Source: Chloroflexi bacterium HGW-Chloroflexi-10
GTDB lineage: Bacteria; Chloroflexota; Anaerolineae; Anaerolineales; Anaerolineaceae
NCBI GenBank assembly: GCA_002840755.1
Contig: PHBZ01000009.1
Location: 1-64,000 of the forward strand
DNA length: 64,000 nucleotides
Direction: 5' to 3'
Below are positions 1 through 64,000 of this stretch, piece after piece. The number at the start of each line of letters is the position of its first letter. Position 1 is the first letter of the stretch. Below the pieces are notes generated by a model. The model did no database searches and was not told the origin of the DNA. It was given only the letters and a program-made list of their open reading frames with translations. A program made the position numbers and the translations under genes.

Positions 1-220
1 GTTCGCCGCTAGAGGCAGCGTTAATCCCGGTTTGCAGGGCGGTGTAGGCATTCGCCCAGGAAGTGCCGTTGTTGGCTCCAGCAGCATCCGATTTTACAAA
101 GACAATTCCGCCCGGGACGTGCGCCGGGGCGGCGGAGACGCTGGCTGGCTGCGGAAGAAGCAGGCTGATTGCCAGTATGAATAATGTAAATGCTGAAAAG
201 AAAGTTTTGCGTGATAGCAT
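1..220 (-). CDS. N-terminal part of secreted beta-helix (choice-of-anchor type) surface protein, cut by window edge
   Basis: Reading the minus strand from the ATG at 220 gives a hydrophobic signal peptide (MLSRKTFFSAFTLFILAIS) ending near an Ala-rich site. It is followed by FVKSDAAGANNGTSWANAY and ALQTGINAASSGE. The same start-of-domain pattern (G-SSW--A---LQAAL---SGDEIW) occurs in the beta-helix protein at 7069-8886, so the two are paralogues. An in-frame ATG at 232 would add four residues. The C-terminal part lies left of the window. Exported and probably cell-surface; ligand unknown. Confidence 0.7.
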   Translation of the reverse strand, partial: MLSRKTFFSAFTLFILAISLLLPQPASVSAAPAHVPGGIVFVKSDAAGANNGTSWANAYTALQTGINAASSGE

Positions 221-232
221 CGTTATTCCCAT

Positions 233-655
233 TGTTGTGGTGTGTAATTATATACTCGAGTGATGTGTTTCGATTTGCGGCGGATTGCCGGGATTCTGCG
301 TTATAAGAATTTTCAGTAAGCGTGCGATAGACGGACCTCCTCGCGCCGTGGACTACGTTTAAAAAGACTGTCTGACGCTGCGCTTGCAGGCTCAGACAAA
401 TTGTTACCGGGGTATATTGAGGAATGCGGCTCTCTAATCCCCAAGATCAGATCAGGGTGATTGACAAGCACAGCATCCTGCCTGGTGAGTCATCACCGCT
501 ACGCGCCCACATAGTGATCAAATGGTTATGTACGAACTTTTTGTGCTGCTGAAATTGTTAATCGCATTATACCGCAATACCTTCGCCAATTAGGGCGGTG
601 AGGCTGGCAGTTTTGCCGGGTGAATACACCCCAGAGCGGCCACTTTACAAAAAAG
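233..655. other. Intergenic stretch without a convincing gene
   Basis: About 420 bases between the minus-strand surface-protein gene and the tRNA-like remnant. I see no open frame with a plausible start, ribosome site and family pattern. It should hold the minus-strand promoter of the surface gene, but I could not place it convincingly. Confidence 0.5.
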
Positions 656-690
656 CTGCTCGAGTAGGACTCGAACCTACAACCTAGCGG
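656..690 (-). pseudogene. 3'-half tRNA-like fragment (tRNA-Asn-like), possible att-site relic
   Basis: On the minus strand this is a T-arm (664-680: GTAGG stem, TTCGAGT loop, CCTAC stem), a variable loop AGGTT and the 3' side of an anticodon arm (AACCGCT). It reads like the 3' half of a tRNA-Asn. The acceptor 3' strand (657-663) has no matching 5' strand nearby, no CCA is encoded and the 5' half does not fold. It is therefore a fragment, not a tRNA. The same bases also form an 8-bp hairpin (677-696). Confidence 0.45.
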
Positions 691-770
691 TTGTAGACCA
701 ATGGTTCGCTTATCTTTTCTCGATGGATCAATTGAAGAAAAAGTGGATACCCCGGTCCAATATGGCAGGA

Positions 771-824
771 TGCCCCACAGGGGGACTTTGTCCCACAAGG
801 GGACGATGCCTCACAGGGGGACGA
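771..824. repeat. Three tandem 18-bp palindromic repeats upstream of regulator 1
   Basis: Units start at 771, 789 and 807, each exactly 18 bp and of the form TGyCCCACArGGGGACkw. The middle unit contains the dyad GTCCC-ACAAG-GGGAC. The array ends 2 bp before a TATAAT box (827-832), so it covers the -35 region and upstream. A single copy of the unit sits at the same place upstream of regulator 2. Best read as an operator or activator array; the binding protein is unknown. Confidence 0.7.
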
Positions 825-826
825 TG

Positions 827-832
827 TATAAT
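827..832 (+). promoter_or_regulatory. -10 box of regulator 1 promoter
   Basis: A perfect TATAAT lies 11 bp before the ATG at 843, with no good -35 hexamer; the palindromic array occupies that place. The 26 bases from TATAAT into the start codon are nearly identical to those upstream of regulator 2 (9169 onward). This supports a conserved, activator-dependent promoter with a very short leader. Confidence 0.6.
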
Positions 833-842
833 TAATTTCAGA

Positions 843-3515
843 ATGTCTGAATCCCTTCTCCTTACCAAACTATATATTCCTCCAGCGCGGCCAAACATGG
901 TTCCGCGTCTATGCCTTGTGGAGCGCTTGAATGAGGGGCTATCTTCAGGACGCAAGTTAACCCTCATCTCTGCCCCAGCCGGTTTTGGAAAAACGACGCT
1001 GGTCAGCGAGTGGCTTGCCGGTTGCGGACGGCCGGTCGCATGGTTGTCGCTGGACGAAGGGGATAATGATCCAGTTCGTTTCATCTCTTATCTGATAGCG
1101 GCGTTACAGACCATCAAGGTGGGAATAAGCGAGGGTTTGTTGGCGGCACTCCAATCCCCTCAACCCCCGCCAACCGAATCGATCCTGACAGTCCTGCTTA
1201 ATGAAATCACTACCATCCAGGACGATTTCATCCTTGTTCTGGATGACAACCATTTGATTGATTCCAAACCGGTTGACGAAGCCCTCACTTTTCTGCTTGA
1301 GCATCTGCCGATACAGATGCACCTGGTTATTGCCACGCGTGAGGATCCATACCTGTCCCTTGCTCGTTTACGCGCCCGTGGACAGCTGACCGAACTGCGC
1401 GCCGCCGACCTGCGCTTCACCACCGACGAGGCCGCCGATTTCCTCAACCGCGTAATGGGATTAAATCTCCCGGAAGCGGATGTGGCTGCCCTTGAAGCAC
1501 GCACCGAAGGCTGGATTGCCGGTCTGCAACTGGCGGCGCTTTCGATGCAAGGCCAGACGGATACCACCAGCTTCATTCAATCCTTCACCGGCAGCCACCG
1601 CTTCGTACTCGATTACCTGGTGGAGGAAGTGTTGAACCAACAACCGCCCGATATCCAGGCTTTTCTGGTGAACACCTCACTCCTCAACCGGTTGTGCGGT
1701 CCGCTCTGCGATGCCGTCCTGGGCAATCCCTTCCAACCTTCAAGCATTACCCTCGAATTGCTTGAACGCGCCAACCTGTTCCTCATCCCCCTCGACAACG
1801 AGCGCCGCTGGTATCGATATCACCACCTGTTTGCTGAGTTGCTGCGCAAGCGGCTGGGACAAAGCCGCACAGCGGGGGAGGTTGCCGGGCTGCACATCCG
1901 CGCCAGTGAATGGTATGAACACAACAGCCTGGTGTTTGAGGCTTTTCACCATGCAACAGCGGCGAATGATGTGGAAAGGACTGAACGACTGATTGAAAGC
2001 CAGGCAATCGGCCTGCATTTTCGGAGTGTGGCAACTGCCGTCATGGACTGGCTGGCATCATTGCCAAAAGCTACCCTGGACGCCCGCCCGCGTTTATGGG
2101 TGAGCTCTGCCACACTGGCGCTGATGGCCGGTCAAACCAGCGGTGTGGAGGAAAAACTCCAAGCCGCCGAAAAAGCCCTGCAAAACAGCGGACCAGTTCC
2201 GAGCGAAGTTGAAAGACCGGATGAAAAAATCCGCGATCTTTATGGAAAAATAGCTTGCGCCCGGGCCACGCTGGCGCTCACCCGCTACGACCCGGCGGAC
2301 ATGATCGTCCAGGCACACCGCGCGCTTGAGTACCTGCATCCTGATAACCTGGCTTTTCGCTTTTCGGCCAATTGGGTGCTGACCTCGGCCCTCATGTATC
2401 AGGGAGAACGCGCAGCGGCTGCCCAAGCCTGTCTCGAAGGCCTTGCCATCAGCGAGAAATCGGGGGATATTTTTTCCAAAATCCTGGCAACTTCAAAATT
2501 GGGTGAATTGCAGGAATTGGACAACCAGCTCTATCAGGCGGCGGGAAACTACCGGCTCGTCTTGCAACTCTCCGGCGACCATCCCCAGCCCAACGCCGGA
2601 GAAACACACCTTAGACTGGCGCATATCTGTTACGAGTGGAATGACCTGGATGCCGCCGAACAGCATGGCCTGCAAAGCCTGGAATTAACCCGGCAGTATG
2701 ATCGCCTGATTGATCGCTTTATTATCGGCGAAGTGTTCCTGGCCCGCCTGAAACTGGCCCGCGGTGATGTAAGCGGCGCGGCAACGATACTGGCTCAGGC
2801 CAATCAAACGGCACACCAGAAAAACTTCACCCTGCGCCTACCGGAAATTGCCGCTGCCCAGGTGCCTGTCCTGTTGAAGCAGGACAGGCTGCCTATGGCC
2901 GCTGAACTCGCCCGGCAGTATGAACTGCCCCTCAGCCAAGCCCGTGTACTTCTCGCCCAGGATAATCCATCCGCGGCGCTGGCAATCCTGGAGCCATTCC
3001 GCCAGCAGATGGAAGCGAGGGGTTGGGCCGATGAGCGGCTGCGAACGATGGTTCTCCAAACCATTGCGCTCCACCTGAAAGGCGAAAAAGCCAAGGCTGC
3101 ACAAGCGTTGGACGAAGCCCTGAGGCTGGCCGAACCAGGCGGATTTATGCGTCTGTTTGTGGATGAAGGCGAGCCGATGGCGGAACTCCTCACCACAGCG
3201 GCTGCGCAAGGGACCTGCCCAGACTATACCAACAAATTATTAGCTGCCTTTGAGGCAGAGGCAAAAGACCAAAGTCAAAAAAACAAGCCTTCGTCCTCTA
3301 TTCCTGATCTTTCGTCTTTGATCGAAGCACTCAGCCCCCGGGAACTGGAAGTGCTGCGTCTGATCGCCCAGGGACTCTCCAACCAGGAAATCGGTAAGCG
3401 GATGTTCCTGGCACTGGATACCATCAAAGGGCACAACCGCCGAATTTTTGACAAGCTGCAAGTCCAGCGGCGCACCGAAGCCATCGCCCGCGCCCGCGAG
3501 TTGGGCTTGTTGTAA
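843..3515 (+). CDS. MalT-like ATP-dependent LuxR-family transcriptional regulator (module 1)
   Basis: A large (890 aa) STAND-type regulator. Residues 1-20 hold the family opening (LLTKLYIPPARP). Walker A is APAGFGKTT (44-52) and Walker B is ILVLDD (about 130-135). A long TPR-like helical domain follows, and a LuxR helix-turn-helix ends the protein (LSPRELEVLRLIAQGLSNQE, with TIKGHN in the recognition region). By analogy with MalT, the helical domain would bind an inducer, ATP binding would drive assembly and the C-terminus would bind DNA. A longer reading from ATG 723 is possible, but it would translate the repeat array and lacks homology, so 843 is chosen. It is followed by a small gene, membrane genes and an oxidoreductase, its likely targets. 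Confidence 0.9.
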   Translation: MSESLLLTKLYIPPARPNMVPRLCLVERLNEGLSSGRKLTLISAPAGFGKTTLVSEWLAGCGRPVAWLSLDEGDNDPVRFISYLIAALQTIKVGISEGLLAALQSPQPPPTESILTVLLNEITTIQDDFILVLDDNHLIDSKPVDEALTFLLEHLPIQMHLVIATREDPYLSLARLRARGQLTELRAADLRFTTDEAADFLNRVMGLNLPEADVAALEARTEGWIAGLQLAALSMQGQTDTTSFIQSFTGSHRFVLDYLVEEVLNQQPPDIQAFLVNTSLLNRLCGPLCDAVLGNPFQPSSITLELLERANLFLIPLDNERRWYRYHHLFAELLRKRLGQSRTAGEVAGLHIRASEWYEHNSLVFEAFHHATAANDVERTERLIESQAIGLHFRSVATAVMDWLASLPKATLDARPRLWVSSATLALMAGQTSGVEEKLQAAEKALQNSGPVPSEVERPDEKIRDLYGKIACARATLALTRYDPADMIVQAHRALEYLHPDNLAFRFSANWVLTSALMYQGERAAAAQACLEGLAISEKSGDIFSKILATSKLGELQELDNQLYQAAGNYRLVLQLSGDHPQPNAGETHLRLAHICYEWNDLDAAEQHGLQSLELTRQYDRLIDRFIIGEVFLARLKLARGDVSGAATILAQANQTAHQKNFTLRLPEIAAAQVPVLLKQDRLPMAAELARQYELPLSQARVLLAQDNPSAALAILEPFRQQMEARGWADERLRTMVLQTIALHLKGEKAKAAQALDEALRLAEPGGFMRLFVDEGEPMAELLTTAAAQGTCPDYTNKLLAAFEAEAKDQSQKNKPSSSIPDLSSLIEALSPRELEVLRLIAQGLSNQEIGKRMFLALDTIKGHNRRIFDKLQVQRRTEAIARARELGLL

Positions 3516-3550
3516 ACATCTCCCAGATTTTTCCTTAATCGAGCGAACAA

Positions 3551-3572
3551 CACTTTAACTCACACCAAAGTG
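3551..3572. promoter_or_regulatory. Inverted repeat upstream of module 1 small gene
   Basis: CACTTT (3551-3556) and AAAGTG (3567-3572) flank 10 bases, about 37 bp upstream (centre to first base) of a TATATT -10-like box at 3598-3603. Inverted repeats at similar distance occur before the corresponding genes of modules 2 and 3, so this may be a regulator-binding site. Confidence 0.4.
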
Positions 3573-3597
3573 TCTACCAGTAACATTTTGGCGCGGG

Positions 3598-3603
3598 TAT
3601 ATT
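3598..3603 (+). promoter_or_regulatory. -10-like box of module 1 effector operon
   Basis: TATATT preceded by a GC-rich stretch. The same arrangement is seen in module 3 (16951-16956), with a weaker version in module 2 (12020-12025). No consensus -35 is visible, which would fit an activator-dependent promoter. Confidence 0.4.
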
Positions 3604-3631
3604 CTATGTACCCGGAGCAAAGTAGAGAGAT

Positions 3632-3883
3632 ATGCCCAACCCACCCGCATCCCAATCCGATTTCACCGAACCACTGACCTACCAGGTGCGCGTTAAAGGC
3701 CACCTGGATACGGAATGGGCTGACTGGCTAGGCGGCCTGACCCTCACGCTCGATGAAGGCGACACACTGCTCACCGGCCCAACCCTCGACCAGGCCGCTC
3801 TGCACGGCTTACTGAAAAAAGTGCGCGACGCGGGGCTGACGCTTATCTCTGTCAACCCGGTTGATAAAACTGATAAGGAGTGA
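3632..3883 (+). CDS. Small conserved protein of the regulator-oxidoreductase module (copy 1)
   Basis: An 83-aa soluble protein with no membrane segment. It shares with copies 2 and 3 a core of about 65 residues: GHL---W--W--G-T--L, then GDTLLTGP--DQAALHGLLKK (with VRD following) and a final SVN. The start has a purine-rich ribosome site (agagaga). It follows regulator 1 by about 115 bp and comes first in the downstream gene set. I know similar short proteins only as hypothetical neighbours of regulators and oxidoreductases. The conserved DQAALHGLLKK helix may be a binding surface; function unknown. Confidence 0.8.
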   Translation: MPNPPASQSDFTEPLTYQVRVKGHLDTEWADWLGGLTLTLDEGDTLLTGPTLDQAALHGLLKKVRDAGLTLISVNPVDKTDKE

Positions 3884-3910
3884 CGGCGTTGCGCTGTTTG
3901 AGAAGGGCAA

Positions 3911-3966
3911 ATCTCCAGCCGGGGCAAAAAAAGGGCAATGTGGTCATCACAGTATCAACTTCTAAT
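3911..3966 (+). pseudogene. Relic of an MDR oxidoreductase 3' end
   Basis: One frame reads [17 protein letters not shown]-stop. This matches the C-terminal tail of the module oxidoreductases ([11 protein letters not shown] in module 2, GHKRGSVVITV in module 3). A few more bases upstream in a shifted frame resemble the preceding AHRY helix. It lies between the small gene and the first DUF4386 gene. It suggests that module 1 once had an oxidoreductase directly after the small gene, most of which was lost when the membrane genes arrived. Confidence 0.6.
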
Positions 3967-3985
3967 TAAAATAAGGAAAAAAGTA

Positions 3986-4717
3986 ATGAATACAACTCAA
4001 GACAATGATCGTGCAACAAGATGGAATGCCATTATCGTAGGGGTGCTTTTTATCATCGGGACCGTAACAGGCGTCATTGCCGCCATCATCGGCAAGCCCA
4101 TCCTGGATGCGCCAGACTATCTGACCAATATTTCAGCCAATGAGAACCAGATCGTTGTTATGACGTTCCTCGTATTCCTGATGGGGGCCGCCTGCGCCGG
4201 GATTGGCTTGGCTCTGTATCCGATCATGAAGAAATATAGTACAGGCCTGGCAATCGGGGTGGTTGGATTCAGGGTGATGGAGGGCATACTCCAAATCCTG
4301 GGCGGGGTCAACACGATTGGCCTGCTAGCCTTAAGTCAGGAATTTGTCTTAGCCGGTGCGCCAGATGCTGCTTATTTCCAAACCATTGGCACCATCATTA
4401 AAGCCGGAAACGAGTGGCTGAGCAATGGCGCTTATCTGCTGTGCTGGTGTATTGGGGCTTTGATGTATTACACCGTTTTTTATCAATACCGGCTCGTCCC
4501 GCGCTGGTTGTCTGGCTGGGGGCTGGCCGGCATCACCCTGACGTGTATCACCAGCGTGTTGGTCATGCTGGGCGTCATCCCCGGCTTTGGCACGGTGCAG
4601 ATGATTGCCAATCTGCCGATTGCGCTGCAAGAAATGGTTTTCGCCGTCTGGTTGATTGTTAAAGGATTCAATTCTTCCACAGTCGCTTCCAAGACTGCTA
4701 AAGTAAATACTCATTAA
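3986..4717 (+). CDS. DUF4386-like integral membrane protein
   Basis: A 243-aa protein with about six hydrophobic segments, beginning after a short polar N-terminus (MNTTQDNDRATRWN). The pattern, including a loop with YPIMKK and a VPRWLSGWGLAG stretch before the last helices, resembles DUF4386 proteins, which have no established function. The start at 3986 follows AAGGA at good spacing; an upstream in-frame start would run through the oxidoreductase relic. A second member follows after 10 bp, so they are co-transcribed. Position suggests it works with the oxidoreductase at the membrane. Confidence 0.75.
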   Translation: MNTTQDNDRATRWNAIIVGVLFIIGTVTGVIAAIIGKPILDAPDYLTNISANENQIVVMTFLVFLMGAACAGIGLALYPIMKKYSTGLAIGVVGFRVMEGILQILGGVNTIGLLALSQEFVLAGAPDAAYFQTIGTIIKAGNEWLSNGAYLLCWCIGALMYYTVFYQYRLVPRWLSGWGLAGITLTCITSVLVMLGVIPGFGTVQMIANLPIALQEMVFAVWLIVKGFNSSTVASKTAKVNTH

Positions 4718-4727
4718 GGAGAAAAAA

Positions 4728-5453
4728 ATGAATACAACGAATGGAAGTCCCTTTGGGACAGTAAAAAAGACTGCAAGAATCGCAGGGTTACTATATTTTA
4801 TTTACATGGTATTTCACATTTTTGCAAACGTGATTGGTCGTTCAAAGATTATCGTAATGGGGGATGCAACGACAACCGCCAGGAATATCATGGCCTCTGC
4901 GGGGCAATTCCGGACCGGTTTCCTGGTCGATCTGGCTGCAGGTGTGCTTTTTCTTTTGGCGGCCTGGGCTTTATATGTGTTACTGAAGTCGGTGAATAAG
5001 AACCTCGCTTTGCTGTTCCTGTTATTGAACCTGGGCGGTGTCGCTGTATGGTGTGTGAGCGATCTTTTTCTACTTGCCAGCCAGCTCCTTTTGAGCGGCG
5101 CTGATTACTTGAAAGTATTCCAGACCGATCAACTGCAAGCACTGGCAATGTTATCTCTGTACCTATACAAATATGGGTCCCTGGGAATTGCCCAGTTTTT
5201 CTTTGCCACCTGGCTTTTCCCGCTTGGGTATTTGGTTTTCAAGTCGGGCTATCTTCCCAGACTTTTGGGTATCGTGTTGATGGTTGAGTGTTTTGCCTGG
5301 CTTTTGTATCCACTACAGTTTTTCCTTTTCCCGAGCGTCTTCATCACTACCTTAAGTTCTGCGGTCGGGTTTATTGGAGAATTCTCACTTACTTTTTGGC
5401 TCCTGATTATGGGTGCCAAGGATCAAAAACCAGCCCTCGTTGAGGCTGACTGA
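4728..5453 (+). CDS. DUF4386-like integral membrane protein, second copy
   Basis: A 241-aa membrane protein with a strong ribosome site (aaggag, 8 bp). Segments include RIAGLLYFIYMVFHIFA near the N-terminus, a VLFLLAAWALYVLLK helix followed by the polar SVNKN turn typical of DUF4386, and four further hydrophobic stretches. It is tandem with, but clearly diverged from, the preceding gene. No catalytic motif is visible. Part of the module 1 operon. Confidence 0.75.
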   Translation: MNTTNGSPFGTVKKTARIAGLLYFIYMVFHIFANVIGRSKIIVMGDATTTARNIMASAGQFRTGFLVDLAAGVLFLLAAWALYVLLKSVNKNLALLFLLLNLGGVAVWCVSDLFLLASQLLLSGADYLKVFQTDQLQALAMLSLYLYKYGSLGIAQFFFATWLFPLGYLVFKSGYLPRLLGIVLMVECFAWLLYPLQFFLFPSVFITTLSSAVGFIGEFSLTFWLLIMGAKDQKPALVEAD

Positions 5454-5484
5454 TTCTCATCCACTGCTATCAAAAAGGAAAAAA

Positions 5485-5961
5485 ATGAATTCAACCAAAG
5501 AAAATCCCCTTGTAACCGACAAAAAAGCGTCCGGAATAGAAGGTCTCTGGAAAAAGGTGTTCGTCCTGGCTCTGGCGGGAGGACTGGCTTTCTGGCTGGC
5601 AAACTTCGCGATTTCCCGAACCGCCATTGCAGCCGAATACAGGGCTGCCCTATCAATTTCTTATTTTCCAATGCTGATTGAAGCCTTGATCGGCGGTTTG
5701 ATCATTGGACTGTGGGTCGGTTATCCTTTGCTTCGTTTCTTTGACAGGATTCCAGTGAAGGATCCAATTCTTAAATCTGTCTTCCTAAGCTTGATTGTCC
5801 TGGTCATTATCACGATCCTGATCGGAAACCCCTCAGTTTATTACACAACAGAAAATGTCTTGCGGTACTTCATCATCGGTACAATCTTCAACCTGATCCG
5901 GATCACTGCCCTTGGAATAGTTATTGGCTATTTAAACGATACATTCAGAAAAGGTAAGTAA
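5485..5961 (+). CDS. Small four-helix membrane protein, function unknown
   Basis: A 158-aa protein with a polar start (MNSTKENPLVTDKK) and four hydrophobic segments: VFVLALAGGLAFWLANF, LIEALIGGLIIGLWVGY, VFLSLIVLVIITILIG and the final IGTIFNLIRITALGIVIGY. Start chosen after AAAGGA. The stop TAA directly abuts the ATG of the oxidoreductase, so translation is probably coupled. I do not recognise the family. Its length and topology recall the module 3 membrane protein, but no residue pattern is shared. Confidence 0.75.
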   Translation: MNSTKENPLVTDKKASGIEGLWKKVFVLALAGGLAFWLANFAISRTAIAAEYRAALSISYFPMLIEALIGGLIIGLWVGYPLLRFFDRIPVKDPILKSVFLSLIVLVIITILIGNPSVYYTTENVLRYFIIGTIFNLIRITALGIVIGYLNDTFRKGK

Positions 5962-6897
5962 ATGAAAGCGATTGTATGCACAAAATATGGACCACCGGAT
6001 GTTCTTCAGCTCAAGGAAGTGGAAAAAACCACACCCAAGAGCAATCAAGTCTTGATTCGCGTCCAGGCCGCCGCCGTTACCATCTCCGACTGCATCGTGC
6101 GCAGCGGCAAGGTCAGACCGCTGCTCTGGCTGCCCATGCGCATCTTTGTCGGGTTTGGCCGGCCACGCAACCCGGTGCTGGGGCTGGACCTGGCCGGGGA
6201 GGTGGAGGCTGTGGGCGGCGCGGTGCGGCGCTTCAAGGTGGGCGATGCGGTCATGGCTTTTACGGGCAAGCATTTTGGGGCGTATGGCGAGTATGCCTGC
6301 CTGCCCGCTGATGGTGAGCGCGGCCCGCAGGATGCTCTGATTACACACAAACCGGCCAACCTGAGCTACGCTGAGGCCGCCGCTGTGCCTTCGCGCGGCG
6401 GGCTGGCATGGTACTTCGTGGGGCAGGGACAGGTGCGGGCCGGGCAACGGGTGCTGGTTTTTGGCGCTTCCGGCGCAACCGGCACATTCGCCGTCCAATT
6501 GGCAAAGTATTTCGGCGCACAGGTGACCGGGGTGTGCAGCACTGCAAATGTTGAATTTGTAAAATCACTGGGCGCGGATGCGGTCATTGATTACACCCAG
6601 GAGGATTTCACCCAACGCACGGAACGCTACGACCTGATTTTCGACGCAGTGGGCAAACGTTATAGCCAAAAAATCGCCTGTCACAAGGCACTGGCACCGA
6701 ACGGCAAGTTGATTTCGGTGGATGATGGCACGCCCCAGTTGGAAACAGATACTTTGATGCGACTCAAAGAGCTCGCCGAGGCAGGGCATCTCAGGCCGGC
6801 CATTGACCGCGTCTATGCGTTGGAACAAATTGTCGAGGCGCACCGCTATATCGAAACCGGGCATAAGCGTGGTAATGTGGTCCTACAAGTTGGATAA
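5962..6897 (+). CDS. Zinc-independent MDR (quinone oxidoreductase-like) NAD(P)-dependent dehydrogenase, module 1
   Basis: A 311-aa medium-chain reductase. An N-terminal GroES-like domain ([20 protein letters not shown]) is followed by LGLDLAGEVEAVG and a Rossmann nucleotide site VLVFGASGATGTFAVQLAK. The tail GHKRGNVV is typical. No structural-zinc cysteine cluster is present, so a zinc-free NADPH-dependent reductase of quinones, enones or similar electrophiles is likely. The first 70 bases closely match the module 2 copy, but the middle (about 6060-6480) is much more GC-rich and diverged, which hints at a mosaic. A terminator follows at 6902. Confidence 0.88.
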   Translation: MKAIVCTKYGPPDVLQLKEVEKTTPKSNQVLIRVQAAAVTISDCIVRSGKVRPLLWLPMRIFVGFGRPRNPVLGLDLAGEVEAVGGAVRRFKVGDAVMAFTGKHFGAYGEYACLPADGERGPQDALITHKPANLSYAEAAAVPSRGGLAWYFVGQGQVRAGQRVLVFGASGATGTFAVQLAKYFGAQVTGVCSTANVEFVKSLGADAVIDYTQEDFTQRTERYDLIFDAVGKRYSQKIACHKALAPNGKLISVDDGTPQLETDTLMRLKELAEAGHLRPAIDRVYALEQIVEAHRYIETGHKRGNVVLQVG

Positions 6898-6901
6898 AAT
6901 T

Positions 6902-6928
6902 AAGGAGCGATTATTCCTCGCTCCTTTT
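6902..6928 (+). terminator. Rho-independent terminator after module 1
   Basis: Stem AAGGAGCGA / TCGCTCCTT with a 7-base loop, ending in TTTT. It lies 5 bp after the oxidoreductase stop and closes the module 1 operon. Confidence 0.8.
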
Positions 6929-7033
6929 AGAATAAGACCCTGATAAGCCTGAGTTCAAAGGCAAACTTTTCGTTGCAGAAACCAGAAAGGGAACCGGTGA
7001 ACTCAGCACCTATATTTTGCCTGAATATTGAAT

Positions 7034-7048
7034 GTCCGACAAGGGGAC
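7034..7048. repeat. Isolated copy of the GTCCC-N5-GGGAC palindromic motif
   Basis: GTCCGACAAGGGGAC differs from the best unit upstream of regulator 1 (789-806) by one base. It lies about 20 bp beyond the 3' end of the minus-strand beta-helix gene, away from an obvious promoter. It may be a remnant of the duplicated segment or a dispersed repeat. Confidence 0.5.
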
Positions 7049-7068
7049 AAGCGAAAAAGATGATTTCC

Positions 7069-8886
7069 TTAACGAATCAGCATTGGCAAATAAAGCCTGT
7101 GCGCTGTAATCTGGTGTTCATACGCCCCCATATCCACAATGACGCTCCCATCCCAATCCCCATCTACAAAACGCGGGTTACCGTCCAAATCAGTCGTCAA
7201 ACTGATGACCGCATTCGTACCCGTATCAATCGCCGGGCTGCCGTATTTCAGGTGCAGATCGCCGTTGGCGGCGTCCACAAACATCGGATCATCCGCCAGG
7301 TTGCCGCCCCAATCCGTAACCGTACTGTTGTCATTGTAAATCCCTGCGCCACCAATCCCGCCTTCCACCAGGCTGGTGGTTAGGGTTATGCTTGCATCCG
7401 AATTATAAAGCTGGCTGCCAGCAAGCGCCGTATTGCTCCACAAGATGACGTTATTCAGGGTTGGGCTGCTGGCGCCGCCAACAGAACCATTGTTGAACAT
7501 CGCCCCGCCTTTGTTTGCAGCCAAGTTGCCTGAGAAAGTCACATTATTCAGGATCGGGCTGCTGGCGCCTTGAACACCAAAGTTATACATCGCCCCACCA
7601 GTATCAGCCGTGTTGCCCGAGAAGATCACATTATTCAGAATTGGACTGCTGGCGCCATCAGTACCATAATTAAACATCGCACCGCCAAAGTTATTAGCCG
7701 AGTTGCCCGAGAAGCTCACATTATTCAGAATCGGGCTGCTGGCGCCACCATCTGTACCATCATTAAACATCGCCCCGCCGTCAATGTTAGCCGTGTTGCC
7801 CGAGAAGCTCACATTATTCAGAATCGGGCTGCTGGCGCCTTGAAGACCAAAGTTAAATATCGCTCCGCCAAGGTTACCAGCCGAGTTGCCCGAGAAGGTC
7901 ACATTTGTCAGGCTCGGCCTGCTGGTACCTCCTACAGAACCATCATTAACCATCGCCCCGCCAAAGTAATCAGCCGAGTTGCCCGAAAAGGTCACATGAT
8001 TCAAGCTCGGGCTGCTGGTGCCTTTATAACCATCATTTAGCATCGCACCGCCTTTGTTTGCAGCCGAGTTGCCCAAAAAGGTCACATTAACCAGGTTTGG
8101 GCTGCTGACGCCACCGTAGGAACCATAGTTATACATCGCTCCGCCATAATCAGCTGTATTGCCCGAGAAAGTCACATTGGTCAGACTAGGGCTGCTAGCG
8201 CCTAGAAGACCATAGTTATACATCGCTCCACCATAATCAGCCGTGTTGCCCGAGAAGGTCACATTCCTAAAGCTCGGGCTGCACTCTTTTCCACTGCCTG
8301 CTCCAATACAGTAAAAACCGCCGCCCCATTCATTGGGGTTGCTTCCGTTGGCCTTCCCGGCGGTGATGATAAAGCCATCCAGGATAGTGCTTTCCGTGAT
8401 CGGGGTGATGCTGCCATCGGCGAAAACCACATGGTAATTGTTACCGCCAACAATATCGGCTGGGGTTTCCGCAATGTGGTTGCCATCCGTATTTATGTCA
8501 TTTCCGTCAATATCCCCGCTCAGTATGGTGGGGTTGGTTACCCAATTGCGCTCAGCCAGGCTGCTTTCGCCCCCGGCAAAACCACCATATAAGGCCACCC
8601 CGGGCAAGAGGTAAAAACTGTCTATTTGTGATAATCCTGGGGTATACACACCGGCGGCTACCCAGATCTCGTCCCCGCTGACTGCCACAGATAAAGCGGC
8701 TTGCAGGCCGGTGAAAGCCTTATCCCAACTTGATCCATCCGAATTATTCCCGATTTGGGAAACATACCAAACATCACCGCTTTCTTGCAGATGGATATCC
8801 GCCAGCACCGGATTAATCGACAACCCACTGATCAGAATCAGGGTTATTAAACACAGACCTACTGACTTTAATATTAGTTTACTCAT
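7069..8886 (-). CDS. Secreted beta-helix repeat (choice-of-anchor Q-like) surface protein
   Basis: A 605-aa protein. The ATG at 8886 gives a signal peptide (hydrophobic VGLCLITLILISGL, Ala cleavage region near residue 30); an upstream TTG is less likely. The mature part opens with WYVSQIGNNSDGSSWDKAF and GDEIWVAAGVYTP. Nine tandem repeats of about 30-35 residues follow (NVTFSGNTADYGGAM pattern, each ending SSP-L-), plus one worn copy. The C-terminus has SPAIDTG, DMGAYE and a short hydrophobic YLPMLI tail. Right-handed beta-helix architecture is expected. Probably a surface adhesin or carbohydrate-binding protein; no catalytic site recognised. Confidence 0.85.
   Translation of the reverse strand: MSKLILKSVGLCLITLILISGLSINPVLADIHLQESGDVWYVSQIGNNSDGSSWDKAFTGLQAALSVAVSGDEIWVAAGVYTPGLSQIDSFYLLPGVALYGGFAGGESSLAERNWVTNPTILSGDIDGNDINTDGNHIAETPADIVGGNNYHVVFADGSITPITESTILDGFIITAGKANGSNPNEWGGGFYCIGAGSGKECSPSFRNVTFSGNTADYGGAMYNYGLLGASSPSLTNVTFSGNTADYGGAMYNYGSYGGVSSPNLVNVTFLGNSAANKGGAMLNDGYKGTSSPSLNHVTFSGNSADYFGGAMVNDGSVGGTSRPSLTNVTFSGNSAGNLGGAIFNFGLQGASSPILNNVSFSGNTANIDGGAMFNDGTDGGASSPILNNVSFSGNSANNFGGAMFNYGTDGASSPILNNVIFSGNTADTGGAMYNFGVQGASSPILNNVTFSGNLAANKGGAMFNNGSVGGASSPTLNNVILWSNTALAGSQLYNSDASITLTTSLVEGGIGGAGIYNDNSTVTDWGGNLADDPMFVDAANGDLHLKYGSPAIDTGTNAVISLTTDLDGNPRFVDGDWDGSVIVDMGAYEHQITAHRLYLPMLIR
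7430..8275 (-). repeat. Tandem coding repeats (about 90-105 bp unit) in beta-helix gene
   Basis: On the + strand the phrases gagaaggtcacatt and gggctgctggcgcc recur about every 90-105 bp, nine to ten times. They encode the SGN-A--GGAM-N-G---SSP motif. The high identity of neighbouring units (7600-7850) points to recent tandem expansion or gene conversion. They also create a long but meaningless antisense frame. Confidence 0.8.
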
Positions 8887-9076
8887 AACAATGCCCCAAT
8901 CTAAATTTTTCAAAATTCCCTGGTTTTATTTATTAGAAACAATGATAAATTTATTCCCCTCGTTATTGGTTATTTAGCCTAATGCTTGAGTATATAGTTT
9001 TCCTGACGTTCAGTAAACTGATATTAACTATGAATTTGCCATATATTTTTAATAGAAGAAGATATACCTGTCACGA
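8887..9076. other. AT-rich divergent intergenic region
   Basis: About 190 AT-rich bases between the divergently transcribed beta-helix gene and the leader of regulator 2. I could not place a confident promoter. A 10-bp palindrome cagtaaactg sits near 9010. Confidence 0.4.
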
Positions 9077-9122
9077 TCACAAATTGCGCCTTTTTTCTTA
9101 AAGAGGAAGGTGCAATTTGTGA
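9077..9122. promoter_or_regulatory. 14-bp inverted repeat upstream of regulator 2
   Basis: TCACAAATTGCGCC (9077-9090) pairs with GGTGCAATTTGTGA (9109-9122) around an 18-base loop holding a T-run and a GAGGAA purine run. One G-T mismatch. It could be an operator or an early terminator for read-through; it does not resemble the motifs near the other regulators. Confidence 0.5.
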
Positions 9123-9148
9123 CCAAGGGCATTGTAAACCAGGCGCGA

Positions 9149-9174
9149 TACCCCACAAGGGGACGGGGTATAAT
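9149..9174 (+). promoter_or_regulatory. Palindromic unit plus -10 box of regulator 2 promoter
   Basis: One copy of the 18-bp unit (CCCCACAAGGGGACGG, ending 9166) is followed after 2 bp by TATAAT (9169-9174) and the ATG at 9185. The geometry is the same as at regulator 1, where three copies are present. Confidence 0.6.
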
Positions 9175-9184
9175 TAATTTTAGA

Positions 9185-11896
9185 ATGTCTGATTCCCTGC
9201 TCCTCACCAAGCTTTATATTCCTCCAGCGCGGCTTAAAGTTGTCGTCCGCCCCCGTCTAATCGAGCAGTTGAATGAGGGTCTCTTTGCGAGCCGCAAGCT
9301 GACCCTTATCTCTGCTCCTGCCGGGTTTGGTAAAACCACGCTGGCCAGCGAATGGGCTGCTGGTTGTGGGCTACCGGCGGCCTGGCTATCAATGGACGAA
9401 GGAGATAATGATCCCACCCGCTTTGTGACATACCTCGTTGCCGCATTGCAGACGGTTGCGGCGAATATTGGAGCAGGGGTGCTGGGTGTTCTACAAGCCT
9501 CTCAGCTAGCGCCGACCGAGTTTATTCTGATAACCCTGCTCAATGAAATTGCCACGATGCCGGACAATTTTGTTCTTGTCCTGGACGATTACCATGTGAT
9601 TGATTCCAAACCGGTTGACGAAGCACTCACCTTTCTGCTCGATCACCTGCCGCCACAGATGCACCTGGTGATCGCCACCCGCGAGGACCCGCCCTTACCT
9701 CTGGCCCGTCTGCGCGTTCGCGGCCAACTGACCGAACTGCGCGCGGCTGACCTGCGTTTCACTCCCGCCGAGGCTGCCGACTTTCTCAACCGGATGATGG
9801 GACTGAAACTGAGAGATGCAGACATCGCCGCGCTGGAAGCCCGCACCGAGGGCTGGGTTGCCGGTCTGCAACTGGCGGCGCTCTCCATGCTGGGGCGCTC
9901 CGACACCGCTGGTTTTATCCAGGCCTTTAGCGGAAGTCACCGCTTTGTGCTGGACTATCTGGTTGAAGAAGTTCTTCAGCACCAGTCTGAAAAGATCCGC
10001 AGCTTCTTACTGCAAACTGCTATTCTCAACAGGCTTTGTGCTGCTCTATGCAATGCCATTACTGAGCGGGAAGATAGCAAAGAAATTTTGGAAGTTCTGG
10101 AACGCAGCAACCTGTTCCTCATTCCACTTGATGATCAGCGCCAGTGGTATCGCTATCACCACCTTTTTGCTGATGTGCTGCAAACACACTTGATGGAGAC
10201 GCAACCTGAGCAGGTATTCAACCTGCATCAGCGGGCCAGTGTGTGGTATGAACAGAACGGATTACCACCCGATGCCATCCGTCACGCGCTGGCCGCGAAG
10301 GACTTTGAGCGCGCCGCGGAATTGATCGAACTGGCCTGGTCCGCAATGGATCGCAGTTACCAATCCGCCACATGGATTGGCTGGGTAAAGACACTGCCAA
10401 ATGAGTTGATCCGCGTCCGGCCGGTGCTGAGTGTTGGCTTCGCCTGGGCATTGCTGGATGGCGGCGAGTTGGAGATGAGCGAGGCCCTTTTGCATGACGC
10501 CGAGCGCTGGCTGGACACGCCGACGGATAAGATGGTCGTCGTGGATAAAGAACAATTTCGATCGCTGCCAGCTTCGATCGCCACCGCCCGGGCCTATCGC
10601 TCCCTGGCGCTCGGCAATGTTCCCGGCGCCGTGAAGTATGCTGAGCAAGCGCTTAAACTCACCCCCGAAGATGACCAGATCAGGCTCATGCAGGCTGCCT
10701 CGCTCCTGGGGCTTGCCCAGTATACAAGCGGAGACCTGGAAGCCGCCGAACAATCCCTGGCCGATTTTCACACGGACCTGCGAAAAACCGGCGAAATCCT
10801 GACCCTGATCGGCATCACATTTCTCCTGGCAGAAATCAGGATGGCGCTGGGACGCCTGCATGAGGCGGAAAACATTTATCAGCAATCGTTACGCCTTGCG
10901 GCCTGTCAGGACGAGCAATTACCCCTCGGAACGGCAGACCTGTACCGCGGCCTCAGTGAGCTTTTCATTGAACAAGGCGACCTGGAAGCCGCCGCGCAAC
11001 ACTTATTGACCAGCCAGAAGCTGGGCGAACAGAACCCGCTAACAGGTTGGCTGCATCGTCTGTATGTTACCCAGGCACGCCTGAAAGAGGCACAGGGAGA
11101 CCTGGATGGCACACTTGCCTTGCTTGATGAGGCGGCGCGCGTATATATTCGAGGCCCGCTGCCGGATGTGCATCCAATCGCAGCTTTAAAAACGCAGATC
11201 TGGCTCAAGCAGGGCAGGCTGGTTGAAGCCCTGGGGTGGGCGCGTGAGCAAGGCTTAGCGGTGGATGATGATATGAGCTACTCACGCGAGTTCGAACACA
11301 TCACACTGGCCCGGGTGCTCATCGCCGCGGGTAAAAACGATCGGGAGGGTGGTTCCCTTGACGAGGCTACCCGGCTTCTGGGACGTCTTCTGCAAGCGGC
11401 AGAATCTGGCGGCCGGATGGGCAGTGTGATCCAAATCCAGCTGCTGCAAGCCCTTGCTTTCCAGGCGCAAGATAACCTCCCCCACGCCCTGGCAGCGCTG
11501 GAACGCGCCCTAACGCTGGCCGAGCCGGAAGGTTATGTTCGTATCTTTGTGGATGAAGGTGAAGCTATGCGATTATTGATTGAAAAACAATCGAACAATC
11601 GAGACCATCCGCTGAGCGGTTATACGGACAAAATTTTAGCTGCCTTTACACAACCGGCAGCTGCGCCAAAATCAGCAAACATGCATCAAAAACCAGACAT
11701 GATAGAGCCTTTGAGCGAACGTGAGTTGGAAGTGCTCAGGCTGCTCCGAGGCGAATTAAGCGGCCCAGAAATTGCACAACATTTGATTGTGTCGATCAAT
11801 ACCTTGCGCACCCACACCAAAAGCATTTTCAACAAACTGGGGGTCAACAACCGCCGGGCGGCTATCCGCCGCGCCGAGGAACTCGATTTATTCTAG
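9185..11896 (+). CDS. MalT-like ATP-dependent LuxR-family transcriptional regulator (module 2)
   Basis: A 903-aa STAND regulator. It has the opening LLTKLYIPPARLK, Walker A APAGFGKTT (about 44-52), Walker B VLVLDDYH and a long TPR-like middle (AAQHLLTSQKLGEQ, DGTLALLDEAARVY). The C-terminal LuxR HTH opens PLSERELEVLRLL. The N-terminal 300 residues resemble regulators 1 and 3, and the helical middle is closest to regulator 3. The HTH differs (NTLRTHTKSIF instead of TIKGHN), so its DNA target may differ. A GTG at 9110 would extend it, but ATG 9185 matches regulator 1. A strong terminator follows, so it is transcribed apart from its downstream operon. Confidence 0.9.
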   Translation: MSDSLLLTKLYIPPARLKVVVRPRLIEQLNEGLFASRKLTLISAPAGFGKTTLASEWAAGCGLPAAWLSMDEGDNDPTRFVTYLVAALQTVAANIGAGVLGVLQASQLAPTEFILITLLNEIATMPDNFVLVLDDYHVIDSKPVDEALTFLLDHLPPQMHLVIATREDPPLPLARLRVRGQLTELRAADLRFTPAEAADFLNRMMGLKLRDADIAALEARTEGWVAGLQLAALSMLGRSDTAGFIQAFSGSHRFVLDYLVEEVLQHQSEKIRSFLLQTAILNRLCAALCNAITEREDSKEILEVLERSNLFLIPLDDQRQWYRYHHLFADVLQTHLMETQPEQVFNLHQRASVWYEQNGLPPDAIRHALAAKDFERAAELIELAWSAMDRSYQSATWIGWVKTLPNELIRVRPVLSVGFAWALLDGGELEMSEALLHDAERWLDTPTDKMVVVDKEQFRSLPASIATARAYRSLALGNVPGAVKYAEQALKLTPEDDQIRLMQAASLLGLAQYTSGDLEAAEQSLADFHTDLRKTGEILTLIGITFLLAEIRMALGRLHEAENIYQQSLRLAACQDEQLPLGTADLYRGLSELFIEQGDLEAAAQHLLTSQKLGEQNPLTGWLHRLYVTQARLKEAQGDLDGTLALLDEAARVYIRGPLPDVHPIAALKTQIWLKQGRLVEALGWAREQGLAVDDDMSYSREFEHITLARVLIAAGKNDREGGSLDEATRLLGRLLQAAESGGRMGSVIQIQLLQALAFQAQDNLPHALAALERALTLAEPEGYVRIFVDEGEAMRLLIEKQSNNRDHPLSGYTDKILAAFTQPAAAPKSANMHQKPDMIEPLSERELEVLRLLRGELSGPEIAQHLIVSINTLRTHTKSIFNKLGVNNRRAAIRRAEELDLF

Positions 11897-11912
11897 ACAG
11901 CCCGAAATCAGC

Positions 11913-11958
11913 AGCCCCAGCAGATATTGCAAACCATCTGCTGGGGCTTTTTTGTTTT
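11913..11958 (+). terminator. Rho-independent terminator after regulator 2
   Basis: A 13-bp perfect stem AGCCCCAGCAGAT / ATCTGCTGGGGCT with a 10-base loop and a TTTTTT run. It separates regulator 2 from the effector genes, which therefore need their own promoter. Confidence 0.9.
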
Positions 11959-11967
11959 CTACCATCA

Positions 11968-11997
11968 ATCACCATATCAATCACATTATGTGGTGAT
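11968..11997. promoter_or_regulatory. Inverted repeat upstream of module 2 small gene
   Basis: ATCACCA (11968-11974) and TGGTGAT (11991-11997) flank 16 bases. A weak -10 TATCCT follows at 12020-12025, about 38 bp from the dyad centre. Comparable placement to modules 1 and 3. Confidence 0.4.
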
Positions 11998-12053
11998 GAC
12001 ACCTCACCACCTCCGGCGGTATCCTATGGACAGATTAATCATAAGAGAAAAAC

Positions 12054-12317
12054 ATGAGGAACAAAATGATTGATACACCTACCCCGAATGCTCCGTATTA
12101 CGAAATCCGCCTCAAGGGACATCTGGAGACCCGTTGGATGAAGTGGTTCAACGGCATGACGATCAAGCTGGAAGACAACGGCGATACGCTGCTAACCGGT
12201 CCGGTGGTCGACCAGGCTGCGCTGCATGGTTTACTCAAAAAAGTGCGCGATGTGGGTCTGCCCTTGCTCTCGGTTAATTCCATTGAGACAGATACTGAGG
12301 AGGTTACCGAGACGTAA
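12054..12317 (+). CDS. Small conserved protein of the regulator-oxidoreductase module (copy 2)
   Basis: An 87-aa protein (or 83 aa from the second ATG at 12066, which has the better ribosome site GAGGAACAAA). It carries the core GHLETRW--WF-GMTIKLE, GDTLLTGPVVDQAALHGLL and KKVRD-GLPLLSVN shared with the other copies. No signal peptide or membrane helix. It is first in the module 2 effector operon, 157 bp after regulator 2 and beyond a terminator. Function unknown. Confidence 0.8.
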   Translation: MRNKMIDTPTPNAPYYEIRLKGHLETRWMKWFNGMTIKLEDNGDTLLTGPVVDQAALHGLLKKVRDVGLPLLSVNSIETDTEEVTET

Positions 12318-12397
12318 ATTCCCAACCTATTTTATCGATCAAGATTCAGTCTCATTCAAAACAAGTCATTTGGATTAATACAAAAAAGGAAAAAAAT

Positions 12398-13069
12398 ATG
12401 AAAACATTACAAAAAGTTGGCGGTTTTGCCGCGCTGTACATGGCAGCCGCCTATCTGATCGGAATGGTCATCTTTCTCGTCGTTCTGGACTACACCAACA
12501 TCAGTAACCCGGCCCAAAAGGTGGCACTACTTGTCGAAATGCAGATGATCAGCTTTTCGACCAACCTGCTCATGTACGTGTTCTTTGGCGTTTTCCTGAT
12601 CGTCCTGTCGCTGGCATTGTATGACCGGTTGAAATCCGGCGCACCGGCGATGATGCAGGTGGCAACCGTGATTGGGATCATCTGGGCTGGCTCGCTGGTC
12701 GCCAGCGGTATGGTCGCGAATGCCGGAATCGCCCCTGTCGTTGCGCTGTATGCCGAAGATCCGACCCAGGCTGCATTGGCGTGGCAGGGAATCGAATCCG
12801 TGGCAAATGGGCTGGGCAACGCCAATGGCGAGATCCTGGGCGGCCTTTGGGCAGTGTTGGTTAGCGCAGCCGCACTGCGGGTTGGCGGGCTTCCTAAGGG
12901 TCTGAATATCCTCGGTTTGTTGGTTGGCGCTGTGGGCATCATCTCAATTATTCCAGGGTTGACCAACCTGTTGATCGGAGTATTTGGCTTGAGCCAAATA
13001 CTCTGGTACGTCGGGCTGGGGATTGTGCTGCTGCGCAGCAATCCGGGCAAAACAAAGGAGGAAGTCTGA
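12398..13069 (+). CDS. DUF4386-like integral membrane protein (module 2)
   Basis: A 223-aa membrane protein with about six hydrophobic segments: [20 protein letters not shown] at the N-terminus, [37 protein letters not shown] and three more near the C-terminus. Good ribosome site (aaaaagga). Topology and position match the DUF4386 genes of module 1, although the residue pattern is divergent. Its stop overlaps the ATG of an in-frame extension of the next gene (TGATG), a sign of coupled translation. Confidence 0.75.
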
Positions 13070-13116
13070 TGGCTGGAAGTAATATGGCTACTCTAAATAA
13101 ATGGAAGGATACTCAA

Positions 13117-14073
13117 ATGAAAGCGATTGTATACACAAAATTCGGACCACCTGATGTTCTTCAACTCAAAGAAGTAAGAAAACCCACACCTAAAAACAAC
13201 GAGGTGCTGATAAAAATATATGCAACAACAATTGTTAAAGAAGACCCAGACATGAGAGCTTCCCCAGGTTTTAACGGTCTTCTGAAACCCAGAAACCCTA
13301 TATTGGGACAAGAGCTAGCCGGGGAGGTCGAAGCGATAGGCAAAGATGTGACCCGATTTAAACCAGGCGACCAAGTATTTGGCATAGACTCGTTTGGCGC
13401 ATATGCTGAATACAAATGTATGCCTGAAGACAAAGCGCTTGCCATAAAACCGAACACCGTAAGCTATGAAGACGCCGCCAGCATTCCGAATGGGGCATTA
13501 ACTGCACTGCCTTTCCTCAGGGATAAGGGCAATATCCATAGTGAACAAAGCGTGCTGATTTATGGCGCTTCCGGATCGGTTGGCATTGCCGCGGTACAGC
13601 TGGCCAAGTATTATGGAGCGAAGGTGACCGGGGTATGCAGTACCACGAATTTAGACCGGGTCAAATCTTTGGGAGCCGACCTGGTGATTGATTACACCCA
13701 AGAGAATTTTACCGAAAACGGCAAGACCTATGACATTATTTTTGACACGGTCGGCAAGCGTTCGTTTTCAGAGTGCAAAGGTTCACTGACGGATGAAGGC
13801 ACCTATCTTGCGACAGTCCCTACTCCGGAAATTATGCTTCAAGCGTTAAGAACTGCAAAGAGCAGCAGAAAAAAGGTAAAATTTGCTGCAACGGGCCTGA
13901 GACAACCAAGTGAGAAAATCAAGGATCTTATCTTTCTCACAGAGTTGGTCGAGACAGGTAAGATAAAACCGGTCATTGATAGATGCTATCCATTGGAACA
14001 GACTGCCGAGGCGCACCGCTATGTCGAGCAAGGACACAAAAAAGGCAATGTCGTCATCACTGTAGTGCAATAA
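13117..14073 (+). CDS. Zinc-independent MDR NAD(P)-dependent oxidoreductase, module 2
   Basis: A 318-aa enzyme starting [20 protein letters not shown]. It has [13 protein letters not shown], a FGAYAEY turn, a nucleotide site [19 protein letters not shown] and VTGVCST, and the tail [11 protein letters not shown]. No zinc-binding cysteine set. Expected to reduce a carbonyl, quinone or enone with NAD(P)H; the substrate is unknown. An ATG at 13069 with an excellent ribosome site (ggaggaagtctg) would add 16 residues. I prefer 13117 because copies 1 and 3 begin at the same MKAIV and it has its own AAGGA. Confidence 0.88.
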
Positions 14074-14090
14074 CACTTTAAAACTAAACA

Positions 14091-14120
14091 ACAGGACATC
14101 CTAAAACATGGATGTCCTGT
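14091..14120. terminator. 11-bp inverted repeat between module 2 and regulator 3
   Basis: ACAGGACATCC and GGATGTCCTGT form a perfect stem with an 8-base loop. No T-run follows, so it is either a weak terminator for module 2 or an operator for regulator 3, whose ATG is only 12 bp further on. Confidence 0.5.
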
Positions 14121-14131
14121 ATACTTAATTG

Positions 14132-16885
14132 ATGGCCATACCTATATTAGCGACAAAATTATATGTCCCCCCGCCGCGCCCTAATGTTGTTTCTCGCCCA
14201 CGCCTGATCGAACGATTGAGTTATAGTCTTCAGCCAAGCCAGTGTTCCGGACGCAATTTAATTCTCATCTCTGCCCCCGCCGGCTTTGGTAAAACCACAC
14301 TGGTCAGCGAATGGGCTGCCGGCTGCAAACAGCCGGTCGCGTGGCTGTCGCTCGATGAAGGAGATAGCGATCTCACGCGCTTTCTGACGTACCTCATCGC
14401 TGCTTTGCAGACACTTGCAGGAAACATCGGAGAAGGCGTGTTGAGCGTCCTCCAATCCCCTCAAACCCCGCCGACCGAATCGATTCTGACAACCCTGATC
14501 AATGAAATCGCCACCATCCCAGACAATTTTGTGCTTGTACTGGACGACTACCATTTGATTGATTCCAAACCAGTAGATGAAGCGCTTAACTTTCTACTCA
14601 AACACCTGCCGCTACAAATGCACCTGGTTATCACAACCCGTGAGGATCCACATCTTCCCCTGGCCCGGTTACGCGCCAGGGGGCAATTAACTGAACTGCG
14701 TGCCGCCGACCTGCGCTTTACTCCTACCGAAGCCGCTGACTTTCTTAACCAGGTGATGGGACTGAATCTCTCCGAGGAAGATATCGCCGCGCTCGAAGCC
14801 CGCACGGAAGGCTGGATCGCCGGCCTGCAGATGGCGGCCCTCTCCATGCAGGGGCATCAAGACGCCAAAAGCCTGATCAGATCTTTTACGGGCAGTCATC
14901 ATTTCGTGCTGGACTATCTGCTGGAAGAAGTCTTGCACCAGCAATCCAAAAGCATCCAGACCTTCCTGCTGCGCACATCCATCCTCGACCGCCTGTGTGG
15001 CCCGCTGTGTGACGCAGTTTTGGGTTCTCCTTCTGCTTCAGGCCAGGAAACCCTGGAGTATCTCGAACACACCAACCTTTTCATCGCGCAACTGGATAGC
15101 GAGCGGCACTGGTACCGCTACCACCATCTCTTTGGCGATTTGCTGCGCCAGCGATTGGGAAAACCCAAAGAATTCGCCGAATTACACCTGCGCGCCAGCC
15201 ATTGGCATGAAGAGAACGGTGACCTTGGCGCGGCGTTTCACCATGCCATCGCAGCCGGGGATTTTGTCCGAGCGGCAGAAATGGCAGAAGCAGCATGGCA
15301 AGGGATGGATGATACCTTCCAGTTGGCCACATGGTTAGGTTGGGTGAAGAAGATGCCAGAAGAGGTGATTCGCTTCCGCCCGGTGCTTTGCACCCTGCTT
15401 GGTCGTGCATTTGCCGATGCGGGTGAACCGGAGGCCAGCGAGTCCCGACTGCAGGATGCCGAACGATGCCTGAATGGTTTGGACTTGGTAAACGAAGCGC
15501 AGTTAAAGTCCCTGCCAGTGCTGATCGCCTTAACCCGCGCCTACAATGCCCAGGTTCAGGGTGATCTGGCTGCAACAGTGAAATACGCCGAACAGGCTCT
15601 GCGCATCATCCCCGAAGATGACTTTATGATGCGGGCGCAGGCTCTCATTACCCTTGAGGTCACTCACTGGACCAGCGGGGAGCTGGAGCCTGCCATCCAG
15701 GCTTTGGGCGATTGGATGAATAGTATGGAGAAAGTGGGCAATTTCGTTTTTGTCGTTGCCAGCGCCTTTGCCGTGGCTGATATCCTGGTTGTACAGGGGC
15801 GTCTCCGCGAAGCAATCAAAACCTACCAACAGTACATAAAGCTTGCCTCAAAACATGGCGAGGATGCGCAGCACATCACCGCACACCATTATTTAGGGTT
15901 GGCATTGCTGCAACATGAGATGGGGGAGGATATAGCCGCTGAAGAGAACCTGCAAAAAGCGCGGGAGGTGGGTGAACTGACCACGCTGGTCGACTGGCCT
16001 TACCGATGGCATGTTGCTCAGGCCCGGCTCAAAGAGTCCGGGGGAGACCTGGAAGATGCGCTGGGCCAGTTGGATGCAGCCAGGCGTGTGTATGTCAAAA
16101 CCCCCGTTCCGGATACCCGTCCTATCGATGCCTTGAAAGCGAAAGTGTATCTCAAGCAAGGCCGATTGGCCCTAGCCCAGGATTGGGCGTATAAGCGGGA
16201 ACTTTCGGTGGACGATGAAATCAGCTACCTGAGCGAGTTCGAGCATCTCACCCTGGTCCGGGTTCTGATGGCCGAAAATCAGAATCACCAGGGTAGTGGC
16301 TCTTTCTTGCAAGTAATGGGATTACTGGAACGCCTGCTGAATGCAGCTGAAGCACAAAGAAGGACCGGCAGTGTGATTGAAATCCTGGTGGTACAGGCGC
16401 TCGCCTACCAGGTGCAAGGGAACCTTCCCCTGGCTCTAGCATCACTTGAGCGTGGCCTGTTGCTGGCGCAACCGGAGGGCTATGTTCGGATCTTCGTAGA
16501 CGAAGGCCAGCCGATGCGATCGTTGCTTTTGGAATTTCGACCCGCACCTGCGGTGAGGCAGGCGTCGCGAATTGAAAAGCATTCGAACGGACAGAACCAC
16601 TCACTGCTTGTTTATGTAGAAAAACTCCTGGCTGGTTTCGAAAGGGCGGTAGAAAAGCAGCCAACGACCAATCCTAAAAAACCGGATATGGTCGAACCTT
16701 TAAGCGAACGCGAGCTGGAAGTGCTGCGCCTGATCGCTATGGGACTCACCAATCTTCAGATCAGCCAACGGCTTGTCCTGGCCTTAAGCACTATTAAAGG
16801 TCACAACTTGCGCATCTTTGCCAAACTGCAGGCACAGAATCGTTCCGAAGCCGTGAAGCATGCCCGCGAACTGGGTCTTTTGTAA
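14132..16885 (+). CDS. MalT-like ATP-dependent LuxR-family transcriptional regulator (module 3)
   Basis: A 917-aa STAND regulator: LATKLYVPPPRPNVV opening, Walker A APAGFGKTT, Walker B VLVLDDYHLID and a TPR-like middle closely related to regulator 2 (ATWLGWVKKMPEE, ATVKYAEQALRIIPEDD). The C-terminal LuxR HTH (PLSERELEVLRLIAMGLTN, TIKGHNLRIF) is nearest to regulator 1. A TTG at 14129 precedes the ATG. It lacks the promoter repeat of regulators 1 and 2 and follows the module 2 oxidoreductase by only 58 bp, so it may be read through from module 2. Confidence 0.9.
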   Translation: MAIPILATKLYVPPPRPNVVSRPRLIERLSYSLQPSQCSGRNLILISAPAGFGKTTLVSEWAAGCKQPVAWLSLDEGDSDLTRFLTYLIAALQTLAGNIGEGVLSVLQSPQTPPTESILTTLINEIATIPDNFVLVLDDYHLIDSKPVDEALNFLLKHLPLQMHLVITTREDPHLPLARLRARGQLTELRAADLRFTPTEAADFLNQVMGLNLSEEDIAALEARTEGWIAGLQMAALSMQGHQDAKSLIRSFTGSHHFVLDYLLEEVLHQQSKSIQTFLLRTSILDRLCGPLCDAVLGSPSASGQETLEYLEHTNLFIAQLDSERHWYRYHHLFGDLLRQRLGKPKEFAELHLRASHWHEENGDLGAAFHHAIAAGDFVRAAEMAEAAWQGMDDTFQLATWLGWVKKMPEEVIRFRPVLCTLLGRAFADAGEPEASESRLQDAERCLNGLDLVNEAQLKSLPVLIALTRAYNAQVQGDLAATVKYAEQALRIIPEDDFMMRAQALITLEVTHWTSGELEPAIQALGDWMNSMEKVGNFVFVVASAFAVADILVVQGRLREAIKTYQQYIKLASKHGEDAQHITAHHYLGLALLQHEMGEDIAAEENLQKAREVGELTTLVDWPYRWHVAQARLKESGGDLEDALGQLDAARRVYVKTPVPDTRPIDALKAKVYLKQGRLALAQDWAYKRELSVDDEISYLSEFEHLTLVRVLMAENQNHQGSGSFLQVMGLLERLLNAAEAQRRTGSVIEILVVQALAYQVQGNLPLALASLERGLLLAQPEGYVRIFVDEGQPMRSLLLEFRPAPAVRQASRIEKHSNGQNHSLLVYVEKLLAGFERAVEKQPTTNPKKPDMVEPLSERELEVLRLIAMGLTNLQISQRLVLALSTIKGHNLRIFAKLQAQNRSEAVKHARELGLL

Positions 16886-16913
16886 CTTTTCCCAAAAACA
16901 ATACTCCCAGACA

Positions 16914-16925
16914 ATACTTTAGTAT
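16914..16925. promoter_or_regulatory. Inverted repeat upstream of module 3 small gene
   Basis: ATACT-TT-AGTAT, centred about 31 bp before TATATT. A dyad in this place occurs in all three modules, although the sequences differ. Confidence 0.4.
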
Positions 16926-16950
16926 CTATACAACCATACCGGGCTGCCAG

Positions 16951-16956
16951 TATATT
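16951..16956 (+). promoter_or_regulatory. -10-like box of module 3 effector operon
   Basis: TATATT after a GC-rich spacer, matching the module 1 box (3598-3603). A leader of roughly 50 bases then reaches the ATG at 17015. Confidence 0.4.
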
Positions 16957-17014
16957 ACCTGTGCATGGAACAAATGGCACAGGCGTTTATGGTTGGTCAC
17001 AACAGGTACAGGTC

Positions 17015-17314
17015 ATGTCAAACAATCGCAACCTCAAAATTAACTCGAATCAAGCACTGATCTATCAGATCAAGATTATAGGCCATCTGGGTCCGCAATG
17101 GATGGATTGGTTCGAGGGCTTGACCATCACGCTGGAAGAAGACGGCGATACGCTTTTAACCGGCCCGGTGATCGATCAGGCTGCTTTGCATGGCTTGCTC
17201 AAAAAAGTACGTGATCTGGGTTTGCCATTGGTCTCGGTCAATCCAGTTGAACCCTGGCCTACTACGCCATCTCGTGAGACAGACCAGACAGATGTGTCAG
17301 ATATCGATTCGTAA
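17015..17314 (+). CDS. Small conserved protein of the regulator-oxidoreductase module (copy 3)
   Basis: A 99-aa protein, from the ATG that follows acaggtc. An upstream in-frame ATG (16961) would place the start within a few bases of the -10 box and is not conserved. The core is IGHLGPQWMDWFEGLTITLE, GDTLLTGPVIDQAALHGLL and KKVRD-GLPLVSVN. It is longer than copies 1 and 2 at both ends, with a polar acidic tail (ETDQTDVSDIDS). Function unknown. Confidence 0.8.
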   Translation: MSNNRNLKINSNQALIYQIKIIGHLGPQWMDWFEGLTITLEEDGDTLLTGPVIDQAALHGLLKKVRDLGLPLVSVNPVEPWPTTPSRETDQTDVSDIDS

Positions 17315-17447
17315 ATGGATATAAGCTACATGAAAGGATATTTACCCATAAGAAATTTCTAATTCAATTCAACCTCCAGTAACTGGCAGGATCCACAATT
17401 AAATTCAATAAAAATCATCAATATCGTTCAAAATAAGGAACAATTAA

Positions 17448-17891
17448 ATGAACACAAACATAAACACATCAAAAATATATACGCAAATTTTACTGATACT
17501 ACTATGGGTATTTTATTCACTAAATTTTATGTATGCTGATCAACTCTCGTCTTTGGAACCTGGGGTTATAGTAATGCATATGACAGGATTCACCGCAGAT
17601 GGAACTGTACAAATCACCGAAGGATTTTTGTTGGGAGTCGCGATAATGTTCGAGGTCCCGTTCTTAATGATCGTCCTTTCCTGGGTATTAAAGTATCGAG
17701 CCAATCGTTGGGCAAACATCATCGCAGGCACACTTTTTATTGTGACTCAAATCGGTTCATTGTCCCTTGGAGCCCCATCTCCGATGTATCTGTTTTATAC
17801 CGCAATAGAAATCGCGGGGCTATTAGTCATTGTCTGGTTGGCCTGGAAGTGGCGCAATCCTGAAATCCAGCCCGAAAACCATTCCGCTTGA
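17448..17891 (+). CDS. Four-helix membrane protein (DUF6326-like), module 3
   Basis: A 147-aa protein with four hydrophobic segments: ILLILLWVFYSLNFMYADQL near the N-terminus, GFLLGVAIMFEVPFLMIVLSW, a helix around ANIIAGTLFIVTQIG, and AIEIAGLLVIVWLAWKW. The N-terminal LWVFYSLNFMYAD pattern and length recall DUF6326 proteins, which have no assigned function. Ribosome site aaggaa. It occupies the slot filled by DUF4386-like proteins in modules 1 and 2, so the membrane partner is exchanged between modules. Confidence 0.75.
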   Translation: MNTNINTSKIYTQILLILLWVFYSLNFMYADQLSSLEPGVIVMHMTGFTADGTVQITEGFLLGVAIMFEVPFLMIVLSWVLKYRANRWANIIAGTLFIVTQIGSLSLGAPSPMYLFYTAIEIAGLLVIVWLAWKWRNPEIQPENHSA

Positions 17892-17914
17892 GTTAATAAA
17901 ATTAGGAGAATCCC

Positions 17915-18898
17915 ATGAAAGCAATTGTTTACACAGAGTACGGTCCTGCTGATGTCCTGCATCTCGAGGAAGTTGAAAAGCCTACCCCCAAGGACAATGA
18001 AGTCCTGATCAAAGTTCACGCCACATCCGTCACCGCTGGGGACTGCAACGCGCGCGGTTTTGTCTTTGTTCCACCTGGCTTTGGGTTCATGGCGCGCTTG
18101 ATGTTCGGCCTGCGGAAACCCAAGCAGCCGATCCTGGGCGTTGAGTTATCAGGGGAGATTGTTGAAGTCGGCAAGGATGTCCGGTTGTTCAAGCAGGGTG
18201 ATCAGGTCTTTGGCGTAAGCAATAAATATGGCGCGTATGCCGAATATATCTGCATGGCTGAAGACGCCAGCCTGGTTGTGAAACCAAGAAATTTGACCTG
18301 CGCAGAAGCTGCTTCCATTCCATTTGGTGCCACTACCGCGCTTTATTTTTTGAGAGATATGGCAAAACTTCAGCCCGGGCAGAAGGTTCTCATCATTGGC
18401 GCTTCGGGTTGTACCGGCGTTTATGCTGTCCAACTTGCCAAGTACTATGGGGCTGAGGTTACCGGCGTGTGCAGTACGAGGAATCTGGAGATGGTGAGGT
18501 CAATTGGGGCAGACCATGTTATCGATTACACGAAAGAAGATTTCACCCAGAACGGCCAGACGTATGATGTGATTTTGTCTATGGTCCCAGGTAATACTTC
18601 GTTTGCACGCCATAAACCATCCCTCAAGCCAAACGGGCTGTATCTGGCTGGGGCAGGTGGTTTGGATGCATTTGCCCAAATGGCCTGGACTGGGCTGACC
18701 GGCGGCAAGAAAGTGATCGCCGGGATGGCACCCGACCGTGCAGAAGATCTGGTTTTCCTCAAAGAGCTGCTTGAAGCCGGAAAACTCAAACCAGTTATTG
18801 ACCGGTGCTATCCGCTGGAGCAAACTGCCGAGGCGCACCGTTACGCGGACACAGGGCACAAAAGGGGCAGTGTCGTCATCACCGTGGCACAGGAGTAA
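17915..18898 (+). CDS. Zinc-independent MDR NAD(P)-dependent oxidoreductase, module 3
   Basis: A 327-aa enzyme: MKAIVYTEYGPADVLHLEEV start, ILGVELSGEIVEVG, YGAYAEYICMAED, nucleotide site VLIIGASGCTGVYAVQLAK and tail GHKRGSVVITVAQE. No structural-zinc motif. The segment after the Rossmann fold (LSMVPGNTSFARHKPSLKPN) differs from copies 1 and 2, so substrate range may differ. Ribosome site aggagaatccc. It is 23 bp after the membrane gene and is the last gene of module 3; no terminator is visible downstream. Confidence 0.88.
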   Translation: MKAIVYTEYGPADVLHLEEVEKPTPKDNEVLIKVHATSVTAGDCNARGFVFVPPGFGFMARLMFGLRKPKQPILGVELSGEIVEVGKDVRLFKQGDQVFGVSNKYGAYAEYICMAEDASLVVKPRNLTCAEAASIPFGATTALYFLRDMAKLQPGQKVLIIGASGCTGVYAVQLAKYYGAEVTGVCSTRNLEMVRSIGADHVIDYTKEDFTQNGQTYDVILSMVPGNTSFARHKPSLKPNGLYLAGAGGLDAFAQMAWTGLTGGKKVIAGMAPDRAEDLVFLKELLEAGKLKPVIDRCYPLEQTAEAHRYADTGHKRGSVVITVAQE

Positions 18899-18910
18899 TC
18901 AAAGACCAGC

Positions 18911-19120
18911 GTGGTTTTTATTAAGTCAGCGGGGCTACGTACCCAGGCTTCTACTTCCAATGGCCTGACCTGGTTTCTGAATGATCAATTAGGGTCGACA
19001 ACCGTTATTTTGGATACAAACGGATTGATGATTGTGAAAATCCGTTTTGATGCCTGGGGAAAGTCTCGTTACACCTATGTAACAACACCCACAGCCCACC
19101 ATATTACACCAGACAATACG
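18911..19120 (+). pseudogene. RHS/YD-repeat protein fragment
   Basis: The frame reads GLTWFLNDQLGSTTVILDTN, then G, and FDAWGKSRYTYVTTPT. This matches the conserved RHS core around the YLLGDHLGST and WGETRYT motifs. There is no proper start, no toxin domain and no long RHS shell, so it is a scrap of a much larger gene. Evidence of rearrangement next to the last module. Confidence 0.6.
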
Positions 19121-19164
19121 AATCGTGGGTGCAGTGATCAATATATAAGAGTGTTATTCATATT

Positions 19165-19752
19165 CTATGACTTTTTCCAATGTTCAGAAAGTCTCCAAAT
19201 GATGAAAGGGATCAAAAGCCAAAATATCGGAATGAAGCCCGCCGCAGATGGGGTGCAATGTGTGCAAAACCTATAGGCAAGCACTTGTGAGTCTTCATCG
19301 ATTATTGTTATACCATTTGTGTCACTTTGATATTCAACCGGCCGCGTATCAATATGCAAACGATGTAACTCACCCGAAATCTCGTTTTCTTTTAGGTCCT
19401 GGCAACTGTAGAAACCGTTCACCTGAACAAAGACCACGGCTGTCTTTTTTGCATCAGTAAACACCGCATCGGTATATCTTCTATCTGACAAAACTTTATA
19501 TCCTGTTTGCTTTACGCTTGCGCATTCCCACATTGCGTCTGTAATGGATATATATAGAGCTTGATCAAAAACCAAAAATGCTGGTTTGTTTTGTAAATCC
19601 ATTTCCACTGCCTGGGCTAAAGTGACTTTTTGAGGGGATTGCGGAAAAACAACCGCCTCAAAAGTACTTCCTAAGAGAAAGATCAAGTAAAGGATCCCAG
19701 CGAGACATAGGGCCACAACCAGAACCAATTTGACTACGATATTTTGTTTCAT
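19165..19752 (-). CDS. Membrane protein with N- and C-terminal helices, unknown function
   Basis: A 195-aa protein. N-terminal helix VVKLVLVVALCLAGILYLIF, a polar extracytoplasmic domain of about 130 residues with several cysteines (MWECASVK, FYSCQDLK, CTHC), then a second helix GFIPIFWLLIPFIIW and a basic end. Two terminal helices suggest both ends are cytoplasmic. I recognise no family. It stands alone beside RHS and transposase scraps. Confidence 0.6.
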   Translation of the reverse strand: MKQNIVVKLVLVVALCLAGILYLIFLLGSTFEAVVFPQSPQKVTLAQAVEMDLQNKPAFLVFDQALYISITDAMWECASVKQTGYKVLSDRRYTDAVFTDAKKTAVVFVQVNGFYSCQDLKENEISGELHRLHIDTRPVEYQSDTNGITIIDEDSQVLAYRFCTHCTPSAAGFIPIFWLLIPFIIWRLSEHWKKS

Positions 19753-19851
19753 TGATTTTCATCCCACTCATGTTTACATTTTTTTCAGTCTTACTATAAA
19801 TCCAGCTACCTGACAATTTTAAAAAGAAAGAAGATCGCCTGTAAAATTATT

Positions 19852-20064
19852 TTGTCAACCAATTTAAGAAAGGAAAAACGATTATCATTCCCAAAGCTAT
19901 ATCATACCTGGATGAATATAATTACGCAACTATTGCCTACAGAGCACAAAACACGTGTGCAAAACCTAACCTGGTGGTTGGTTGGGATATTTCAAAGCAA
20001 ATCAAAACTGCAAAAAATTTTCAGGCATCCAGGATATACTACCCAGTCAGGCAATTTGGGTTGA
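19852..20064 (+). pseudogene. Degenerate transposase N-terminal fragment (IS4-like)
   Basis: The stretch LLPTEHKTRVQNLTWWLVGI followed by FQSKSKLQKIF resembles the first helices of IS4-type DDE transposases (LLP---RVRNLAWLVVGLL-ARS pattern). Only about 70 residues remain, no DDE residues are present and no inverted repeats were found. Likely a relic that shares this region with the RHS scrap. Confidence 0.4.
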
Positions 20065-20102
20065 TCCCTACGTTATGTTGCCCGGAATAAAAAAAATAAC
20101 CA

Positions 20103-20909
20103 TTAAATCAGGCTGCCCAGAAAAGAAAGAACCAGGTGATTAAACTCTTCGATTTTTTCCATATTGGGTAAATGTGCAGTATCAGGGATACTCACCTTTT
20201 TAGCACCAGCGATATGGTTCACCAGAAAATCCGCTGCTGCCAGTGTTTTTGGTGTGTCGATATCTCCGGTAATAATCAATGTGGGAGTGTGAATTTCACC
20301 CAGCCTGGTGGCTGCAGCAGGTTCCAAGGGTTGTTCATTTCCCAGACCTTCCGGTGTCTTTAGCGCAATTCGGTTCATTTCACGAACCTTTTCACGCACG
20401 TTTTCGTCCACCTGATCCGGTGTACGCAGGGGGCCATCCACCCAGATTTGCAGCTCAAGTTCGTTGACCAACGCAAAATCACCGACTTCATCGGCGACCT
20501 CCAACTGCTGTGCCTGCCGAGGTGGTTCACCATTAAAAACGAATCCACTCACTGAAGGAGAAACCAAGACCAGTGCATCCGTCATTTCAGGGTGTTCAAG
20601 GGTGAAATCAAGAGCCGTCCTGGCTCCTTGTGAGCAGCCGACTAAATATGTCCGTTCAATATTCACAGACTTGAGTAACTCATACAGATCTTGGTGGTGA
20701 GAATATGTTCCAGCTAGCATGGGTGTTTTACCAAAACCACGCCGGTCATAACGTAAGACCTCATACTGTTGAGCGAAAACCTGAAACTGAGACTCCCACA
20801 TCCTGCTATCTGTAATCCCAGCATGTACCAGCACCAGTGGATGCCCTTCTCCAACCATCTCGTAATAGAATTTAATGCCATTCACTTCGGCAAAATTACC
20901 TGTCATCAT
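20103..20909 (-). CDS. Alpha/beta hydrolase
   Basis: A 268-aa single-domain hydrolase. It shows the oxyanion-loop motif LVLVHAGITDSRMW, the nucleophile elbow VGCSQGA with Ser93, an Asp in ITGDIDTP and a His in DTAHLPN, completing a Ser-Asp-His triad. A lid-like insert lies between residues 120 and 195. No signal peptide, so cytoplasmic; an esterase, lactonase or C-C hydrolase, substrate unknown. Start after ggagataaat. Single gene with no operon partner. Confidence 0.85.
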   Translation of the reverse strand: MMTGNFAEVNGIKFYYEMVGEGHPLVLVHAGITDSRMWESQFQVFAQQYEVLRYDRRGFGKTPMLAGTYSHHQDLYELLKSVNIERTYLVGCSQGARTALDFTLEHPEMTDALVLVSPSVSGFVFNGEPPRQAQQLEVADEVGDFALVNELELQIWVDGPLRTPDQVDENVREKVREMNRIALKTPEGLGNEQPLEPAAATRLGEIHTPTLIITGDIDTPKTLAAADFLVNHIAGAKKVSIPDTAHLPNMEKIEEFNHLVLSFLGSLI

Positions 20910-21124
20910 TTCGATTTATCTCCTGGTTAACAACTCTAGCAGGCAGCACTCATAAAAAAACAAGGTACCGAAACATGTGTATTTGATTGTACAAAAATCA
21001 GAAAAATAAACCTGTTTTTGTAAAATCCTTTTTCATTCCGGCGATTTTCCGCTGCCCCGTTCTTCAATTAATTAACAATGACTGCCAAACCTATGGGTTG
21101 GACTCTATTTCATCTGCCAGAAAG

Positions 21125-21574
21125 TTAATCTTTAACTTCGGATTGGGTTTTGTTAAACAAATCGCGCAGCAGGAGGATAGCGCCAACTCCAATGGCCATC
21201 AACGCCAGGATATAGATCGTCAGCGAGGCGACTACCAGTGCCCACTGCCAGCCGTTTGGCTCTGTCTCCCCCGAGGCCAATCCGGAGATCACCGCCAGCG
21301 CCTGCCCGCCCACCAGCGAAGCCACCGCCACTCCTAATCCCCAGCTGATCAGTTTGCGGCGGGAATGGGCACGCCATGCCACCCACAACAACAAAACGCC
21401 GCCAACCAGAGCAGCCGGGAAAAGCTCGGCCGGCATCAGATAATCAAAAAGGAATCTCCGGCTCTGGGATAATCGAACCAAAGAAAACAACACCGGTGCC
21501 AAAAGCGGAAACCACACCAGTACCGCACCGACAATTGCCAGAATTTTCGTAAAAGGACCCTTTCTGTTCATCAT
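21125..21574 (-). CDS. Four-helix membrane protein, unknown function
   Basis: A 149-aa protein with hydrophobic segments at about residues 10-32 (ILAIVGAVLVWFPLLAPVLF), 48-67 (LFPAALVGGVLLLWVAW), 77-97 and 110-135. A short acidic/basic tail follows. Ribosome site AAGGAG at ideal spacing. Ends just upstream of a 200-base gap and follows the GTPase gene in the same direction. No family recognised. Confidence 0.65.
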   Translation of the reverse strand: MMNRKGPFTKILAIVGAVLVWFPLLAPVLFSLVRLSQSRRFLFDYLMPAELFPAALVGGVLLLWVAWRAHSRRKLISWGLGVAVASLVGGQALAVISGLASGETEPNGWQWALVVASLTIYILALMAIGVGAILLLRDLFNKTQSEVKD

Positions 21575-21648
21575 GGCACTCCTTTATCCTGATAAAAGAA
21601 ACAGAGATCGAACCATCCGGTTCAAAAATTATGGCCTGTGTTCTGAGT

Positions 21649-23025
21649 TTATTCGTGTTGTTCGGGGTCTATATCCTTCTCATCCGGATCCGTAACATCA
21701 ATCCATACTCTGGTTTCATCCTGTTTACTTTCCAAATGGGTGTCCATTATTGCTTCATCCGGCAGTTGGATTTCCCCGAGCGGCTTCTGCGCCTGATCGT
21801 CCATCTTGCTGCGATCATTACCCAACGGAGAATCGTTCAACATGTCTTCCACCATTTGCTGTAAACCCTGTTTACTCGGTTTCTTCTTCCCTAATGATTT
21901 TAGATTTTTCAGAAAAGTCTGGGTGAGGTTGCGGGTAAGCTGCTGAAGATTGGCCTGCGTCAGACGTTCGCCACGGTCAAACCAGATCACCGAAGCGTAT
22001 CCCATAGCCACTGTCATCGACACCGCCACCGCGGCAGAGAGCAGCCAACCGGGAATTCCGCCTAATTTGCTAAGTTCATAAAAGATGGAACGGCCTAAAA
22101 AACCTAACCCGAATGAGAATACCAGTTCCCTGGCGCGCTTTGGGGTGATCTTGTAATTGTAAATACGCGCAATACCCAATACCATGACAGCCTGGGTGAC
22201 TACCAGGGGAATAAAATCAACCACTGGCAGCGGGGTGAGGGCAATCGCCGCCGAAACGGAAGCCGCCGAAGCGATTGAACGCCAGGCTAACTGCCAGCGA
22301 TATTGCGGCATGGCCTGCCCGAGGGCAGCCACTATTCCCGGTTCGAGTACCGCAATACTGCGGAGGAGCAAATGCATATTTTCACCGGTACGGGCTGAGA
22401 GAGCGAGAACATGTTCCGGTGCCAGATTGAGGGCTTTAGCGGTATGCTGGATCAGATCATTGATATCCTTACGAACCAGATCGCGTTTGTTCAACACCAC
22501 CACATAGGGTTTACCCAGATGGGTCAGACGCTGGTACAGATCCAATTCAGTTTGCTTAATCCCCTGAATTGCATCAAAAACGATAATCAAAAAATCCGCC
22601 TGAGAAGCCGCATCCAACGCGATCTGACGTTCGCGATCACCCACCTCACCCACAGCGTCTGCACCGGGTGTATCCACCACCGCAAAGATACCCGCATCGG
22701 TTTCCTGAGTGATCCGCGTGGTACCCGGCAGGGGGCCTACCTGGGCTTTATCCTGTTTTTGATGCACAAACTGGTTATACAGTGTAGATTTGCCTACATT
22801 GGCCGGACCTACAATTGCCACGCGCTGTTTGTGCCCAAATGTCATTTTGACCTGGTCTGAACCCAACTTAAATAATAATTGCCACAGATTAGTCTGGGAA
22901 GGGAAAGCCTGCACCAAATCCAGAAAGTTTTTTTTGTCCGGTGAGGGCAATTTCTCCCAAAATGCATCAAACACCACCTGGGTTTCGGGCGGCAGATTCT
23001 TTTTTATATCATCAATTGTTGGCAA
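21649..23025 (-). CDS. GTPase with C-terminal DUF697-like membrane domain
   Basis: A 458-aa protein. The G domain has G1 VGPANVGKST (72-81), G3 DTPG, G4 NKRD and G5 SAR. After it comes a hydrophobic region with two to four helices (SVSAAIALTPLPVVDFIPLV, the YcjF/DUF697 signature) and a charged acidic tail. An Era/YcjF-like membrane-associated GTPase; cell role unknown. The start is a TTG with AGGAG 7 bp upstream; no in-frame ATG occurs before the G domain. Confidence 0.8.
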   Translation of the reverse strand: MPTIDDIKKNLPPETQVVFDAFWEKLPSPDKKNFLDLVQAFPSQTNLWQLLFKLGSDQVKMTFGHKQRVAIVGPANVGKSTLYNQFVHQKQDKAQVGPLPGTTRITQETDAGIFAVVDTPGADAVGEVGDRERQIALDAASQADFLIIVFDAIQGIKQTELDLYQRLTHLGKPYVVVLNKRDLVRKDINDLIQHTAKALNLAPEHVLALSARTGENMHLLLRSIAVLEPGIVAALGQAMPQYRWQLAWRSIASAASVSAAIALTPLPVVDFIPLVVTQAVMVLGIARIYNYKITPKRARELVFSFGLGFLGRSIFYELSKLGGIPGWLLSAAVAVSMTVAMGYASVIWFDRGERLTQANLQQLTRNLTQTFLKNLKSLGKKKPSKQGLQQMVEDMLNDSPLGNDRSKMDDQAQKPLGEIQLPDEAIMDTHLESKQDETRVWIDVTDPDEKDIDPEQHE

Positions 23026-23212
23026 TGGGTTGCTCCTGGTTAAATACGGATATTAAAATCGTACCATAAAAAGAAGAAAAAAGAGGGAAGATCGTAATGA
23101 GTAATGAGTGAGAGTAGAAATTGGGAATTGGGAATTTGTTGACCCGTCCGGAAAATCATAAAAATCTTTAAAATTAAGAGGGGTTTTTGACTTTCCTTTC
23201 ACAGATTGAGTC

Positions 23213-23218
23213 TATAAT
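23213..23218 (+). promoter_or_regulatory. Candidate -10 of MFS transporter gene
   Basis: A perfect TATAAT 35 bp upstream of the ATG, with TTGACT at 23187-23192. The 20-bp spacer is longer than usual, so the assignment is tentative. Confidence 0.45.
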
Positions 23219-23253
23219 CATAGAAAAGTCTTTTGCATTTTCCGGAGAACACA

Positions 23254-24651
23254 ATGACAAATAAAATCCATCAGGCTGTTACCCATGGACGTGGGTATAA
23301 AGTAATCTGGGGTATTGCCGCTCTGGGCACCTCGGTTATTTCGGGTATTTACGGGGCTTTACTGCCCATTTTTTACCAGGATTACCTGGGCTTATCCGCA
23401 CGCTGGATCGCAATTGCATCGATTGCATATGCGGTATGGAATGCCATCAACGACCCACTTTTTGGTCACATCACCGACAGCACTCGCAGCAAACACGGAC
23501 GACGCATTCCCTACATGCGTTTCACCGCACCCTTTCTGGCATTAACCTTTGTGCTGGTCTGGTTTGCACCTGCACAAGCCGGGGAACGAGCCATCTTCTG
23601 GTGGATGCTGGTGACCATGCTGCTGTACGACACTGCCTACACCATCATCGGATTGGTGTATTCCTCCTTACTGCCGGAAGTGACCGAATCGGACTCCGAG
23701 CGCAACGACCTGCAAATCTCCTCGTCTTTATTTGGCTTGCTGGGAACTTTATTGGGTTTCCTCATCCCAGACCTGTTTCGACCCAAAGCCGGCGGTGATC
23801 CCAGCTTTTTGCCGCTGCAAATGGCCATGATAGCCGTCGCCATCGTGGCTGCCTTATTGATTATTGCTACCACTTTAAAGGTGAAAGAACGCATGGAATT
23901 CACCCAGGTGGATAAACCGCTCGGACTGCGTGAATCGCTGCGTTTTACCTTCACCAGCAAATCGTTCCTGGTTCTGGTGGCTGCCAATTTTATGTCAATT
24001 CTGATGAACTCGCTGATCCTGGGGGCCATCTTTTATCTAGCCGATTACGTGGTAAAAATCAACACCATGCTGCTGTTAGCCTGCCTGTTCATTCCTTTAA
24101 TCATCGGGGTACCGTGCACCAAGATTTTCACCAAACGCTTCGGTGTGGTACGCGGACACCAAATCTTTCTATTGATAGCCGCCGCCGGGCTGCTTGCGAT
24201 CATGGTGGTGCCCACTGCGCTCATCCCGATCTGCCTGGTATTTGCCGGGTTCGGCCTAGCCGGTCCGCAAACGCTGACCAATATCCTCTTTGCCCAGGTG
24301 TCCGACGAAGATGAACTGCGCTCCGGTGTGCGGCGTGAAGGCGCTTTCTTTGGCGTTAATGCATTAATCACCAAACCAGCACAATCGGTAGCCATTGCGC
24401 TTTCGCCATTCATCCTTGAAGCGACCAATTTTGTCACCCGTGATCAGAACGGCGGTCAAATCTTCCTCAACCAACCAGAGAGCGCTATCTGGGGCATCAA
24501 GATTATCGCCGGATTGGTGCCAGGGAGCGCCATGTTACTAGGCGCCATTATTCTGATCTGGTTCCCGCTACGCGGCCAGAAACTGGAAGATATCCGTAAC
24601 CAGGTGTTGGAATTACACGCCAAAAAGCATAATCAACTGACCAGCGAATAA
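23254..24651 (+). CDS. GPH-family MFS sugar:cation symporter
   Basis: A 465-aa, 12-helix transporter of the glycoside-pentoside-hexuronide family (MelB/MFS_2 fold). It has the early motif AVWNAINDPLFGHITDSTRS, with Asp residues typical of the cation site, followed by KHGRRIPYM, and a central loop near residue 220. Imports a sugar or glycoside with Na+ or H+. The ATG at 23254 follows ggagaacaca. Single-gene unit with its own promoter and a hairpin terminator downstream. Confidence 0.85.
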   Translation: MTNKIHQAVTHGRGYKVIWGIAALGTSVISGIYGALLPIFYQDYLGLSARWIAIASIAYAVWNAINDPLFGHITDSTRSKHGRRIPYMRFTAPFLALTFVLVWFAPAQAGERAIFWWMLVTMLLYDTAYTIIGLVYSSLLPEVTESDSERNDLQISSSLFGLLGTLLGFLIPDLFRPKAGGDPSFLPLQMAMIAVAIVAALLIIATTLKVKERMEFTQVDKPLGLRESLRFTFTSKSFLVLVAANFMSILMNSLILGAIFYLADYVVKINTMLLLACLFIPLIIGVPCTKIFTKRFGVVRGHQIFLLIAAAGLLAIMVVPTALIPICLVFAGFGLAGPQTLTNILFAQVSDEDELRSGVRREGAFFGVNALITKPAQSVAIALSPFILEATNFVTRDQNGGQIFLNQPESAIWGIKIIAGLVPGSAMLLGAIILIWFPLRGQKLEDIRNQVLELHAKKHNQLTSE

Positions 24652-24667
24652 TCACTCCGTACATAAA

Positions 24668-24700
24668 AGCACCAGCCCTACCGTTCATAGGGCTGGTGCT
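24668..24700. terminator. Bidirectional terminator hairpin between MFS gene and flagellar operon
   Basis: Perfect 13-bp stem AGCACCAGCCCTA / TAGGGCTGGTGCT with a 7-base loop, between two convergent units. On the minus strand the stem is followed by TTTTATG, so it works better for the flagellar operon. Confidence 0.75.
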
Positions 24701-24763
24701 ATGTGCTGTGCAGGGGGAGCTGCTCATTTCTCCGCTGCACGTTGATAACGGTAATGCAATCTT

Positions 24764-25066
24764 CTACGGCCGGTACTGCTGACGGATGCGAAACACATAC
24801 GCCAGAATTTCCGCTACAACACGGTATAACTCCGGTGGAATCTCACTTCCTACATCCACCATTGAAAGCGCGGCCGCCAGCAAAGGATCCTCGTGAACTG
24901 GGATCCCACTCTCTTTAGCTTTAGCGATGATCTGTTCGGCAATCAAGCCCTTGCCACTGGCTATCACCCGCGGGGCATCATCCTGCTCAGGAATATATGC
25001 CAGAGCGGTTGCCTGGTTACGTTGGCTGCTTTTCTTTTGGGTTAGATCCACACGTTTGAATACCAT
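24764..25066 (-). CDS. FlhB C-terminal-domain-like protein (YlqH/FhlB family)
   Basis: A 100-aa protein that matches only the cytoplasmic C-terminal domain of FlhB: ATALAY, VIASGKGLIAEQI, AKESGIPVHEDPLLAAAL and a final EILAYVF. It lacks the membrane part and shows QATALAY where FlhB has NPTHYAVALKY, so the autocleavage site is missing. Such stand-alone proteins (YlqH in Bacillus) can partly replace FlhB-C in substrate switching. Start at 25066 after GAGG; 1 bp from the preceding gene. Last gene of the flagellar operon. Confidence 0.8.
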   Translation of the reverse strand: MVFKRVDLTQKKSSQRNQATALAYIPEQDDAPRVIASGKGLIAEQIIAKAKESGIPVHEDPLLAAALSMVDVGSEIPPELYRVVAEILAYVFRIRQQYRP

Positions 25067-25067
25067 T

Positions 25068-26417
25068 TTATACCTCGATATCCACTGATTGGAATGGGAC
25101 TGCCTTGTGCATGGGCTGCGGCAGACCGCCCGGCAAATCCGGAACACCCACATCGACATGGCTGGTCTTTACCTGGTAACCCAACTGGTTCAAGCCATCC
25201 TGCAAACCTGGCCATTCGGTAACAGCCAGTTGTTCCACCATCGCATTCGGCACCGTGATATTGGCCTGGACCTGCTGCCCGGCAAAAGAGAGATCAACCT
25301 CCATCGGTTCACCGGGCACCAATTCCACCTGGATCACCAGGCGGGTATAATTGGGATCAATCGCGCCACCGTGACCATTCTCGCGCTCAGATATACGGAT
25401 ATGCGCCGGCAGCATCTCTGCATTGGGATGCCGGATAGACAATGGAAAATCCAACTGGACCCAGTTACTGCGTCCACTGCCATTATCACTGCGCACATTC
25501 ATTAAATGACTCTGTCGCAGAGACTCTAAAAAGCCGTCCACTTCGTTGCCCAGTTGAGACTGGCCGGCCTGCTGTAATGATTGGCGCAGTTTACCCAACA
25601 CCATTAGACTCTCCCGCGAGATTGGCTGCTCCGGATTTTTTATCTGCTCGGCCAATTCATTTTCAAATGCGCGTCCCAGCAATTTTGCTAATGTTTCCAC
25701 ATCTTCCGTTAGTTTAATCGCCGGTTGATTCCATTTGAGCACCGTTTTTTCCAGCAACTGTAAGCTCTGCTGGATCAGGTTCTGAATTTCGGCTGGCTGG
25801 TTCCCACGCACGGCTGCATTTTGAAGCTGCTGCATCAGACGCACCAAAGCCGAACCAATTGTCTCGCTCTTCCCAGCCAACATCTGAATGCTACCTGCCG
25901 TAACCGGAAGTCCGAGTGCTTTCAATGCTACAGCCAAATCTGCTTCTTCCTGTCCCCAGCTACCCAATTTTTGCAAGGCAGTCTCTAGCTCGGAAAGCGT
26001 CTCCGGGGTAACCAACAAACCCTGTTTTAACGCTGCCTGAACCAATTGCATGGTTTCCTGAGACCTAGCCAAACCGAGTGATTCTAAAAGACGGGTGGCC
26101 AAGTCACGCGGCTGAATTAAGGCATTGCCTGGTATTTGTTGTTGATCCTTACGCACCAAGCGCAGTGTAATCCCCCCATCCGAAAGTTGAGTAACAATAA
26201 ACTGGGCTGATCCTTGTTTTAAGAGATCACTGGCCAGTTCTGCTGAGGGCATTCTTGCAACAACAGGCGTTCCCTGAATAGCGAGGGATGCCTCTGAACC
26301 ACTCACGTTCAGAACCTGGGCTGTTATCCTTTGATATAAACGCAGATTGAGGCTATTTAAATTGGGGGCTTCAACCGGAGTGCTTGGCAGTGGGCCGGTG
26401 ATATACATGGCACACAT
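25068..26417 (-). CDS. FliK-related (YlqG-like) hook-length-control-like protein
   Basis: A 449-aa protein, mostly polar and helical (many Gln and Leu; repeated QLLEK and LQNAA stretches). The C-terminal globular part reads RLVIQVELVPGEPMEVDLSF and LGYQVKTSHVDVG, similar to FliK C-terminal domains, where beta-sheet proteins contact the export switch. Pairing with a YlqH-like gene next door mirrors ylqG-ylqH of Bacillus. Start at 26417 after GAGGTCCCTT. A true fliK also occurs in the operon at 28737, so this is a second, related protein. Confidence 0.65.
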   Translation of the reverse strand: MCAMYITGPLPSTPVEAPNLNSLNLRLYQRITAQVLNVSGSEASLAIQGTPVVARMPSAELASDLLKQGSAQFIVTQLSDGGITLRLVRKDQQQIPGNALIQPRDLATRLLESLGLARSQETMQLVQAALKQGLLVTPETLSELETALQKLGSWGQEEADLAVALKALGLPVTAGSIQMLAGKSETIGSALVRLMQQLQNAAVRGNQPAEIQNLIQQSLQLLEKTVLKWNQPAIKLTEDVETLAKLLGRAFENELAEQIKNPEQPISRESLMVLGKLRQSLQQAGQSQLGNEVDGFLESLRQSHLMNVRSDNGSGRSNWVQLDFPLSIRHPNAEMLPAHIRISERENGHGGAIDPNYTRLVIQVELVPGEPMEVDLSFAGQQVQANITVPNAMVEQLAVTEWPGLQDGLNQLGYQVKTSHVDVGVPDLPGGLPQPMHKAVPFQSVDIEV

Positions 26418-26435
26418 AAGGGACCTCGCTTTTAT

Positions 26436-26467
26436 GGTTCCGGTGAGGGATTAGCCTCACCGGAACC
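26436..26467 (-). terminator. Strong hairpin between flgE and YlqG-like gene, without U-run
   Basis: Perfect 13-bp GC-rich stem GGTTCCGGTGAGG / CCTCACCGGAACC with a 6-base loop. It lies between the flgE stop and the next start. No T-tract follows on the minus strand, so it may attenuate or stabilise mRNA rather than end transcription. Confidence 0.55.
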
Positions 26468-26480
26468 CAATTCAACAAAA

Positions 26481-27743
26481 CTATCGTTTCAGGTTAACCA
26501 GTTCCTGTAAGATTTCATCCGAAGTGGTGATCACCCGGGATGAAGCCTGAAAACCACGTTGAGCCAAGATCATATTGGTGAATTCCTGTGCCATATCTAC
26601 ATTGGAGGCTTCCAAATATCCGGCAGCAAATGTTCCACGCCCACCGGAGCCAGCCAAACCAATCTGAGCTTCACCGGAATTCAATCCCTGCTGAAACATG
26701 GTGTTACCGGTTTTTATCAGACCGGTGGAGTTATTGAAGCGGGCTACTGCCAATTGGGCAACCTGTTCACGCATACCGTTTGAATAGATTAAGAAAACTT
26801 CTCCGGTTTTTGGAGTAATGTACACATCCGAAATAGAGCCGGCTGGTAAGCCAGTCTGACTGGTGACAGAAACTGAAGTATCAGAAGCCAACATGGTCAT
26901 GCTGGTCATATCAAAAGTCGGGGTAACAGCATTCGCGCCGGGTCCACCAGGGATTGAAACTGCCGTACCCACTGTACTGGCGCTGTATTGGCCATTTGGA
27001 TCAAAGGTGATCGTACCGCTGCCAACAGCGCCGGCCGGATCGGTCACTGACCATGACCAGGTATTGTCCGGATTTGCAGGAACGGGAGGAACAGCTAATG
27101 GGTCACCCAAAGTCGGACCAGTGCGGGTGAAATCCACTGTAGCTGTGTGCATATTGCCAAGAGAGTCATACAACCCCATGGTTGTTGAAATCGTATCGCC
27201 AACTGCGGTATCGGCACTGGCATTACCACCAATGATCGCACTTTCGGTTGAACGCGCTAATGTTCCACCCGCCTGGATCTGGATATCACTGGGAGGTAAA
27301 TTCGGATCAACTGTACCGCCATTGGTCATCCAACCTTGAATGCGCATACCTGTGCTGCTATTTACAAAAAAACCGTCTGAATCCATGGAAAGCGAGCCTT
27401 CCCGAGAATAACGCAGACCGGCACCACTATCGTACACCAAGAAACCATCACCCTGAATGGCCAGGTCCATATTTCGGCCAGTGGCCTGGAGCATCCCCTG
27501 GGTAAAAATGGGGGAGATATAGCCCAACTGTGAACCCAAACCAATTTGAATCGGGTTGACACCACCGGAATTCGCCGAAGGGCTGGCGCCTGGGCTAAGA
27601 ATTTGCGCGAACTGATCCTGAAACACGACACGGCTGGCTTTGTAACCAATGGTATTGGCATTGGCGAGGTTATTGGCGACAACATCCAGGTAAGTCTGGT
27701 GTAAATTCAGTGAGCTGATTGCGGTAAACATAGAACGTAACAT
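26481..27743 (-). CDS. flgE: Flagellar hook protein FlgE
   Basis: A 420-aa axial protein. The N-terminal rod/hook motif is MLRSMFTAISSLNLHQTYLD and VVANNLANANTIGYKASR; the C-terminus is EFTNMILAQRGFQASSRV and ITTSDEILQELVNLKR. The middle has a typical FlgE domain (TMGLYDSLGNMHTATVDFTR and NTWSWSV). Forms the hook outside the cell, exported by the type III apparatus and capped by FlgD. The ATG at 27743 follows AGGAGGC. FlgF or FlgG are less likely because of the size and the central domain. Confidence 0.85.
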   Translation of the reverse strand: MLRSMFTAISSLNLHQTYLDVVANNLANANTIGYKASRVVFQDQFAQILSPGASPSANSGGVNPIQIGLGSQLGYISPIFTQGMLQATGRNMDLAIQGDGFLVYDSGAGLRYSREGSLSMDSDGFFVNSSTGMRIQGWMTNGGTVDPNLPPSDIQIQAGGTLARSTESAIIGGNASADTAVGDTISTTMGLYDSLGNMHTATVDFTRTGPTLGDPLAVPPVPANPDNTWSWSVTDPAGAVGSGTITFDPNGQYSASTVGTAVSIPGGPGANAVTPTFDMTSMTMLASDTSVSVTSQTGLPAGSISDVYITPKTGEVFLIYSNGMREQVAQLAVARFNNSTGLIKTGNTMFQQGLNSGEAQIGLAGSGGRGTFAAGYLEASNVDMAQEFTNMILAQRGFQASSRVITTSDEILQELVNLKR

Positions 27744-27850
27744 TTTATTTGCCTCCTGAAGCAATTGTTTTGTTTGTCCCACGGGCTTCCTACAAGAGGG
27801 CCAGCCTATGAGTAAAAAATGAATAATTAATTTAGTGGTTCAACTTTTGG

Positions 27851-28273
27851 TTATTTCTGGCCGTTGATTTCAGTTTTTTCGGCAAAAACAACCGTATCAA
27901 TCTGGGTAAATACCCCTTCACCATGCGCATTGGCATCCATTGCGGTTACTACCATGCGTTCGCGTACATTGACAATAAAAGCCATATCATCCATCAACAC
28001 CAGTGAGGATTTGCCGCCTTTTTTATCAGCCTTGTCCACAGCCTGGGTCAGACGGTTCAGCCCATCATCACTCAACTCCAACTGCCGTTTTTCCAGACGC
28101 TGCTGCGCATGATTGGAAAATCGCAATCCCTGGGTCTCAGCCAACGTATCGGCAAAACTGGGGGCGGCTGTGCTGCCAGTTATACCCACAGGCCGGGTTG
28201 GTCCGTAATTTTGACTTAGCTTTTGCGTACGGCTAATTTGCTGGTTCGGATCGAATTGAATTGGATCAACCAT
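27851..28273 (-). CDS. Flagellar operon protein (TIGR02530-like)
   Basis: A 140-aa protein with the family core LRFSNHAQQRLEKRQLELSD, followed by LVLMDDMAFIVNVRERMVVT. Found in many Gram-positive-type flagellar operons between flgD and flgE, exactly as here. Role not established; possibly an export or hook-assembly factor. It starts 4 bp after flgD ends, so they are tightly coupled. Confidence 0.85.
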   Translation of the reverse strand: MVDPIQFDPNQQISRTQKLSQNYGPTRPVGITGSTAAPSFADTLAETQGLRFSNHAQQRLEKRQLELSDDGLNRLTQAVDKADKKGGKSSLVLMDDMAFIVNVRERMVVTAMDANAHGEGVFTQIDTVVFAEKTEINGQK

Positions 28274-28277
28274 TGCC

Positions 28278-28697
28278 CTACTCCTGTCGAATGGAAATCA
28301 CGTTACCTAATGGAGCAAACTGCTCACCGATCTGTAAATAGATCATGCCGCCCTGAACCATTGTTCCGGACACAAGTCCTTCCAGCGTGCTGCCATCGTC
28401 AAAAGCCGCAGTCACGTTTTTGCCAATTAAACTGGCAGCATAAGCAGACTGGTTGGAAACAGCCGATTCGCTCATAATCATTTTGATGGAACGCAATTCA
28501 TCGAGGGAGTTCAATGATGAAATCTGGTTCATCATATCACTGTCACTCATTGGTTCCAATGGGTTCTGGTTTTGTAACTGAGCCATTAAGAGCTGCATGA
28601 ACTCCACTGAACCAAAATCCGCATACGACTTAGTGTTGGTTTGTGGGCTTTGGGTATCACTGACACCATAACTATCCGATAAAGGATTTACAACCAT
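28278..28697 (-). CDS. flgD: Flagellar hook assembly (cap) protein FlgD
   Basis: A 139-aa protein with the conserved N-terminal FlgD block FGSVEFMQLLMAQLQNQNPL, then EPMSD and MMNQISSLNSLDELR, and a short C-terminal part (LIGKNVTAAF, GTMVQGG). FlgD caps the growing hook. It is shorter than enterobacterial FlgD (about 230 aa), lacking the Fn3/tudor domains, as in Bacillus. Ribosome site AAAGGAG. A small 6-bp hairpin (28721-28735) lies just upstream. Confidence 0.88.
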   Translation of the reverse strand: MVVNPLSDSYGVSDTQSPQTNTKSYADFGSVEFMQLLMAQLQNQNPLEPMSDSDMMNQISSLNSLDELRSIKMIMSESAVSNQSAYAASLIGKNVTAAFDDGSTLEGLVSGTMVQGGMIYLQIGEQFAPLGNVISIRQE

Positions 28698-28736
28698 ACT
28701 AATCTCCTTTCTTTAAAACTCCGCTGAATCAGCGGT

Positions 28737-29879
28737 TTATACACGGTAATCAATCCCGTTTAACGTCCGGATCTGCTTTACATTTACTGGCAAATCTTCT
28801 TTTCCAACTTCAGCATTACGCGATCCATGGTGGTTCGGTTTGCCGGTTTGCCAGGGCTGGCGCTGTGCCTGCTGCTGGTGGTGACCAACCTGCAAATTTG
28901 CCAGTTGGATACCGGCAGACTGTAAGGATTGGCGCAATTGATCCAGATGCGCTTCCAGCAACTTTCCTGTGCTGGCTTGATCGGTCTGCACCGATACGCC
29001 CAACCCTTGTGATGTATGGGTCAAACGAATATCGATTTTTCCCAAATCTTCGGGGTGCAGTTGGAAATGCAGTGATGTGTTACCCTGCTGCCACATTGCT
29101 TGAACCTGTTCTGAAACCTGGTTAAGTAACAGACGTGGTTGAGCTTCCGCCAGGCGGGCCGGCTCTATACTGTTCATTTTCGATTGGGTAAGGGCATCCA
29201 AACCAAGCATGGCCGGGTTAGGGACAGGGTTTTCCTGCTTCACAACTGTTTGATTTTCTTCACTCTGGACAGTGACACCTTTTGTTAAAAATTCTTTTCC
29301 AGTTTCCACTGCCTGTACCTGGGTTGGCACTGCCTGTGCTTCCTGTACAAAAGCTCTGGTAACCTGGTTTATGCGCTGGGTTTTCTCAGCATCCGCCTGC
29401 ACACCTTCAATATCACCGGCCTGTACCTGTGTTTTGGATTGGAGCTGTGCCCATTCCCTCAGGTTCAATGGTTCACCGGCTGAATCTTCAGCGGCTTCAC
29501 TCAACAACGACACAAAATCTATTGAATTTTCACCTTCAACAGCGCCAGGATCAAGCAGAGCGCCGTTTGCTACCAATGTTTGCAGATCCACTGATTGCAT
29601 TACCTGCAACACCAATTGCGGCGTCGCCGCTGCTGCTGGCAGCCCGACATTTCCACCCTCACCACCACTTAGGGCAGGCATCTTCAGGGGGGTAGTCTGT
29701 GGTTTCTGTAACATTGCCATCATCAACGCTTCCGCTTCCATGGCATTTTTCTTTTCCTCATCCTGTAAAACCTTCCCAAAACTGTCCTGATCATCTGGGC
29801 CGGTATCAGCGGGCTGCAGCGATTTTTCAGCTTTGATTTTTGGGGTATTTACCGGAGTCGGGGCAATTAAAAAATCCAT
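28737..29879 (-). CDS. fliK: Flagellar hook-length control protein FliK
   Basis: A 380-aa protein. The long, low-complexity N-terminal ruler region (Gln/Ala/Pro-rich, about 230 residues) is followed by the compact FliK C-terminal domain: LHFQLHPEDLGKIDIRLTHT, GLGVSVQTDQASTGKLL and LRQSLQSAGIQLANLQVG. Secreted by the export apparatus and signals the switch from hook to filament substrates. Lies 4 bp after flgB and before flgD, the common fliK-flgD order. Confidence 0.85.
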   Translation of the reverse strand: MDFLIAPTPVNTPKIKAEKSLQPADTGPDDQDSFGKVLQDEEKKNAMEAEALMMAMLQKPQTTPLKMPALSGGEGGNVGLPAAAATPQLVLQVMQSVDLQTLVANGALLDPGAVEGENSIDFVSLLSEAAEDSAGEPLNLREWAQLQSKTQVQAGDIEGVQADAEKTQRINQVTRAFVQEAQAVPTQVQAVETGKEFLTKGVTVQSEENQTVVKQENPVPNPAMLGLDALTQSKMNSIEPARLAEAQPRLLLNQVSEQVQAMWQQGNTSLHFQLHPEDLGKIDIRLTHTSQGLGVSVQTDQASTGKLLEAHLDQLRQSLQSAGIQLANLQVGHHQQQAQRQPWQTGKPNHHGSRNAEVGKEDLPVNVKQIRTLNGIDYRV

Positions 29880-29882
29880 CTA

Positions 29883-30290
29883 TTACCTCGATTGAGCTAT
29901 AGCTTGTAACAATGCCAGCTTTTTAGAAATTGATTGGCTGACAGCCTGGTATTGAATACCAGCTTCCGACATTTGCAATAATTCGGTATCGATATCAACA
30001 TTGTTCTGGTCGGCGCGCAAACTACCACCAGGCCGTAAGGAAACTTCATTGCCCATCAAATTTCGCACAGGAGAAGCCAAATGGGCGTTGTGGGAAACGG
30101 CCATTGGTAGTTCATTACCTGTTTTCAATGATTTTTGCAGCACATTTTCAAAATCCAGCTGCTGAGCCTTGTATCCTGGCGTATCCACATTGGCTATATT
30201 ACGACTGATCAACTGCTGCCGTAGTGACAGACCGTTGAGCGCCGCACGCGCTGTTTGCATGGCATCATCATTTACTATTGAATTGACCAT
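29883..30290 (-). CDS. flgB: Flagellar basal-body rod protein FlgB
   Basis: A 135-aa rod protein. The motif LISRNIANVDTPGYKAQQLD is near the N-terminus and ELLQMSEAGIQYQAVSQSIS, then KKLALLQAI, at the C-terminus. It forms the proximal rod with FlgC. Unusually, it is not next to flgC-fliE but about 6.4 kb downstream, between the transglycosylase and fliK. Separated by 3 bp from the preceding gene. Confidence 0.88.
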   Translation of the reverse strand: MVNSIVNDDAMQTARAALNGLSLRQQLISRNIANVDTPGYKAQQLDFENVLQKSLKTGNELPMAVSHNAHLASPVRNLMGNEVSLRPGGSLRADQNNVDIDTELLQMSEAGIQYQAVSQSISKKLALLQAIAQSR

Positions 30291-30293
30291 ACA

Positions 30294-30830
30294 TTACACC
30301 TTCCATTCATAATTGGTTTGATAAGTACTCATTACCCTTTGGACGTATTTCTGTGTTTCCTGATAGGGCGGAATACCATCATACTTATCCACTGCCCCGG
30401 GACCGGCGTTATAAGCTGCCAATGCCAGGGATACATTACCTTGATAACGATCTAATAGTGAACTTAAAAAGCGTACACCTCCTTCAATATTCTGAGCCGG
30501 GTCGTAGGGATTTACGCCCAACCACTGTGCAGTAGCAGGCATCAGCTGCATCAATCCAATCGCACCTGCCCCGGACACTGCTTCCTGGTTAAAATTCGAC
30601 TCGTTCTTAATCACAGCCTTTACCAGACTGGGGTCCACTCCGTATTTTTGGGAAGTTTGTTGGATAATGCTTTCAAAACTTCCGCCATTCAATGAACTGC
30701 CGCCGGTTCCCAGGTATGGGTTTTGGGAAACTGCGGTTTGCGCATTGGCGCCTTGCATCCGCTGCATCAGGGTCATCATCAGGTTATAGATCTCCAGATT
30801 GAACTGACCCGTGAAAATACTGTTATCCAT
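30294..30830 (-). CDS. Soluble lytic transglycosylase (SLT domain), flagellar operon
   Basis: A 178-aa protein. The SLT domain runs from about residue 52: [20 protein letters not shown] with catalytic Glu77, [29 protein letters not shown] and [12 protein letters not shown]. Cleaves peptidoglycan, probably making room for the rod (the job of FlgJ in other bacteria; no flgJ is seen). No signal peptide is visible in this reading, so it may be exported by the flagellar system. Start at 30830 after GAGGAGGC, overlapping fliJ by 8 bp. Confidence 0.85.
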
Positions 30831-31284
30831 TACGTGCCTCCTCGCGCCGCTGACGGAAAGCTGATGCGATATAAATATCGTCTTGCTGTTTGGCTTCCCG
30901 TTCTTTCTGGTCCTGATGAAAAGCTTCAATTTGTTTTTTCTTCAGTACCACCAGCATCTCTTCTTCCTGCTTCGCGGCAATTAACTCCTGGCGTTTACGA
31001 TCAACCTTCTCATCCATCACTTTAATGGCCTGGATGGTCTGGTTGATGCGTTCATCGGTCGCCACAATATTGGCGCGCAATATGGAAAGGTTAAACAAAT
31101 CCATCTCACCTTGTTGTTCCAAAAAAAGCTTCTCCAAAAGACCGGTACGGTTTTCGTACAATCCCATCAATAAATCTTCCAGATTCTGACGAGCAGCCAT
31201 TAGTTTTCCTAAATCTGTCTCCAATGCCTCTACCTTCGTATGGCGCAAGTCCAAAACATTTTGTAAATTGAATTTTGGAGTCAT
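30823..31284 (-). CDS. fliJ: Flagellar export chaperone FliJ
   Basis: A 153-aa, almost entirely helical coiled-coil protein ([20 protein letters not shown] start, then long heptad stretches and a basic end [11 protein letters not shown]). Size, composition and place directly after fliI fit FliJ, which sits in the FliI ring and helps substrate delivery to FlhA. Sequence conservation in the family is low, so context carries weight. Confidence 0.82.
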
Positions 31285-31299
31285 TTCCTCACCTCATCC

Positions 31300-32634
31300 T
31301 TATGATTTCATGGATACTTTGTGTGATTCAATGGCTTCCATAAAAGCTATGGTTTCGTCAAACTCACTGACTTCTTCCACACCTTGCTGCAGGAAACCGT
31401 TAATACTCGGCATAACCGATAATGCGGCATCAATATCCGGATCGGAACCACGGACGTACGCACCAATATTGACCAGATCACGGGCTTTCTCATAAGTTGC
31501 CAGATGTTTTCGGGTCGTGGCTGCCATTTTTTGCTGGTTCTTACTGGTTATGGCAGACATAACCCGGCTAACACTACCCAGTACATCAATGGCGGGGTAA
31601 TGATTTCGGGCAGCCATGGCTCGCGAGAGAATAATATGCCCATCCAAAATACCGCGAACGGCATCACTGATGGGTTCGTTAAAATCGTCACCTTCCACCA
31701 AAACCGTAAAGAAACCGGTAATTGAACCGCGCGCACTTGTTCCGGCGCGCTCCAACAAACGCGGCAGCATGGCAAATACCGAGGGGGTATACCCCTTGCT
31801 GGCCGGCGGCTCACCAATCGAGAGACCTATCTCACGCTGTGCCATTGCAAAGCGGGTAACCGAGTCCATCAGGAAGGTAACATCCATTCCAGACTCGCGG
31901 AAATATTCAGCAATTGTCATAGCCACCAGGGCAGCTTTCAAGCGGACTAGAGCCGGCTGGTCTGATGTGGAAACCACAACAACCGACCGTTCCAAACCCT
32001 CAGGACCCAAATCCCGTTCCAAAAACTCACGCACTTCACGACCACGCTCACCAATCAGGGCTATGACACTGACATCCGAGTGGGAGTTACGGGCGATTGA
32101 ACCGAGCAGAGTGGATTTTCCCACACCGCTGCCGGCAAAGATACCCAAACGCTGGCCTTTACCGCAGGTCAACATGCCATCAATTACGCGCACGCCCGTC
32201 ACCAACGGTTCAAATATAGCTGGGCGCTGCAAAGGATGGGGTGCCCGACGATTGGTGGAAGCCCATTCGGTAACTTCCAGAGGCTTACCATCAATCGGAA
32301 AGCCCTGACCATCCAAGACACGACCCAACAAGATGGTACCAACCGGTGCCTGAAACGAACGCTCGGCGGGGTAAACAGGGCTGTCCTGTTGAATCCCCTC
32401 CATATCACCCAAGGGCATCAATAACATACGGTTTTCACGAAAACCAATCACTTCAGCCTTCAGAAATTTCTCATCCTGAGTCTGGATATCGCATATTTCG
32501 CCGATCTGACAATTTAGCCCGATCACTTCCAGGGTTAAACCAACCACTTGCACCACTCGCCCGGAAACACGCACCGGGTTAAGCTGGTGGATGGCCTTGC
32601 GTAAACGATTCAGATCCGGCATTTGCGCGACCAT
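31300..32634 (-). CDS. fliI: Flagellum-specific export ATPase FliI
   Basis: A 444-aa ATPase of the F1-beta/type III secretion class. Walker A is AGSGVGKST (about 167-175). FliI signatures include VIALIGERGREVREFLE and the MDSVTRFAMAQREIGLSIGE block followed by PPASKGYTPSVF. Energises export together with FliH and FliJ on the cytoplasmic side. ATG abuts the fliH stop. Normal family length. Confidence 0.95.
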   Translation of the reverse strand: MVAQMPDLNRLRKAIHQLNPVRVSGRVVQVVGLTLEVIGLNCQIGEICDIQTQDEKFLKAEVIGFRENRMLLMPLGDMEGIQQDSPVYPAERSFQAPVGTILLGRVLDGQGFPIDGKPLEVTEWASTNRRAPHPLQRPAIFEPLVTGVRVIDGMLTCGKGQRLGIFAGSGVGKSTLLGSIARNSHSDVSVIALIGERGREVREFLERDLGPEGLERSVVVVSTSDQPALVRLKAALVAMTIAEYFRESGMDVTFLMDSVTRFAMAQREIGLSIGEPPASKGYTPSVFAMLPRLLERAGTSARGSITGFFTVLVEGDDFNEPISDAVRGILDGHIILSRAMAARNHYPAIDVLGSVSRVMSAITSKNQQKMAATTRKHLATYEKARDLVNIGAYVRGSDPDIDAALSVMPSINGFLQQGVEEVSEFDETIAFMEAIESHKVSMKS

Positions 32635-33660
32635 TTAGAAGCTCTCCTCATTCGATTCGGCTGAGTGTAATGTTTCCATCACGGCACGCAATTGGGTTTC
32701 AATGCGCGCATCCACGTTACCTGTATCACCGTGAATAAAACAACCACCAGGAGTAACGCCTTCGGTGGGGATAATCTGCACCAAACTACCAGTCATCGTT
32801 GCCGTAAATTCCCGCCAATAAGGGTCCAGGTGGCCGGCATCGACTGGATGTAAATAAATTTTTAGATTGCCAAGGTTTTTTGCATTATCCATAATGCGGT
32901 TCAGATTGTGCTGCAGTTTTTCAGTATCCAGCACCAAACCCGAACCAAACAAATTATTGGTGATATCACGAATCACATCGATGATGAGCGGTGTGCTCTG
33001 CTGCAAGGTTTCTTCCTTCCAGGCAGAAACCTGTTCCAATATAGTCTTCAACGCTTGCTGAACCATTTGGTTTTCTTCTTCAAATTCCTGATAAGCCATC
33101 TTCCGCGCTTCTTCAAACGCTTCACTGGCTTGAACCTGATTTTGTAAAAGTATGTCTTGCGCCTGGGATTGCGCCTGTTCCACAATCAACCTGGCTTCTT
33201 CCCGGGCTTCTTCCATAATTCTCAGGGCCGCTTCTTCCGCTTTTTTAATGGGGTTAACAGCGTGGCCACCCTCCTCTGATTGAACAGACTGACCATGCTG
33301 ACCATGCGCCTGAGATGGATGAGCTTCATTGCGATTAAAATCCTGCCAACGAACTGATTGAGCACTTTTCGGCTGTACGTCATTACCCGGCAATGGTTTA
33401 AGCGAGGAAAACTGAATTTCACCGGGATTCCAGGATTGTACATCACTGGTTTCAGCTTCTGAAAAGAGGGAACGCTGCCTATCCGAGCCCAATTTGTTCT
33501 GGCGAACAGACTGATTTTTATTACTGAGGAATAAATCCAAGACCTGTTCAACTGACATACCCGAGTTTTTTGGAACTGAAGTAGAAAACTCTTGCGGCTG
33601 CCAGGCGGTTGCGCGATGCTGCGTATTCCCGTGGATCAACGGATTATGCAATGATTTCAT
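32635..33660 (-). CDS. fliH: Flagellar export ATPase regulator FliH
   Basis: A 341-aa protein. The first ~160 residues are polar and low in complexity. Then comes the FliH/V-ATPase-E-like segment: AEEAALRIMEEAREEARLIV, long Ala/Gln/Glu coiled coil and the C-terminal domain (IYLHPVDAG, GGCFIHGDTGNVDARIETQL). Longer than most FliH (about 230 aa) because of the N-terminal extension. ATG 33660 follows GGAGGTGAAT and overlaps fliG by 17 bp. Confidence 0.88.
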   Translation of the reverse strand: MKSLHNPLIHGNTQHRATAWQPQEFSTSVPKNSGMSVEQVLDLFLSNKNQSVRQNKLGSDRQRSLFSEAETSDVQSWNPGEIQFSSLKPLPGNDVQPKSAQSVRWQDFNRNEAHPSQAHGQHGQSVQSEEGGHAVNPIKKAEEAALRIMEEAREEARLIVEQAQSQAQDILLQNQVQASEAFEEARKMAYQEFEEENQMVQQALKTILEQVSAWKEETLQQSTPLIIDVIRDITNNLFGSGLVLDTEKLQHNLNRIMDNAKNLGNLKIYLHPVDAGHLDPYWREFTATMTGSLVQIIPTEGVTPGGCFIHGDTGNVDARIETQLRAVMETLHSAESNEESF

Positions 33661-34663
33661 ATTCACCTCCACCGCCGCCAATTACAATTTCGCCGGATTC
33701 TTCCAGGACACGAACAGCATCCACAATTTTTCGTTGTGAGGTATAAACGTTTTTGGCCAATTGTGGGCCTAGAATTTCTATTTCTTCAATCAAATTATCC
33801 CGGGCGCGTTCCGAAAGATTGCGGAAGATATTTTCTTTCAATCGCTCCGGAGCGGCTTTCAAAGCCATCGCCAGATCCGCTTTGCTGATATCCCGCAGAA
33901 CACGTTGAATAGTGCGGTCATCCAGCTTGGTAAGATCGTCAAAGGTAAACATATTGGCACGAATTTCTTCGACCAATTTGGGGTTATTCTTTTCCATAGC
34001 TTCAAAAATGGTTTTCTGTACACCGCGATCGACCTGGTTTAACATTTTTACCAGGAAGGAAACACCACCGGTTGCGCGGAAATCGGCTTCACTCAATACA
34101 CTGGACAGCTTGTTCTTCAAACTGCGTTCCACTACCTGCACGACCTGGGGAGAAACGCGATCCATCACCGCCAAGCGCAGGGTAACTTCTATCTGCAAAT
34201 CTTTGGGAAGGCTGGTCATAATATCAGCAGCTACTTTGGCTTCCAGGTAAGAAAGCACCAGGGCAATCGTTTGCGGCATTTCATCCTGCAATAAAGTGGC
34301 AACTTCTTCAGCATTCGCATTCCGCAACATTTCAAAAGAAGATAGCTGTTGGTGAACCGAGATACGCTCCAAAATCTCTGCACCACGGCGCGGACCTACT
34401 GCCCGAGAGAGTAACTGCCGGCTATATTCCGCACCACCACCGCGTAGGCTGGCATCTGCCATCGCAAAATCATACGCTTCCTGCAATGCAACGTGACGAA
34501 TATCCGCATCAATCGGCCCAACCTGACCCAATTCGAGCAGGACACGTTCTATTTCGCCTTCGCTCAAATATTGCAGTACCTTGGAAGAAAGTTCCACACC
34601 CAGGCTTAATAGCAATGCGGAGGCTTTATCAATTCCACGGAGTTTTGTGGCTAACTCAGCCAT
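33644..34663 (-). CDS. fliG: Flagellar motor switch protein FliG
   Basis: A 339-aa protein with the three FliG domains: N-terminal GIDKASALLLSLG (FliF binding), middle EMPQTIALVLSYLEAKVAAD and C-terminal FTFDDLTKLDDRTIQRVLRD. The torque-region charged residues and ERARDNLIEEIEILGP follow. An unusual Gly run (IGGGGGEYEI) precedes the end. ATG 34663 lies within the fliF 3' end (8-bp overlap). FliM and FliN partners are not encoded in this window. Confidence 0.95.
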   Translation of the reverse strand: MAELATKLRGIDKASALLLSLGVELSSKVLQYLSEGEIERVLLELGQVGPIDADIRHVALQEAYDFAMADASLRGGGAEYSRQLLSRAVGPRRGAEILERISVHQQLSSFEMLRNANAEEVATLLQDEMPQTIALVLSYLEAKVAADIMTSLPKDLQIEVTLRLAVMDRVSPQVVQVVERSLKNKLSSVLSEADFRATGGVSFLVKMLNQVDRGVQKTIFEAMEKNNPKLVEEIRANMFTFDDLTKLDDRTIQRVLRDISKADLAMALKAAPERLKENIFRNLSERARDNLIEEIEILGPQLAKNVYTSQRKIVDAVRVLEESGEIVIGGGGGEYEIIA

Positions 34664-36347
34664 TACGTTCATCCTCACTTAACCAGAGCTGGATAATTTC
34701 TGCGACAGCGGCCGGGTTCTCTTCTGTCAGAAGAGAAATTGCTTTTTGACGTTGATCATCTTCAGGACGAGTCCGGCTTTTTTGTGGGGTCAGATTCAGG
34801 GTTACTTCTTCATCTGGCATGGGTAAGTCTTCCATGCGAGGTGGTTGTGAAACTCGGGGGCCATGGTTGGCTGCAGAATTATAGGCGGCTTCCATCTGAG
34901 AAAAACCTGAGAACCCACCGCCCATACCATTGGCGCCTTCCAAAGCCATCTCACCTACCGGTTTTAATATCGGTTTCCACTGTTCACCGGATGCCATGCG
35001 CACATTACGGATCAAGCGAGAAATAAACCCGATCATCAAAAACAACAGTAATACTGCGCCAACGATCATACCTATTCGCAAATAAAGATCCATTTGCTCT
35101 TGCTGTGTATTGACGGCTTCCTGCTCTTCGATGAATGTGCGATCAAAAGCCATCGGCGCAACCACCAGCATATCTCCACGAGCTTCATCAATACCCGCAG
35201 CAGCGGCCACAACAGATTCAATGGCATCCAACTGTGATTGATCGGTAATGCCATCCAGCATTACAGAAAGAGTAATCTTTTGGATTTGTCCGGGTGCTAC
35301 AACTTCTTTTTCCTGCACCTGAGTAATTTCATAATTAAGGGTTTCTTCTTTTTTCTCATAAGAGGTAGCACCTTCGCCACCGCCAACCAATTCGCCTGGA
35401 ACAGGTAAATTGCTTTCCGCACCGGGCACTCCACCAACGGTGGTTCCATCGCTGGTATAGTTTTCGGTGATAATCTGCGAACTGCGGATGGCTGCCGGAG
35501 TGGGGTCGAACGTATTGGATGTGATTTCTTTTTGGTTCCAGCTCATCACCACACTTGCCTGCACAGCCGCTTTATCCGGACCCAATACCTCAGATAACAT
35601 ATTTTCAACTTTGCGTTTGATCTCAGCGGCGGCAGCTAATTCGATGGCCCGGTGAGAATCGGATTGGGAGGTCATGTTTTCCAGACTATCTGTACCTGTA
35701 GAGAGCATGCGTCCTTCCGTATCAATTACAACCACATTCTCAGGGCTCAAACCTTCCACACTACTGGCTACCAGATTAGCAACCGCTTTTACGTTACTGG
35801 AGGTTAATGTTTTTCCACTTTTTTCCTGGATGGTAATTGAAGCGGTCGTTAGGGCCTGATCATTACTTAACAACGATTTTTCCGGCTGCACCACATGTAC
35901 CCGTACTGTCTCTACAGCATCCAAGCTGCTGATCGTACGTTCCAATTCACCTTCCAGAGCCCGCTGATAATTCACCTTTTGGGTAAACTCAGTCATTCCC
36001 AGGCTGTTGCCATTGAATAACTCATAACCCACTGCGCTGCTTTTGGGCAGACCTTCACGGGCCATTTGTAAACGCACTTCATATACCTGATCACTGGGAA
36101 CCAGAATAGTGCCGCTGTTCTTGAGTTGATAATCGACACCGGCAAGGTCCATTTGTTCAACAATTGTCGCAGCGTCTTCTTCACTGAGCGCGCTGTAGGC
36201 AACTGCATATGTTGGACGATTGGCCCAAACAAGCAATACCGGTACCAGGATCAGAATCGATAATCCCAATGCCAACATCGTAATACGTTGGGGGTTGGTC
36301 TGTTTTTGCCAAAAAGTTGATAATTGCTGTTGCAAAGGTGCTAACAT
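34656..36347 (-). CDS. fliF: Flagellar MS-ring protein FliF
   Basis: A 563-aa membrane protein: N-terminal helix (TMLALGLSILILVPVLLVW), ring-building motifs (YAVAYSALSEEDAATIV, NYQRALEGELERTISSLDAV, VRVHVVQPEKSLL) and a second helix around residue 445 (IGMIVGAVLLLFLMIGFIS). The C-terminal tail EENPAAVAEIIQLWLSED binds FliG. Forms the MS ring that houses the export gate. Full length. Confidence 0.95.
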   Translation of the reverse strand: MLAPLQQQLSTFWQKQTNPQRITMLALGLSILILVPVLLVWANRPTYAVAYSALSEEDAATIVEQMDLAGVDYQLKNSGTILVPSDQVYEVRLQMAREGLPKSSAVGYELFNGNSLGMTEFTQKVNYQRALEGELERTISSLDAVETVRVHVVQPEKSLLSNDQALTTASITIQEKSGKTLTSSNVKAVANLVASSVEGLSPENVVVIDTEGRMLSTGTDSLENMTSQSDSHRAIELAAAAEIKRKVENMLSEVLGPDKAAVQASVVMSWNQKEITSNTFDPTPAAIRSSQIITENYTSDGTTVGGVPGAESNLPVPGELVGGGEGATSYEKKEETLNYEITQVQEKEVVAPGQIQKITLSVMLDGITDQSQLDAIESVVAAAAGIDEARGDMLVVAPMAFDRTFIEEQEAVNTQQEQMDLYLRIGMIVGAVLLLFLMIGFISRLIRNVRMASGEQWKPILKPVGEMALEGANGMGGGFSGFSQMEAAYNSAANHGPRVSQPPRMEDLPMPDEEVTLNLTPQKSRTRPEDDQRQKAISLLTEENPAAVAEIIQLWLSEDERNG

Positions 36348-36383
36348 GGTTTTCTCTTCCCGTGGTTTTCTGATCTACTAAAA

Positions 36384-36701
36384 TTAGACTTGCATGCGCA
36401 TAACTTCACGATAGGCATCCACCAATTTGTCACGGATACCCATAGCCACTTTGAAGTTAATATCATTTTCTTCCAAAGCGATCATTACATCATGCAGATC
36501 AACATTTTCCCCGGCAGCCATTTGCTGCACCAGACCATCCGCCTGCATTTGTGATTCATTTAAACCGCTTAAGACATCCTGAAATGTTTGCCCTATCCCA
36601 TCCAATGCACTTTTCTGCGCAGAGGAGGATTGGCTTTTGGTTAACTCACCCAAACCCTGGATACCAGACATTACATTTGGTGAAATTCCCTGAATTTGCA
36701 T
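36384..36701 (-). CDS. fliE: Flagellar hook-basal body protein FliE
   Basis: A 105-aa protein with the FliE C-terminal block VDLHDVMIALEENDINFKVA, MGIRDKLVDAYREVMRMQV. It joins the MS ring to the rod. Ribosome site GGGAGATAG. Lies between flgC and fliF in the common flgC-fliE-fliF order. Confidence 0.92.
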   Translation of the reverse strand: MQIQGISPNVMSGIQGLGELTKSQSSSAQKSALDGIGQTFQDVLSGLNESQMQADGLVQQMAAGENVDLHDVMIALEENDINFKVAMGIRDKLVDAYREVMRMQV

Positions 36702-36705
36702 TTAA

Positions 36706-37149
36706 CTATCTCCCTATTTCCAATGCTTTAAGAGCCATCCGTTTGGCGGCATCAACCACTGTCAGGTTAGCCTCATACGAACGTGTGGCAGATAACATAT
36801 TGGTCATCTCCACCACAGGGTTAACGTTCGGATACTCTACATAGCCATCTTCATTGGCGTCCGGATGAGTTGGGTCGTAAACCATCGAACCTTCGGTCTC
36901 ATCGGTAATGATCTGGTGCACCTTGACCCCACCAGTAGTGGTATCAAGACCCTGTCGTTCTGCCACATAAGTGGGCAAAAACGGCCGGCTGCCCTGGGGC
37001 ATAAAGATCACATCCTGACGTTGGTAAGCGCCGCCTGCAGCTGTCCGTGTGGTTTGTGAATTGGCAATATTATTAGAGATCACATCCAACCGCAAACGTT
37101 GGGCCTGTAACCCGGAAGCTCCGATTCGCATTGTTTCCCAAAAACTCAT
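36706..37149 (-). CDS. flgC: Flagellar basal-body rod protein FlgC
   Basis: A 147-aa rod protein: MSFWETMRIGASGLQAQRLR, LDVISNNIANSQTTRTAAGG, a DPTHPDANEDGYVEYPNVNP block typical of FlgC, and the C-terminal SYEANLTVVDAAKRMALKAL. It is the first gene of the large flagellar operon and is preceded by GAGGAG and a promoter-like motif shared with cheA. flgB, its usual upstream neighbour, is displaced. Confidence 0.92.
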   Translation of the reverse strand: MSFWETMRIGASGLQAQRLRLDVISNNIANSQTTRTAAGGAYQRQDVIFMPQGSRPFLPTYVAERQGLDTTTGGVKVHQIITDETEGSMVYDPTHPDANEDGYVEYPNVNPVVEMTNMLSATRSYEANLTVVDAAKRMALKALEIGR

Positions 37150-37175
37150 AGTTTACTCCTCATTTGTATGTAAAG

Positions 37176-37220
37176 AGGATAACATAAGGGTCTTAAGGGC
37201 GCAGTAAAGCTTCTGTTAAC
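37176..37220 (-). promoter_or_regulatory. Promoter-like motif upstream of flgC operon (shared with cheA)
   Basis: On the minus strand: TTAACAGAAGCTTTAC, 22 bases, then TATCCT (37181-37176), about 27 bp before the flgC ATG. The cheA operon has TTTACGGAAGCTTTAC, 22 bases, TATCTT. Identical spacing and 14 of 16 matching bases suggest a common regulator or sigma factor. Confidence 0.6.
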
Positions 37221-37315
37221 TTTGAATAAAAATGGCGTGAAGAAAACCTGAATAAGGCTTTTATTTCCCCCGATGCAGATAAAAAAATATGTGAGAGGGC
37301 CTTTTTAGCGTAAAT

Positions 37316-37351
37316 CTGACTGACAGGCCGCCCTCTGAGCCTGCCGGTCAG
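37316..37351 (-). terminator. Hairpin terminator after fliS
   Basis: Stem CTGACCGGCAGGC / GCCTGTCAGTCAG (two G-T type mismatches) with a 10-base loop, just beyond the fliS stop. The downstream minus-strand sequence is AT-rich (ATTTACG). It would separate the fliC-fliS group from the flgC operon. Confidence 0.55.
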
Positions 37352-37364
37352 CTATTTTCTTTGT

Positions 37365-37742
37365 TTATGCCGGCCGGGCTACTGATCCCGCGTAAGCGGA
37401 AGAAATGGAAGCTGTATTGGCTTTGGGCATCATACTTTTTTCGGTTTCACGCCAGGCATCGCGCAGTTCTGAGAGTGTCTTAAGCGCAACATCATAATCA
37501 CCTTTGCGAATACTATCCAGACACCACTGGTAAAGTCGGAAAAGACCAACAGATACTTCGGGATAATCGAAATTCAATGCATCACGCAGGACACTGATTG
37601 CTTTGGTAGATTTGGCAAAGTCCTGGGCTTCACAGGCGCGAATGGCCAGATCGTATGCCATAACAACCAACCGGATTGGGCTGGCTCCCATAACATCCTG
37701 ATTTCGATATTCCTGATTGCGATAAGCTGTTCCTGGATACAT
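37365..37742 (-). CDS. fliS: Flagellin export chaperone FliS
   Basis: A 125-aa helical protein: MYPGTAYRNQEYRNQDVMGA, SPIRLVVMAYDLAIRACEA, then Ile/Leu helices and LYQWCLDSIRKGDYDVALKT. Binds the flagellin C-terminus and prevents early polymerisation. Ribosome site aggagaatag. Ends before a hairpin. Confidence 0.92.
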   Translation of the reverse strand: MYPGTAYRNQEYRNQDVMGASPIRLVVMAYDLAIRACEAQDFAKSTKAISVLRDALNFDYPEVSVGLFRLYQWCLDSIRKGDYDVALKTLSELRDAWRETEKSMMPKANTASISSAYAGSVARPA

Positions 37743-37841
37743 GGCTATTCTCCTAAATACTTGGTTTTTTTATTGCACTATAGTTAATATCGTCTGTTTG
37801 TTTAAGTTCTGCAATGTTTTGCCGTAAAAAATCCCTAAAGA

Positions 37842-38186
37842 TCAGGCTAACAGCTCAACCAGATCGCCGGCTTTCAGGTTATTCAATTCATCCGGCGGAA
37901 TACTGCGAATCACCCGGCTGGTGGCACGGTCGATTACATAGACCGTCACCTGCTTGGTTTCTTCATTCACCGTAAACTTCAGACCAATATCCGAAGTTTT
38001 GGGTGCTTCAAGCGCCGGTTTGCTTTCACTGGCATGCCTGGATTGCATTTCAGCGGCCTGCTTTACCTCTTGTGCTTCCTGCGAGGAGCGTGCAGCTTCC
38101 GTTTTCATGCTTTGGACCTGAACCGCGCGGTTTGCCGCCGCTTCCGGTTCAACTCTTGAAATGGGGGTGACACTATTATCAGACAT
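37842..38186 (-). CDS. flaG: FlaG family flagellar protein
   Basis: A 114-aa protein: polar, Ala/Gln/Glu-rich first 65 residues, then the FlaG domain (LKFTVNEETKQVTVYVIDRA, VIRSIPPDELNNLKAG). FlaG is found next to fliD in many flagellates and influences filament length. Located 31 bp after fliD. Confidence 0.88.
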   Translation of the reverse strand: MSDNSVTPISRVEPEAAANRAVQVQSMKTEAARSSQEAQEVKQAAEMQSRHASESKPALEAPKTSDIGLKFTVNEETKQVTVYVIDRATSRVIRSIPPDELNNLKAGDLVELLA

Positions 38187-38217
38187 ACTTACCTCCCGGC
38201 TTTACAGCCTGGAATTC

Positions 38218-39927
38218 TTAATATGATTTGCTATATACCGAGTTAAATTGCTGACTTTGATACGTCATCGTCATAATTTGTGACTGTAATTGAGCATATT
38301 GTTGGTATAGATACTCTTCGCGTTTGGAAAGTCGCGTTTCTAAACTGGTAATTTGGCTTTTTGTATTTTTCATTTGCCTTTCCGTCGCCTGCGAAGCCGT
38401 AGTTAAATATCCGGATGTCCCCAGAAAACGAGACAACTTGGTATTCATCTGGTTCGTTACCGCGTCCAACAACGAAACTACACTGGAACGGTCATTGGCT
38501 AAAGCTGTTTTCAACTTGCTGCTATCACTCACTGAAAGTTTCAAGTCGTTACCCATCGTTATGCCAAGTTCACTCAAGCGGGTAAAAGCACCGCCATTAA
38601 CCTGCCCTGCCGTAGACAGGCGTAATAAATCAAAACGCAGGTTAGTAAAGACCATATCACCGGATAATGCGCCACGGGTGTATGTATCATCCGCGTTTTT
38701 GGTTGTAGCGATTTTGGCTCCGAGATAGGTTAAGAGTTTGTTGTATTCAGTAACGAAAGATCCAATTTTCTTTTCATTTTCATCAGTTGTCGAGACCACA
38801 TTGAGTGTTGCTGTTTCACCCTCAGAATCCTTCACCAGGTTCAGGGTGACGCCATTAATCACATCGGTCAGACCAGTGTTTGAGGAGCGTTTTACTGCCA
38901 GTCCATTGACTGAAAAATTCGCACTGACCGCGGTTTGCATTTCGTGGGTAAAGGTGCTGCCGTTATAAATTTCCAGATCATTCAAAATTCTGCCGGTTAC
39001 ATCCTGCGCCTGAATAACACGATTTTCACCACCATATTTAGCTGAAAGGAGCAATTGATTGTTAACAATAGTGGCAATCACCTCGTTACCATCGGCATAT
39101 TTGGCATTATTGATCGCTGATGCGATATCAACCAAACTGTCGGTTGATTCCACTTCAATAGTAGGTCCCTTGGCCGCATATTCCAACTCAGCGGCGCCAA
39201 AACCTCTGGTTCCAGCTGTATAACCACTGGCAGTGAAATCAACCCGGATACCACGTCCGGTATCATATACACCACCACCTTCAGGAATATTCTGCCAATC
39301 AGAAGTGTAATCACTGGTTGTACTGTTTTTCTTAATGCTTATGGACTTCCCTTCGGTGTCTACTAAACGAAATTGCCAATCGGTACCATTTTGCCGGGTT
39401 TCTACATAATATTTTCCACTACCCAATTCCGTTTTGGTAGCGGCAACATCCGTTGTGGCAAAAGAGTTTACTGAGCTGGAACTTGTAAAAGTAGCGCTGC
39501 TAGCCTGAGCCCCACCCAGAGTAAAGCTACCTGTCATTCCCAAAAATTGGGTACTATATTGCATTTGTTTAGAACGCACCCGGTGTTCGCGCGCCAAGTT
39601 GGTTACTGAAAGCTCGTAGCTGGCAGGGACAGCAGCACTACCGGCGTTAACTGAGCCAAAAGAAATTCCTTCTGCCAATCCGCTTAGAGAAGCGCTACGA
39701 CCTGGTTGAAAACTATAGGTCGGATCAGTACTCAACAAGCTCTTAACCGAAGTCTGAAACGAAGTTAGCATTCCATTAAGATCTTTGTAAATTGCATTTT
39801 GCACTTCGATATTATCGCGTTGAGTTTCCAAACGATCCATCGGTTGACGTTCTATAACCATCAAATTCTGAATGATGCCTACATAAGAACTATCAAGATT
39901 ATAGTTACTGATTGCGTTGGTTGCCAT
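38218..39927 (-). CDS. fliD: Flagellar filament cap protein FliD
   Basis: A 569-aa protein with the FliD N-terminal segment (YVGIIQNLMVIERQPMDRLE) and a large variable middle. The C-terminal FliD domain (GVTLNLVKDSEG, FVTEYNKLLTYLGAKI, LSELGITMGNDLKLSVSD) ends in a coiled coil. Caps the filament and aids flagellin folding outside the cell. Lies between fliC and flaG. Confidence 0.9.
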   Translation of the reverse strand: MATNAISNYNLDSSYVGIIQNLMVIERQPMDRLETQRDNIEVQNAIYKDLNGMLTSFQTSVKSLLSTDPTYSFQPGRSASLSGLAEGISFGSVNAGSAAVPASYELSVTNLAREHRVRSKQMQYSTQFLGMTGSFTLGGAQASSATFTSSSSVNSFATTDVAATKTELGSGKYYVETRQNGTDWQFRLVDTEGKSISIKKNSTTSDYTSDWQNIPEGGGVYDTGRGIRVDFTASGYTAGTRGFGAAELEYAAKGPTIEVESTDSLVDIASAINNAKYADGNEVIATIVNNQLLLSAKYGGENRVIQAQDVTGRILNDLEIYNGSTFTHEMQTAVSANFSVNGLAVKRSSNTGLTDVINGVTLNLVKDSEGETATLNVVSTTDENEKKIGSFVTEYNKLLTYLGAKIATTKNADDTYTRGALSGDMVFTNLRFDLLRLSTAGQVNGGAFTRLSELGITMGNDLKLSVSDSSKLKTALANDRSSVVSLLDAVTNQMNTKLSRFLGTSGYLTTASQATERQMKNTKSQITSLETRLSKREEYLYQQYAQLQSQIMTMTYQSQQFNSVYSKSY

Positions 39928-39978
39928 AATATCCTGTGCCTTTCTAGGTGCTTAATGCTTGTCCGCTGTTATGGGTGA

Positions 39979-40005
39979 GCGGAGGGCATCTGCGATGCCC
40001 TCCGC
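39979..40005 (-). terminator. Strong hairpin between fliC and fliD, without U-run
   Basis: Perfect 12-bp stem GCGGAGGGCATC / GATGCCCTCCGC with a 3-base loop, 32 bp after the fliC stop. It lacks a T-run, so partial termination or protection of the flagellin mRNA 3' end are both possible; either would favour excess flagellin over cap protein. Confidence 0.55.
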
Positions 40006-40036
40006 GATTGAACCATCGGCGGACGGAAACGACCGA

Positions 40037-41251
40037 TTATCGGAACAGCGAGAGTAAGAATTGCGGTGCGGCGTTGGCCTGAGCTAACATCGCGGTCGCT
40101 GTCTGCTGTAAGATTTCTTCGGCCATATTGGCGTTCATAATCCGGTTGTATGCCGCTTCGATATTGATCTGAGATGCTGAAACCTGATCCTCTTTGAAGG
40201 ATAAACGTCCGGTCAAAGCACCAACTTTAGACATTTCTGCATTCACAGTGTTCATCGCAGTCGTGACTGTTTCCATGTAATCTGCAAAATCCTGCGCTGT
40301 GGTCGCTGAGATTTCATAATCTCCAGCTTTCTGATATTGCACACTGCCATTCGCGCTGGATGGTAAATCTCCTGCCGTTAATCCGGCTGCCAGGCTTACC
40401 TGCAAACCATTACCAAAATCGACTGTTTGGGCAACACTATCATATGCTATTGAAACTTTATTGTCGGTTGCGCCACCATCTGCACCATCTGCATCCACTG
40501 TGATTGCGTTGCCAGATGAATCCAGTAATTGAATATAGCTATCTGCTACTGCGGTTGTGGTTTGGGTTGCGGTTCCAATATGGATATTGAAAGTGTATGT
40601 TCCACTGTTCAACTCATTGATACCAAAGAAGCGAGCATTATTGCCAGTAGCAGCAGTCAAGTTATCATCAGCGGTATCTAATCCAGCAGCATCCACATCT
40701 GAAGTCGCAATCACATCTGCAATACCCAGTGTTTCAGCATCTACTGTAGCAATCCGGTTCATTACTGTGGCATCATCTGAATCTGCACCGGTCTGGAAGC
40801 GTAAGGTCGCTGGGGCTGATCCATTTAACAAATTGGTGCTGTTCCATTTGGTTTGTGCAACAATATCATCCACCTGAGCCGCGAAAGCTGATAACTGTGT
40901 TTTGATAGCCGTGCGCTCTTCAGTTCCCATGGTGTCAGAAGCACCAGCTTCTGCTTTATTGCGCATCTGCACCAGAATGTCATTGATGCGTCCCAATCCG
41001 GATTCGGCAACGGCCAATAAGTTCTTGGCATCCCCAATGTTATTGAGGGCTACTTTCAAACCTTCCGAACGTGAAAGCATTTTAGTCGCAATGGTCAACC
41101 CAGCCGGATCATCCGCTGCCGTGTTGATCCGTTTACCAGTCGCCAGACGAGTCTGGTGAATTGATAATTGTTTGTTGATATTGCCCAACGAATTCAGCGC
41201 ATTCATCGCGCCTATGTTACCAGCAATTCGAGTTACATCTACTTCTGCCAT
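40037..41251 (-). CDS. fliC: Flagellin
   Basis: A 404-aa filament protein with the conserved N-terminal D0/D1 region (NIGAMNALNSLGNINKQLSI, TGKRINTAADDPAGLTIATK, DILVQMRNKAEAGASDT). The C-terminal D0 is QINIEAAYNRIMNANMAEEI, LQQTATAMLAQANAAPQFLL. The middle (about 150-320) is variable, Thr/Asp/Ala-rich and surface-exposed, the usual target of glycosylation. Ribosome site GGAGGTATGAA. Only flagellin in the window. Confidence 0.95.
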   Translation of the reverse strand: MAEVDVTRIAGNIGAMNALNSLGNINKQLSIHQTRLATGKRINTAADDPAGLTIATKMLSRSEGLKVALNNIGDAKNLLAVAESGLGRINDILVQMRNKAEAGASDTMGTEERTAIKTQLSAFAAQVDDIVAQTKWNSTNLLNGSAPATLRFQTGADSDDATVMNRIATVDAETLGIADVIATSDVDAAGLDTADDNLTAATGNNARFFGINELNSGTYTFNIHIGTATQTTTAVADSYIQLLDSSGNAITVDADGADGGATDNKVSIAYDSVAQTVDFGNGLQVSLAAGLTAGDLPSSANGSVQYQKAGDYEISATTAQDFADYMETVTTAMNTVNAEMSKVGALTGRLSFKEDQVSASQINIEAAYNRIMNANMAEEILQQTATAMLAQANAAPQFLLSLFR

Positions 41252-41296
41252 TTCATACCTCCATGTATGAGAAAATAATTAGGGGATCCTTCCCCA

Positions 41297-41323
41297 TTTT
41301 GAAATACTTTCGAAAAAACTTTA
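41297..41323 (-). promoter_or_regulatory. Sigma28-like promoter of flagellin gene
   Basis: On the minus strand TAAAGTTT (41323-41316), 11 bases, then TTTCAAAA. The first element equals the classic sigma28 -35 (TAAAGTTT-N11-GCCGATAA) and spacing is exact; the -10 matches weakly (3 of 8). Confidence 0.45.
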
Positions 41324-41365
41324 GTCCTAAACCGCATAAATATTCCATAAAAGAATTTTAAGTCA

Positions 41366-42844
41366 TTAAATTTTATTTCGATATTCAGAGCGATATGGAA
41401 ATTGAATTCTTAGTTTTTTTAAAATTTCATTAGCCAACTTTTTTTTCGATATTTTATCCAAGATTTTAATACTATCTACTAAAACTCCATGGGAAAAATC
41501 CATATTAACCATTTCAGAATCTAGATAATTATCGGTAATTTTTAACAATACAGGTTCGATTTCATCAAATTTTTGTTGTTTTATAAATGTAAATAATAAT
41601 CGAATTAATATGTCAACATTTTCGCCAAAATCCAGAAGTTCTCTATAAGTTTGTTCGGCTTTATCAAATTGTTCTACTATTACAAAATAATCACTTAGAA
41701 CTCTTAAGTTTTCAAATGATCTACCAAATTTTCGTAAAGCAATTTGTAAGGTCTTCTTTGCTTCATCTATATCACGAGTTAAAAGACAAATACTTGCATA
41801 GCCACTGAACATAATAGGCATGTTTGGGTATTCTCTGATAATACTAAGTATTAAATTTTTGACTACAGGCCAGTCGTGTTTTCGTTTCGCATTTTGAACC
41901 TGATCAAATAGTTTTAAGTGTGGTGGAGTGTGTACAGATATTTCTACCGTTAATTCACCTTCATTAATTTTGTTTCCGTTTGGAGAAACAATCAAAGCGC
42001 AATTATGTAGAAATTCAATAAAAGTATTATCGTCTTGTGGATATTGCATAATTTTATCCACTGGTGTTTTTAACTTGTTACTTAGATAGATCAAAACTCT
42101 ATTGTCAAGCTCTTGTTTAGTTTTATCAACGCGATCAATCCGAGTCATATCTAATTTTCTACCAGCCCCGCCCAATCGATTTATCTTCAAATTGATATGT
42201 TCAACTGAACGTGTAAAATAATGATTAACTTGAATATCCTCAACATTAATCGGAAATCGTTGATCATCAACGCGAAATCCTTTTGAATTTACACAATAAA
42301 AAGGTTCTTTATAAGAAAACTCATGGGGAGAGTTTGGAAACAATGTTTTTTCAGGCTGAACAATACACTTAACCAAATTGTCATCATCAATTTTTTCGGA
42401 TGGACGTAAACGATAATTAATTATTTGCCCACCAATTGGTTTGGTCTTATGCCCCCCTGTACCAAAAAAAATAGAATTCATGGCCAAAGCACCAAAATTT
42501 TCATATTGACTAAGAAAATCTATAAAATCGATATTTCTATTAGAAACAATAAATTCATCTGCATCAATAAATCCAATCCACTTACTATTCTTACCATAAT
42601 TCATTAGGCAATGATTGTATGCAACCAATTGCATAGCTTTTCCATTGATCTCATGAATAATCACCCATCCACTCTCAATATATTTTTTTAATAGCTGTCT
42701 GATCGAATTCGCGCTACCATTATCATAAATATAAAAACGCTGGACTCCTAAAAGAATATGGTAATCTAACCATTCCTGTAAAAACTCATCTTCATCTTTT
42801 ACAATCAAACACAAGCTCAAATAATCCTTTTTTTCATCCATCAT
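41366..42844 (-). CDS. Glycosyltransferase (GT92/GT2-like) with C-terminal TPR-like region
   Basis: A 492-aa protein. The N-terminal domain reads LSLCLIVKDEDEFLQEWLDY, HILLGVQRFYIYDNGSAN and WIGFIDADEFIV (the D-A-D metal motif), typical of GT92-type transferases. From about 320 the sequence is helical and TPR-like (NAKRKHDWPVVKNLILSII, EQFDKAEQTYRELLDF). No membrane helix. The gene is much more AT-rich than the flagellar genes and lies directly upstream of fliC, which suggests lateral gain and perhaps a role in flagellin or surface glycosylation. Confidence 0.8.
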   Translation of the reverse strand: MMDEKKDYLSLCLIVKDEDEFLQEWLDYHILLGVQRFYIYDNGSANSIRQLLKKYIESGWVIIHEINGKAMQLVAYNHCLMNYGKNSKWIGFIDADEFIVSNRNIDFIDFLSQYENFGALAMNSIFFGTGGHKTKPIGGQIINYRLRPSEKIDDDNLVKCIVQPEKTLFPNSPHEFSYKEPFYCVNSKGFRVDDQRFPINVEDIQVNHYFTRSVEHINLKINRLGGAGRKLDMTRIDRVDKTKQELDNRVLIYLSNKLKTPVDKIMQYPQDDNTFIEFLHNCALIVSPNGNKINEGELTVEISVHTPPHLKLFDQVQNAKRKHDWPVVKNLILSIIREYPNMPIMFSGYASICLLTRDIDEAKKTLQIALRKFGRSFENLRVLSDYFVIVEQFDKAEQTYRELLDFGENVDILIRLLFTFIKQQKFDEIEPVLLKITDNYLDSEMVNMDFSHGVLVDSIKILDKISKKKLANEILKKLRIQFPYRSEYRNKI

Positions 42845-42853
42845 TTAATCACC

Positions 42854-43263
42854 TTATTGTTCATAACCTAATTTGATTAGCTTATCTTTAAACATAAAGT
42901 CAAAAAGTCGAGTTGATTTATAATTCAATTGTAAGTTTTTCCATTTGCCAATAATAGACAAATTTTGATTCGGAAAAAAACTCAACATGTCTTCAATACA
43001 AAAAACATTATTGGGAGATTTTTCTGCCCATCTTTTTTTATTTTCACGATTTGCGAAATTTGAGATAAATAAATCAAAAAACACTATTTCCTCTCCACAT
43101 GTAATATCTTTATGTGCCCAAACATAGAACGCAATAATGTTGTACCGTTTGAACCGCAACCTCCAATGAATATCGATTTCGGATAAATAACATCCGCAAT
43201 CTCTTGAGGTAATTGGGATTGAATATTCTGTTGAATAAGGATTTTTTGATCAGCATCAGCCAC
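42854..43263 (-). pseudogene. Frameshifted, truncated sulfotransferase
   Basis: From a GTG at 43263 the minus strand reads to the PAPS-loop motif IFIGGCGSNGTTLLRSMFG, then runs into a stop. In the next frame the family continues as AHKDITCGEEIVFFDL and RWAEKSPNNVFCIEDMLSFF. The two join if one base is restored in a G-run near 43125. The rest of a normal sulfotransferase (about 250-300 aa) is missing after FPNQNL. A sequencing error could explain the frameshift, but not the shortened end. Confidence 0.65.
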
Positions 43264-43293
43264 ATAACCGCCTTTAAATCATTCTATTCTTAA

Positions 43294-43312
43294 CTTTAGT
43301 TATATACTAAAG
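43294..43312. promoter_or_regulatory. Inverted repeat around TATATA between sulfotransferase remnant and methyltransferase
   Basis: CTTTAGT-TATAT-ACTAAAG, 7-bp perfect arms, in the divergent AT-rich gap. Could be an operator or part of a divergent promoter. Confidence 0.4.
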
Positions 43313-43402
43313 AGAAAAAAAACGAATTAAAATATTGTAAAAATCTCAAAATACGGTTTTTTGAAATGGTAAATTCATTCCTAATAATAGAATCGAGGTT
43401 TT

Positions 43403-43939
43403 ATGAATGTAGAAGAATCAACAGGGTATAAGGAATTAATAATTGGATCTGGATCTCGGATTGTAAAAGATATATTTTTAGATAATAAAAAGGAATTTAT
43501 TAATGTAATATCTTTAGACAATAATGCGGATCATCACCCAGATGTAGTTTGGGATTTAAGAAATCACCCTTTACCATTTGAAGATCATACATTTAATGAA
43601 ATTCATGCTTATGAAGTTCTGGAACACCTGGCTCAACAAGGTGATTATGAGTTTTTCTTCGCCGAATTCAGTGAGTATTGGCGTATCTTAAAGCCGGGCG
43701 GCCTTTTTTTTGCATCCGTACCGGATATTTCATCTCGTTGGGTTTGGGGGGATCCATCGCATAAACGCGTTATTATGAAGGAGAGCCTTACTTACCTGGA
43801 TCAGGATGAGTATATAAAACAAGTCGGAAATACTCGAATGAGCGATTTTCGATATTTATATAAAGCTCATTTTAAAATTGGCATGGCACAAACAGATGGT
43901 GGAACTTTTAAGTTTGTTTTGCAGGCGATAAAGAAATAA
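43403..43939 (+). CDS. Class I SAM-dependent methyltransferase
   Basis: A 178-aa protein. LIIGSGSRIVKD begins the fold, DVVWDLRNHPLPFEDHTFNE and IHAYEVLEHL are the motif II region, and RILKPGGLFFASVPD is the classic post-motif. Glycine motif I is partly altered (GSGSR). Substrate unknown; the AT-rich island with sugar-transfer and sulfate-transfer genes suggests surface-glycan decoration. Ribosome site gaggtttt. Confidence 0.82.
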   Translation: MNVEESTGYKELIIGSGSRIVKDIFLDNKKEFINVISLDNNADHHPDVVWDLRNHPLPFEDHTFNEIHAYEVLEHLAQQGDYEFFFAEFSEYWRILKPGGLFFASVPDISSRWVWGDPSHKRVIMKESLTYLDQDEYIKQVGNTRMSDFRYLYKAHFKIGMAQTDGGTFKFVLQAIKK

Positions 43940-44045
43940 CTACTTTTACGATCATCACTTCAGCATAATTGTGGATTGCCTCAAATTAATTTTTTCCTGA
44001 ACACAATATGCTAAAATCAAAAAAGATCAGAGAAAGCAGATATTC

Positions 44046-44456
44046 ATGTCACAAAAAAACACCAAACCTGAATCCAACGTCAATCTATGGCAGTTTGTTC
44101 TTCTGCTTGTCATTTTAGCTGGCCTGGTCTTTGTTGCTTTGCAGATGGGGTTATTTACCCGAACTACCATCTCTCATTCAATCCACATGGAAGTGTCTGC
44201 TTCAGCAGGTGGATATGCCATCATCACGTACCAGGCCGGCAAATCCGATTCGGGGGGTACCATTACTGTTACCACACCATGGCGTAAAAATTTTACCGTT
44301 CCGGGCGGCTCTCAAATCTACCTTACCGCCGGGAATCCAGCACAAACCGGCAGTATCAGTTGCCTGATTGAGGTGGATGGTCAGGAATGGAAATACGAAA
44401 AAGTGACGTACCCTAAAGAAGCGGTAGCCTGTGCCGGCATCACCCCCAACCGTTAA
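44046..44456 (+). CDS. MmpS-like membrane-anchored protein
   Basis: A 136-aa protein: short cytoplasmic start, one helix (FVLLLVILAGLVFVALQMG) and an outside beta-domain. The tail SISCLIEVDGQEWKYEKVTY with a Cys pair (SC.., VAC) resembles MmpS-type proteins, which in actinobacteria assist MmpL exporters. No MmpL-like gene is nearby. Convergent with the HD-GYP gene (6-bp gap). Confidence 0.6.
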   Translation: MSQKNTKPESNVNLWQFVLLLVILAGLVFVALQMGLFTRTTISHSIHMEVSASAGGYAIITYQAGKSDSGGTITVTTPWRKNFTVPGGSQIYLTAGNPAQTGSISCLIEVDGQEWKYEKVTYPKEAVACAGITPNR

Positions 44457-44462
44457 ATTCTC

Positions 44463-45488
44463 TTATAAATAATCCAGGAATGTCTGCACAACCTGGGGAT
44501 CGAATAGTACACCGGCATTATCAGAAATATAATCCAATACTTTTTTATGTTCCCAAGCCCGGCGATAGTAGCGATCATGCGAAAGGGCATCATACACATC
44601 CACCACCGCGAAAATTCTGGCGGTAATGGGGATGCTTGCTTCTCTCAGTCCCCGCGGATACCCGCTACCATTCCAACGCTCATGGTGATTATAAGGGATT
44701 TCAATCGCCGGGCGTAAATAATCGATAGGCAACAACATATCCCGAGCAATCACCGGATGTTTACGCATTTCTACCCATTCATCTTCGGTTAAAGGTGCCG
44801 GCTTGGTCAAGATACTATCCGGTATGGCCATTTTTCCAATATCGTGCAGCAATGCACCATGGCGTATATGGACAATACTCTCCAGGCCAATACCCATGGC
44901 CAATGCCATCTCTACCGTTTTATCAGTGACATGTTTGGAATGTGCACCCGTCTCCTGGTCGCGTTTATCCAGGGCCATTGCCCAGCCTTCAAGAGTAGCA
45001 CGGTAAGCCTGTTCCAGTTCAAATGTGGTCCGTGCCATCTGTTCTTCCATCAGTTTTATTTCCTGAATATCCTGAATAACCATCTGAATTGCCGGGCGTC
45101 CCAGGTAAGGGAATTGAGAAAAGCTGACCTTTACCACCACCCGGCTGCCATTCATGTGCCAAAGTTCCAATTCCACCGGTCCATGCCGCCCAGGGATAAC
45201 CGAAACCATTTCAAGATATGAAGAAAATATCATTTTAAAATCTGCAGGAATGTAGCGTTCTACTGGTTTACCAAACATCAGCATAGCGTTGGGAATCCCT
45301 AACAGCGAAGCCATAGCCGGATTGGCAAGCTCAATTACCCCATCCAGACGCGTAACGAGCATTCCATCTGGTAATAACGAAAAGAATTGACCCCAATATT
45401 GGTTAACATGAGGATCACCTGGCTGATATTGGTTGAGGCGGTGGATCGTGTAAAGTTGGCTGCGTTGTTTATTAAAATATTTTTCCAT
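44463..45488 (-). CDS. PAS / HD-GYP cyclic-di-GMP phosphodiesterase-like protein
   Basis: A 341-aa protein. A PAS domain (about 28-150: LLPDGMLVTRLDGVIELANP, PVELELWHMNG) leads into a coiled linker and an HD-GYP domain: AHSKHVTDKTVEMA, HGALLHDIGKMAIPD, and HHERWNGSGYPRGL with the GYP motif intact. Expected to cleave c-di-GMP. Last gene of the chemotaxis operon, 5 bp after the MCP gene. ATG at 45488 preferred over a TTG at 45521. Confidence 0.88.
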   Translation of the reverse strand: MEKYFNKQRSQLYTIHRLNQYQPGDPHVNQYWGQFFSLLPDGMLVTRLDGVIELANPAMASLLGIPNAMLMFGKPVERYIPADFKMIFSSYLEMVSVIPGRHGPVELELWHMNGSRVVVKVSFSQFPYLGRPAIQMVIQDIQEIKLMEEQMARTTFELEQAYRATLEGWAMALDKRDQETGAHSKHVTDKTVEMALAMGIGLESIVHIRHGALLHDIGKMAIPDSILTKPAPLTEDEWVEMRKHPVIARDMLLPIDYLRPAIEIPYNHHERWNGSGYPRGLREASIPITARIFAVVDVYDALSHDRYYRRAWEHKKVLDYISDNAGVLFDPQVVQTFLDYL

Positions 45489-45492
45489 TGAA

Positions 45493-47946
45493 TCATGCTT
45501 CCAAGGAGAATTTTGCCACAATTTGGTTTAAACCGATAGCCATTTCAGTGAGTTGTTTGGTCGTTTTGGTAACTTCATTCACTTGAGAACATATTTCTCC
45601 AACGGAGGAGACTAACGCAGCTGTTGCTGTATTATTTTTATCACCAAAACTGGTAATCCGGTCGATCGCTGCAGACATATCACTGGTTCTTTGTACTATT
45701 TCCTGTGTGAAACGGCTGTTGGTTTCCGCAACCATTTGAATGGTCTGCATGGTAGAAAGAAATTTTTCGGAAAGATGCTGCATTTGTTGAGTTGCATTGG
45801 CCACCATTCGTGTCTGCCCGGTCACTTGTTGGAAAGCGCCTAAAATCTGGTCCAATTTCTGGTCGGCTAATGCTGCTTCTGAGAGGCCAGCTTCCACCGA
45901 AATAGAACATTCCTGCATAGCTGCTGCTACTTCATTTGTGGCATTTTGAATATTATTCAGCAAAGAGCGTATTTCCTTTGTGGCCTGGCGAGAACTATCC
46001 GCCAAATGGTATACCTCTTTGGCTACCACCGCAAAACCGCCAATTTGCAGGTTGAATTTCGTTAATGACTTCATATTGAAACCGACCTGAACAATCCCAC
46101 ATTTATCCAACCGGGATACGCCGGCATATTTAAACACCTGTTTATCAAATGCTCTGAATTGCGCCGGCTGACACACACGTCCATTGCGCTGGTGGATTAA
46201 AGTACGAAATTCAGCGGTTTGTGGATCATCTTCGGGAAAACGAAACCCAAACAGGGAAGCTTCATTTCCCTCTACTATAACGCCATCATCATCGGTAATT
46301 AATATCTGATCCATGCCGGCCAAACTGCCCAATTCTACCCAATATGATTGTAAAATAACCGTTGGGGACATTTCCAACATACGAGCTACCATTTCACACG
46401 TAGCCAGCATAAATTTTTCTAAAATACCTTCGGTTAGAACCCTGGAATCGGATTCGGCATGAGCTGCTTCAATGGTAGCATTGATGGCCAACAAATTGGT
46501 TTGCGCAGCGATCTCTTCAATCGTTTCCACGATATTCCCAATTAGACCGGTTTGGTTTTGCATGGCCTGCATTTTTTCCTGCAATGCAAAAACCTGGTGT
46601 TGAATTGCTTCCATCGTACGCAGGGTATCACCAATGGTGACAGCACCACTACGAGCCGATTGTGCAGCCTCATCCGATTCATTGGCGACCTGAGCAATAC
46701 TGATTGATGCCTTTCCAATAGCCTCTGCCAGTGTTGCAGAAAGAGTAACCCCTTGTTCCACAGCTATTTGCTGTTTGTCACTTCCACTGACAATTTGCGC
46801 TATGGATTTTTGAGAAATCTTATTCAATTCCATAGCCTTATTTATACCGGTGAACTGCTCTGATGTATCCTGTGTAATCTGTTGAATTGTTTCGGTAATT
46901 TGTAAGGATGCCTGATTACTTTGAGTGACGCTCCATTGGATATCTGTCGCAAAATTATTTATGCATAACACCCTATCTTTTGCATCCTTCATTGAACCAC
47001 GCAACGCCATAATCATTTTCTGAAAAGAATTTCCCAATTCATCGCGGTCATTGATTGGCTTAAATTCAACAGCGCTATCACCGGCAGCATAGGTGTTAAC
47101 TGTTTCAGCCCATTTCTGCAGATACTGAAGTGAATTTTCCAGCTCACTGGCCAAATCGCCAATTTCATCTGCCCGATTCGTCGATTCTTTCAAGCCTGAT
47201 GAAGAATCACGCGACAGATCCCCGTTTGAAATTCGCTTCATAGCATCAGTAATTCCAATAATCGATGTGGTGAATGAGGCAGATACTATACGCGCTAATC
47301 CAAAACCGGCCAACAAACTTACACCAAATGCCGCCAACATCCACAGAAAAGTCTGCCTGACATTTTGAGCAATACTCTGCTGTTGGTCTGTCATTGCCAG
47401 CCAGGAATTTTCCTGGACTGTTTCTGAGAGATTCTCAATATTGACCTGAATCTGATGATTAGCAGATAAGCTCTCAGATAACTCTAATTGGGCAGTCGTC
47501 TCCTGCCGCTGTTGATTTTCTTCCATTAAAGCCGTAATCTGCAAGAAAGACTGGTGATACGATTCAATTGCCGCGGCTATATTGGGCAACTGCTGCTGAA
47601 TTTCAACATTGGCATATTTTTCGGTAATACCTTCCAGAGCTAACAGAGCTATATCTGCACTATTAATTGCCTGGAGAGCCTTTTCTTTATCCTGGGGATC
47701 ACCGGTAATCAAATAACTATTTTGATAATCTACAGCCTGCAGAATATGAGTATCTATAGCAACCGCATTTCGGAGGACAGGCAAATGCTGTTCCTGGCTG
47801 ACAGAAGCCGTTTTTGTGATCCCGGAGAGCTGGAAAAGGCTAATGATTGCCAGTAAAGCACTGCTAAAAATTATAAGCCCCAAAAACATGACCAGTATTT
47901 GTGTACCGATTTTTTGGTTAACAAAACCCGTGAATTTTTTCTTCAA
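45493..47946 (-). CDS. Methyl-accepting chemotaxis protein with sensor-like domain inserted in signalling tip
   Basis: An 817-aa receptor: helix 1 (about 15-38), an extracytoplasmic four-helix-type domain (40-198), helix 2 (200-220), HAMP (220-275), then the signalling coiled coil. The hairpin tip normally reads EAARAGEQGRGFAVVA. Here IEAAHAESDSR (to residue 502) is separated from GFAVVAKEV (637 on) by about 135 residues. The insert has a Cache/PAS-like pattern: QILITDDDGVIVEGNEASLF, AFDKQVFKYAGVSRLD, GIVQVGF. Both hairpin arms are otherwise complete. Follows cheW; likely coupled to the CheA of this operon. Confidence 0.9.
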   Translation of the reverse strand: MKKKFTGFVNQKIGTQILVMFLGLIIFSSALLAIISLFQLSGITKTASVSQEQHLPVLRNAVAIDTHILQAVDYQNSYLITGDPQDKEKALQAINSADIALLALEGITEKYANVEIQQQLPNIAAAIESYHQSFLQITALMEENQQRQETTAQLELSESLSANHQIQVNIENLSETVQENSWLAMTDQQQSIAQNVRQTFLWMLAAFGVSLLAGFGLARIVSASFTTSIIGITDAMKRISNGDLSRDSSSGLKESTNRADEIGDLASELENSLQYLQKWAETVNTYAAGDSAVEFKPINDRDELGNSFQKMIMALRGSMKDAKDRVLCINNFATDIQWSVTQSNQASLQITETIQQITQDTSEQFTGINKAMELNKISQKSIAQIVSGSDKQQIAVEQGVTLSATLAEAIGKASISIAQVANESDEAAQSARSGAVTIGDTLRTMEAIQHQVFALQEKMQAMQNQTGLIGNIVETIEEIAAQTNLLAINATIEAAHAESDSRVLTEGILEKFMLATCEMVARMLEMSPTVILQSYWVELGSLAGMDQILITDDDGVIVEGNEASLFGFRFPEDDPQTAEFRTLIHQRNGRVCQPAQFRAFDKQVFKYAGVSRLDKCGIVQVGFNMKSLTKFNLQIGGFAVVAKEVYHLADSSRQATKEIRSLLNNIQNATNEVAAAMQECSISVEAGLSEAALADQKLDQILGAFQQVTGQTRMVANATQQMQHLSEKFLSTMQTIQMVAETNSRFTQEIVQRTSDMSAAIDRITSFGDKNNTATAALVSSVGEICSQVNEVTKTTKQLTEMAIGLNQIVAKFSLEA

Positions 47947-48002
47947 TGCAAACCTCTATAGGCACCGTGCAATTATTCGAGTTACTGATCATTGGATAAA
48001 AA

Positions 48003-48455
48003 CTATGCTGTCGCAAATGCCAATCTTTCCTGTTCTTCCACAGATAAAATTTTCTCCAGGTCTAATAAAATCACCAATTGACCTTCCAATTTGGCGATAC
48101 CCAGAATAAAAGCCGAATTAACCGTTGTGGCCATAGGTGGAGGTGGTTCAATAGCCTCATCCTGAATACGCAAAACCTGAGAGACTGCATCCACAATAAT
48201 ACCCACTTGCATACGGTTAATATTGGTAACTACAATACGGGTTTCACGGTCTGCTTTTTTCGATTCGACGCCAAAGCGCCGGCGTAAGTCCATAACCGGA
48301 ACCACTGTGCCACGCAGATTGGTAATCCCTTCCACAAAGCTAAGGGCATGCGGCATTTTGGTAATTGCCTGCATCTTGATAATCGATTCGACGCTTGTGA
48401 TATCCAAACCATAATGTTCGTCTGCTAATTCAAAAACAACCAGTTGTCTTTCCAT
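48003..48455 (-). CDS. cheW: Chemotaxis coupling protein CheW
   Basis: A 150-aa CheW-fold protein: QLVVFELADEHYGLDITSVE, then IIKMQAITKMPHALSFVEGI, TNLRGTVVPVMDLRRRFG and GIAKLEGQLVILLDLEKIL. Couples receptors to CheA. Located between cheX and the MCP gene. Confidence 0.93.
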   Translation of the reverse strand: MERQLVVFELADEHYGLDITSVESIIKMQAITKMPHALSFVEGITNLRGTVVPVMDLRRRFGVESKKADRETRIVVTNINRMQVGIIVDAVSQVLRIQDEAIEPPPPMATTVNSAFILGIAKLEGQLVILLDLEKILSVEEQERLAFATA

Positions 48456-48484
48456 TTTGTACTTCCTTCCTTAGAATAATTTAT

Positions 48485-49000
48485 TTAAGTTGTCAATGGT
48501 GCATTTGGCACCGGAATATGAGCTGAATCCATATTGGATCGCCCTTGACGTAATGAAAGGTGGATCATCACCCGCCCAAGTTCAGAAGACATCGGCAAAA
48601 TAATTCGGGGATAATCCAATGTGGAGAGTGATGCCCCTTTGCCAATTAAAACAGTAGGCGGAGAAATAGTAGCTTCATAACCCGTTTGGGCTAACTTAAC
48701 ACTGGCACGCCCGGTGATCACATTTCCCAATTCAGCGATCCCACTTTGCGCCAAACTGGTAAATTTCTCAAATTTTTCGCCCAGCATCTTTGTTGCAAAA
48801 CGAACTGCAGTTTCTTCGGTCATACTATAAAAAACAGTGCCATCTACCATGCCTACCAATGCTATGATTACAGTAACATCATCAGTGATATAGGCGTTCT
48901 TCTCCAGACTCAGGTCACCGCGCTGCATTGCAACACCGGTCTCTGCTTGCATGACCTCAAAGGCTGCTTCGACAAATGGATTCAAAAATTTTACATTCAT
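48485..49000 (-). CDS. cheX: CheX-type CheY-P phosphatase, copy 1
   Basis: A 171-aa protein: MNVKFLNPFVEAAFEVMQAE, the catalytic helix AQSGIAELGNVITGRASVKL (Glu and Asn of the E-L-G-N motif) and a beta strand ISPPTVLIGKG. A paralogue follows the same plan immediately upstream. CheX dephosphorylates CheY-P in bacteria without CheZ. Has a Ser/Pro-rich tail not seen in copy 2. Confidence 0.88.
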   Translation of the reverse strand: MNVKFLNPFVEAAFEVMQAETGVAMQRGDLSLEKNAYITDDVTVIIALVGMVDGTVFYSMTEETAVRFATKMLGEKFEKFTSLAQSGIAELGNVITGRASVKLAQTGYEATISPPTVLIGKGASLSTLDYPRIILPMSSELGRVMIHLSLRQGRSNMDSAHIPVPNAPLTT

Positions 49001-49012
49001 GCACTTCTCCCT

Positions 49013-49543
49013 TTAACCCTCAACCTGATGAGCATCTTTGGGACTAGTCAATTCGACATTATTCCCAATATGCATACCGGGAGGAGTCTCCCTTAGCGCC
49101 AGATGAACCGTCATGTTGCCAAGTTCAGTTTGTATTGGCACCACAATCCGAGAGAAATCAAGTGTGGAAATTTGAATTCCCTGGCCGATTATCATCGTAG
49201 GCGGCGAGATATTCGATTGATATCCAGCCCTTGAGAGTTTGATTGTTGCTCTACCGGTGATAACATTTCCCAATTCAGAAACACCACTTTGGGCTAAAGT
49301 GTCAAATTCGGTGAATTTCTGTCCCATCATTTGAGACACCATATTCAGTCCTGTGGAGAACGGCATACAATACAAAACAACACCTTGAACCTGACCAACC
49401 AGATTAATCAATACTGTGACTTCATCCGTTGTCATTGCTGTTGCTTGCATCGTCAGGTTACCACGCTTTACGGTAACCGCGACTTCTTTTTCAAGCACTT
49501 CCGCGGCTGCCTCAACAAACGGGTTTAGAAATTTTACATTCAT
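49013..49543 (-). CDS. cheX: CheX-type CheY-P phosphatase, copy 2
   Basis: A 176-aa paralogue: MNVKFLNPFVEAAAEVLEKE, AQSGVSELGNVITGRATIKL, NISPPTMIIGQG. The ELGN motif is kept, so both copies may be active, or they may form a heterodimer. Start at 49543 because the aligned copy starts there; GAAGGAGG precedes at about 10 bp. The 12-bp gap to copy 1 indicates tandem duplication. Confidence 0.88.
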   Translation of the reverse strand: MNVKFLNPFVEAAAEVLEKEVAVTVKRGNLTMQATAMTTDEVTVLINLVGQVQGVVLYCMPFSTGLNMVSQMMGQKFTEFDTLAQSGVSELGNVITGRATIKLSRAGYQSNISPPTMIIGQGIQISTLDFSRIVVPIQTELGNMTVHLALRETPPGMHIGNNVELTSPKDAHQVEG

Positions 49544-49594
49544 TGCCACGCGACCTCCTTCGCAGCAAACCATTGCCATATGATCATCATATTG

Positions 49595-50446
49595 TTAACT
49601 TTTCCAATCAAATCCGATGAAGGATTCTATTTCCTGAATTTGAGTCGTCATACACTCAATTAATTCCGGCATTCCATTTTCATTAAGACCCAAAATTTTC
49701 ATTGCTACCGGATCCAATTTGTATTGAAGGCCATCTTTCCCAATCCCATAACCTAAAACCATCATTGCTGCGTCGGCTACATGCACAGCGGCTGCAATGC
49801 GCCCATGTTCACCAGCCTGAGAAGGGTTATGATGAAATGCAATCGCTGACACCAGGTTCTCAGGCAGGTTCCACCGGCGGGCCATTTCTGCCCCTAATGT
49901 GGCATGATCAATACCAAACCTGGCATGTTCCAATTCTAAAAAGGTCAGGTCTTCCCATTCAGGACGATCAACGCGAACATCACGTAACAAGAATTCAAAA
50001 GCTAATTTTCCTATATCACATATCAGTCCCGCATGATACGCCTCTTCTGAAATTTGACGGCCAAAACGAGAAGCCAATGTTCTGGCGCCGGTTGCCACAC
50101 CCACTGCATGTTTCCACATTTCTCCACGCTCCAAATCGTATCCTGGTAAGGGACGATCCAGATAACTTGCTACAGTAGAAGCCAAAATCAAACTCTGCAC
50201 TGTGTTAAGCCCCAATACCATCACGGCCTGCTGCACTGTAGAGATCTGATTCCCGATACCGTAATAAGCTGAGTTAGCCCATCGCAAAACAAGGCTGGTA
50301 AGCACCTGATCTACTGCCATAATACTCGCAATTTCACTCACATTTGTATCCGGGTTGCGAATTAGCAAAAGTGCTTTCTGAGCAGTCTGTGGAATAGGAG
50401 GTAAATCTCCCGCTCGTTTAATTAATTGTTCAACCGTAATCACCAT
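49595..50446 (-). CDS. HDOD domain signalling protein
   Basis: A 283-aa protein filled by an HDOD domain: LPPIPQTAQKALLLIRNPDT, EIASIMAVDQVLTSLVLRWA, AVMVLGLNTVQSLILASTV, then YHAGLICDIGKLAFEFLL in place of the usual HD metal motif. HDOD proteins are signal-transduction partners without proven hydrolase activity and often sit with chemotaxis or c-di-GMP genes. Within the cheR-cheX interval. Confidence 0.85.
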   Translation of the reverse strand: MVITVEQLIKRAGDLPPIPQTAQKALLLIRNPDTNVSEIASIMAVDQVLTSLVLRWANSAYYGIGNQISTVQQAVMVLGLNTVQSLILASTVASYLDRPLPGYDLERGEMWKHAVGVATGARTLASRFGRQISEEAYHAGLICDIGKLAFEFLLRDVRVDRPEWEDLTFLELEHARFGIDHATLGAEMARRWNLPENLVSAIAFHHNPSQAGEHGRIAAAVHVADAAMMVLGYGIGKDGLQYKLDPVAMKILGLNENGMPELIECMTTQIQEIESFIGFDWKS

Positions 50447-50457
50447 AATTACACCTG

Positions 50458-51258
50458 TTATGCTTTGATATAAAAGGAAATTCCGTAATTTTTCAAGCCA
50501 ATTTCGGCAGGACGCGGAATAATTTCTGTTCCACCGAGAAATAAAACACCACCCGGTCTTAATGCCTGTTGGAATTTGGGATATAACTTCGCTTTGGCAT
50601 CATTAGTAAAATAAATAATCACATTGCGGCACACAATTAGATCAAAATTATTATCAAATTGGTCTGTCATTAAATTTTGTTCCCGAAAGGTGATCTTACT
50701 GGCAAGAGTCTTGCGAATAAAATGAGGGGGACCACCTGTCTCCAGGTATTTTCTTTTCTGAACATCCGTCAGATTTTTGGTTTCATCTGCCTGATATGGA
50801 CCACCCGCTTTGGCTTTTGCTAAAGCACCGCGGTCTAAATCTGTTGCCAGAATGGTATGGTTTTTCATTGGCATAATTTCTTCCAAAACCATGGCCAACG
50901 TATATGCTTCCACTCCAACCGAGCAGCCAGCACTCCATACGCGCAAACCGTCCTGAGGTGCTTTACGGGCAGCCGCATCTTTAATCAAACCCGGCAAAAC
51001 ATCTTTTATTAAAGCATTCCACCGATCCAGGTCACGGAAAAACTCAGTCACATTGATCGTAAGATAATTTCTAAAACGGGTTAATTCTGTTTCATCATGT
51101 GTAACCAGTTTAAAATATTCATCCCAGGATGAAAGTGTGGTGCGCACCAACCAGGAATCCAGGCGGCGGCGCATTTGCTCATCTTTATAATAAGTGAGAT
51201 CAATATTTAATATTTTTTTGACATTGTGTTGAATATTATTGTAGACATCCATTTCCAT
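50458..51258 (-). CDS. cheR: Chemotaxis receptor methyltransferase CheR
   Basis: A 266-aa enzyme with the N-terminal helical domain (DEQMRRRLDSWLVRT, NVTEFFRDLDRW) and the SAM-binding domain (VWSAGCSVGVEAYTLAMVLE, ILATDLDRGALAKAK, DLIVCRNVIIYF). Methylates receptor glutamates with SAM. A GTG at 51288 is possible; ATG 51258 follows AGGTGAG. Partner of cheB directly upstream. Confidence 0.93.
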   Translation of the reverse strand: MEMDVYNNIQHNVKKILNIDLTYYKDEQMRRRLDSWLVRTTLSSWDEYFKLVTHDETELTRFRNYLTINVTEFFRDLDRWNALIKDVLPGLIKDAAARKAPQDGLRVWSAGCSVGVEAYTLAMVLEEIMPMKNHTILATDLDRGALAKAKAGGPYQADETKNLTDVQKRKYLETGGPPHFIRKTLASKITFREQNLMTDQFDNNFDLIVCRNVIIYFTNDAKAKLYPKFQQALRPGGVLFLGGTEIIPRPAEIGLKNYGISFYIKA

Positions 51259-51277
51259 ATCGTTCTCACCTAGACCT

Positions 51278-52378
51278 TTATAAACCACTCATCATTTTAT
51301 AGACTGTTTTTACAATTGCCGAAGCAATTTCATGGATCGGCCAAATCTGGTCTGCAAACCCAGCTTCATAGACACTGCGCGGCATGCCCCATACCACACA
51401 AGTGGATTCATCTTCCGCTATAACAGGACCACCCGCACTACGAACCAAGCCGCATCCATTAGTTCCATCATGTCCCATGCCGGTGAGAATTACTGCCAGA
51501 GTGTTCTTGCCGTATATCTGGACAATGGAACTCATCGTCACATCCACTGCCGGACGAACGCCATGAATAGGAGGATTTTGATTCATGGTTGCTATCTCAT
51601 TGCGATCAAAGACCGTATGAAAACCTCCCGGCGCCAATAAAACCTGACCAACCAACAGTTGATCACCTGGCACGGCTTCCTTTACTTTCAGTGGCGAAAG
51701 ACTATCCAGGCGTTCTGCCAGGGAACGGGTAAAACCTGCCGGCATGTGTTGAATTACCATCACCGGTGCAGGCAAATCTGCTGGCAAGGCCGGTATCAAC
51801 ATATTCAGCGCCCGCGGCCCACCCGTTGAAGAACCAATGACTACAACAGGTTCATTACGCTGCCTGGTTCGGATTTTTTTATCTCCGGCTTCTCTTTTAC
51901 TATCTATTGACACAGTACTTTGTTGTTGTTTCAGTAATGGTGTCCTTACTTTCGCCTTAGCTACCCGAAGAATTTTGGCAGCTACGTCTTCCATCACAGA
52001 ATTTACACTGGCCTTTTGTTCCGGTTTGGTAATAAAATCTACAGCACCCAAGGTGAGCGCCTGTATGGTTTCAACCGCGCCCTCTTTCGTCATGCTACTT
52101 AACATCAGGACCGGCCGAGGAAAGCGCATCATGATTTCACGCAGCGTAGATAACCCATCTAACTTGGGCATTTCCACATCCAGCGTAACCACATCCGGCT
52201 GCAAACGCGGAATCATTAATAAAGCTTCCTCCCCATTTTGTGCGGAACCGACCACTTGAATCTGCGGATGTTTGTTCAGATATTGGGTGATGGTATAGCG
52301 CATAAACGCCGAATCATCCACTACAAGAACCTTGATTGAGTCGGATTTGGAAGCTCCTTCCAGGTGAATCTGCTCCAT
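51278..52378 (-). CDS. cheB: Chemotaxis response regulator / methylesterase CheB
   Basis: A 366-aa protein: receiver domain (VLVVDDSAFMRYTI, phospho-Asp in DVVTLDVEMPKLDGL, KPEQ loop) and a C-terminal methylesterase with the Ser nucleophile in VVVIGSSTGGPRALN, His in VIQHMPAGFT and Asp in GMGHDGTNG. Removes methyl groups from, or deamidates, receptors. The stop overlaps the region upstream of cheR. Confidence 0.95.
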   Translation of the reverse strand: MEQIHLEGASKSDSIKVLVVDDSAFMRYTITQYLNKHPQIQVVGSAQNGEEALLMIPRLQPDVVTLDVEMPKLDGLSTLREIMMRFPRPVLMLSSMTKEGAVETIQALTLGAVDFITKPEQKASVNSVMEDVAAKILRVAKAKVRTPLLKQQQSTVSIDSKREAGDKKIRTRQRNEPVVVIGSSTGGPRALNMLIPALPADLPAPVMVIQHMPAGFTRSLAERLDSLSPLKVKEAVPGDQLLVGQVLLAPGGFHTVFDRNEIATMNQNPPIHGVRPAVDVTMSSIVQIYGKNTLAVILTGMGHDGTNGCGLVRSAGGPVIAEDESTCVVWGMPRSVYEAGFADQIWPIHEIASAIVKTVYKMMSGL

Positions 52379-52384
52379 ATCAGC

Positions 52385-52741
52385 CTACGAGATCAGCTTT
52401 CGAATTGCGCCAATGACACGGTCGTGTTCAAATGGTTTGACAATAAAATCCTTTGCTCCGGATTTTATTGCTTCCAACACCACCGACTCCTGACCAAGTG
52501 CCGTAAGCATAATAACTTTGGCATTGGCATCAAACCCGCGAATCTCACGCAAGGCAGTTAAACCATCCATTTCCGGCATGGTCACATCCATTAATACAAG
52601 GTCGGGGTGATTTGCCTTATACATTTCTACCGCTCTTGCTCCGTTTTCAGCTTGAATCACATCAAAGCCGTCCCCAGTAAGCATTTTGGAAATGCGTACT
52701 CGCAAGAATTCTGCATCATCTACGATCAATATCTTTGACAT
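52385..52741 (-). CDS. cheY: Chemotaxis response regulator CheY
   Basis: A 118-aa single receiver domain: acidic pair D8-D9, phospho-acceptor D52 in LVLMDVTMPEMDG, T80 and K102. Binds the flagellar switch when phosphorylated by CheA. Located between cheD and cheB. Confidence 0.93.
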   Translation of the reverse strand: MSKILIVDDAEFLRVRISKMLTGDGFDVIQAENGARAVEMYKANHPDLVLMDVTMPEMDGLTALREIRGFDANAKVIMLTALGQESVVLEAIKSGAKDFIVKPFEHDRVIGAIRKLIS

Positions 52742-52765
52742 CCTATATTACTCCTTTAAATCGGT

Positions 52766-53251
52766 TCATAAATCGATTTCTTTTTCACCAATGACACGCA
52801 CCGTCATTTTCGTATCACCTACATAAAAACGCACCGTGCGTCCTCGGGTTCCACCTACATCTTCGCTTACTAGCTTCATGCGAAGTTTTGCGAATGTGGC
52901 ATGCGCGGCGGTAATATTGCGCGTGCCAATATCAAAAGTTTTTGAAAGGCCAGGTGCGGTTAACATATTCGCCCCACCAGCCATCCGTGTCACCAATCGA
53001 TTGCTGTCTGCACCGGCTTTGATCATATCTTCGATCAAACCCAGAATACCGCTATCGACAAATTTAGGGTTTAGAGGGTCGGTTCCATTATTTTTTTCCG
53101 GCAAAACAGCATGCATCAATCCACAGATTCGCCTAACGGGATCTACCATCCCAATACCCAGGCAGGAGCCCAACCCATACGCCACCAAGACGTCGAGTGG
53201 GTCACGACTGACAACCCTTTCACCTAAACCTACACTAATGGGATCTCTCAT
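52766..53251 (-). CDS. cheD: Chemoreceptor glutamine deamidase CheD
   Basis: A 161-aa protein with the CheD motif VAYGLGSCLGIGMVDPVRR (catalytic Cys) and ICGLMHAVLPE (His). A TRMAGGANML loop follows, then GGTRGRTVRFYVGDTKM. Deamidates receptor glutamines and binds CheC. Directly after cheC, as is common. Confidence 0.93.
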   Translation of the reverse strand: MRDPISVGLGERVVSRDPLDVLVAYGLGSCLGIGMVDPVRRICGLMHAVLPEKNNGTDPLNPKFVDSGILGLIEDMIKAGADSNRLVTRMAGGANMLTAPGLSKTFDIGTRNITAAHATFAKLRMKLVSEDVGGTRGRTVRFYVGDTKMTVRVIGEKEIDL

Positions 53252-53256
53252 ACCAG

Positions 53257-53871
53257 TTACACCCCTGCTTGGATTATTTTCAGCGTTTCAGGATCAGGGA
53301 TTACCCAAAAATTGGTTTCTACTTCACGATCCCCATTTTCTAAATTAGCCTGAAGCAACAAAACATGTTCCGAAATGCCGCCCATAGTAGCAATAATAAT
53401 ATCCAAAATAGCGCCAATCATATCCACCATTACGGCTGGTGGCGTAGGACGAATATCTCTGCCGGTAATAGCTGCCAATGTGTTCAAAAAAAATGTGCCT
53501 GCCTGATTTCCCACTTCTGCCAGAGCGGAGCGTTCCAATGATCCGATACTTTGAGTGGTTCCCGGTTCATTTTCCATCATCAAATCAACCAATTCCATGG
53601 CTTTCTGGTATGGAATGATTAACATAATCTGTCCAGATAAACCGCCTTCAGCGCGCAAATATATCCCGATGGCTTCCATTTCTGGCCCGCCCAGCAAATT
53701 TGGAATATCCTTGAGAGCGACTAGATGCGCTCCCGGATTTTGAACTGTAAGCTGCACGCCTAACAAGCCAGAAAAACCACGGGCTGCATTGGTAATACCT
53801 TCCCGTGCAATGACCTGTAACATAGCCATCAATTTTTCGTCAAAAGGAGTTCCATTTATTTCTTCAACCAT
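53257..53871 (-). CDS. cheC: CheY-P phosphatase CheC
   Basis: A 204-aa CheC-family protein. It shows an E-N active-site helix (SALAEVGNQAGTFFLNTLAA) and the matching second half (TPPAVMVDMIGAILDIIIAT). It has a single clear E---N motif, as in CheC proteins that act partly as regulators of CheD. Lies between cheA and cheD. Confidence 0.9.
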   Translation of the reverse strand: MVEEINGTPFDEKLMAMLQVIAREGITNAARGFSGLLGVQLTVQNPGAHLVALKDIPNLLGGPEMEAIGIYLRAEGGLSGQIMLIIPYQKAMELVDLMMENEPGTTQSIGSLERSALAEVGNQAGTFFLNTLAAITGRDIRPTPPAVMVDMIGAILDIIIATMGGISEHVLLLQANLENGDREVETNFWVIPDPETLKIIQAGV

Positions 53872-53883
53872 TGTATTATTCCT

Positions 53884-56124
53884 CTAATGAATTCCGGAAA
53901 GTTTAAACAAACCAATGACATCTACAATAAGTGCAACATGACCATCTCCTAAAATTGCTGCACTGGAAATTCCTGGCACATCTCCAATCAGTGATCCAAA
54001 GGATTTTACAACCACCTCTTCTTCACCCAATAAAGCATCTACAACCAGTCCTACCCGAGATTTTCCTGAATGAACAACGACCACATAAGAATATATTTCC
54101 TGATCCTTGTTTTTTGATGTCCTGAAAATATCTTTTACGTACAACAGCGGCAACACTTGATCACGTAATCGAGTAACCGGGTGACCGCGAATGGTTTGAA
54201 TATCTTTCAGCTCCAGACGTAACGTTTCGGCAACCATTACTAACGGTATGGCAAATGGTGTTTCATGTACACGCACCAATAAGGTAGGCACAATGGCCAG
54301 CGTTAACGGTAAAACGATCTGGAACTGGGTACCCTGGCCTGGTTTCGTATCCACCAGAATTGTTCCATTTATACGTTGAATATTGGCGCGCACGATATCC
54401 ATTCCCACACCACGCCCTGAAATATCGGTTGCTTTTTTGGACGTAGACAGACCGGACAGAAATATCATGTCTATGGCTTTTTCATCTGAAAGATTGGCCG
54501 CATCAGCCTCTGTCATCAAACCTTTGGATACCGCACTCTCCCGAATTTTCTGAGCATTTATTCCACGTCCATCATCTTCGATGGTAATAATGATTCGTCC
54601 CTGTTCATGACGGGCAGTCAGACGCAAGGTTCCCTTAACTGGCTTGCCGGCTGCTTTACGTTCTTCCGGTTGCTCAAGGCCATGGTCCAACGCATTTCGA
54701 ATCAGATGGATAAGCGGATCATTAATTTCATCAATAACAGACCGATCTAATTCCGTGTCTTCACCTTCAATTACCAGATCCACCTGTTTGCCGAGGTTTT
54801 GAGAAAGATCACGAACAACACGGGGAAACTTGGAAAACACATTTCCAATTGGCAACATGCGGATTCGCATCACCTCTTCTTGCAACTGGTCAGTGATTCT
54901 GCCGATATGCCCGACGGTTTCTGACAATTGATTGATATATTCATTCCCATGTGATCCTGAATCTAATTTATTGCGCACCTGAAATAAATGATTGCGATCC
55001 GTAATCAACTCACCTACCAGGTTCATCAGCGAATCCAGACGTTCCACACTGGTACGAACCATCATTTCGCTACGCTGTTCCTGACGCTGTTTACGGGTTG
55101 ATTGTGCTGCAGCTTCGCGTTGATGTTTGATCAACTGCACTACTGTCGCGTCCAGTTTCTGTTGATTAATCATATTCATTTGGACCAGCAGTTGGCCAAG
55201 CAATAATTTACTTCCATCCGCTGACTTCTGCCGTTGCAACGCAGTATCCAATTGCTGGTGGGTAATCATGCCTTCCTTCACCAAAAATTCACCCAATTGG
55301 GTCGGTTCAGAATAGTTTTGTTCTTCTGTCTGCTTTTTCTCTTCAACCGGTTCAGGAGTATGATTATCCAGGTCGCTAACCGAAATTTGTTCAATTTCGG
55401 AGATTTGATACAATTGTTTCTGTAGTGTCTCTAAAGGAATATGACACTCCAGTTCTGCTTCGAAAAGTTTTACCGGAGATGCGTTTTCGATCATATCCTG
55501 GGTAGGATTCATTCGTTTTATATCCCCAGCGGCTTGCAGAACCATAAAAATCTGGAATGCGCGAGCGGCGGAAGCCACACTATTCTCCGCGATTTTTGCA
55601 TATATTTTGGTGGTCTTCTGAACCGGTGACAAAGAATCAGAAGCCAGAGGAGTTTGCTCGACCAGTTTTTGCAAAACAGGTTCGGAATTCTTTTTCTCAG
55701 CCAGGTGTAAAGATAAATTGTCTGCCTGAGCTGATTGCATATACCGTGAAAAATTATCGGTCATCAAATCAACATTCACTTCACACAACTGGTTACTAAT
55801 CACTTCTTCACTCAACAAACGCAAGCCATCCACAGCATCAAGACAAATATCTATTAAAGTTGAAGATACAGTCAGTTTTTCCTTACGGAGGCCATCCAGG
55901 ACTGTTTCCAACGCATGCGTCAAAGCCACCATACGTTTATGCCCAATCATACCGGCCATACCTTTTAAAGTATGAGCGGAGCGAAAAACCGTCTGCAATA
56001 ATTCTGAATCATTTTCTTCCTGTTCCAAACGAACAAGAATCTCATCCAGTGCTTGAAGATGGTCTTCCGTTTCAGCCATAAAAATTGGTAATTCATCCTG
56101 ACTGATGTCAAAAACCAGATCCAT
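53884..56124 (-). CDS. cheA: Chemotaxis histidine kinase CheA with embedded MshEN-like repeat
   Basis: A 746-aa kinase. Domains in order: HPt with His51 (FRSAHTLKGMAGMIGHKRM), a P2-like region (about 175-255), an added segment 276-334, a dimerisation helix pair, HATPase (NALDHGLEQPEERK, DDGRGIN, GRGVGMDIV) and a CheW-like domain. The added segment has two copies of the MshEN half-motif: LGEFLVKEGMITHQQLDTAL and LGQLLVQMNMINQQKLDATV. MshEN domains of PilB/GspE-type ATPases bind c-di-GMP, but the usual first Arg is Gln and Leu here. ATG 56124 follows GAGG. First gene of the operon. Confidence 0.93.
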   Translation of the reverse strand: MDLVFDISQDELPIFMAETEDHLQALDEILVRLEQEENDSELLQTVFRSAHTLKGMAGMIGHKRMVALTHALETVLDGLRKEKLTVSSTLIDICLDAVDGLRLLSEEVISNQLCEVNVDLMTDNFSRYMQSAQADNLSLHLAEKKNSEPVLQKLVEQTPLASDSLSPVQKTTKIYAKIAENSVASAARAFQIFMVLQAAGDIKRMNPTQDMIENASPVKLFEAELECHIPLETLQKQLYQISEIEQISVSDLDNHTPEPVEEKKQTEEQNYSEPTQLGEFLVKEGMITHQQLDTALQRQKSADGSKLLLGQLLVQMNMINQQKLDATVVQLIKHQREAAAQSTRKQRQEQRSEMMVRTSVERLDSLMNLVGELITDRNHLFQVRNKLDSGSHGNEYINQLSETVGHIGRITDQLQEEVMRIRMLPIGNVFSKFPRVVRDLSQNLGKQVDLVIEGEDTELDRSVIDEINDPLIHLIRNALDHGLEQPEERKAAGKPVKGTLRLTARHEQGRIIITIEDDGRGINAQKIRESAVSKGLMTEADAANLSDEKAIDMIFLSGLSTSKKATDISGRGVGMDIVRANIQRINGTILVDTKPGQGTQFQIVLPLTLAIVPTLLVRVHETPFAIPLVMVAETLRLELKDIQTIRGHPVTRLRDQVLPLLYVKDIFRTSKNKDQEIYSYVVVVHSGKSRVGLVVDALLGEEEVVVKSFGSLIGDVPGISSAAILGDGHVALIVDVIGLFKLSGIH

Positions 56125-56193
56125 GTGATATGCCTCGTTTCCAAAAAAATAATAAATCCATAGCTTTAGAGCGATCAATAAGCCTTCTCATAA

Positions 56194-56237
56194 AAGATAG
56201 CACAAGTGAGGCTTTGGCTCTGTAAAGCTTCCGTAAA
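56194..56237 (-). promoter_or_regulatory. Promoter-like motif upstream of cheA operon (shared with flgC)
   Basis: On the minus strand: TTTACGGAAGCTTTAC (56237-56222), 22 bases, TATCTT (56199-56194), about 70 bp before the ATG at 56124. Same block and spacing as upstream of flgC (37176-37220). Confidence 0.6.
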
Positions 56238-56596
56238 AACAATCCAAAGATTACATGAATTTTTTATTATTTTGGGTAAAAACATTTATTAAACCTGCTA
56301 TTTATAAATGTTCGCATTTTTTTCTTTCCCCTTGCAACTACAATAAAAGTTGAACCATGCCTAATTTTCATTTACTTTCTTCATTGGAATTGATCCGATA
56401 AATCACCAGGAAGAATTTTTATGATAAAAAATCCAATGATAACCAAATTTTTAAAAAAACATCATTAAATAGTGTATACTGATTAGTATTAGAAGTGGAT
56501 ACAAATAATTTAGTAGTATTTAACACAGAATATGGACAGTATTTTACCGTCCATAACCTTTAAAATAAGTCTTTTTATTAACACCACTTCCACAAA

Positions 56597-56616
56597 ACGA
56601 TCAAAAATTTGATCGT
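56597..56616. promoter_or_regulatory. Near-perfect 20-bp palindrome upstream of KamA-like gene
   Basis: ACGATCAAA-AA-TTTGATCGT: 9-bp arms around two bases, about 145 bp before the ATG at 56761. Typical form of a dimeric repressor site. Confidence 0.5.
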
Positions 56617-56760
56617 CATATATCTATCACATCACCCCACTTGTAAGGAGGATTACACCAAAATAAATTTTCTGGCGGCACTGATATATTCGATCCATAA
56701 AATCAGGTGCAGCAAATTTATTCAACAAAACATACAGTTATTACTCAAAAGGAGGATACA

Positions 56761-58107
56761 ATGACAATTCAGAGTACGATACTCAAAGGTCAGAATGAAG
56801 CTTTACAAAACGAATTTTCTACACCAAAATACAAGCCTTATTTCCTAAAAAACTACAAAGGTTTTCCACAAATAGACAGGCTGACCGAAGAGCAAATATT
56901 TGATATAGAGGTTGTGGCTCGCGTACTCCCCTTCCGGACCAACAATTATGTTATAAACGAACTAATTGATTGGAATAATATTCCAAATGATCCAGTTTTT
57001 ATTTTAAACTTCCCTCAAAAGGGAATGCTTAAGCCACAGCATTACGAAAAGATGGCAAAGTTAGTCAAAAATGGCGCTGATGATTTTGAAATCAATTTGG
57101 CTGCCAACCAAATCCGTGCAGAATTGGATCCCCATCCTGCTGGCCAAATGAGTGAGAATAGACCATCTCTGGATGGTGAAATATTAAAAGGTGTTCAACA
57201 TAAATACCGCGAAACCATGCTGTTTTTCCCCAGCCAGGGACAGAGCTGCCATGCATTTTGCACATTTTGTTTTCGCTGGCCACAATTTACCGGCAACAAA
57301 GAGCACAAATTTGCGATGTCCGAAATTGAACCGGTCATTCGCTATATCCAACAAAACCCCGGAATAACCGATATTTTATTTACCGGCGGCGATCCATTGT
57401 TTATGAAAACAAAGCTATTAGCTGGTTATATTAACGCGCTTTTGGATGCGGATATCCCCAATTTGCGAAGTATTCGTATCGGCAGTAAAGCACTAGCCTA
57501 TTGGCCCTATCGTTTTCTAACAGATGACGACGCAGATGATTTGTTAGCCCTATTTGAAAAAGTGGTTTCTTCCGGACGGCATCTTTCTTTAATGGCCCAT
57601 TTCAACCATCTTGTTGAACTGGAAACCGATGCCGTAAAAATGGCTATCAGTCGCATTCGAGAGACTGGCACACAAATTCGAACACAATCTCCGGTTATGA
57701 AGCATATTAATGACGATCCTAATGTGTGGGCTGCCATGTGGCAGAGGCAGGTGGAACTGGGAGCTGTGCCATATTATATGTTCATTGCCCGGGATACCGG
57801 CGCACAACACTACTTCAGTGTTTCTTTGGAAAAAGCCTGGAACATATTCCGCGCAGCTTACCAGCAGGTCTCCGGTCTAGCACGCACTGTGCGTGGTCCG
57901 GTGATGTCTTGCCATCCCGGCAAGGTTCAGGTTTTAGGTGTGGACCAGGTTCTGAATCAAAAAGTTTATGTTCTACGTGCTCTCCAGAATCGCAACCCGG
58001 ATAATGTAATGAGACCCTTCTTTGCAAAATATGATGCTGAAGCAATCTGGTATGATGACCTTGTTCCTGCATTTGGAAAAGAAAAATTCTTTGTGGAGGA
58101 TTTTTAA
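56761..58107 (+). CDS. KamA-like radical SAM protein
   Basis: A 448-aa protein. The SAM/iron-sulfur motif is C163-HAF-C167-TF-C170, followed by DILFTGGDPLFMKTKLLAGY and IRIGSKALAYWPYRF, typical of the lysine 2,3-aminomutase family. The usual PGGGGK PLP-lysine loop is absent. In the aligned place the protein has GPVMSCHPGKVQVLGV, whose Lys could still bind PLP. So it belongs to the KamA superfamily but may not be a lysine mutase. ATG 56761 after AGGAGG. Single-gene unit with a terminator. Confidence 0.8.
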   Translation: MTIQSTILKGQNEALQNEFSTPKYKPYFLKNYKGFPQIDRLTEEQIFDIEVVARVLPFRTNNYVINELIDWNNIPNDPVFILNFPQKGMLKPQHYEKMAKLVKNGADDFEINLAANQIRAELDPHPAGQMSENRPSLDGEILKGVQHKYRETMLFFPSQGQSCHAFCTFCFRWPQFTGNKEHKFAMSEIEPVIRYIQQNPGITDILFTGGDPLFMKTKLLAGYINALLDADIPNLRSIRIGSKALAYWPYRFLTDDDADDLLALFEKVVSSGRHLSLMAHFNHLVELETDAVKMAISRIRETGTQIRTQSPVMKHINDDPNVWAAMWQRQVELGAVPYYMFIARDTGAQHYFSVSLEKAWNIFRAAYQQVSGLARTVRGPVMSCHPGKVQVLGVDQVLNQKVYVLRALQNRNPDNVMRPFFAKYDAEAIWYDDLVPAFGKEKFFVEDF

Positions 58108-58116
58108 AAGACCGGT

Positions 58117-58150
58117 AAAAAACAGACGCCAATTTAGCGTCTGTTTTTTT
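58117..58150. terminator. Terminator after KamA-like gene
   Basis: Stem AAAACAGACGC / GCGTCTGTTTT with a 7-base loop and TTTTTTT, 10 bp after the stop. A-run on the other side makes it work for the convergent esterase operon too. Confidence 0.9.
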
Positions 58151-58154
58151 ACCG

Positions 58155-59129
58155 TTATTCCATCCATAATTTTCTTAAAAATCTCGTCTTTTCGTAGTGA
58201 TGATGAATTCCGCCACCATCATGCTGGTTATAAGGATAAACACGAATTTGCTTGCTGCCAGCATAATGATTATAGGCTGCAAAAACAGTAGAAGGCGGGC
58301 AGGTTTCATCCATTAATGCGGTAGAAAACAAACCTGTCGCTTTGGCGCGTGGTGCAAAATTTACCCCATCAAAGTAGGAAAGAGTTTGCATGACTCGGGC
58401 AACTTTATCCCGGTGCACCTGACAAAAATGCACAATTTCCTGATAAGGAAATGAATTAACCAATTGGGTTGCCCGCTCAAAATGACATAAAAACGGAACA
58501 TCTGCCATAATTACCGGCAAATCCGGCATCAGACCAGCGGTTGCCAATGCTATCCCCCCCCCCTGGCTGCCTCCGGTAATTGCAATCCGGTTAGCGTCTA
58601 TGGCCGGGTGTGAGCGCGCAGCTTCAACCGCACGGACGGCATCGGTAAATACCCGCCGATAATAGTATGTGTCCGGGTTTAATATACCCCGAGTCATAAA
58701 ACCCGGGTACTGAACGCTACCACCATCCAATTCCGGATCCGGTGTATCTCCCTGCCGCCAGGCACTTCCCTGACCACGGGTATCCATCACAAAATGTGCA
58801 AATCCGGCACTCACCCAGGAAAGCCATTCCATCGGCAGCCCGCGGCCACCACCATAACCTATATATTCCACCACACAAGGCAAAGGAGCTGAACGCGTTT
58901 TGGGTAATAACAACCAGCCTTTGATGGGTTGTCCACCATAACCCGGAAAGGTGACATCAAATACATCGATCCATTCCAAAGGTTCATCCACCGCTGTAAA
59001 TACAGGATGCATGGGAAATAAACGTGCCAGCGTCAATGTGGATTCCCAGAATGAATCAAAATCCAGCGGTTCTTTGCGCTCCGGCATATATGCATTAAGT
59101 TGATCGAGCGACAGATCGAAAAAAGCCAT
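58155..59129 (-). CDS. Acetyl xylan esterase / cephalosporin deacetylase family (CE7-like)
   Basis: A 324-aa protein. CE7 signatures: [18 protein letters not shown] (118-121), nucleophile GGSQGG with Ser188, and an Asp ([11 protein letters not shown]) and His (YNQHDGGG) completing the triad. Removes acetyl groups from oligosaccharides in the cytoplasm (no signal peptide). Immediately downstream of the sugar ABC importer genes, so it probably deacetylates the imported sugar. Confidence 0.88.
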
Positions 59130-59140
59130 CTTAATCTCCC

Positions 59141-60010
59141 TTATTCATAAGAAATAATTTGTAACCCTTTTTCCAGATATTTTTGGAATCCAAAGAAAAC
59201 AATCAGTATTGGAATTATTGAAAAAAATGAACCAGCCATTAACCAGGAATAATGAATTCCAAACTCACTCTGATAAAGATAGGCTAAACCAACTTGCAAT
59301 GTAAATGTATCTGATTTTTGCAATAAAATCAATGGAAGAACAAATTGATTCCAGCTAGATTGAAAAACAAAAATAGCCAGGGCAGCCAGGCCAGGAATAG
59401 ATAAAGGTATGATCACATGACGATAAATGACCCACTCACTTGCGCCATCCAGACGGGCTGCATCTTCAATGTTTCCAGGTAAGGAACGCATAAATTGGCG
59501 CAATAAAAATATCCCAATTCCATCAGCTAATCCGGGTAATAGAACCCCTATCAAGCTATTCTGCAAACCCCAATTTACCAGCAAAATATATAAAGGCACC
59601 AGCGTAATTTGTTGGGGTAACATCAAAGATACAATCAGAATCGCAAACAAAATTCGCCTACCAGGAAATTGGTGCCGGGCAAACATATAAGCAGCCATCG
59701 AATCAAAGAAGAGATGTAATAAGGTGGCAGCTATGGCCAATCCTGCGGAGTTAAACATCCATAACCATAAACGGTCAATTTCAATACCCTGGTTCAGGAA
59801 AGGAATTACAAATTGTGTCCTGCCGCTAGCTGCCAGGATATTTTGAATATTTTGTAAAGAAGGTTGAAAAAACCAGATAGGGCGGATTAATGCCTGGGTA
59901 TTTTCCAGATTAAATGCACCCAACCATAGCCAGTACAATGGAAAAAGACTGATTAATGCCGTCAATCCGATGACCGAACTCCATATCCACCGCTGACCAG
60001 AAAACCTCAT
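59141..60010 (-). CDS. Carbohydrate ABC transporter permease (MalG-like)
   Basis: A 289-aa protein with six hydrophobic segments and the EAA loop [20 protein letters not shown], then PLSIPGLAA, that contacts the ATPase. CUT1-type sugar importer subunit. Overlaps functionally with the MalF-like gene 27 bp upstream. Confidence 0.88.
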
Positions 60011-60037
60011 AACAATCCTGCCAATTTGCCTGAAAAC

Positions 60038-60955
60038 TTAATCAAAATGCACATCTTGCCCCAGCCATCGAAAATAAGCCCAGGTCACCAGACCAATAAG
60101 CACCAGCAACACAACCGATTGTGCAGAAGCCAACCCATAATTAGCATCTCGAAAAGCTGTTTTATAAATCGTTTGAACAATTGTTGTAGTAGCATTGACC
60201 GGCCCACCCCCCGTTAGCAGATAGACTCGTTCAAAAACCTGAAAACCGGCAATAGTATAAATCACCAAAAGATAGAGGCTGGCAGGTTTTAACAAAGGCA
60301 ACGTAACATATAAAAATCTCTGCCATGCGGAGGCACCTTCAACATCTGCTACTTCAGCATATACTTTGGGAATCCCAGCTAAAGCAGCAGAGTAGATTAC
60401 CACCCCACTTCCGGGAACGACCAGAACACTACTCAGAATAACACTCCACAGAGCAATTTGTGGTTTTTGCAGCCATAAAACTGGTCCTATATTGATTATA
60501 TTGAGCAATTGGTTGGCTAATCCAATTTGAGGTTCAAATACCCAAGCCCAAACCAATGTAAGCACTACAACACCAACCAGATGGGGCAAGTAAAAAGCTG
60601 ACCGAATGATGGCTTTGGCACTTTTCCTCCAATGATGTATGCCTACTGCAACCCACAACGAGGAAAATAACCAGGCGATGACAACCAGGATGGTATATTG
60701 AAACGTATGCAGAATTGTCTTCTGAAATAAAGTACTCTGGAATAATGTAAAGAAATTTTGCAGGCCAACCCATCCCTGTTCATGAATATCCCAACGAAAA
60801 AATGCGAGCCAAATGGTTCGCGCTAAAGGATATAAACGAAACAAAACAAGACTGGTACAAACCGGTAGTAAAAAGGTGTAAATCCAGACATAACGAGACA
60901 GCTTCCATCTCGGAATGCTACGATTGCGAGTTTCCACCTTTTTAACTTTGCGCAT
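60038..60955 (-). CDS. Carbohydrate ABC transporter permease (MalF-like)
   Basis: A 305-aa protein with six hydrophobic segments and the EAA loop EVADVEGASAWQRFLYVTLP, plus LLKPASLYL. Forms the channel with the MalG-like protein. Two bases after the binding-protein stop, so translationally coupled. Confidence 0.88.
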   Translation of the reverse strand: MRKVKKVETRNRSIPRWKLSRYVWIYTFLLPVCTSLVLFRLYPLARTIWLAFFRWDIHEQGWVGLQNFFTLFQSTLFQKTILHTFQYTILVVIAWLFSSLWVAVGIHHWRKSAKAIIRSAFYLPHLVGVVVLTLVWAWVFEPQIGLANQLLNIINIGPVLWLQKPQIALWSVILSSVLVVPGSGVVIYSAALAGIPKVYAEVADVEGASAWQRFLYVTLPLLKPASLYLLVIYTIAGFQVFERVYLLTGGGPVNATTTIVQTIYKTAFRDANYGLASAQSVVLLVLIGLVTWAYFRWLGQDVHFD

Positions 60956-60957
60956 TC

Positions 60958-62259
60958 CTACTGTGGATCATCCAGGGCAGCCTGATAGACCGGTTGAATA
61001 TCATCCATTGCCTCCTGAGCGGTTTTTTCTCCCAGCAGAATCTCTTGTAAAGCTGCACCATACAGGCTATCCACCTCGCCAGGAATAGCTACCGGCACTT
61101 CATAGATTCCAAAGGCTACCAATTGAACAATGATTTCGCGTCCAGGCGTGGTGGCATAGGTATCATTACTTTTACGAATTCCGGGCGCCCGTTGCCAGTC
61201 TGCTACATCCTTGCTGACCTGAGTGCTGGTAAGGTATTGGGCTAATAAATGCGCGGCTTGCTCCTGAACATCATCTTTAACATCAATAACCGCAAACATA
61301 CCAAACGCGCCAGTTGTTACTGGAGTTCCCAATTTTCCAACCGGTGGCGGTAAAACTGCCAGCGGGAAATCAGCAGCTTCCAGAGTTGCTAACGTAGCCG
61401 GAGTCTCCATAATCATAGCCACAGAACGGCGCTGCATGAACTGATCTACTACCGTTTTTTGATCAACTGCACCATAATCGGGTGGGGTTACTTTGTAAAC
61501 CAACGAAAGATCGGCAATTTTTTGTAAAGCGGAAACCGCATCCGGTTGATTCTGAATAAACTTTTTGCCATCTTCACTCAGTACTCTTCCACCATCCATA
61601 TAAAGCATGGGCAAGAATCCAAACATTCCGGGAATGGAAGGTGTAGAAAAAGCAAATACCTTAGTACCATCCTCCCTTTGGAAGGTCAATTGCTGAGCTG
61701 CAACAATAAATTCATCATACGTCCAGGGATCTTCAAGTGTGGGAAGCGTCACACCGCGTTCTGCAAAAATTTCGGTATTGGCATATACAGCAACTGCAGT
61801 AACCCATAACGGCCAAGCATAAACTTTACCATCAACACTGGATGCCTGTAATGCACCCGGATAAAAATCTTGTTTGTCTTCTGCGCTCATAAAATCTTGT
61901 GCAGGAGAAATCAGGCCACGTTTTACATAACCCGGCAAACTGGGGCCGGCGATGGCAATCAAATTCACATCCTGCTGAGTAATTAATGCGGCTTCCAGTT
62001 TAGCTGTGCCCTCATCGGTCCAGGGAATGCCCACCATCTCCACCTTGATCTGAGGGTTATTCAGCATAAATTTGTCAATCGCCTGGCGAGTGGATACACT
62101 GGCCACATCTGTACCCCCATCCACATACCCACGCCGGTAATAAGTGACAGTAACCGTTTCTTCTATCTCCGGCCGCTCTACTACCTGACCCGCCTGACAG
62201 GCCGAAAGCCATACAACACAGATTAGCACCAAACTAGTAATGTATTGAACTTTGCGCAT
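60958..62259 (-). CDS. Sugar ABC transporter substrate-binding lipoprotein
   Basis: A 433-aa family-1 solute-binding protein. Signal peptide with lipobox LSAC (Cys21), then VTVTYYRRGYVDGG, VDGKVYAWPLWVTAVAVYAN, ERGVTLPTLEDPWTYDEFIV and the C-terminal helix bundle. Binds a sugar or oligosaccharide outside the membrane; ligand unknown, acetylated oligosaccharide inferred from the esterase. First gene of the importer operon; no ATPase gene is present, so it must borrow a shared one. Confidence 0.88.
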   Translation of the reverse strand: MRKVQYITSLVLICVVWLSACQAGQVVERPEIEETVTVTYYRRGYVDGGTDVASVSTRQAIDKFMLNNPQIKVEMVGIPWTDEGTAKLEAALITQQDVNLIAIAGPSLPGYVKRGLISPAQDFMSAEDKQDFYPGALQASSVDGKVYAWPLWVTAVAVYANTEIFAERGVTLPTLEDPWTYDEFIVAAQQLTFQREDGTKVFAFSTPSIPGMFGFLPMLYMDGGRVLSEDGKKFIQNQPDAVSALQKIADLSLVYKVTPPDYGAVDQKTVVDQFMQRRSVAMIMETPATLATLEAADFPLAVLPPPVGKLGTPVTTGAFGMFAVIDVKDDVQEQAAHLLAQYLTSTQVSKDVADWQRAPGIRKSNDTYATTPGREIIVQLVAFGIYEVPVAIPGEVDSLYGAALQEILLGEKTAQEAMDDIQPVYQAALDDPQ

Positions 62260-62636
62260 TTATCCTGTTCCTTCCATAGAACTATCCAGTCTTTAAGAGT
62301 TATTTACAAATTGATCCAATACTATTTTATACTTGACACATTGATTATAGTATCTCATTTAAGTCTACATCCTAATTTGCAGTTACCATACAAAATAATA
62401 CCCATCCCAATACCTGAGACACGACCTTGTTTTCAGATTGATAATGTCATGTTGTCACAAAAACACTGGAATGGAAGTTGCAAGGAGTCCATTGGGTAAA
62501 CTTTTTGTACGTTCACTAATTGAGGAAATGAAATGTAGTAACCCTGCTATAATTTTAGAGGGCAAAGTTGTTAAAATTCAATTACTCTATTCATTGTTCT
62601 ATTAAAGCAACCAAAAGCACTCAGGAGAAGAGAAAA
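62260..62636. other. Divergent intergenic region between ABC operon and lipoprotein gene
   Basis: AT-rich. A TATAAT lies on the minus strand at 62344-62349 (for the ABC operon) and on the plus strand at 62548-62553 (for the lipoprotein). Neither has a clear -35. No small gene seen. Confidence 0.4.
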
Positions 62637-63608
62637 ATGAAGAACAAAAACCCCGTTTGGATAATAATTTTGCTGTATTGCATGACCCTGTCGGCCTGCA
62701 ATTTACCTCAAAAGAATCAGGAACCTACCCAAAATCCTGATGCCGTATTTACTGCCGCAGCATTAACCGTACAGGCCAAATTAGAGGAAAACACCCCGGT
62801 ACCTCAGATACCTACCGCTATCGTTCCCGAACAAACCACGCAGGTTCCGGTTAGCACTAATACGCCAGCTGCAATTCAACCCACTATAATTTCTCCCAGC
62901 GCCTCTCCCACCAGTAATAAGTGTGATGTTGGCAAATTTGTAGATGATGTTACCGTACCGGACGATACTGCGTTTCTACCCGGCACATCCTTTACAAAAA
63001 CCTGGCGAATTAAAAACGAAGGTACCTGCACCTGGACGACCAGTTATGCTATCGTGTTTGAAAACGGTGACAGTATGGGCGGACCAGCTTCGGTTGCTTT
63101 AACGGGCAATGTCGCACCGGGTCAGACAATTGATATATCCGTACCCTTGAAAGCGCCGGATTCACCAGAAACGTATAAAGGAAACTGGAAATTAAGAAAC
63201 AGTTCCGGGGTTATCTTTGGTTTAGGAGATGACAATAAACCTTTTTGGGTCCAAATTAAAGTAGCGAATCCAACCAGCCAGCCTTTGGCGGTAACCAGCG
63301 CAACTTTGGAAATGATTCCCGCAGCTTATAACGGTGTATGTCCATTCCCCATTACACTGAGAGGAAAAATCACTGCTAATGGTCCCGGCGAGATTACGTA
63401 CACCTTCCGCAGAGAAGATGGCTTTGTTTCACCTCCTTTTAAAATTACTTTCGACTCAGCCGGTGAAAAAAGCGTTCCGGACTATTCTATGGCAATGGGT
63501 GTTGGACCAGGATTCGTCTGGAGCGGAAAGGTCAGTATTTATATCGACTCCCCAAACCATCAAACATTTGGAGAGAAAACTTTCACTATCCAATGTATTG
63601 CGCCATAA
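62637..63608 (+). CDS. Lipoprotein with NBR1-Ig-like domain
   Basis: A 323-aa lipoprotein: signal peptide with lipobox LSAC (Cys21), a Pro/Thr-rich linker (22-95) and an NBR1-Ig-like domain (FVDDVTVPDDTAFLPGTSFT, KTWRIKNEGTCTWTTSYAIV, VPLKAPDSPETYKGNWKLRN). A second beta-domain with a Cys pair (NGVCPFPITLRG, IQCIAP) follows. Extracytoplasmic, function unknown; the domain is common in Chloroflexota surface proteins. ATG at 62637 follows aggagaagag. Confidence 0.82.
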   Translation: MKNKNPVWIIILLYCMTLSACNLPQKNQEPTQNPDAVFTAAALTVQAKLEENTPVPQIPTAIVPEQTTQVPVSTNTPAAIQPTIISPSASPTSNKCDVGKFVDDVTVPDDTAFLPGTSFTKTWRIKNEGTCTWTTSYAIVFENGDSMGGPASVALTGNVAPGQTIDISVPLKAPDSPETYKGNWKLRNSSGVIFGLGDDNKPFWVQIKVANPTSQPLAVTSATLEMIPAAYNGVCPFPITLRGKITANGPGEITYTFRREDGFVSPPFKITFDSAGEKSVPDYSMAMGVGPGFVWSGKVSIYIDSPNHQTFGEKTFTIQCIAP

Positions 63609-63623
63609 ACAATTGTTTCGTAA

Positions 63624-63653
63624 AAGCGGCTCAGATAACATGCTGAGCCGCTT
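63624..63653. terminator. Terminator hairpin after lipoprotein gene
   Basis: Perfect 11-bp stem AAGCGGCTCAG / CTGAGCCGCTT with an 8-base loop, between two convergent genes. Short T-stretch (CTTCTT) on the plus strand. Confidence 0.7.
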
Positions 63654-63677
63654 CTTAGTACACAAGATTCCAAACGG

Positions 63678-64000
63678 TTACTCGATTTGTAAACGATATA
63701 CCCGATGATTTTTAACCTCTGCCCCACCCAGGGTAATCAGATCTTTGCGCATTTGCTCGGCACTTTCTGCCACCTGCGTAAATTCAGCAAATTTGAAACC
63801 GCGTGATTTAACGGTTTTCTCCATTTCATAGTAAAGCAACGCATTACCACCTCGGCCATGATATTCGGAGAGCACGCCCATTCCATTAACTGATACCATA
63901 TCGGCTTTTTTCATCTCGCGCATTAGATCCACAATGCTGAGTGGATTCAATCGACCCTGGTGGCGTTTCAACGCCGGTGAAATATCCGGGAATGCAAACA
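63678..64000 (-). CDS. GNAT-type acetyltransferase, C-terminal part (cut by window edge)
   Basis: The visible 107 residues end the protein: FPDISPALKRHQGRLNPLS, GVLSEYHGRGGNALLYYEME (the acetyl-CoA loop Q/R-x-x-G-x-G/A variant H-G-R-G-G) and a final LGGAEVKNHRVYRLQIE. This matches the C-terminal half of GNAT-like proteins. The frame is open through the right edge, so the start lies outside. Substrate unknown. Confidence 0.7.
   Translation of the reverse strand, partial: FAFPDISPALKRHQGRLNPLSIVDLMREMKKADMVSVNGMGVLSEYHGRGGNALLYYEMEKTVKSRGFKFAEFTQVAESAEQMRKDLITLGGAEVKNHRVYRLQIE

Follow-up and report, generated by a model that had tools for sequence, protein, structure and literature searches.

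A Cache-like domain, putatively a sensor, splits the signalling tip of a chemoreceptor in Anaerolineaceae

A chemoreceptor (MCP) gene of a che operon in Chloroflexi bacterium HGW-Chloroflexi-10 encodes a protein whose hairpin tip is interrupted by a domain that, judged by sequence comparison, is homologous to the presumably extracytoplasmic sensor module of other MCPs. We assign a probability of roughly 0.6 to the reading that this insert works as a cytosolic sensor right where CheA and CheW make contact, and that it would bind a ligand there and signal. The insertion site recurs in 10 full-length MCPs and 11 mini-proteins, all distinct, which argues for such a tip sensor. The novelty lies in the placement of the domain in the tip, while the components remain an MCP and a Cache-like domain. 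Throughout, the window denotes the whole 64,000-nt stretch of DNA analyzed (contig PHBZ01000009.1, positions 1 to 64,000).

Results

The receptor and its interrupted tip

The window receptor was recognized as an MCP by PF00015 (76.6 bits, cut-off 34.6) and by the HAMP model PF00672 (29.8 bits, cut-off 25), and the signalling-domain profile PF00015 aligns to it as two separate halves (Table 1). At the hairpin turn, 133 residues separate SDSR from GGFAVVA; compared with the paralogs, which read AGEHGK-GF at this point, the break separates the K/R of the G[KR]GF motif from the G that follows it. The initial annotation had placed a split of about 135 residues between SR and GGFAVVA, at 46039-46449, and its description is borne out, with those coordinates comprising the exact insert of 133 residues plus D-S-R and one G. 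An uninterrupted hairpin tip is a usual MCP trait that the window receptor lacks, and the protein is accordingly a variant MCP rather than an ordinary one. From predicted topology only, the insert is expected to be cytosolic, being placed after TM2 and the HAMP domain. The external region of the same-genus ortholog matches HBM (PF16591) over the cut-off.

PF00015 gave 15 matches in the genome, corresponding to 12 other MCPs with continuous matches, the two halves of the window receptor and one fragment. The ungapped tip NAAIEAARAG[ED][HQ]GKGF[AS]VVADEVRKLA is present in all 12 of the continuous MCPs. The fragment (G000:C91:254099-254287, L108) contains an internal stop and is probably a remnant; it was left out of the tip comparison. 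Outside the insert, the tip of the window receptor departs from this pattern, with H in place of the R of EAAR and AKEVYHLA in place of ADEVRKLA, so that the conserved MCP tip assumed in the initial annotation is indeed split as described but is not wholly standard in its remaining parts. The H after EAA and the altered ADEVRKLA block could weaken the CheA/CheW contact in this receptor, whereas several relatives with the insert retain the standard residues. Residues N381, E385 and R388, important in the tip of Escherichia coli Tsr, presumably correspond to N489, E493 and H496 of the window receptor (by eye); N489 and E493 are invariant in the 13-row alignment, and the third position is R in several relatives.

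Table 1. Features of the receptor and the surrounding che operon (window coordinates)
Feature	Position	Strand	Basis or remark
PAS + HD_5 (HD-GYP-like) protein	44463..45521	-	Pfam; ORF overlaps MCP end by 29 nt
MCP with tip insertion, 817 aa	45493..47946	-	ORF; PF00015 and HAMP over cut-off; TM by hydropathy
Ascending signalling arm (GGFAVVAKEVYHLAD...)	45742..46041	-	PF00015 positions 69-167 at 45742-46038
Inserted Cache-like domain, residues 503-635	46042..46440	-	Sequence comparison; structure prediction
Descending signalling arm to tip (...TNLLAINATIEAAHAESDSR)	46441..46680	-	PF00015 positions 3-64 at 46453-46680
HAMP domain, residues 223-277	47116..47280	-	Pfam match
Predicted TM1, external region of ~164 aa, TM2	47293..47898	-	Hydropathy (TM 17-35, 200-218)
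CheW	48003..48455	-	Pfam
CheX-like	48485..49000	-	Pfam
CheX-like, second copy	49013..49579	-	Pfam
HDOD protein	49595..50446	-	Pfam
CheR	50458..51288	-	Pfam
CheB	51278..52378	-	Pfam
CheY-like receiver	52385..52741	-	
CheD	52766..53251	-	
CheC-like	53257..53871	-	
CheA, sole one found in the genome	53884..56178	-	Pfam

Authenticity and constraint

A second genome of the same genus (G002) has an MCP of the same split-tip design, encoded in the same operon. Over 132 codons, the insert shares 70.5% identity with that of this ortholog (pS 0.76, pN 0.20); identity drops to 51-52% in the arms and to 31% across the first 220 residues, which hold the external sensor. Among the receptor parts compared, only the two tip flanks match or exceed the conservation of the insert, with 89% identity over the last 37 codons before it and 71% over the first 35 codons after it. 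With pS at 0.74-0.78, synonymous sites have reached or nearly reached saturation, and no dN/dS is given. The GC content is 0.424 in the insert and 0.431 in the whole gene.

The split-tip architecture is also present in the isolate Bellilinea caldifistulae GOMI-1 (Chloroflexota, Anaerolineaceae; G010). With the site common to 10 distinct MCPs from 10 genomes, this isolate included, misassembly is excluded; the nine genomes beyond that of the window and the saturation of synonymous sites relative to the ortholog settle the concern about an assembly artefact raised in the initial annotation.

Distribution and forms of the domain

For the family, 147 genomes were sampled, of which 21 matched at E ≤ 1e-5 and were then inspected for context. 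The tip or mini form is rare: it was found in 13 of these 147 genomes (10 have a copy outside the tip, two have both), in at least five of 396 genomes of the class (G000, G010, G220, G292 and G358, with at least 13 matched at 1e-10) and in at least two of 400 genomes of the phylum (G000 and G010, with at least four matched), the class and phylum counts being lower bounds from the best 10 or fewer candidates scored per genome. The three samples overlap and their counts are not additive. G220, G292 and G358 belong to a second family of the class.

A scan of a named genome collection yielded 42 loci. Of these, 12 belong to the tip and mini forms, and their record titles all read Chloroflexi, Anaerolineae, Anaerolineaceae or Bellilinea; the remaining 30 belong by title to other phyla and have no tip motif beside the domain, an absence limited by a query built from tip copies and two peptide patterns. 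With the window insert alone, the named-genome scan returned 27 stretches, none of them confirmed, and phage records contained no match to the insert.

The domain occurs in three forms. Form (a) comprises the full-length tip-insert MCPs; searches with the domain gave 10 distinct proteins of this kind, the window receptor included (G000, G002, G008, G010, G061, G066, G106, G220, G292 and G358). Form (b) comprises mini-proteins of 220-277 aa (stop-to-stop) that consist only of the tip arms and the domain, with 11 distinct members in seven genomes. Form (c), defined by a missing tip motif, includes copies without tip arms, many of them in MCPs whose tip is intact, where they come after a hydrophobic N-terminal segment, as well as short proteins (L043, L052). 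It also includes a related domain in a SpoIIE-type phosphatase protein (L027; HAMP match below the cut-off), indicating that the sensor group is not limited to chemotaxis.

By simple hydropathy, four of the 10 full-length tip-insert MCPs (L055, L056, G008 and G061) have no room for an external sensor, with at most 43 residues between successive TM segments. An external region is present in the other six, counting L053, which gave a single TM segment and was included for its dCache match. L053 and L057 additionally carry a C-terminal CZB domain along with the external sensor, giving up to three sensor regions in one receptor.

Relationship to Cache sensor modules

Homology of the insert to sensor modules of membrane receptors, and thereby to the Cache superfamily, is exemplified by L063, which is 45% identical to the tip copy of L041. 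No Pfam Cache model exceeded its cut-off on the window insert (sCache_3_2, 13.0 bits vs 28.4), and sCache_3_2 was matched at E ≤ 1 by seven of the 20 alignment members (best 3.3e-4). Searches with the insert and its tip relatives linked it to MCP sensor modules but not to a Pfam model over the cut-off, and no NCBIfam model named the sensor-domain group in the five proteins scanned. Extracytoplasmic location, a usual but not universal Cache trait, is not shared by the insert according to its predicted topology.

Five residues, Q576, F580, Q593, D614 and Q620 (window numbering), are common to all 21 tip and mini copies, and they recur in 46, 49, 49, 49 and 51, respectively, of the 51 non-tip copies. 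The arms flanking the domain contribute the invariant columns N63, I66, E67, A69, F212, A216, E218 and L222 of the 13-row alignment. No cofactor motif was seen in the insert, and among positions with at least 85% conservation across the tip copies there is neither a His nor a Cys common to them. Metal binding by the domain is suggested by gene neighbours only.

In L068, the stretch following the domain weakly matches 7k5n, a diguanylate cyclase sensor domain (E 8e-5), and the chemoreceptor PctC (E 0.29). Both are double-Cache proteins, and on these weak matches the inserted domain resembles the distal one of the two modules in such a protein. Neither a PDB sequence search with the insert alone (best E 1.4) nor one with a 20-row profile returned a Cache chain. 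The best profile match, a MerR-like regulator (E 0.0021 over 46 positions), was taken as chance, as was a DUF294 nucleotidyltransferase match (E 0.017, below the cut-off) seen in one of the 20 members only.

Domain trees, from which domains shorter than 95 aa (both L050 pieces) and contained duplicates (e.g., L044) were left out, group the tip and mini copies next to those of Candidatus Frackibacter and Anaerolineae MCPs. In the tree of 72 rows the tip copies need two changes, and a single branch sets them apart from all others in 47% of bootstrap trees; removal of L038 places them on one side of a branch with support 80/81, and removal of both L038 and L006 again requires two changes (52%). 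These trees leave room for a single origin of all tip copies.

Predicted structure

AlphaFold2 modeling of 300 residues of the window receptor (13 rows) gave a pLDDT of 84.4 and a pTM of 0.53. In the model, one unbroken helix (2-100) leads out of the descending arm and into the domain, which continues as strands and helices in PAS/Cache-like order; a short helix at 199-205 precedes the ascending helix at 211-299. Mini-protein L060 was modeled with a pLDDT of 84.1 and a pTM of 0.66, as helix 4-74, the domain and helix 175-224. The predicted order of elements, a long N-terminal helix and a PAS-like sheet, would be in keeping with a Cache fold. At a pTM of 0.53, the model of the window receptor does not confirm hairpin packing of the two arms. 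The small, folded, sensor-like domain envisaged in the initial annotation is supported by homology, recurrence in 10 MCPs, constraint and the pLDDT of 84.

The che operon

The receptor gene lies in an operon-like array with the order CheA-CheC-CheD-CheY-CheB-CheR-HDOD-CheX-CheX-CheW-MCP-HD-GYP, and a PF02895 search of the genome found no second CheA. The gene order is retained throughout in G002; in G106, from another genus, it is retained as far as the MCP, beginning with a CheA truncated at the contig start, with neither a CheC nor an HD-GYP match on the 16 kb examined. The CheW of the window was matched at 1e-20 in two of eight genomes of the genus, both with a tip-insert MCP. A second CheW-like match (52% identity) lies distant from the che operon (G000:C54:79911-80342, L115) and has a counterpart in G002. 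The two adjacent CheX-like genes (48485-49579) are retained in two other genomes (L110, L122). The ORFs of the MCP and the HD-GYP-like protein overlap over 45493-45521, with the same overlap in the same-genus genome (L110, 7531-7559); it may reflect translational coupling or a later true start.

Mini-proteins and their neighbours

One genus accounts for eight mini-protein loci in five genomes. At five of these eight, a Fur-family gene and the CbiM/CbiQ/ABC genes of a cobalt/nickel-type transporter are neighbours (Pfam was run on the L061 neighbours and the L060 Fur gene only, other neighbours being recognized by sequence). In four of the five (L061, L062, L118 and L119), the gene directly upstream of the mini-protein, on its strand, encodes an MCP without an external sensor, whose two TM segments are 13-30 residues apart and whose tip is intact; the fifth, L060, lacks such an MCP. 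We regard it as possible that the MCP and mini-protein of these four loci form a metal-linked chemosensory pair. The remaining loci (L064, L065 and L120) are without the transporter, and at L120 the mini-protein has MCP genes to both sides on its own strand, one about 2 kb upstream and one 0.9 kb downstream. Similar ORFs of 156-158 aa were observed just upstream of the mini-protein at L065 (4291-4758) and L120 (4259-4732), in two genomes of one genus.

Only one genus showed the mini-protein in association with an adjacent MCP and a transporter, and mini-protein neighbours look unrelated in G000 (L117) and G032 (L059, L121). The window genome's own mini-protein (G000:C71:6749-7156; L002, L117) has 235 aa from a GTG start and is 35% identical to the insert. 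It adjoins a gene resembling peptide-chain release factor 3 (named by eye).

Discussion

Proposed mechanism and alternatives

We propose that a Cache-type sensor module sits in the cytosolic hairpin tip, with the descending arm in the place of TM1 of a membrane Cache receptor, the ascending arm in that of TM2, and a short helix leading back from the last strand of the domain to the ascending arm. A cytosolic small molecule, once bound, would shift the helices where CheA and CheW dock, and an internal signal would thereby gate the kinase directly, in combination with the external signal arriving through HAMP. The mini-proteins may supply the sensor-tip unit in trans, probably joining the baseplate beside an MCP without an external sensor. 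A fuller version, in which the tip sensor gates CheA with no signal having to pass down the receptor, and the mini-receptor enters arrays and lends its sensor, possibly for nickel/cobalt status, to sensorless MCPs, is offered tentatively, with the odds somewhat against it.

It is unlikely, though still worth weighing, that the domain is instead a non-sensing structural element that alters array spacing or packing or docks CheA, CheW or CheX. Such a role would agree with a domain for which no ligand is known, with its position adjoining the expected baseplate and with two CheX-like genes in the operon; however, the conserved residues are common to sensor-module copies outside tips, which a mere spacer would not need, and the mini-proteins exist on their own. 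Less probable still is a receptor uncoupled from CheA and re-targeted, for example to the PAS-HD-GYP-like neighbour, with cyclic-di-GMP as output. The 29-nt overlap of the two ORFs, here and in the same-genus ortholog, and the tip substitutions of the window receptor point in that direction, but the receptor is encoded beside CheW in the only CheA operon found, the second genus keeps the che order to the MCP with no HD-GYP-like match on the 16 kb examined, and relatives have standard tip residues. An artefact or parasite, i.e., a misassembly or an intein-like element removed post-translationally, is dismissed as extremely improbable: the genome contamination estimate of 6.67% and the precise insertion in a conserved motif, typical of inteins, would suit it, but the same architecture in nine other genomes, an isolate among them, and the saturated synonymous sites do not, an intein or mobile element was rejected with no Hint or homing-endonuclease Pfam match and with homology to MCP sensor modules, and the junctions R-V and I-G do not agree with splice-site residues when compared with intein splice motifs.

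Significance

The tip of MCPs shows high conservation, and the way in which a receptor alters CheA activity at this point is still debated. The window receptor and its relatives indicate that the tip tolerates a 133-residue domain, and the retention of this arrangement in related bacteria suggests that they may read an internal signal at the switch. A natural receptor with a sensor at the tip would separate local tip control from long-range signalling through HAMP and the methylation bundle, and the mini-proteins of 220-277 aa offer a small unit for a direct test of tip-to-kinase coupling.

Comparison with known systems

Full-text searches on tip insertions, Anaerolineae receptors, Cache domains and Tsr tip contacts, in literature mostly outside subscription journals, gave no paper whose title or opening abstract lines describe a domain in an MCP tip; within this range the search agrees with the initial annotation, which knew of no characterized example. 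The nearest parallel to the sensorless MCPs with an adjacent mini-protein is CetA/CetB, the bipartite energy-taxis receptor of Campylobacter jejuni, in which the PAS protein CetB is proposed to act on HAMP (PMC2628428). Both cases pair a membrane receptor with a soluble sensor from an adjacent gene; CetB, as described there, is PAS-based, whereas in the mini-proteins a Cache-like domain is flanked by tip arms and nothing else. Cache families are principally extracellular except Diacid_rec and YkuI_C (Upadhyay et al., PMC4822843), and these mainly intracellular domains share the location of the insert but are not described, in the available part of that survey, as inserted in a chemoreceptor hairpin.

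Receptors carrying CZB are similar in having an added cytosolic domain, and L053 and L057 combine CZB with the tip insert; in these two proteins, however, CZB is C-terminal to the signalling domain and not in the tip. Close in composition are the Cache-sensor transmembrane MCPs of Candidatus Frackibacter (L063), Acetoanaerobium (L010) and Paenibacillus (L009), which, like the window receptor, join homologous sensor and signalling domains in one protein. Their sensor is N-terminal, following a hydrophobic segment, and their tip is intact, whereas in the window receptor the sensor module is predicted to be cytosolic and lies inside the tip itself.
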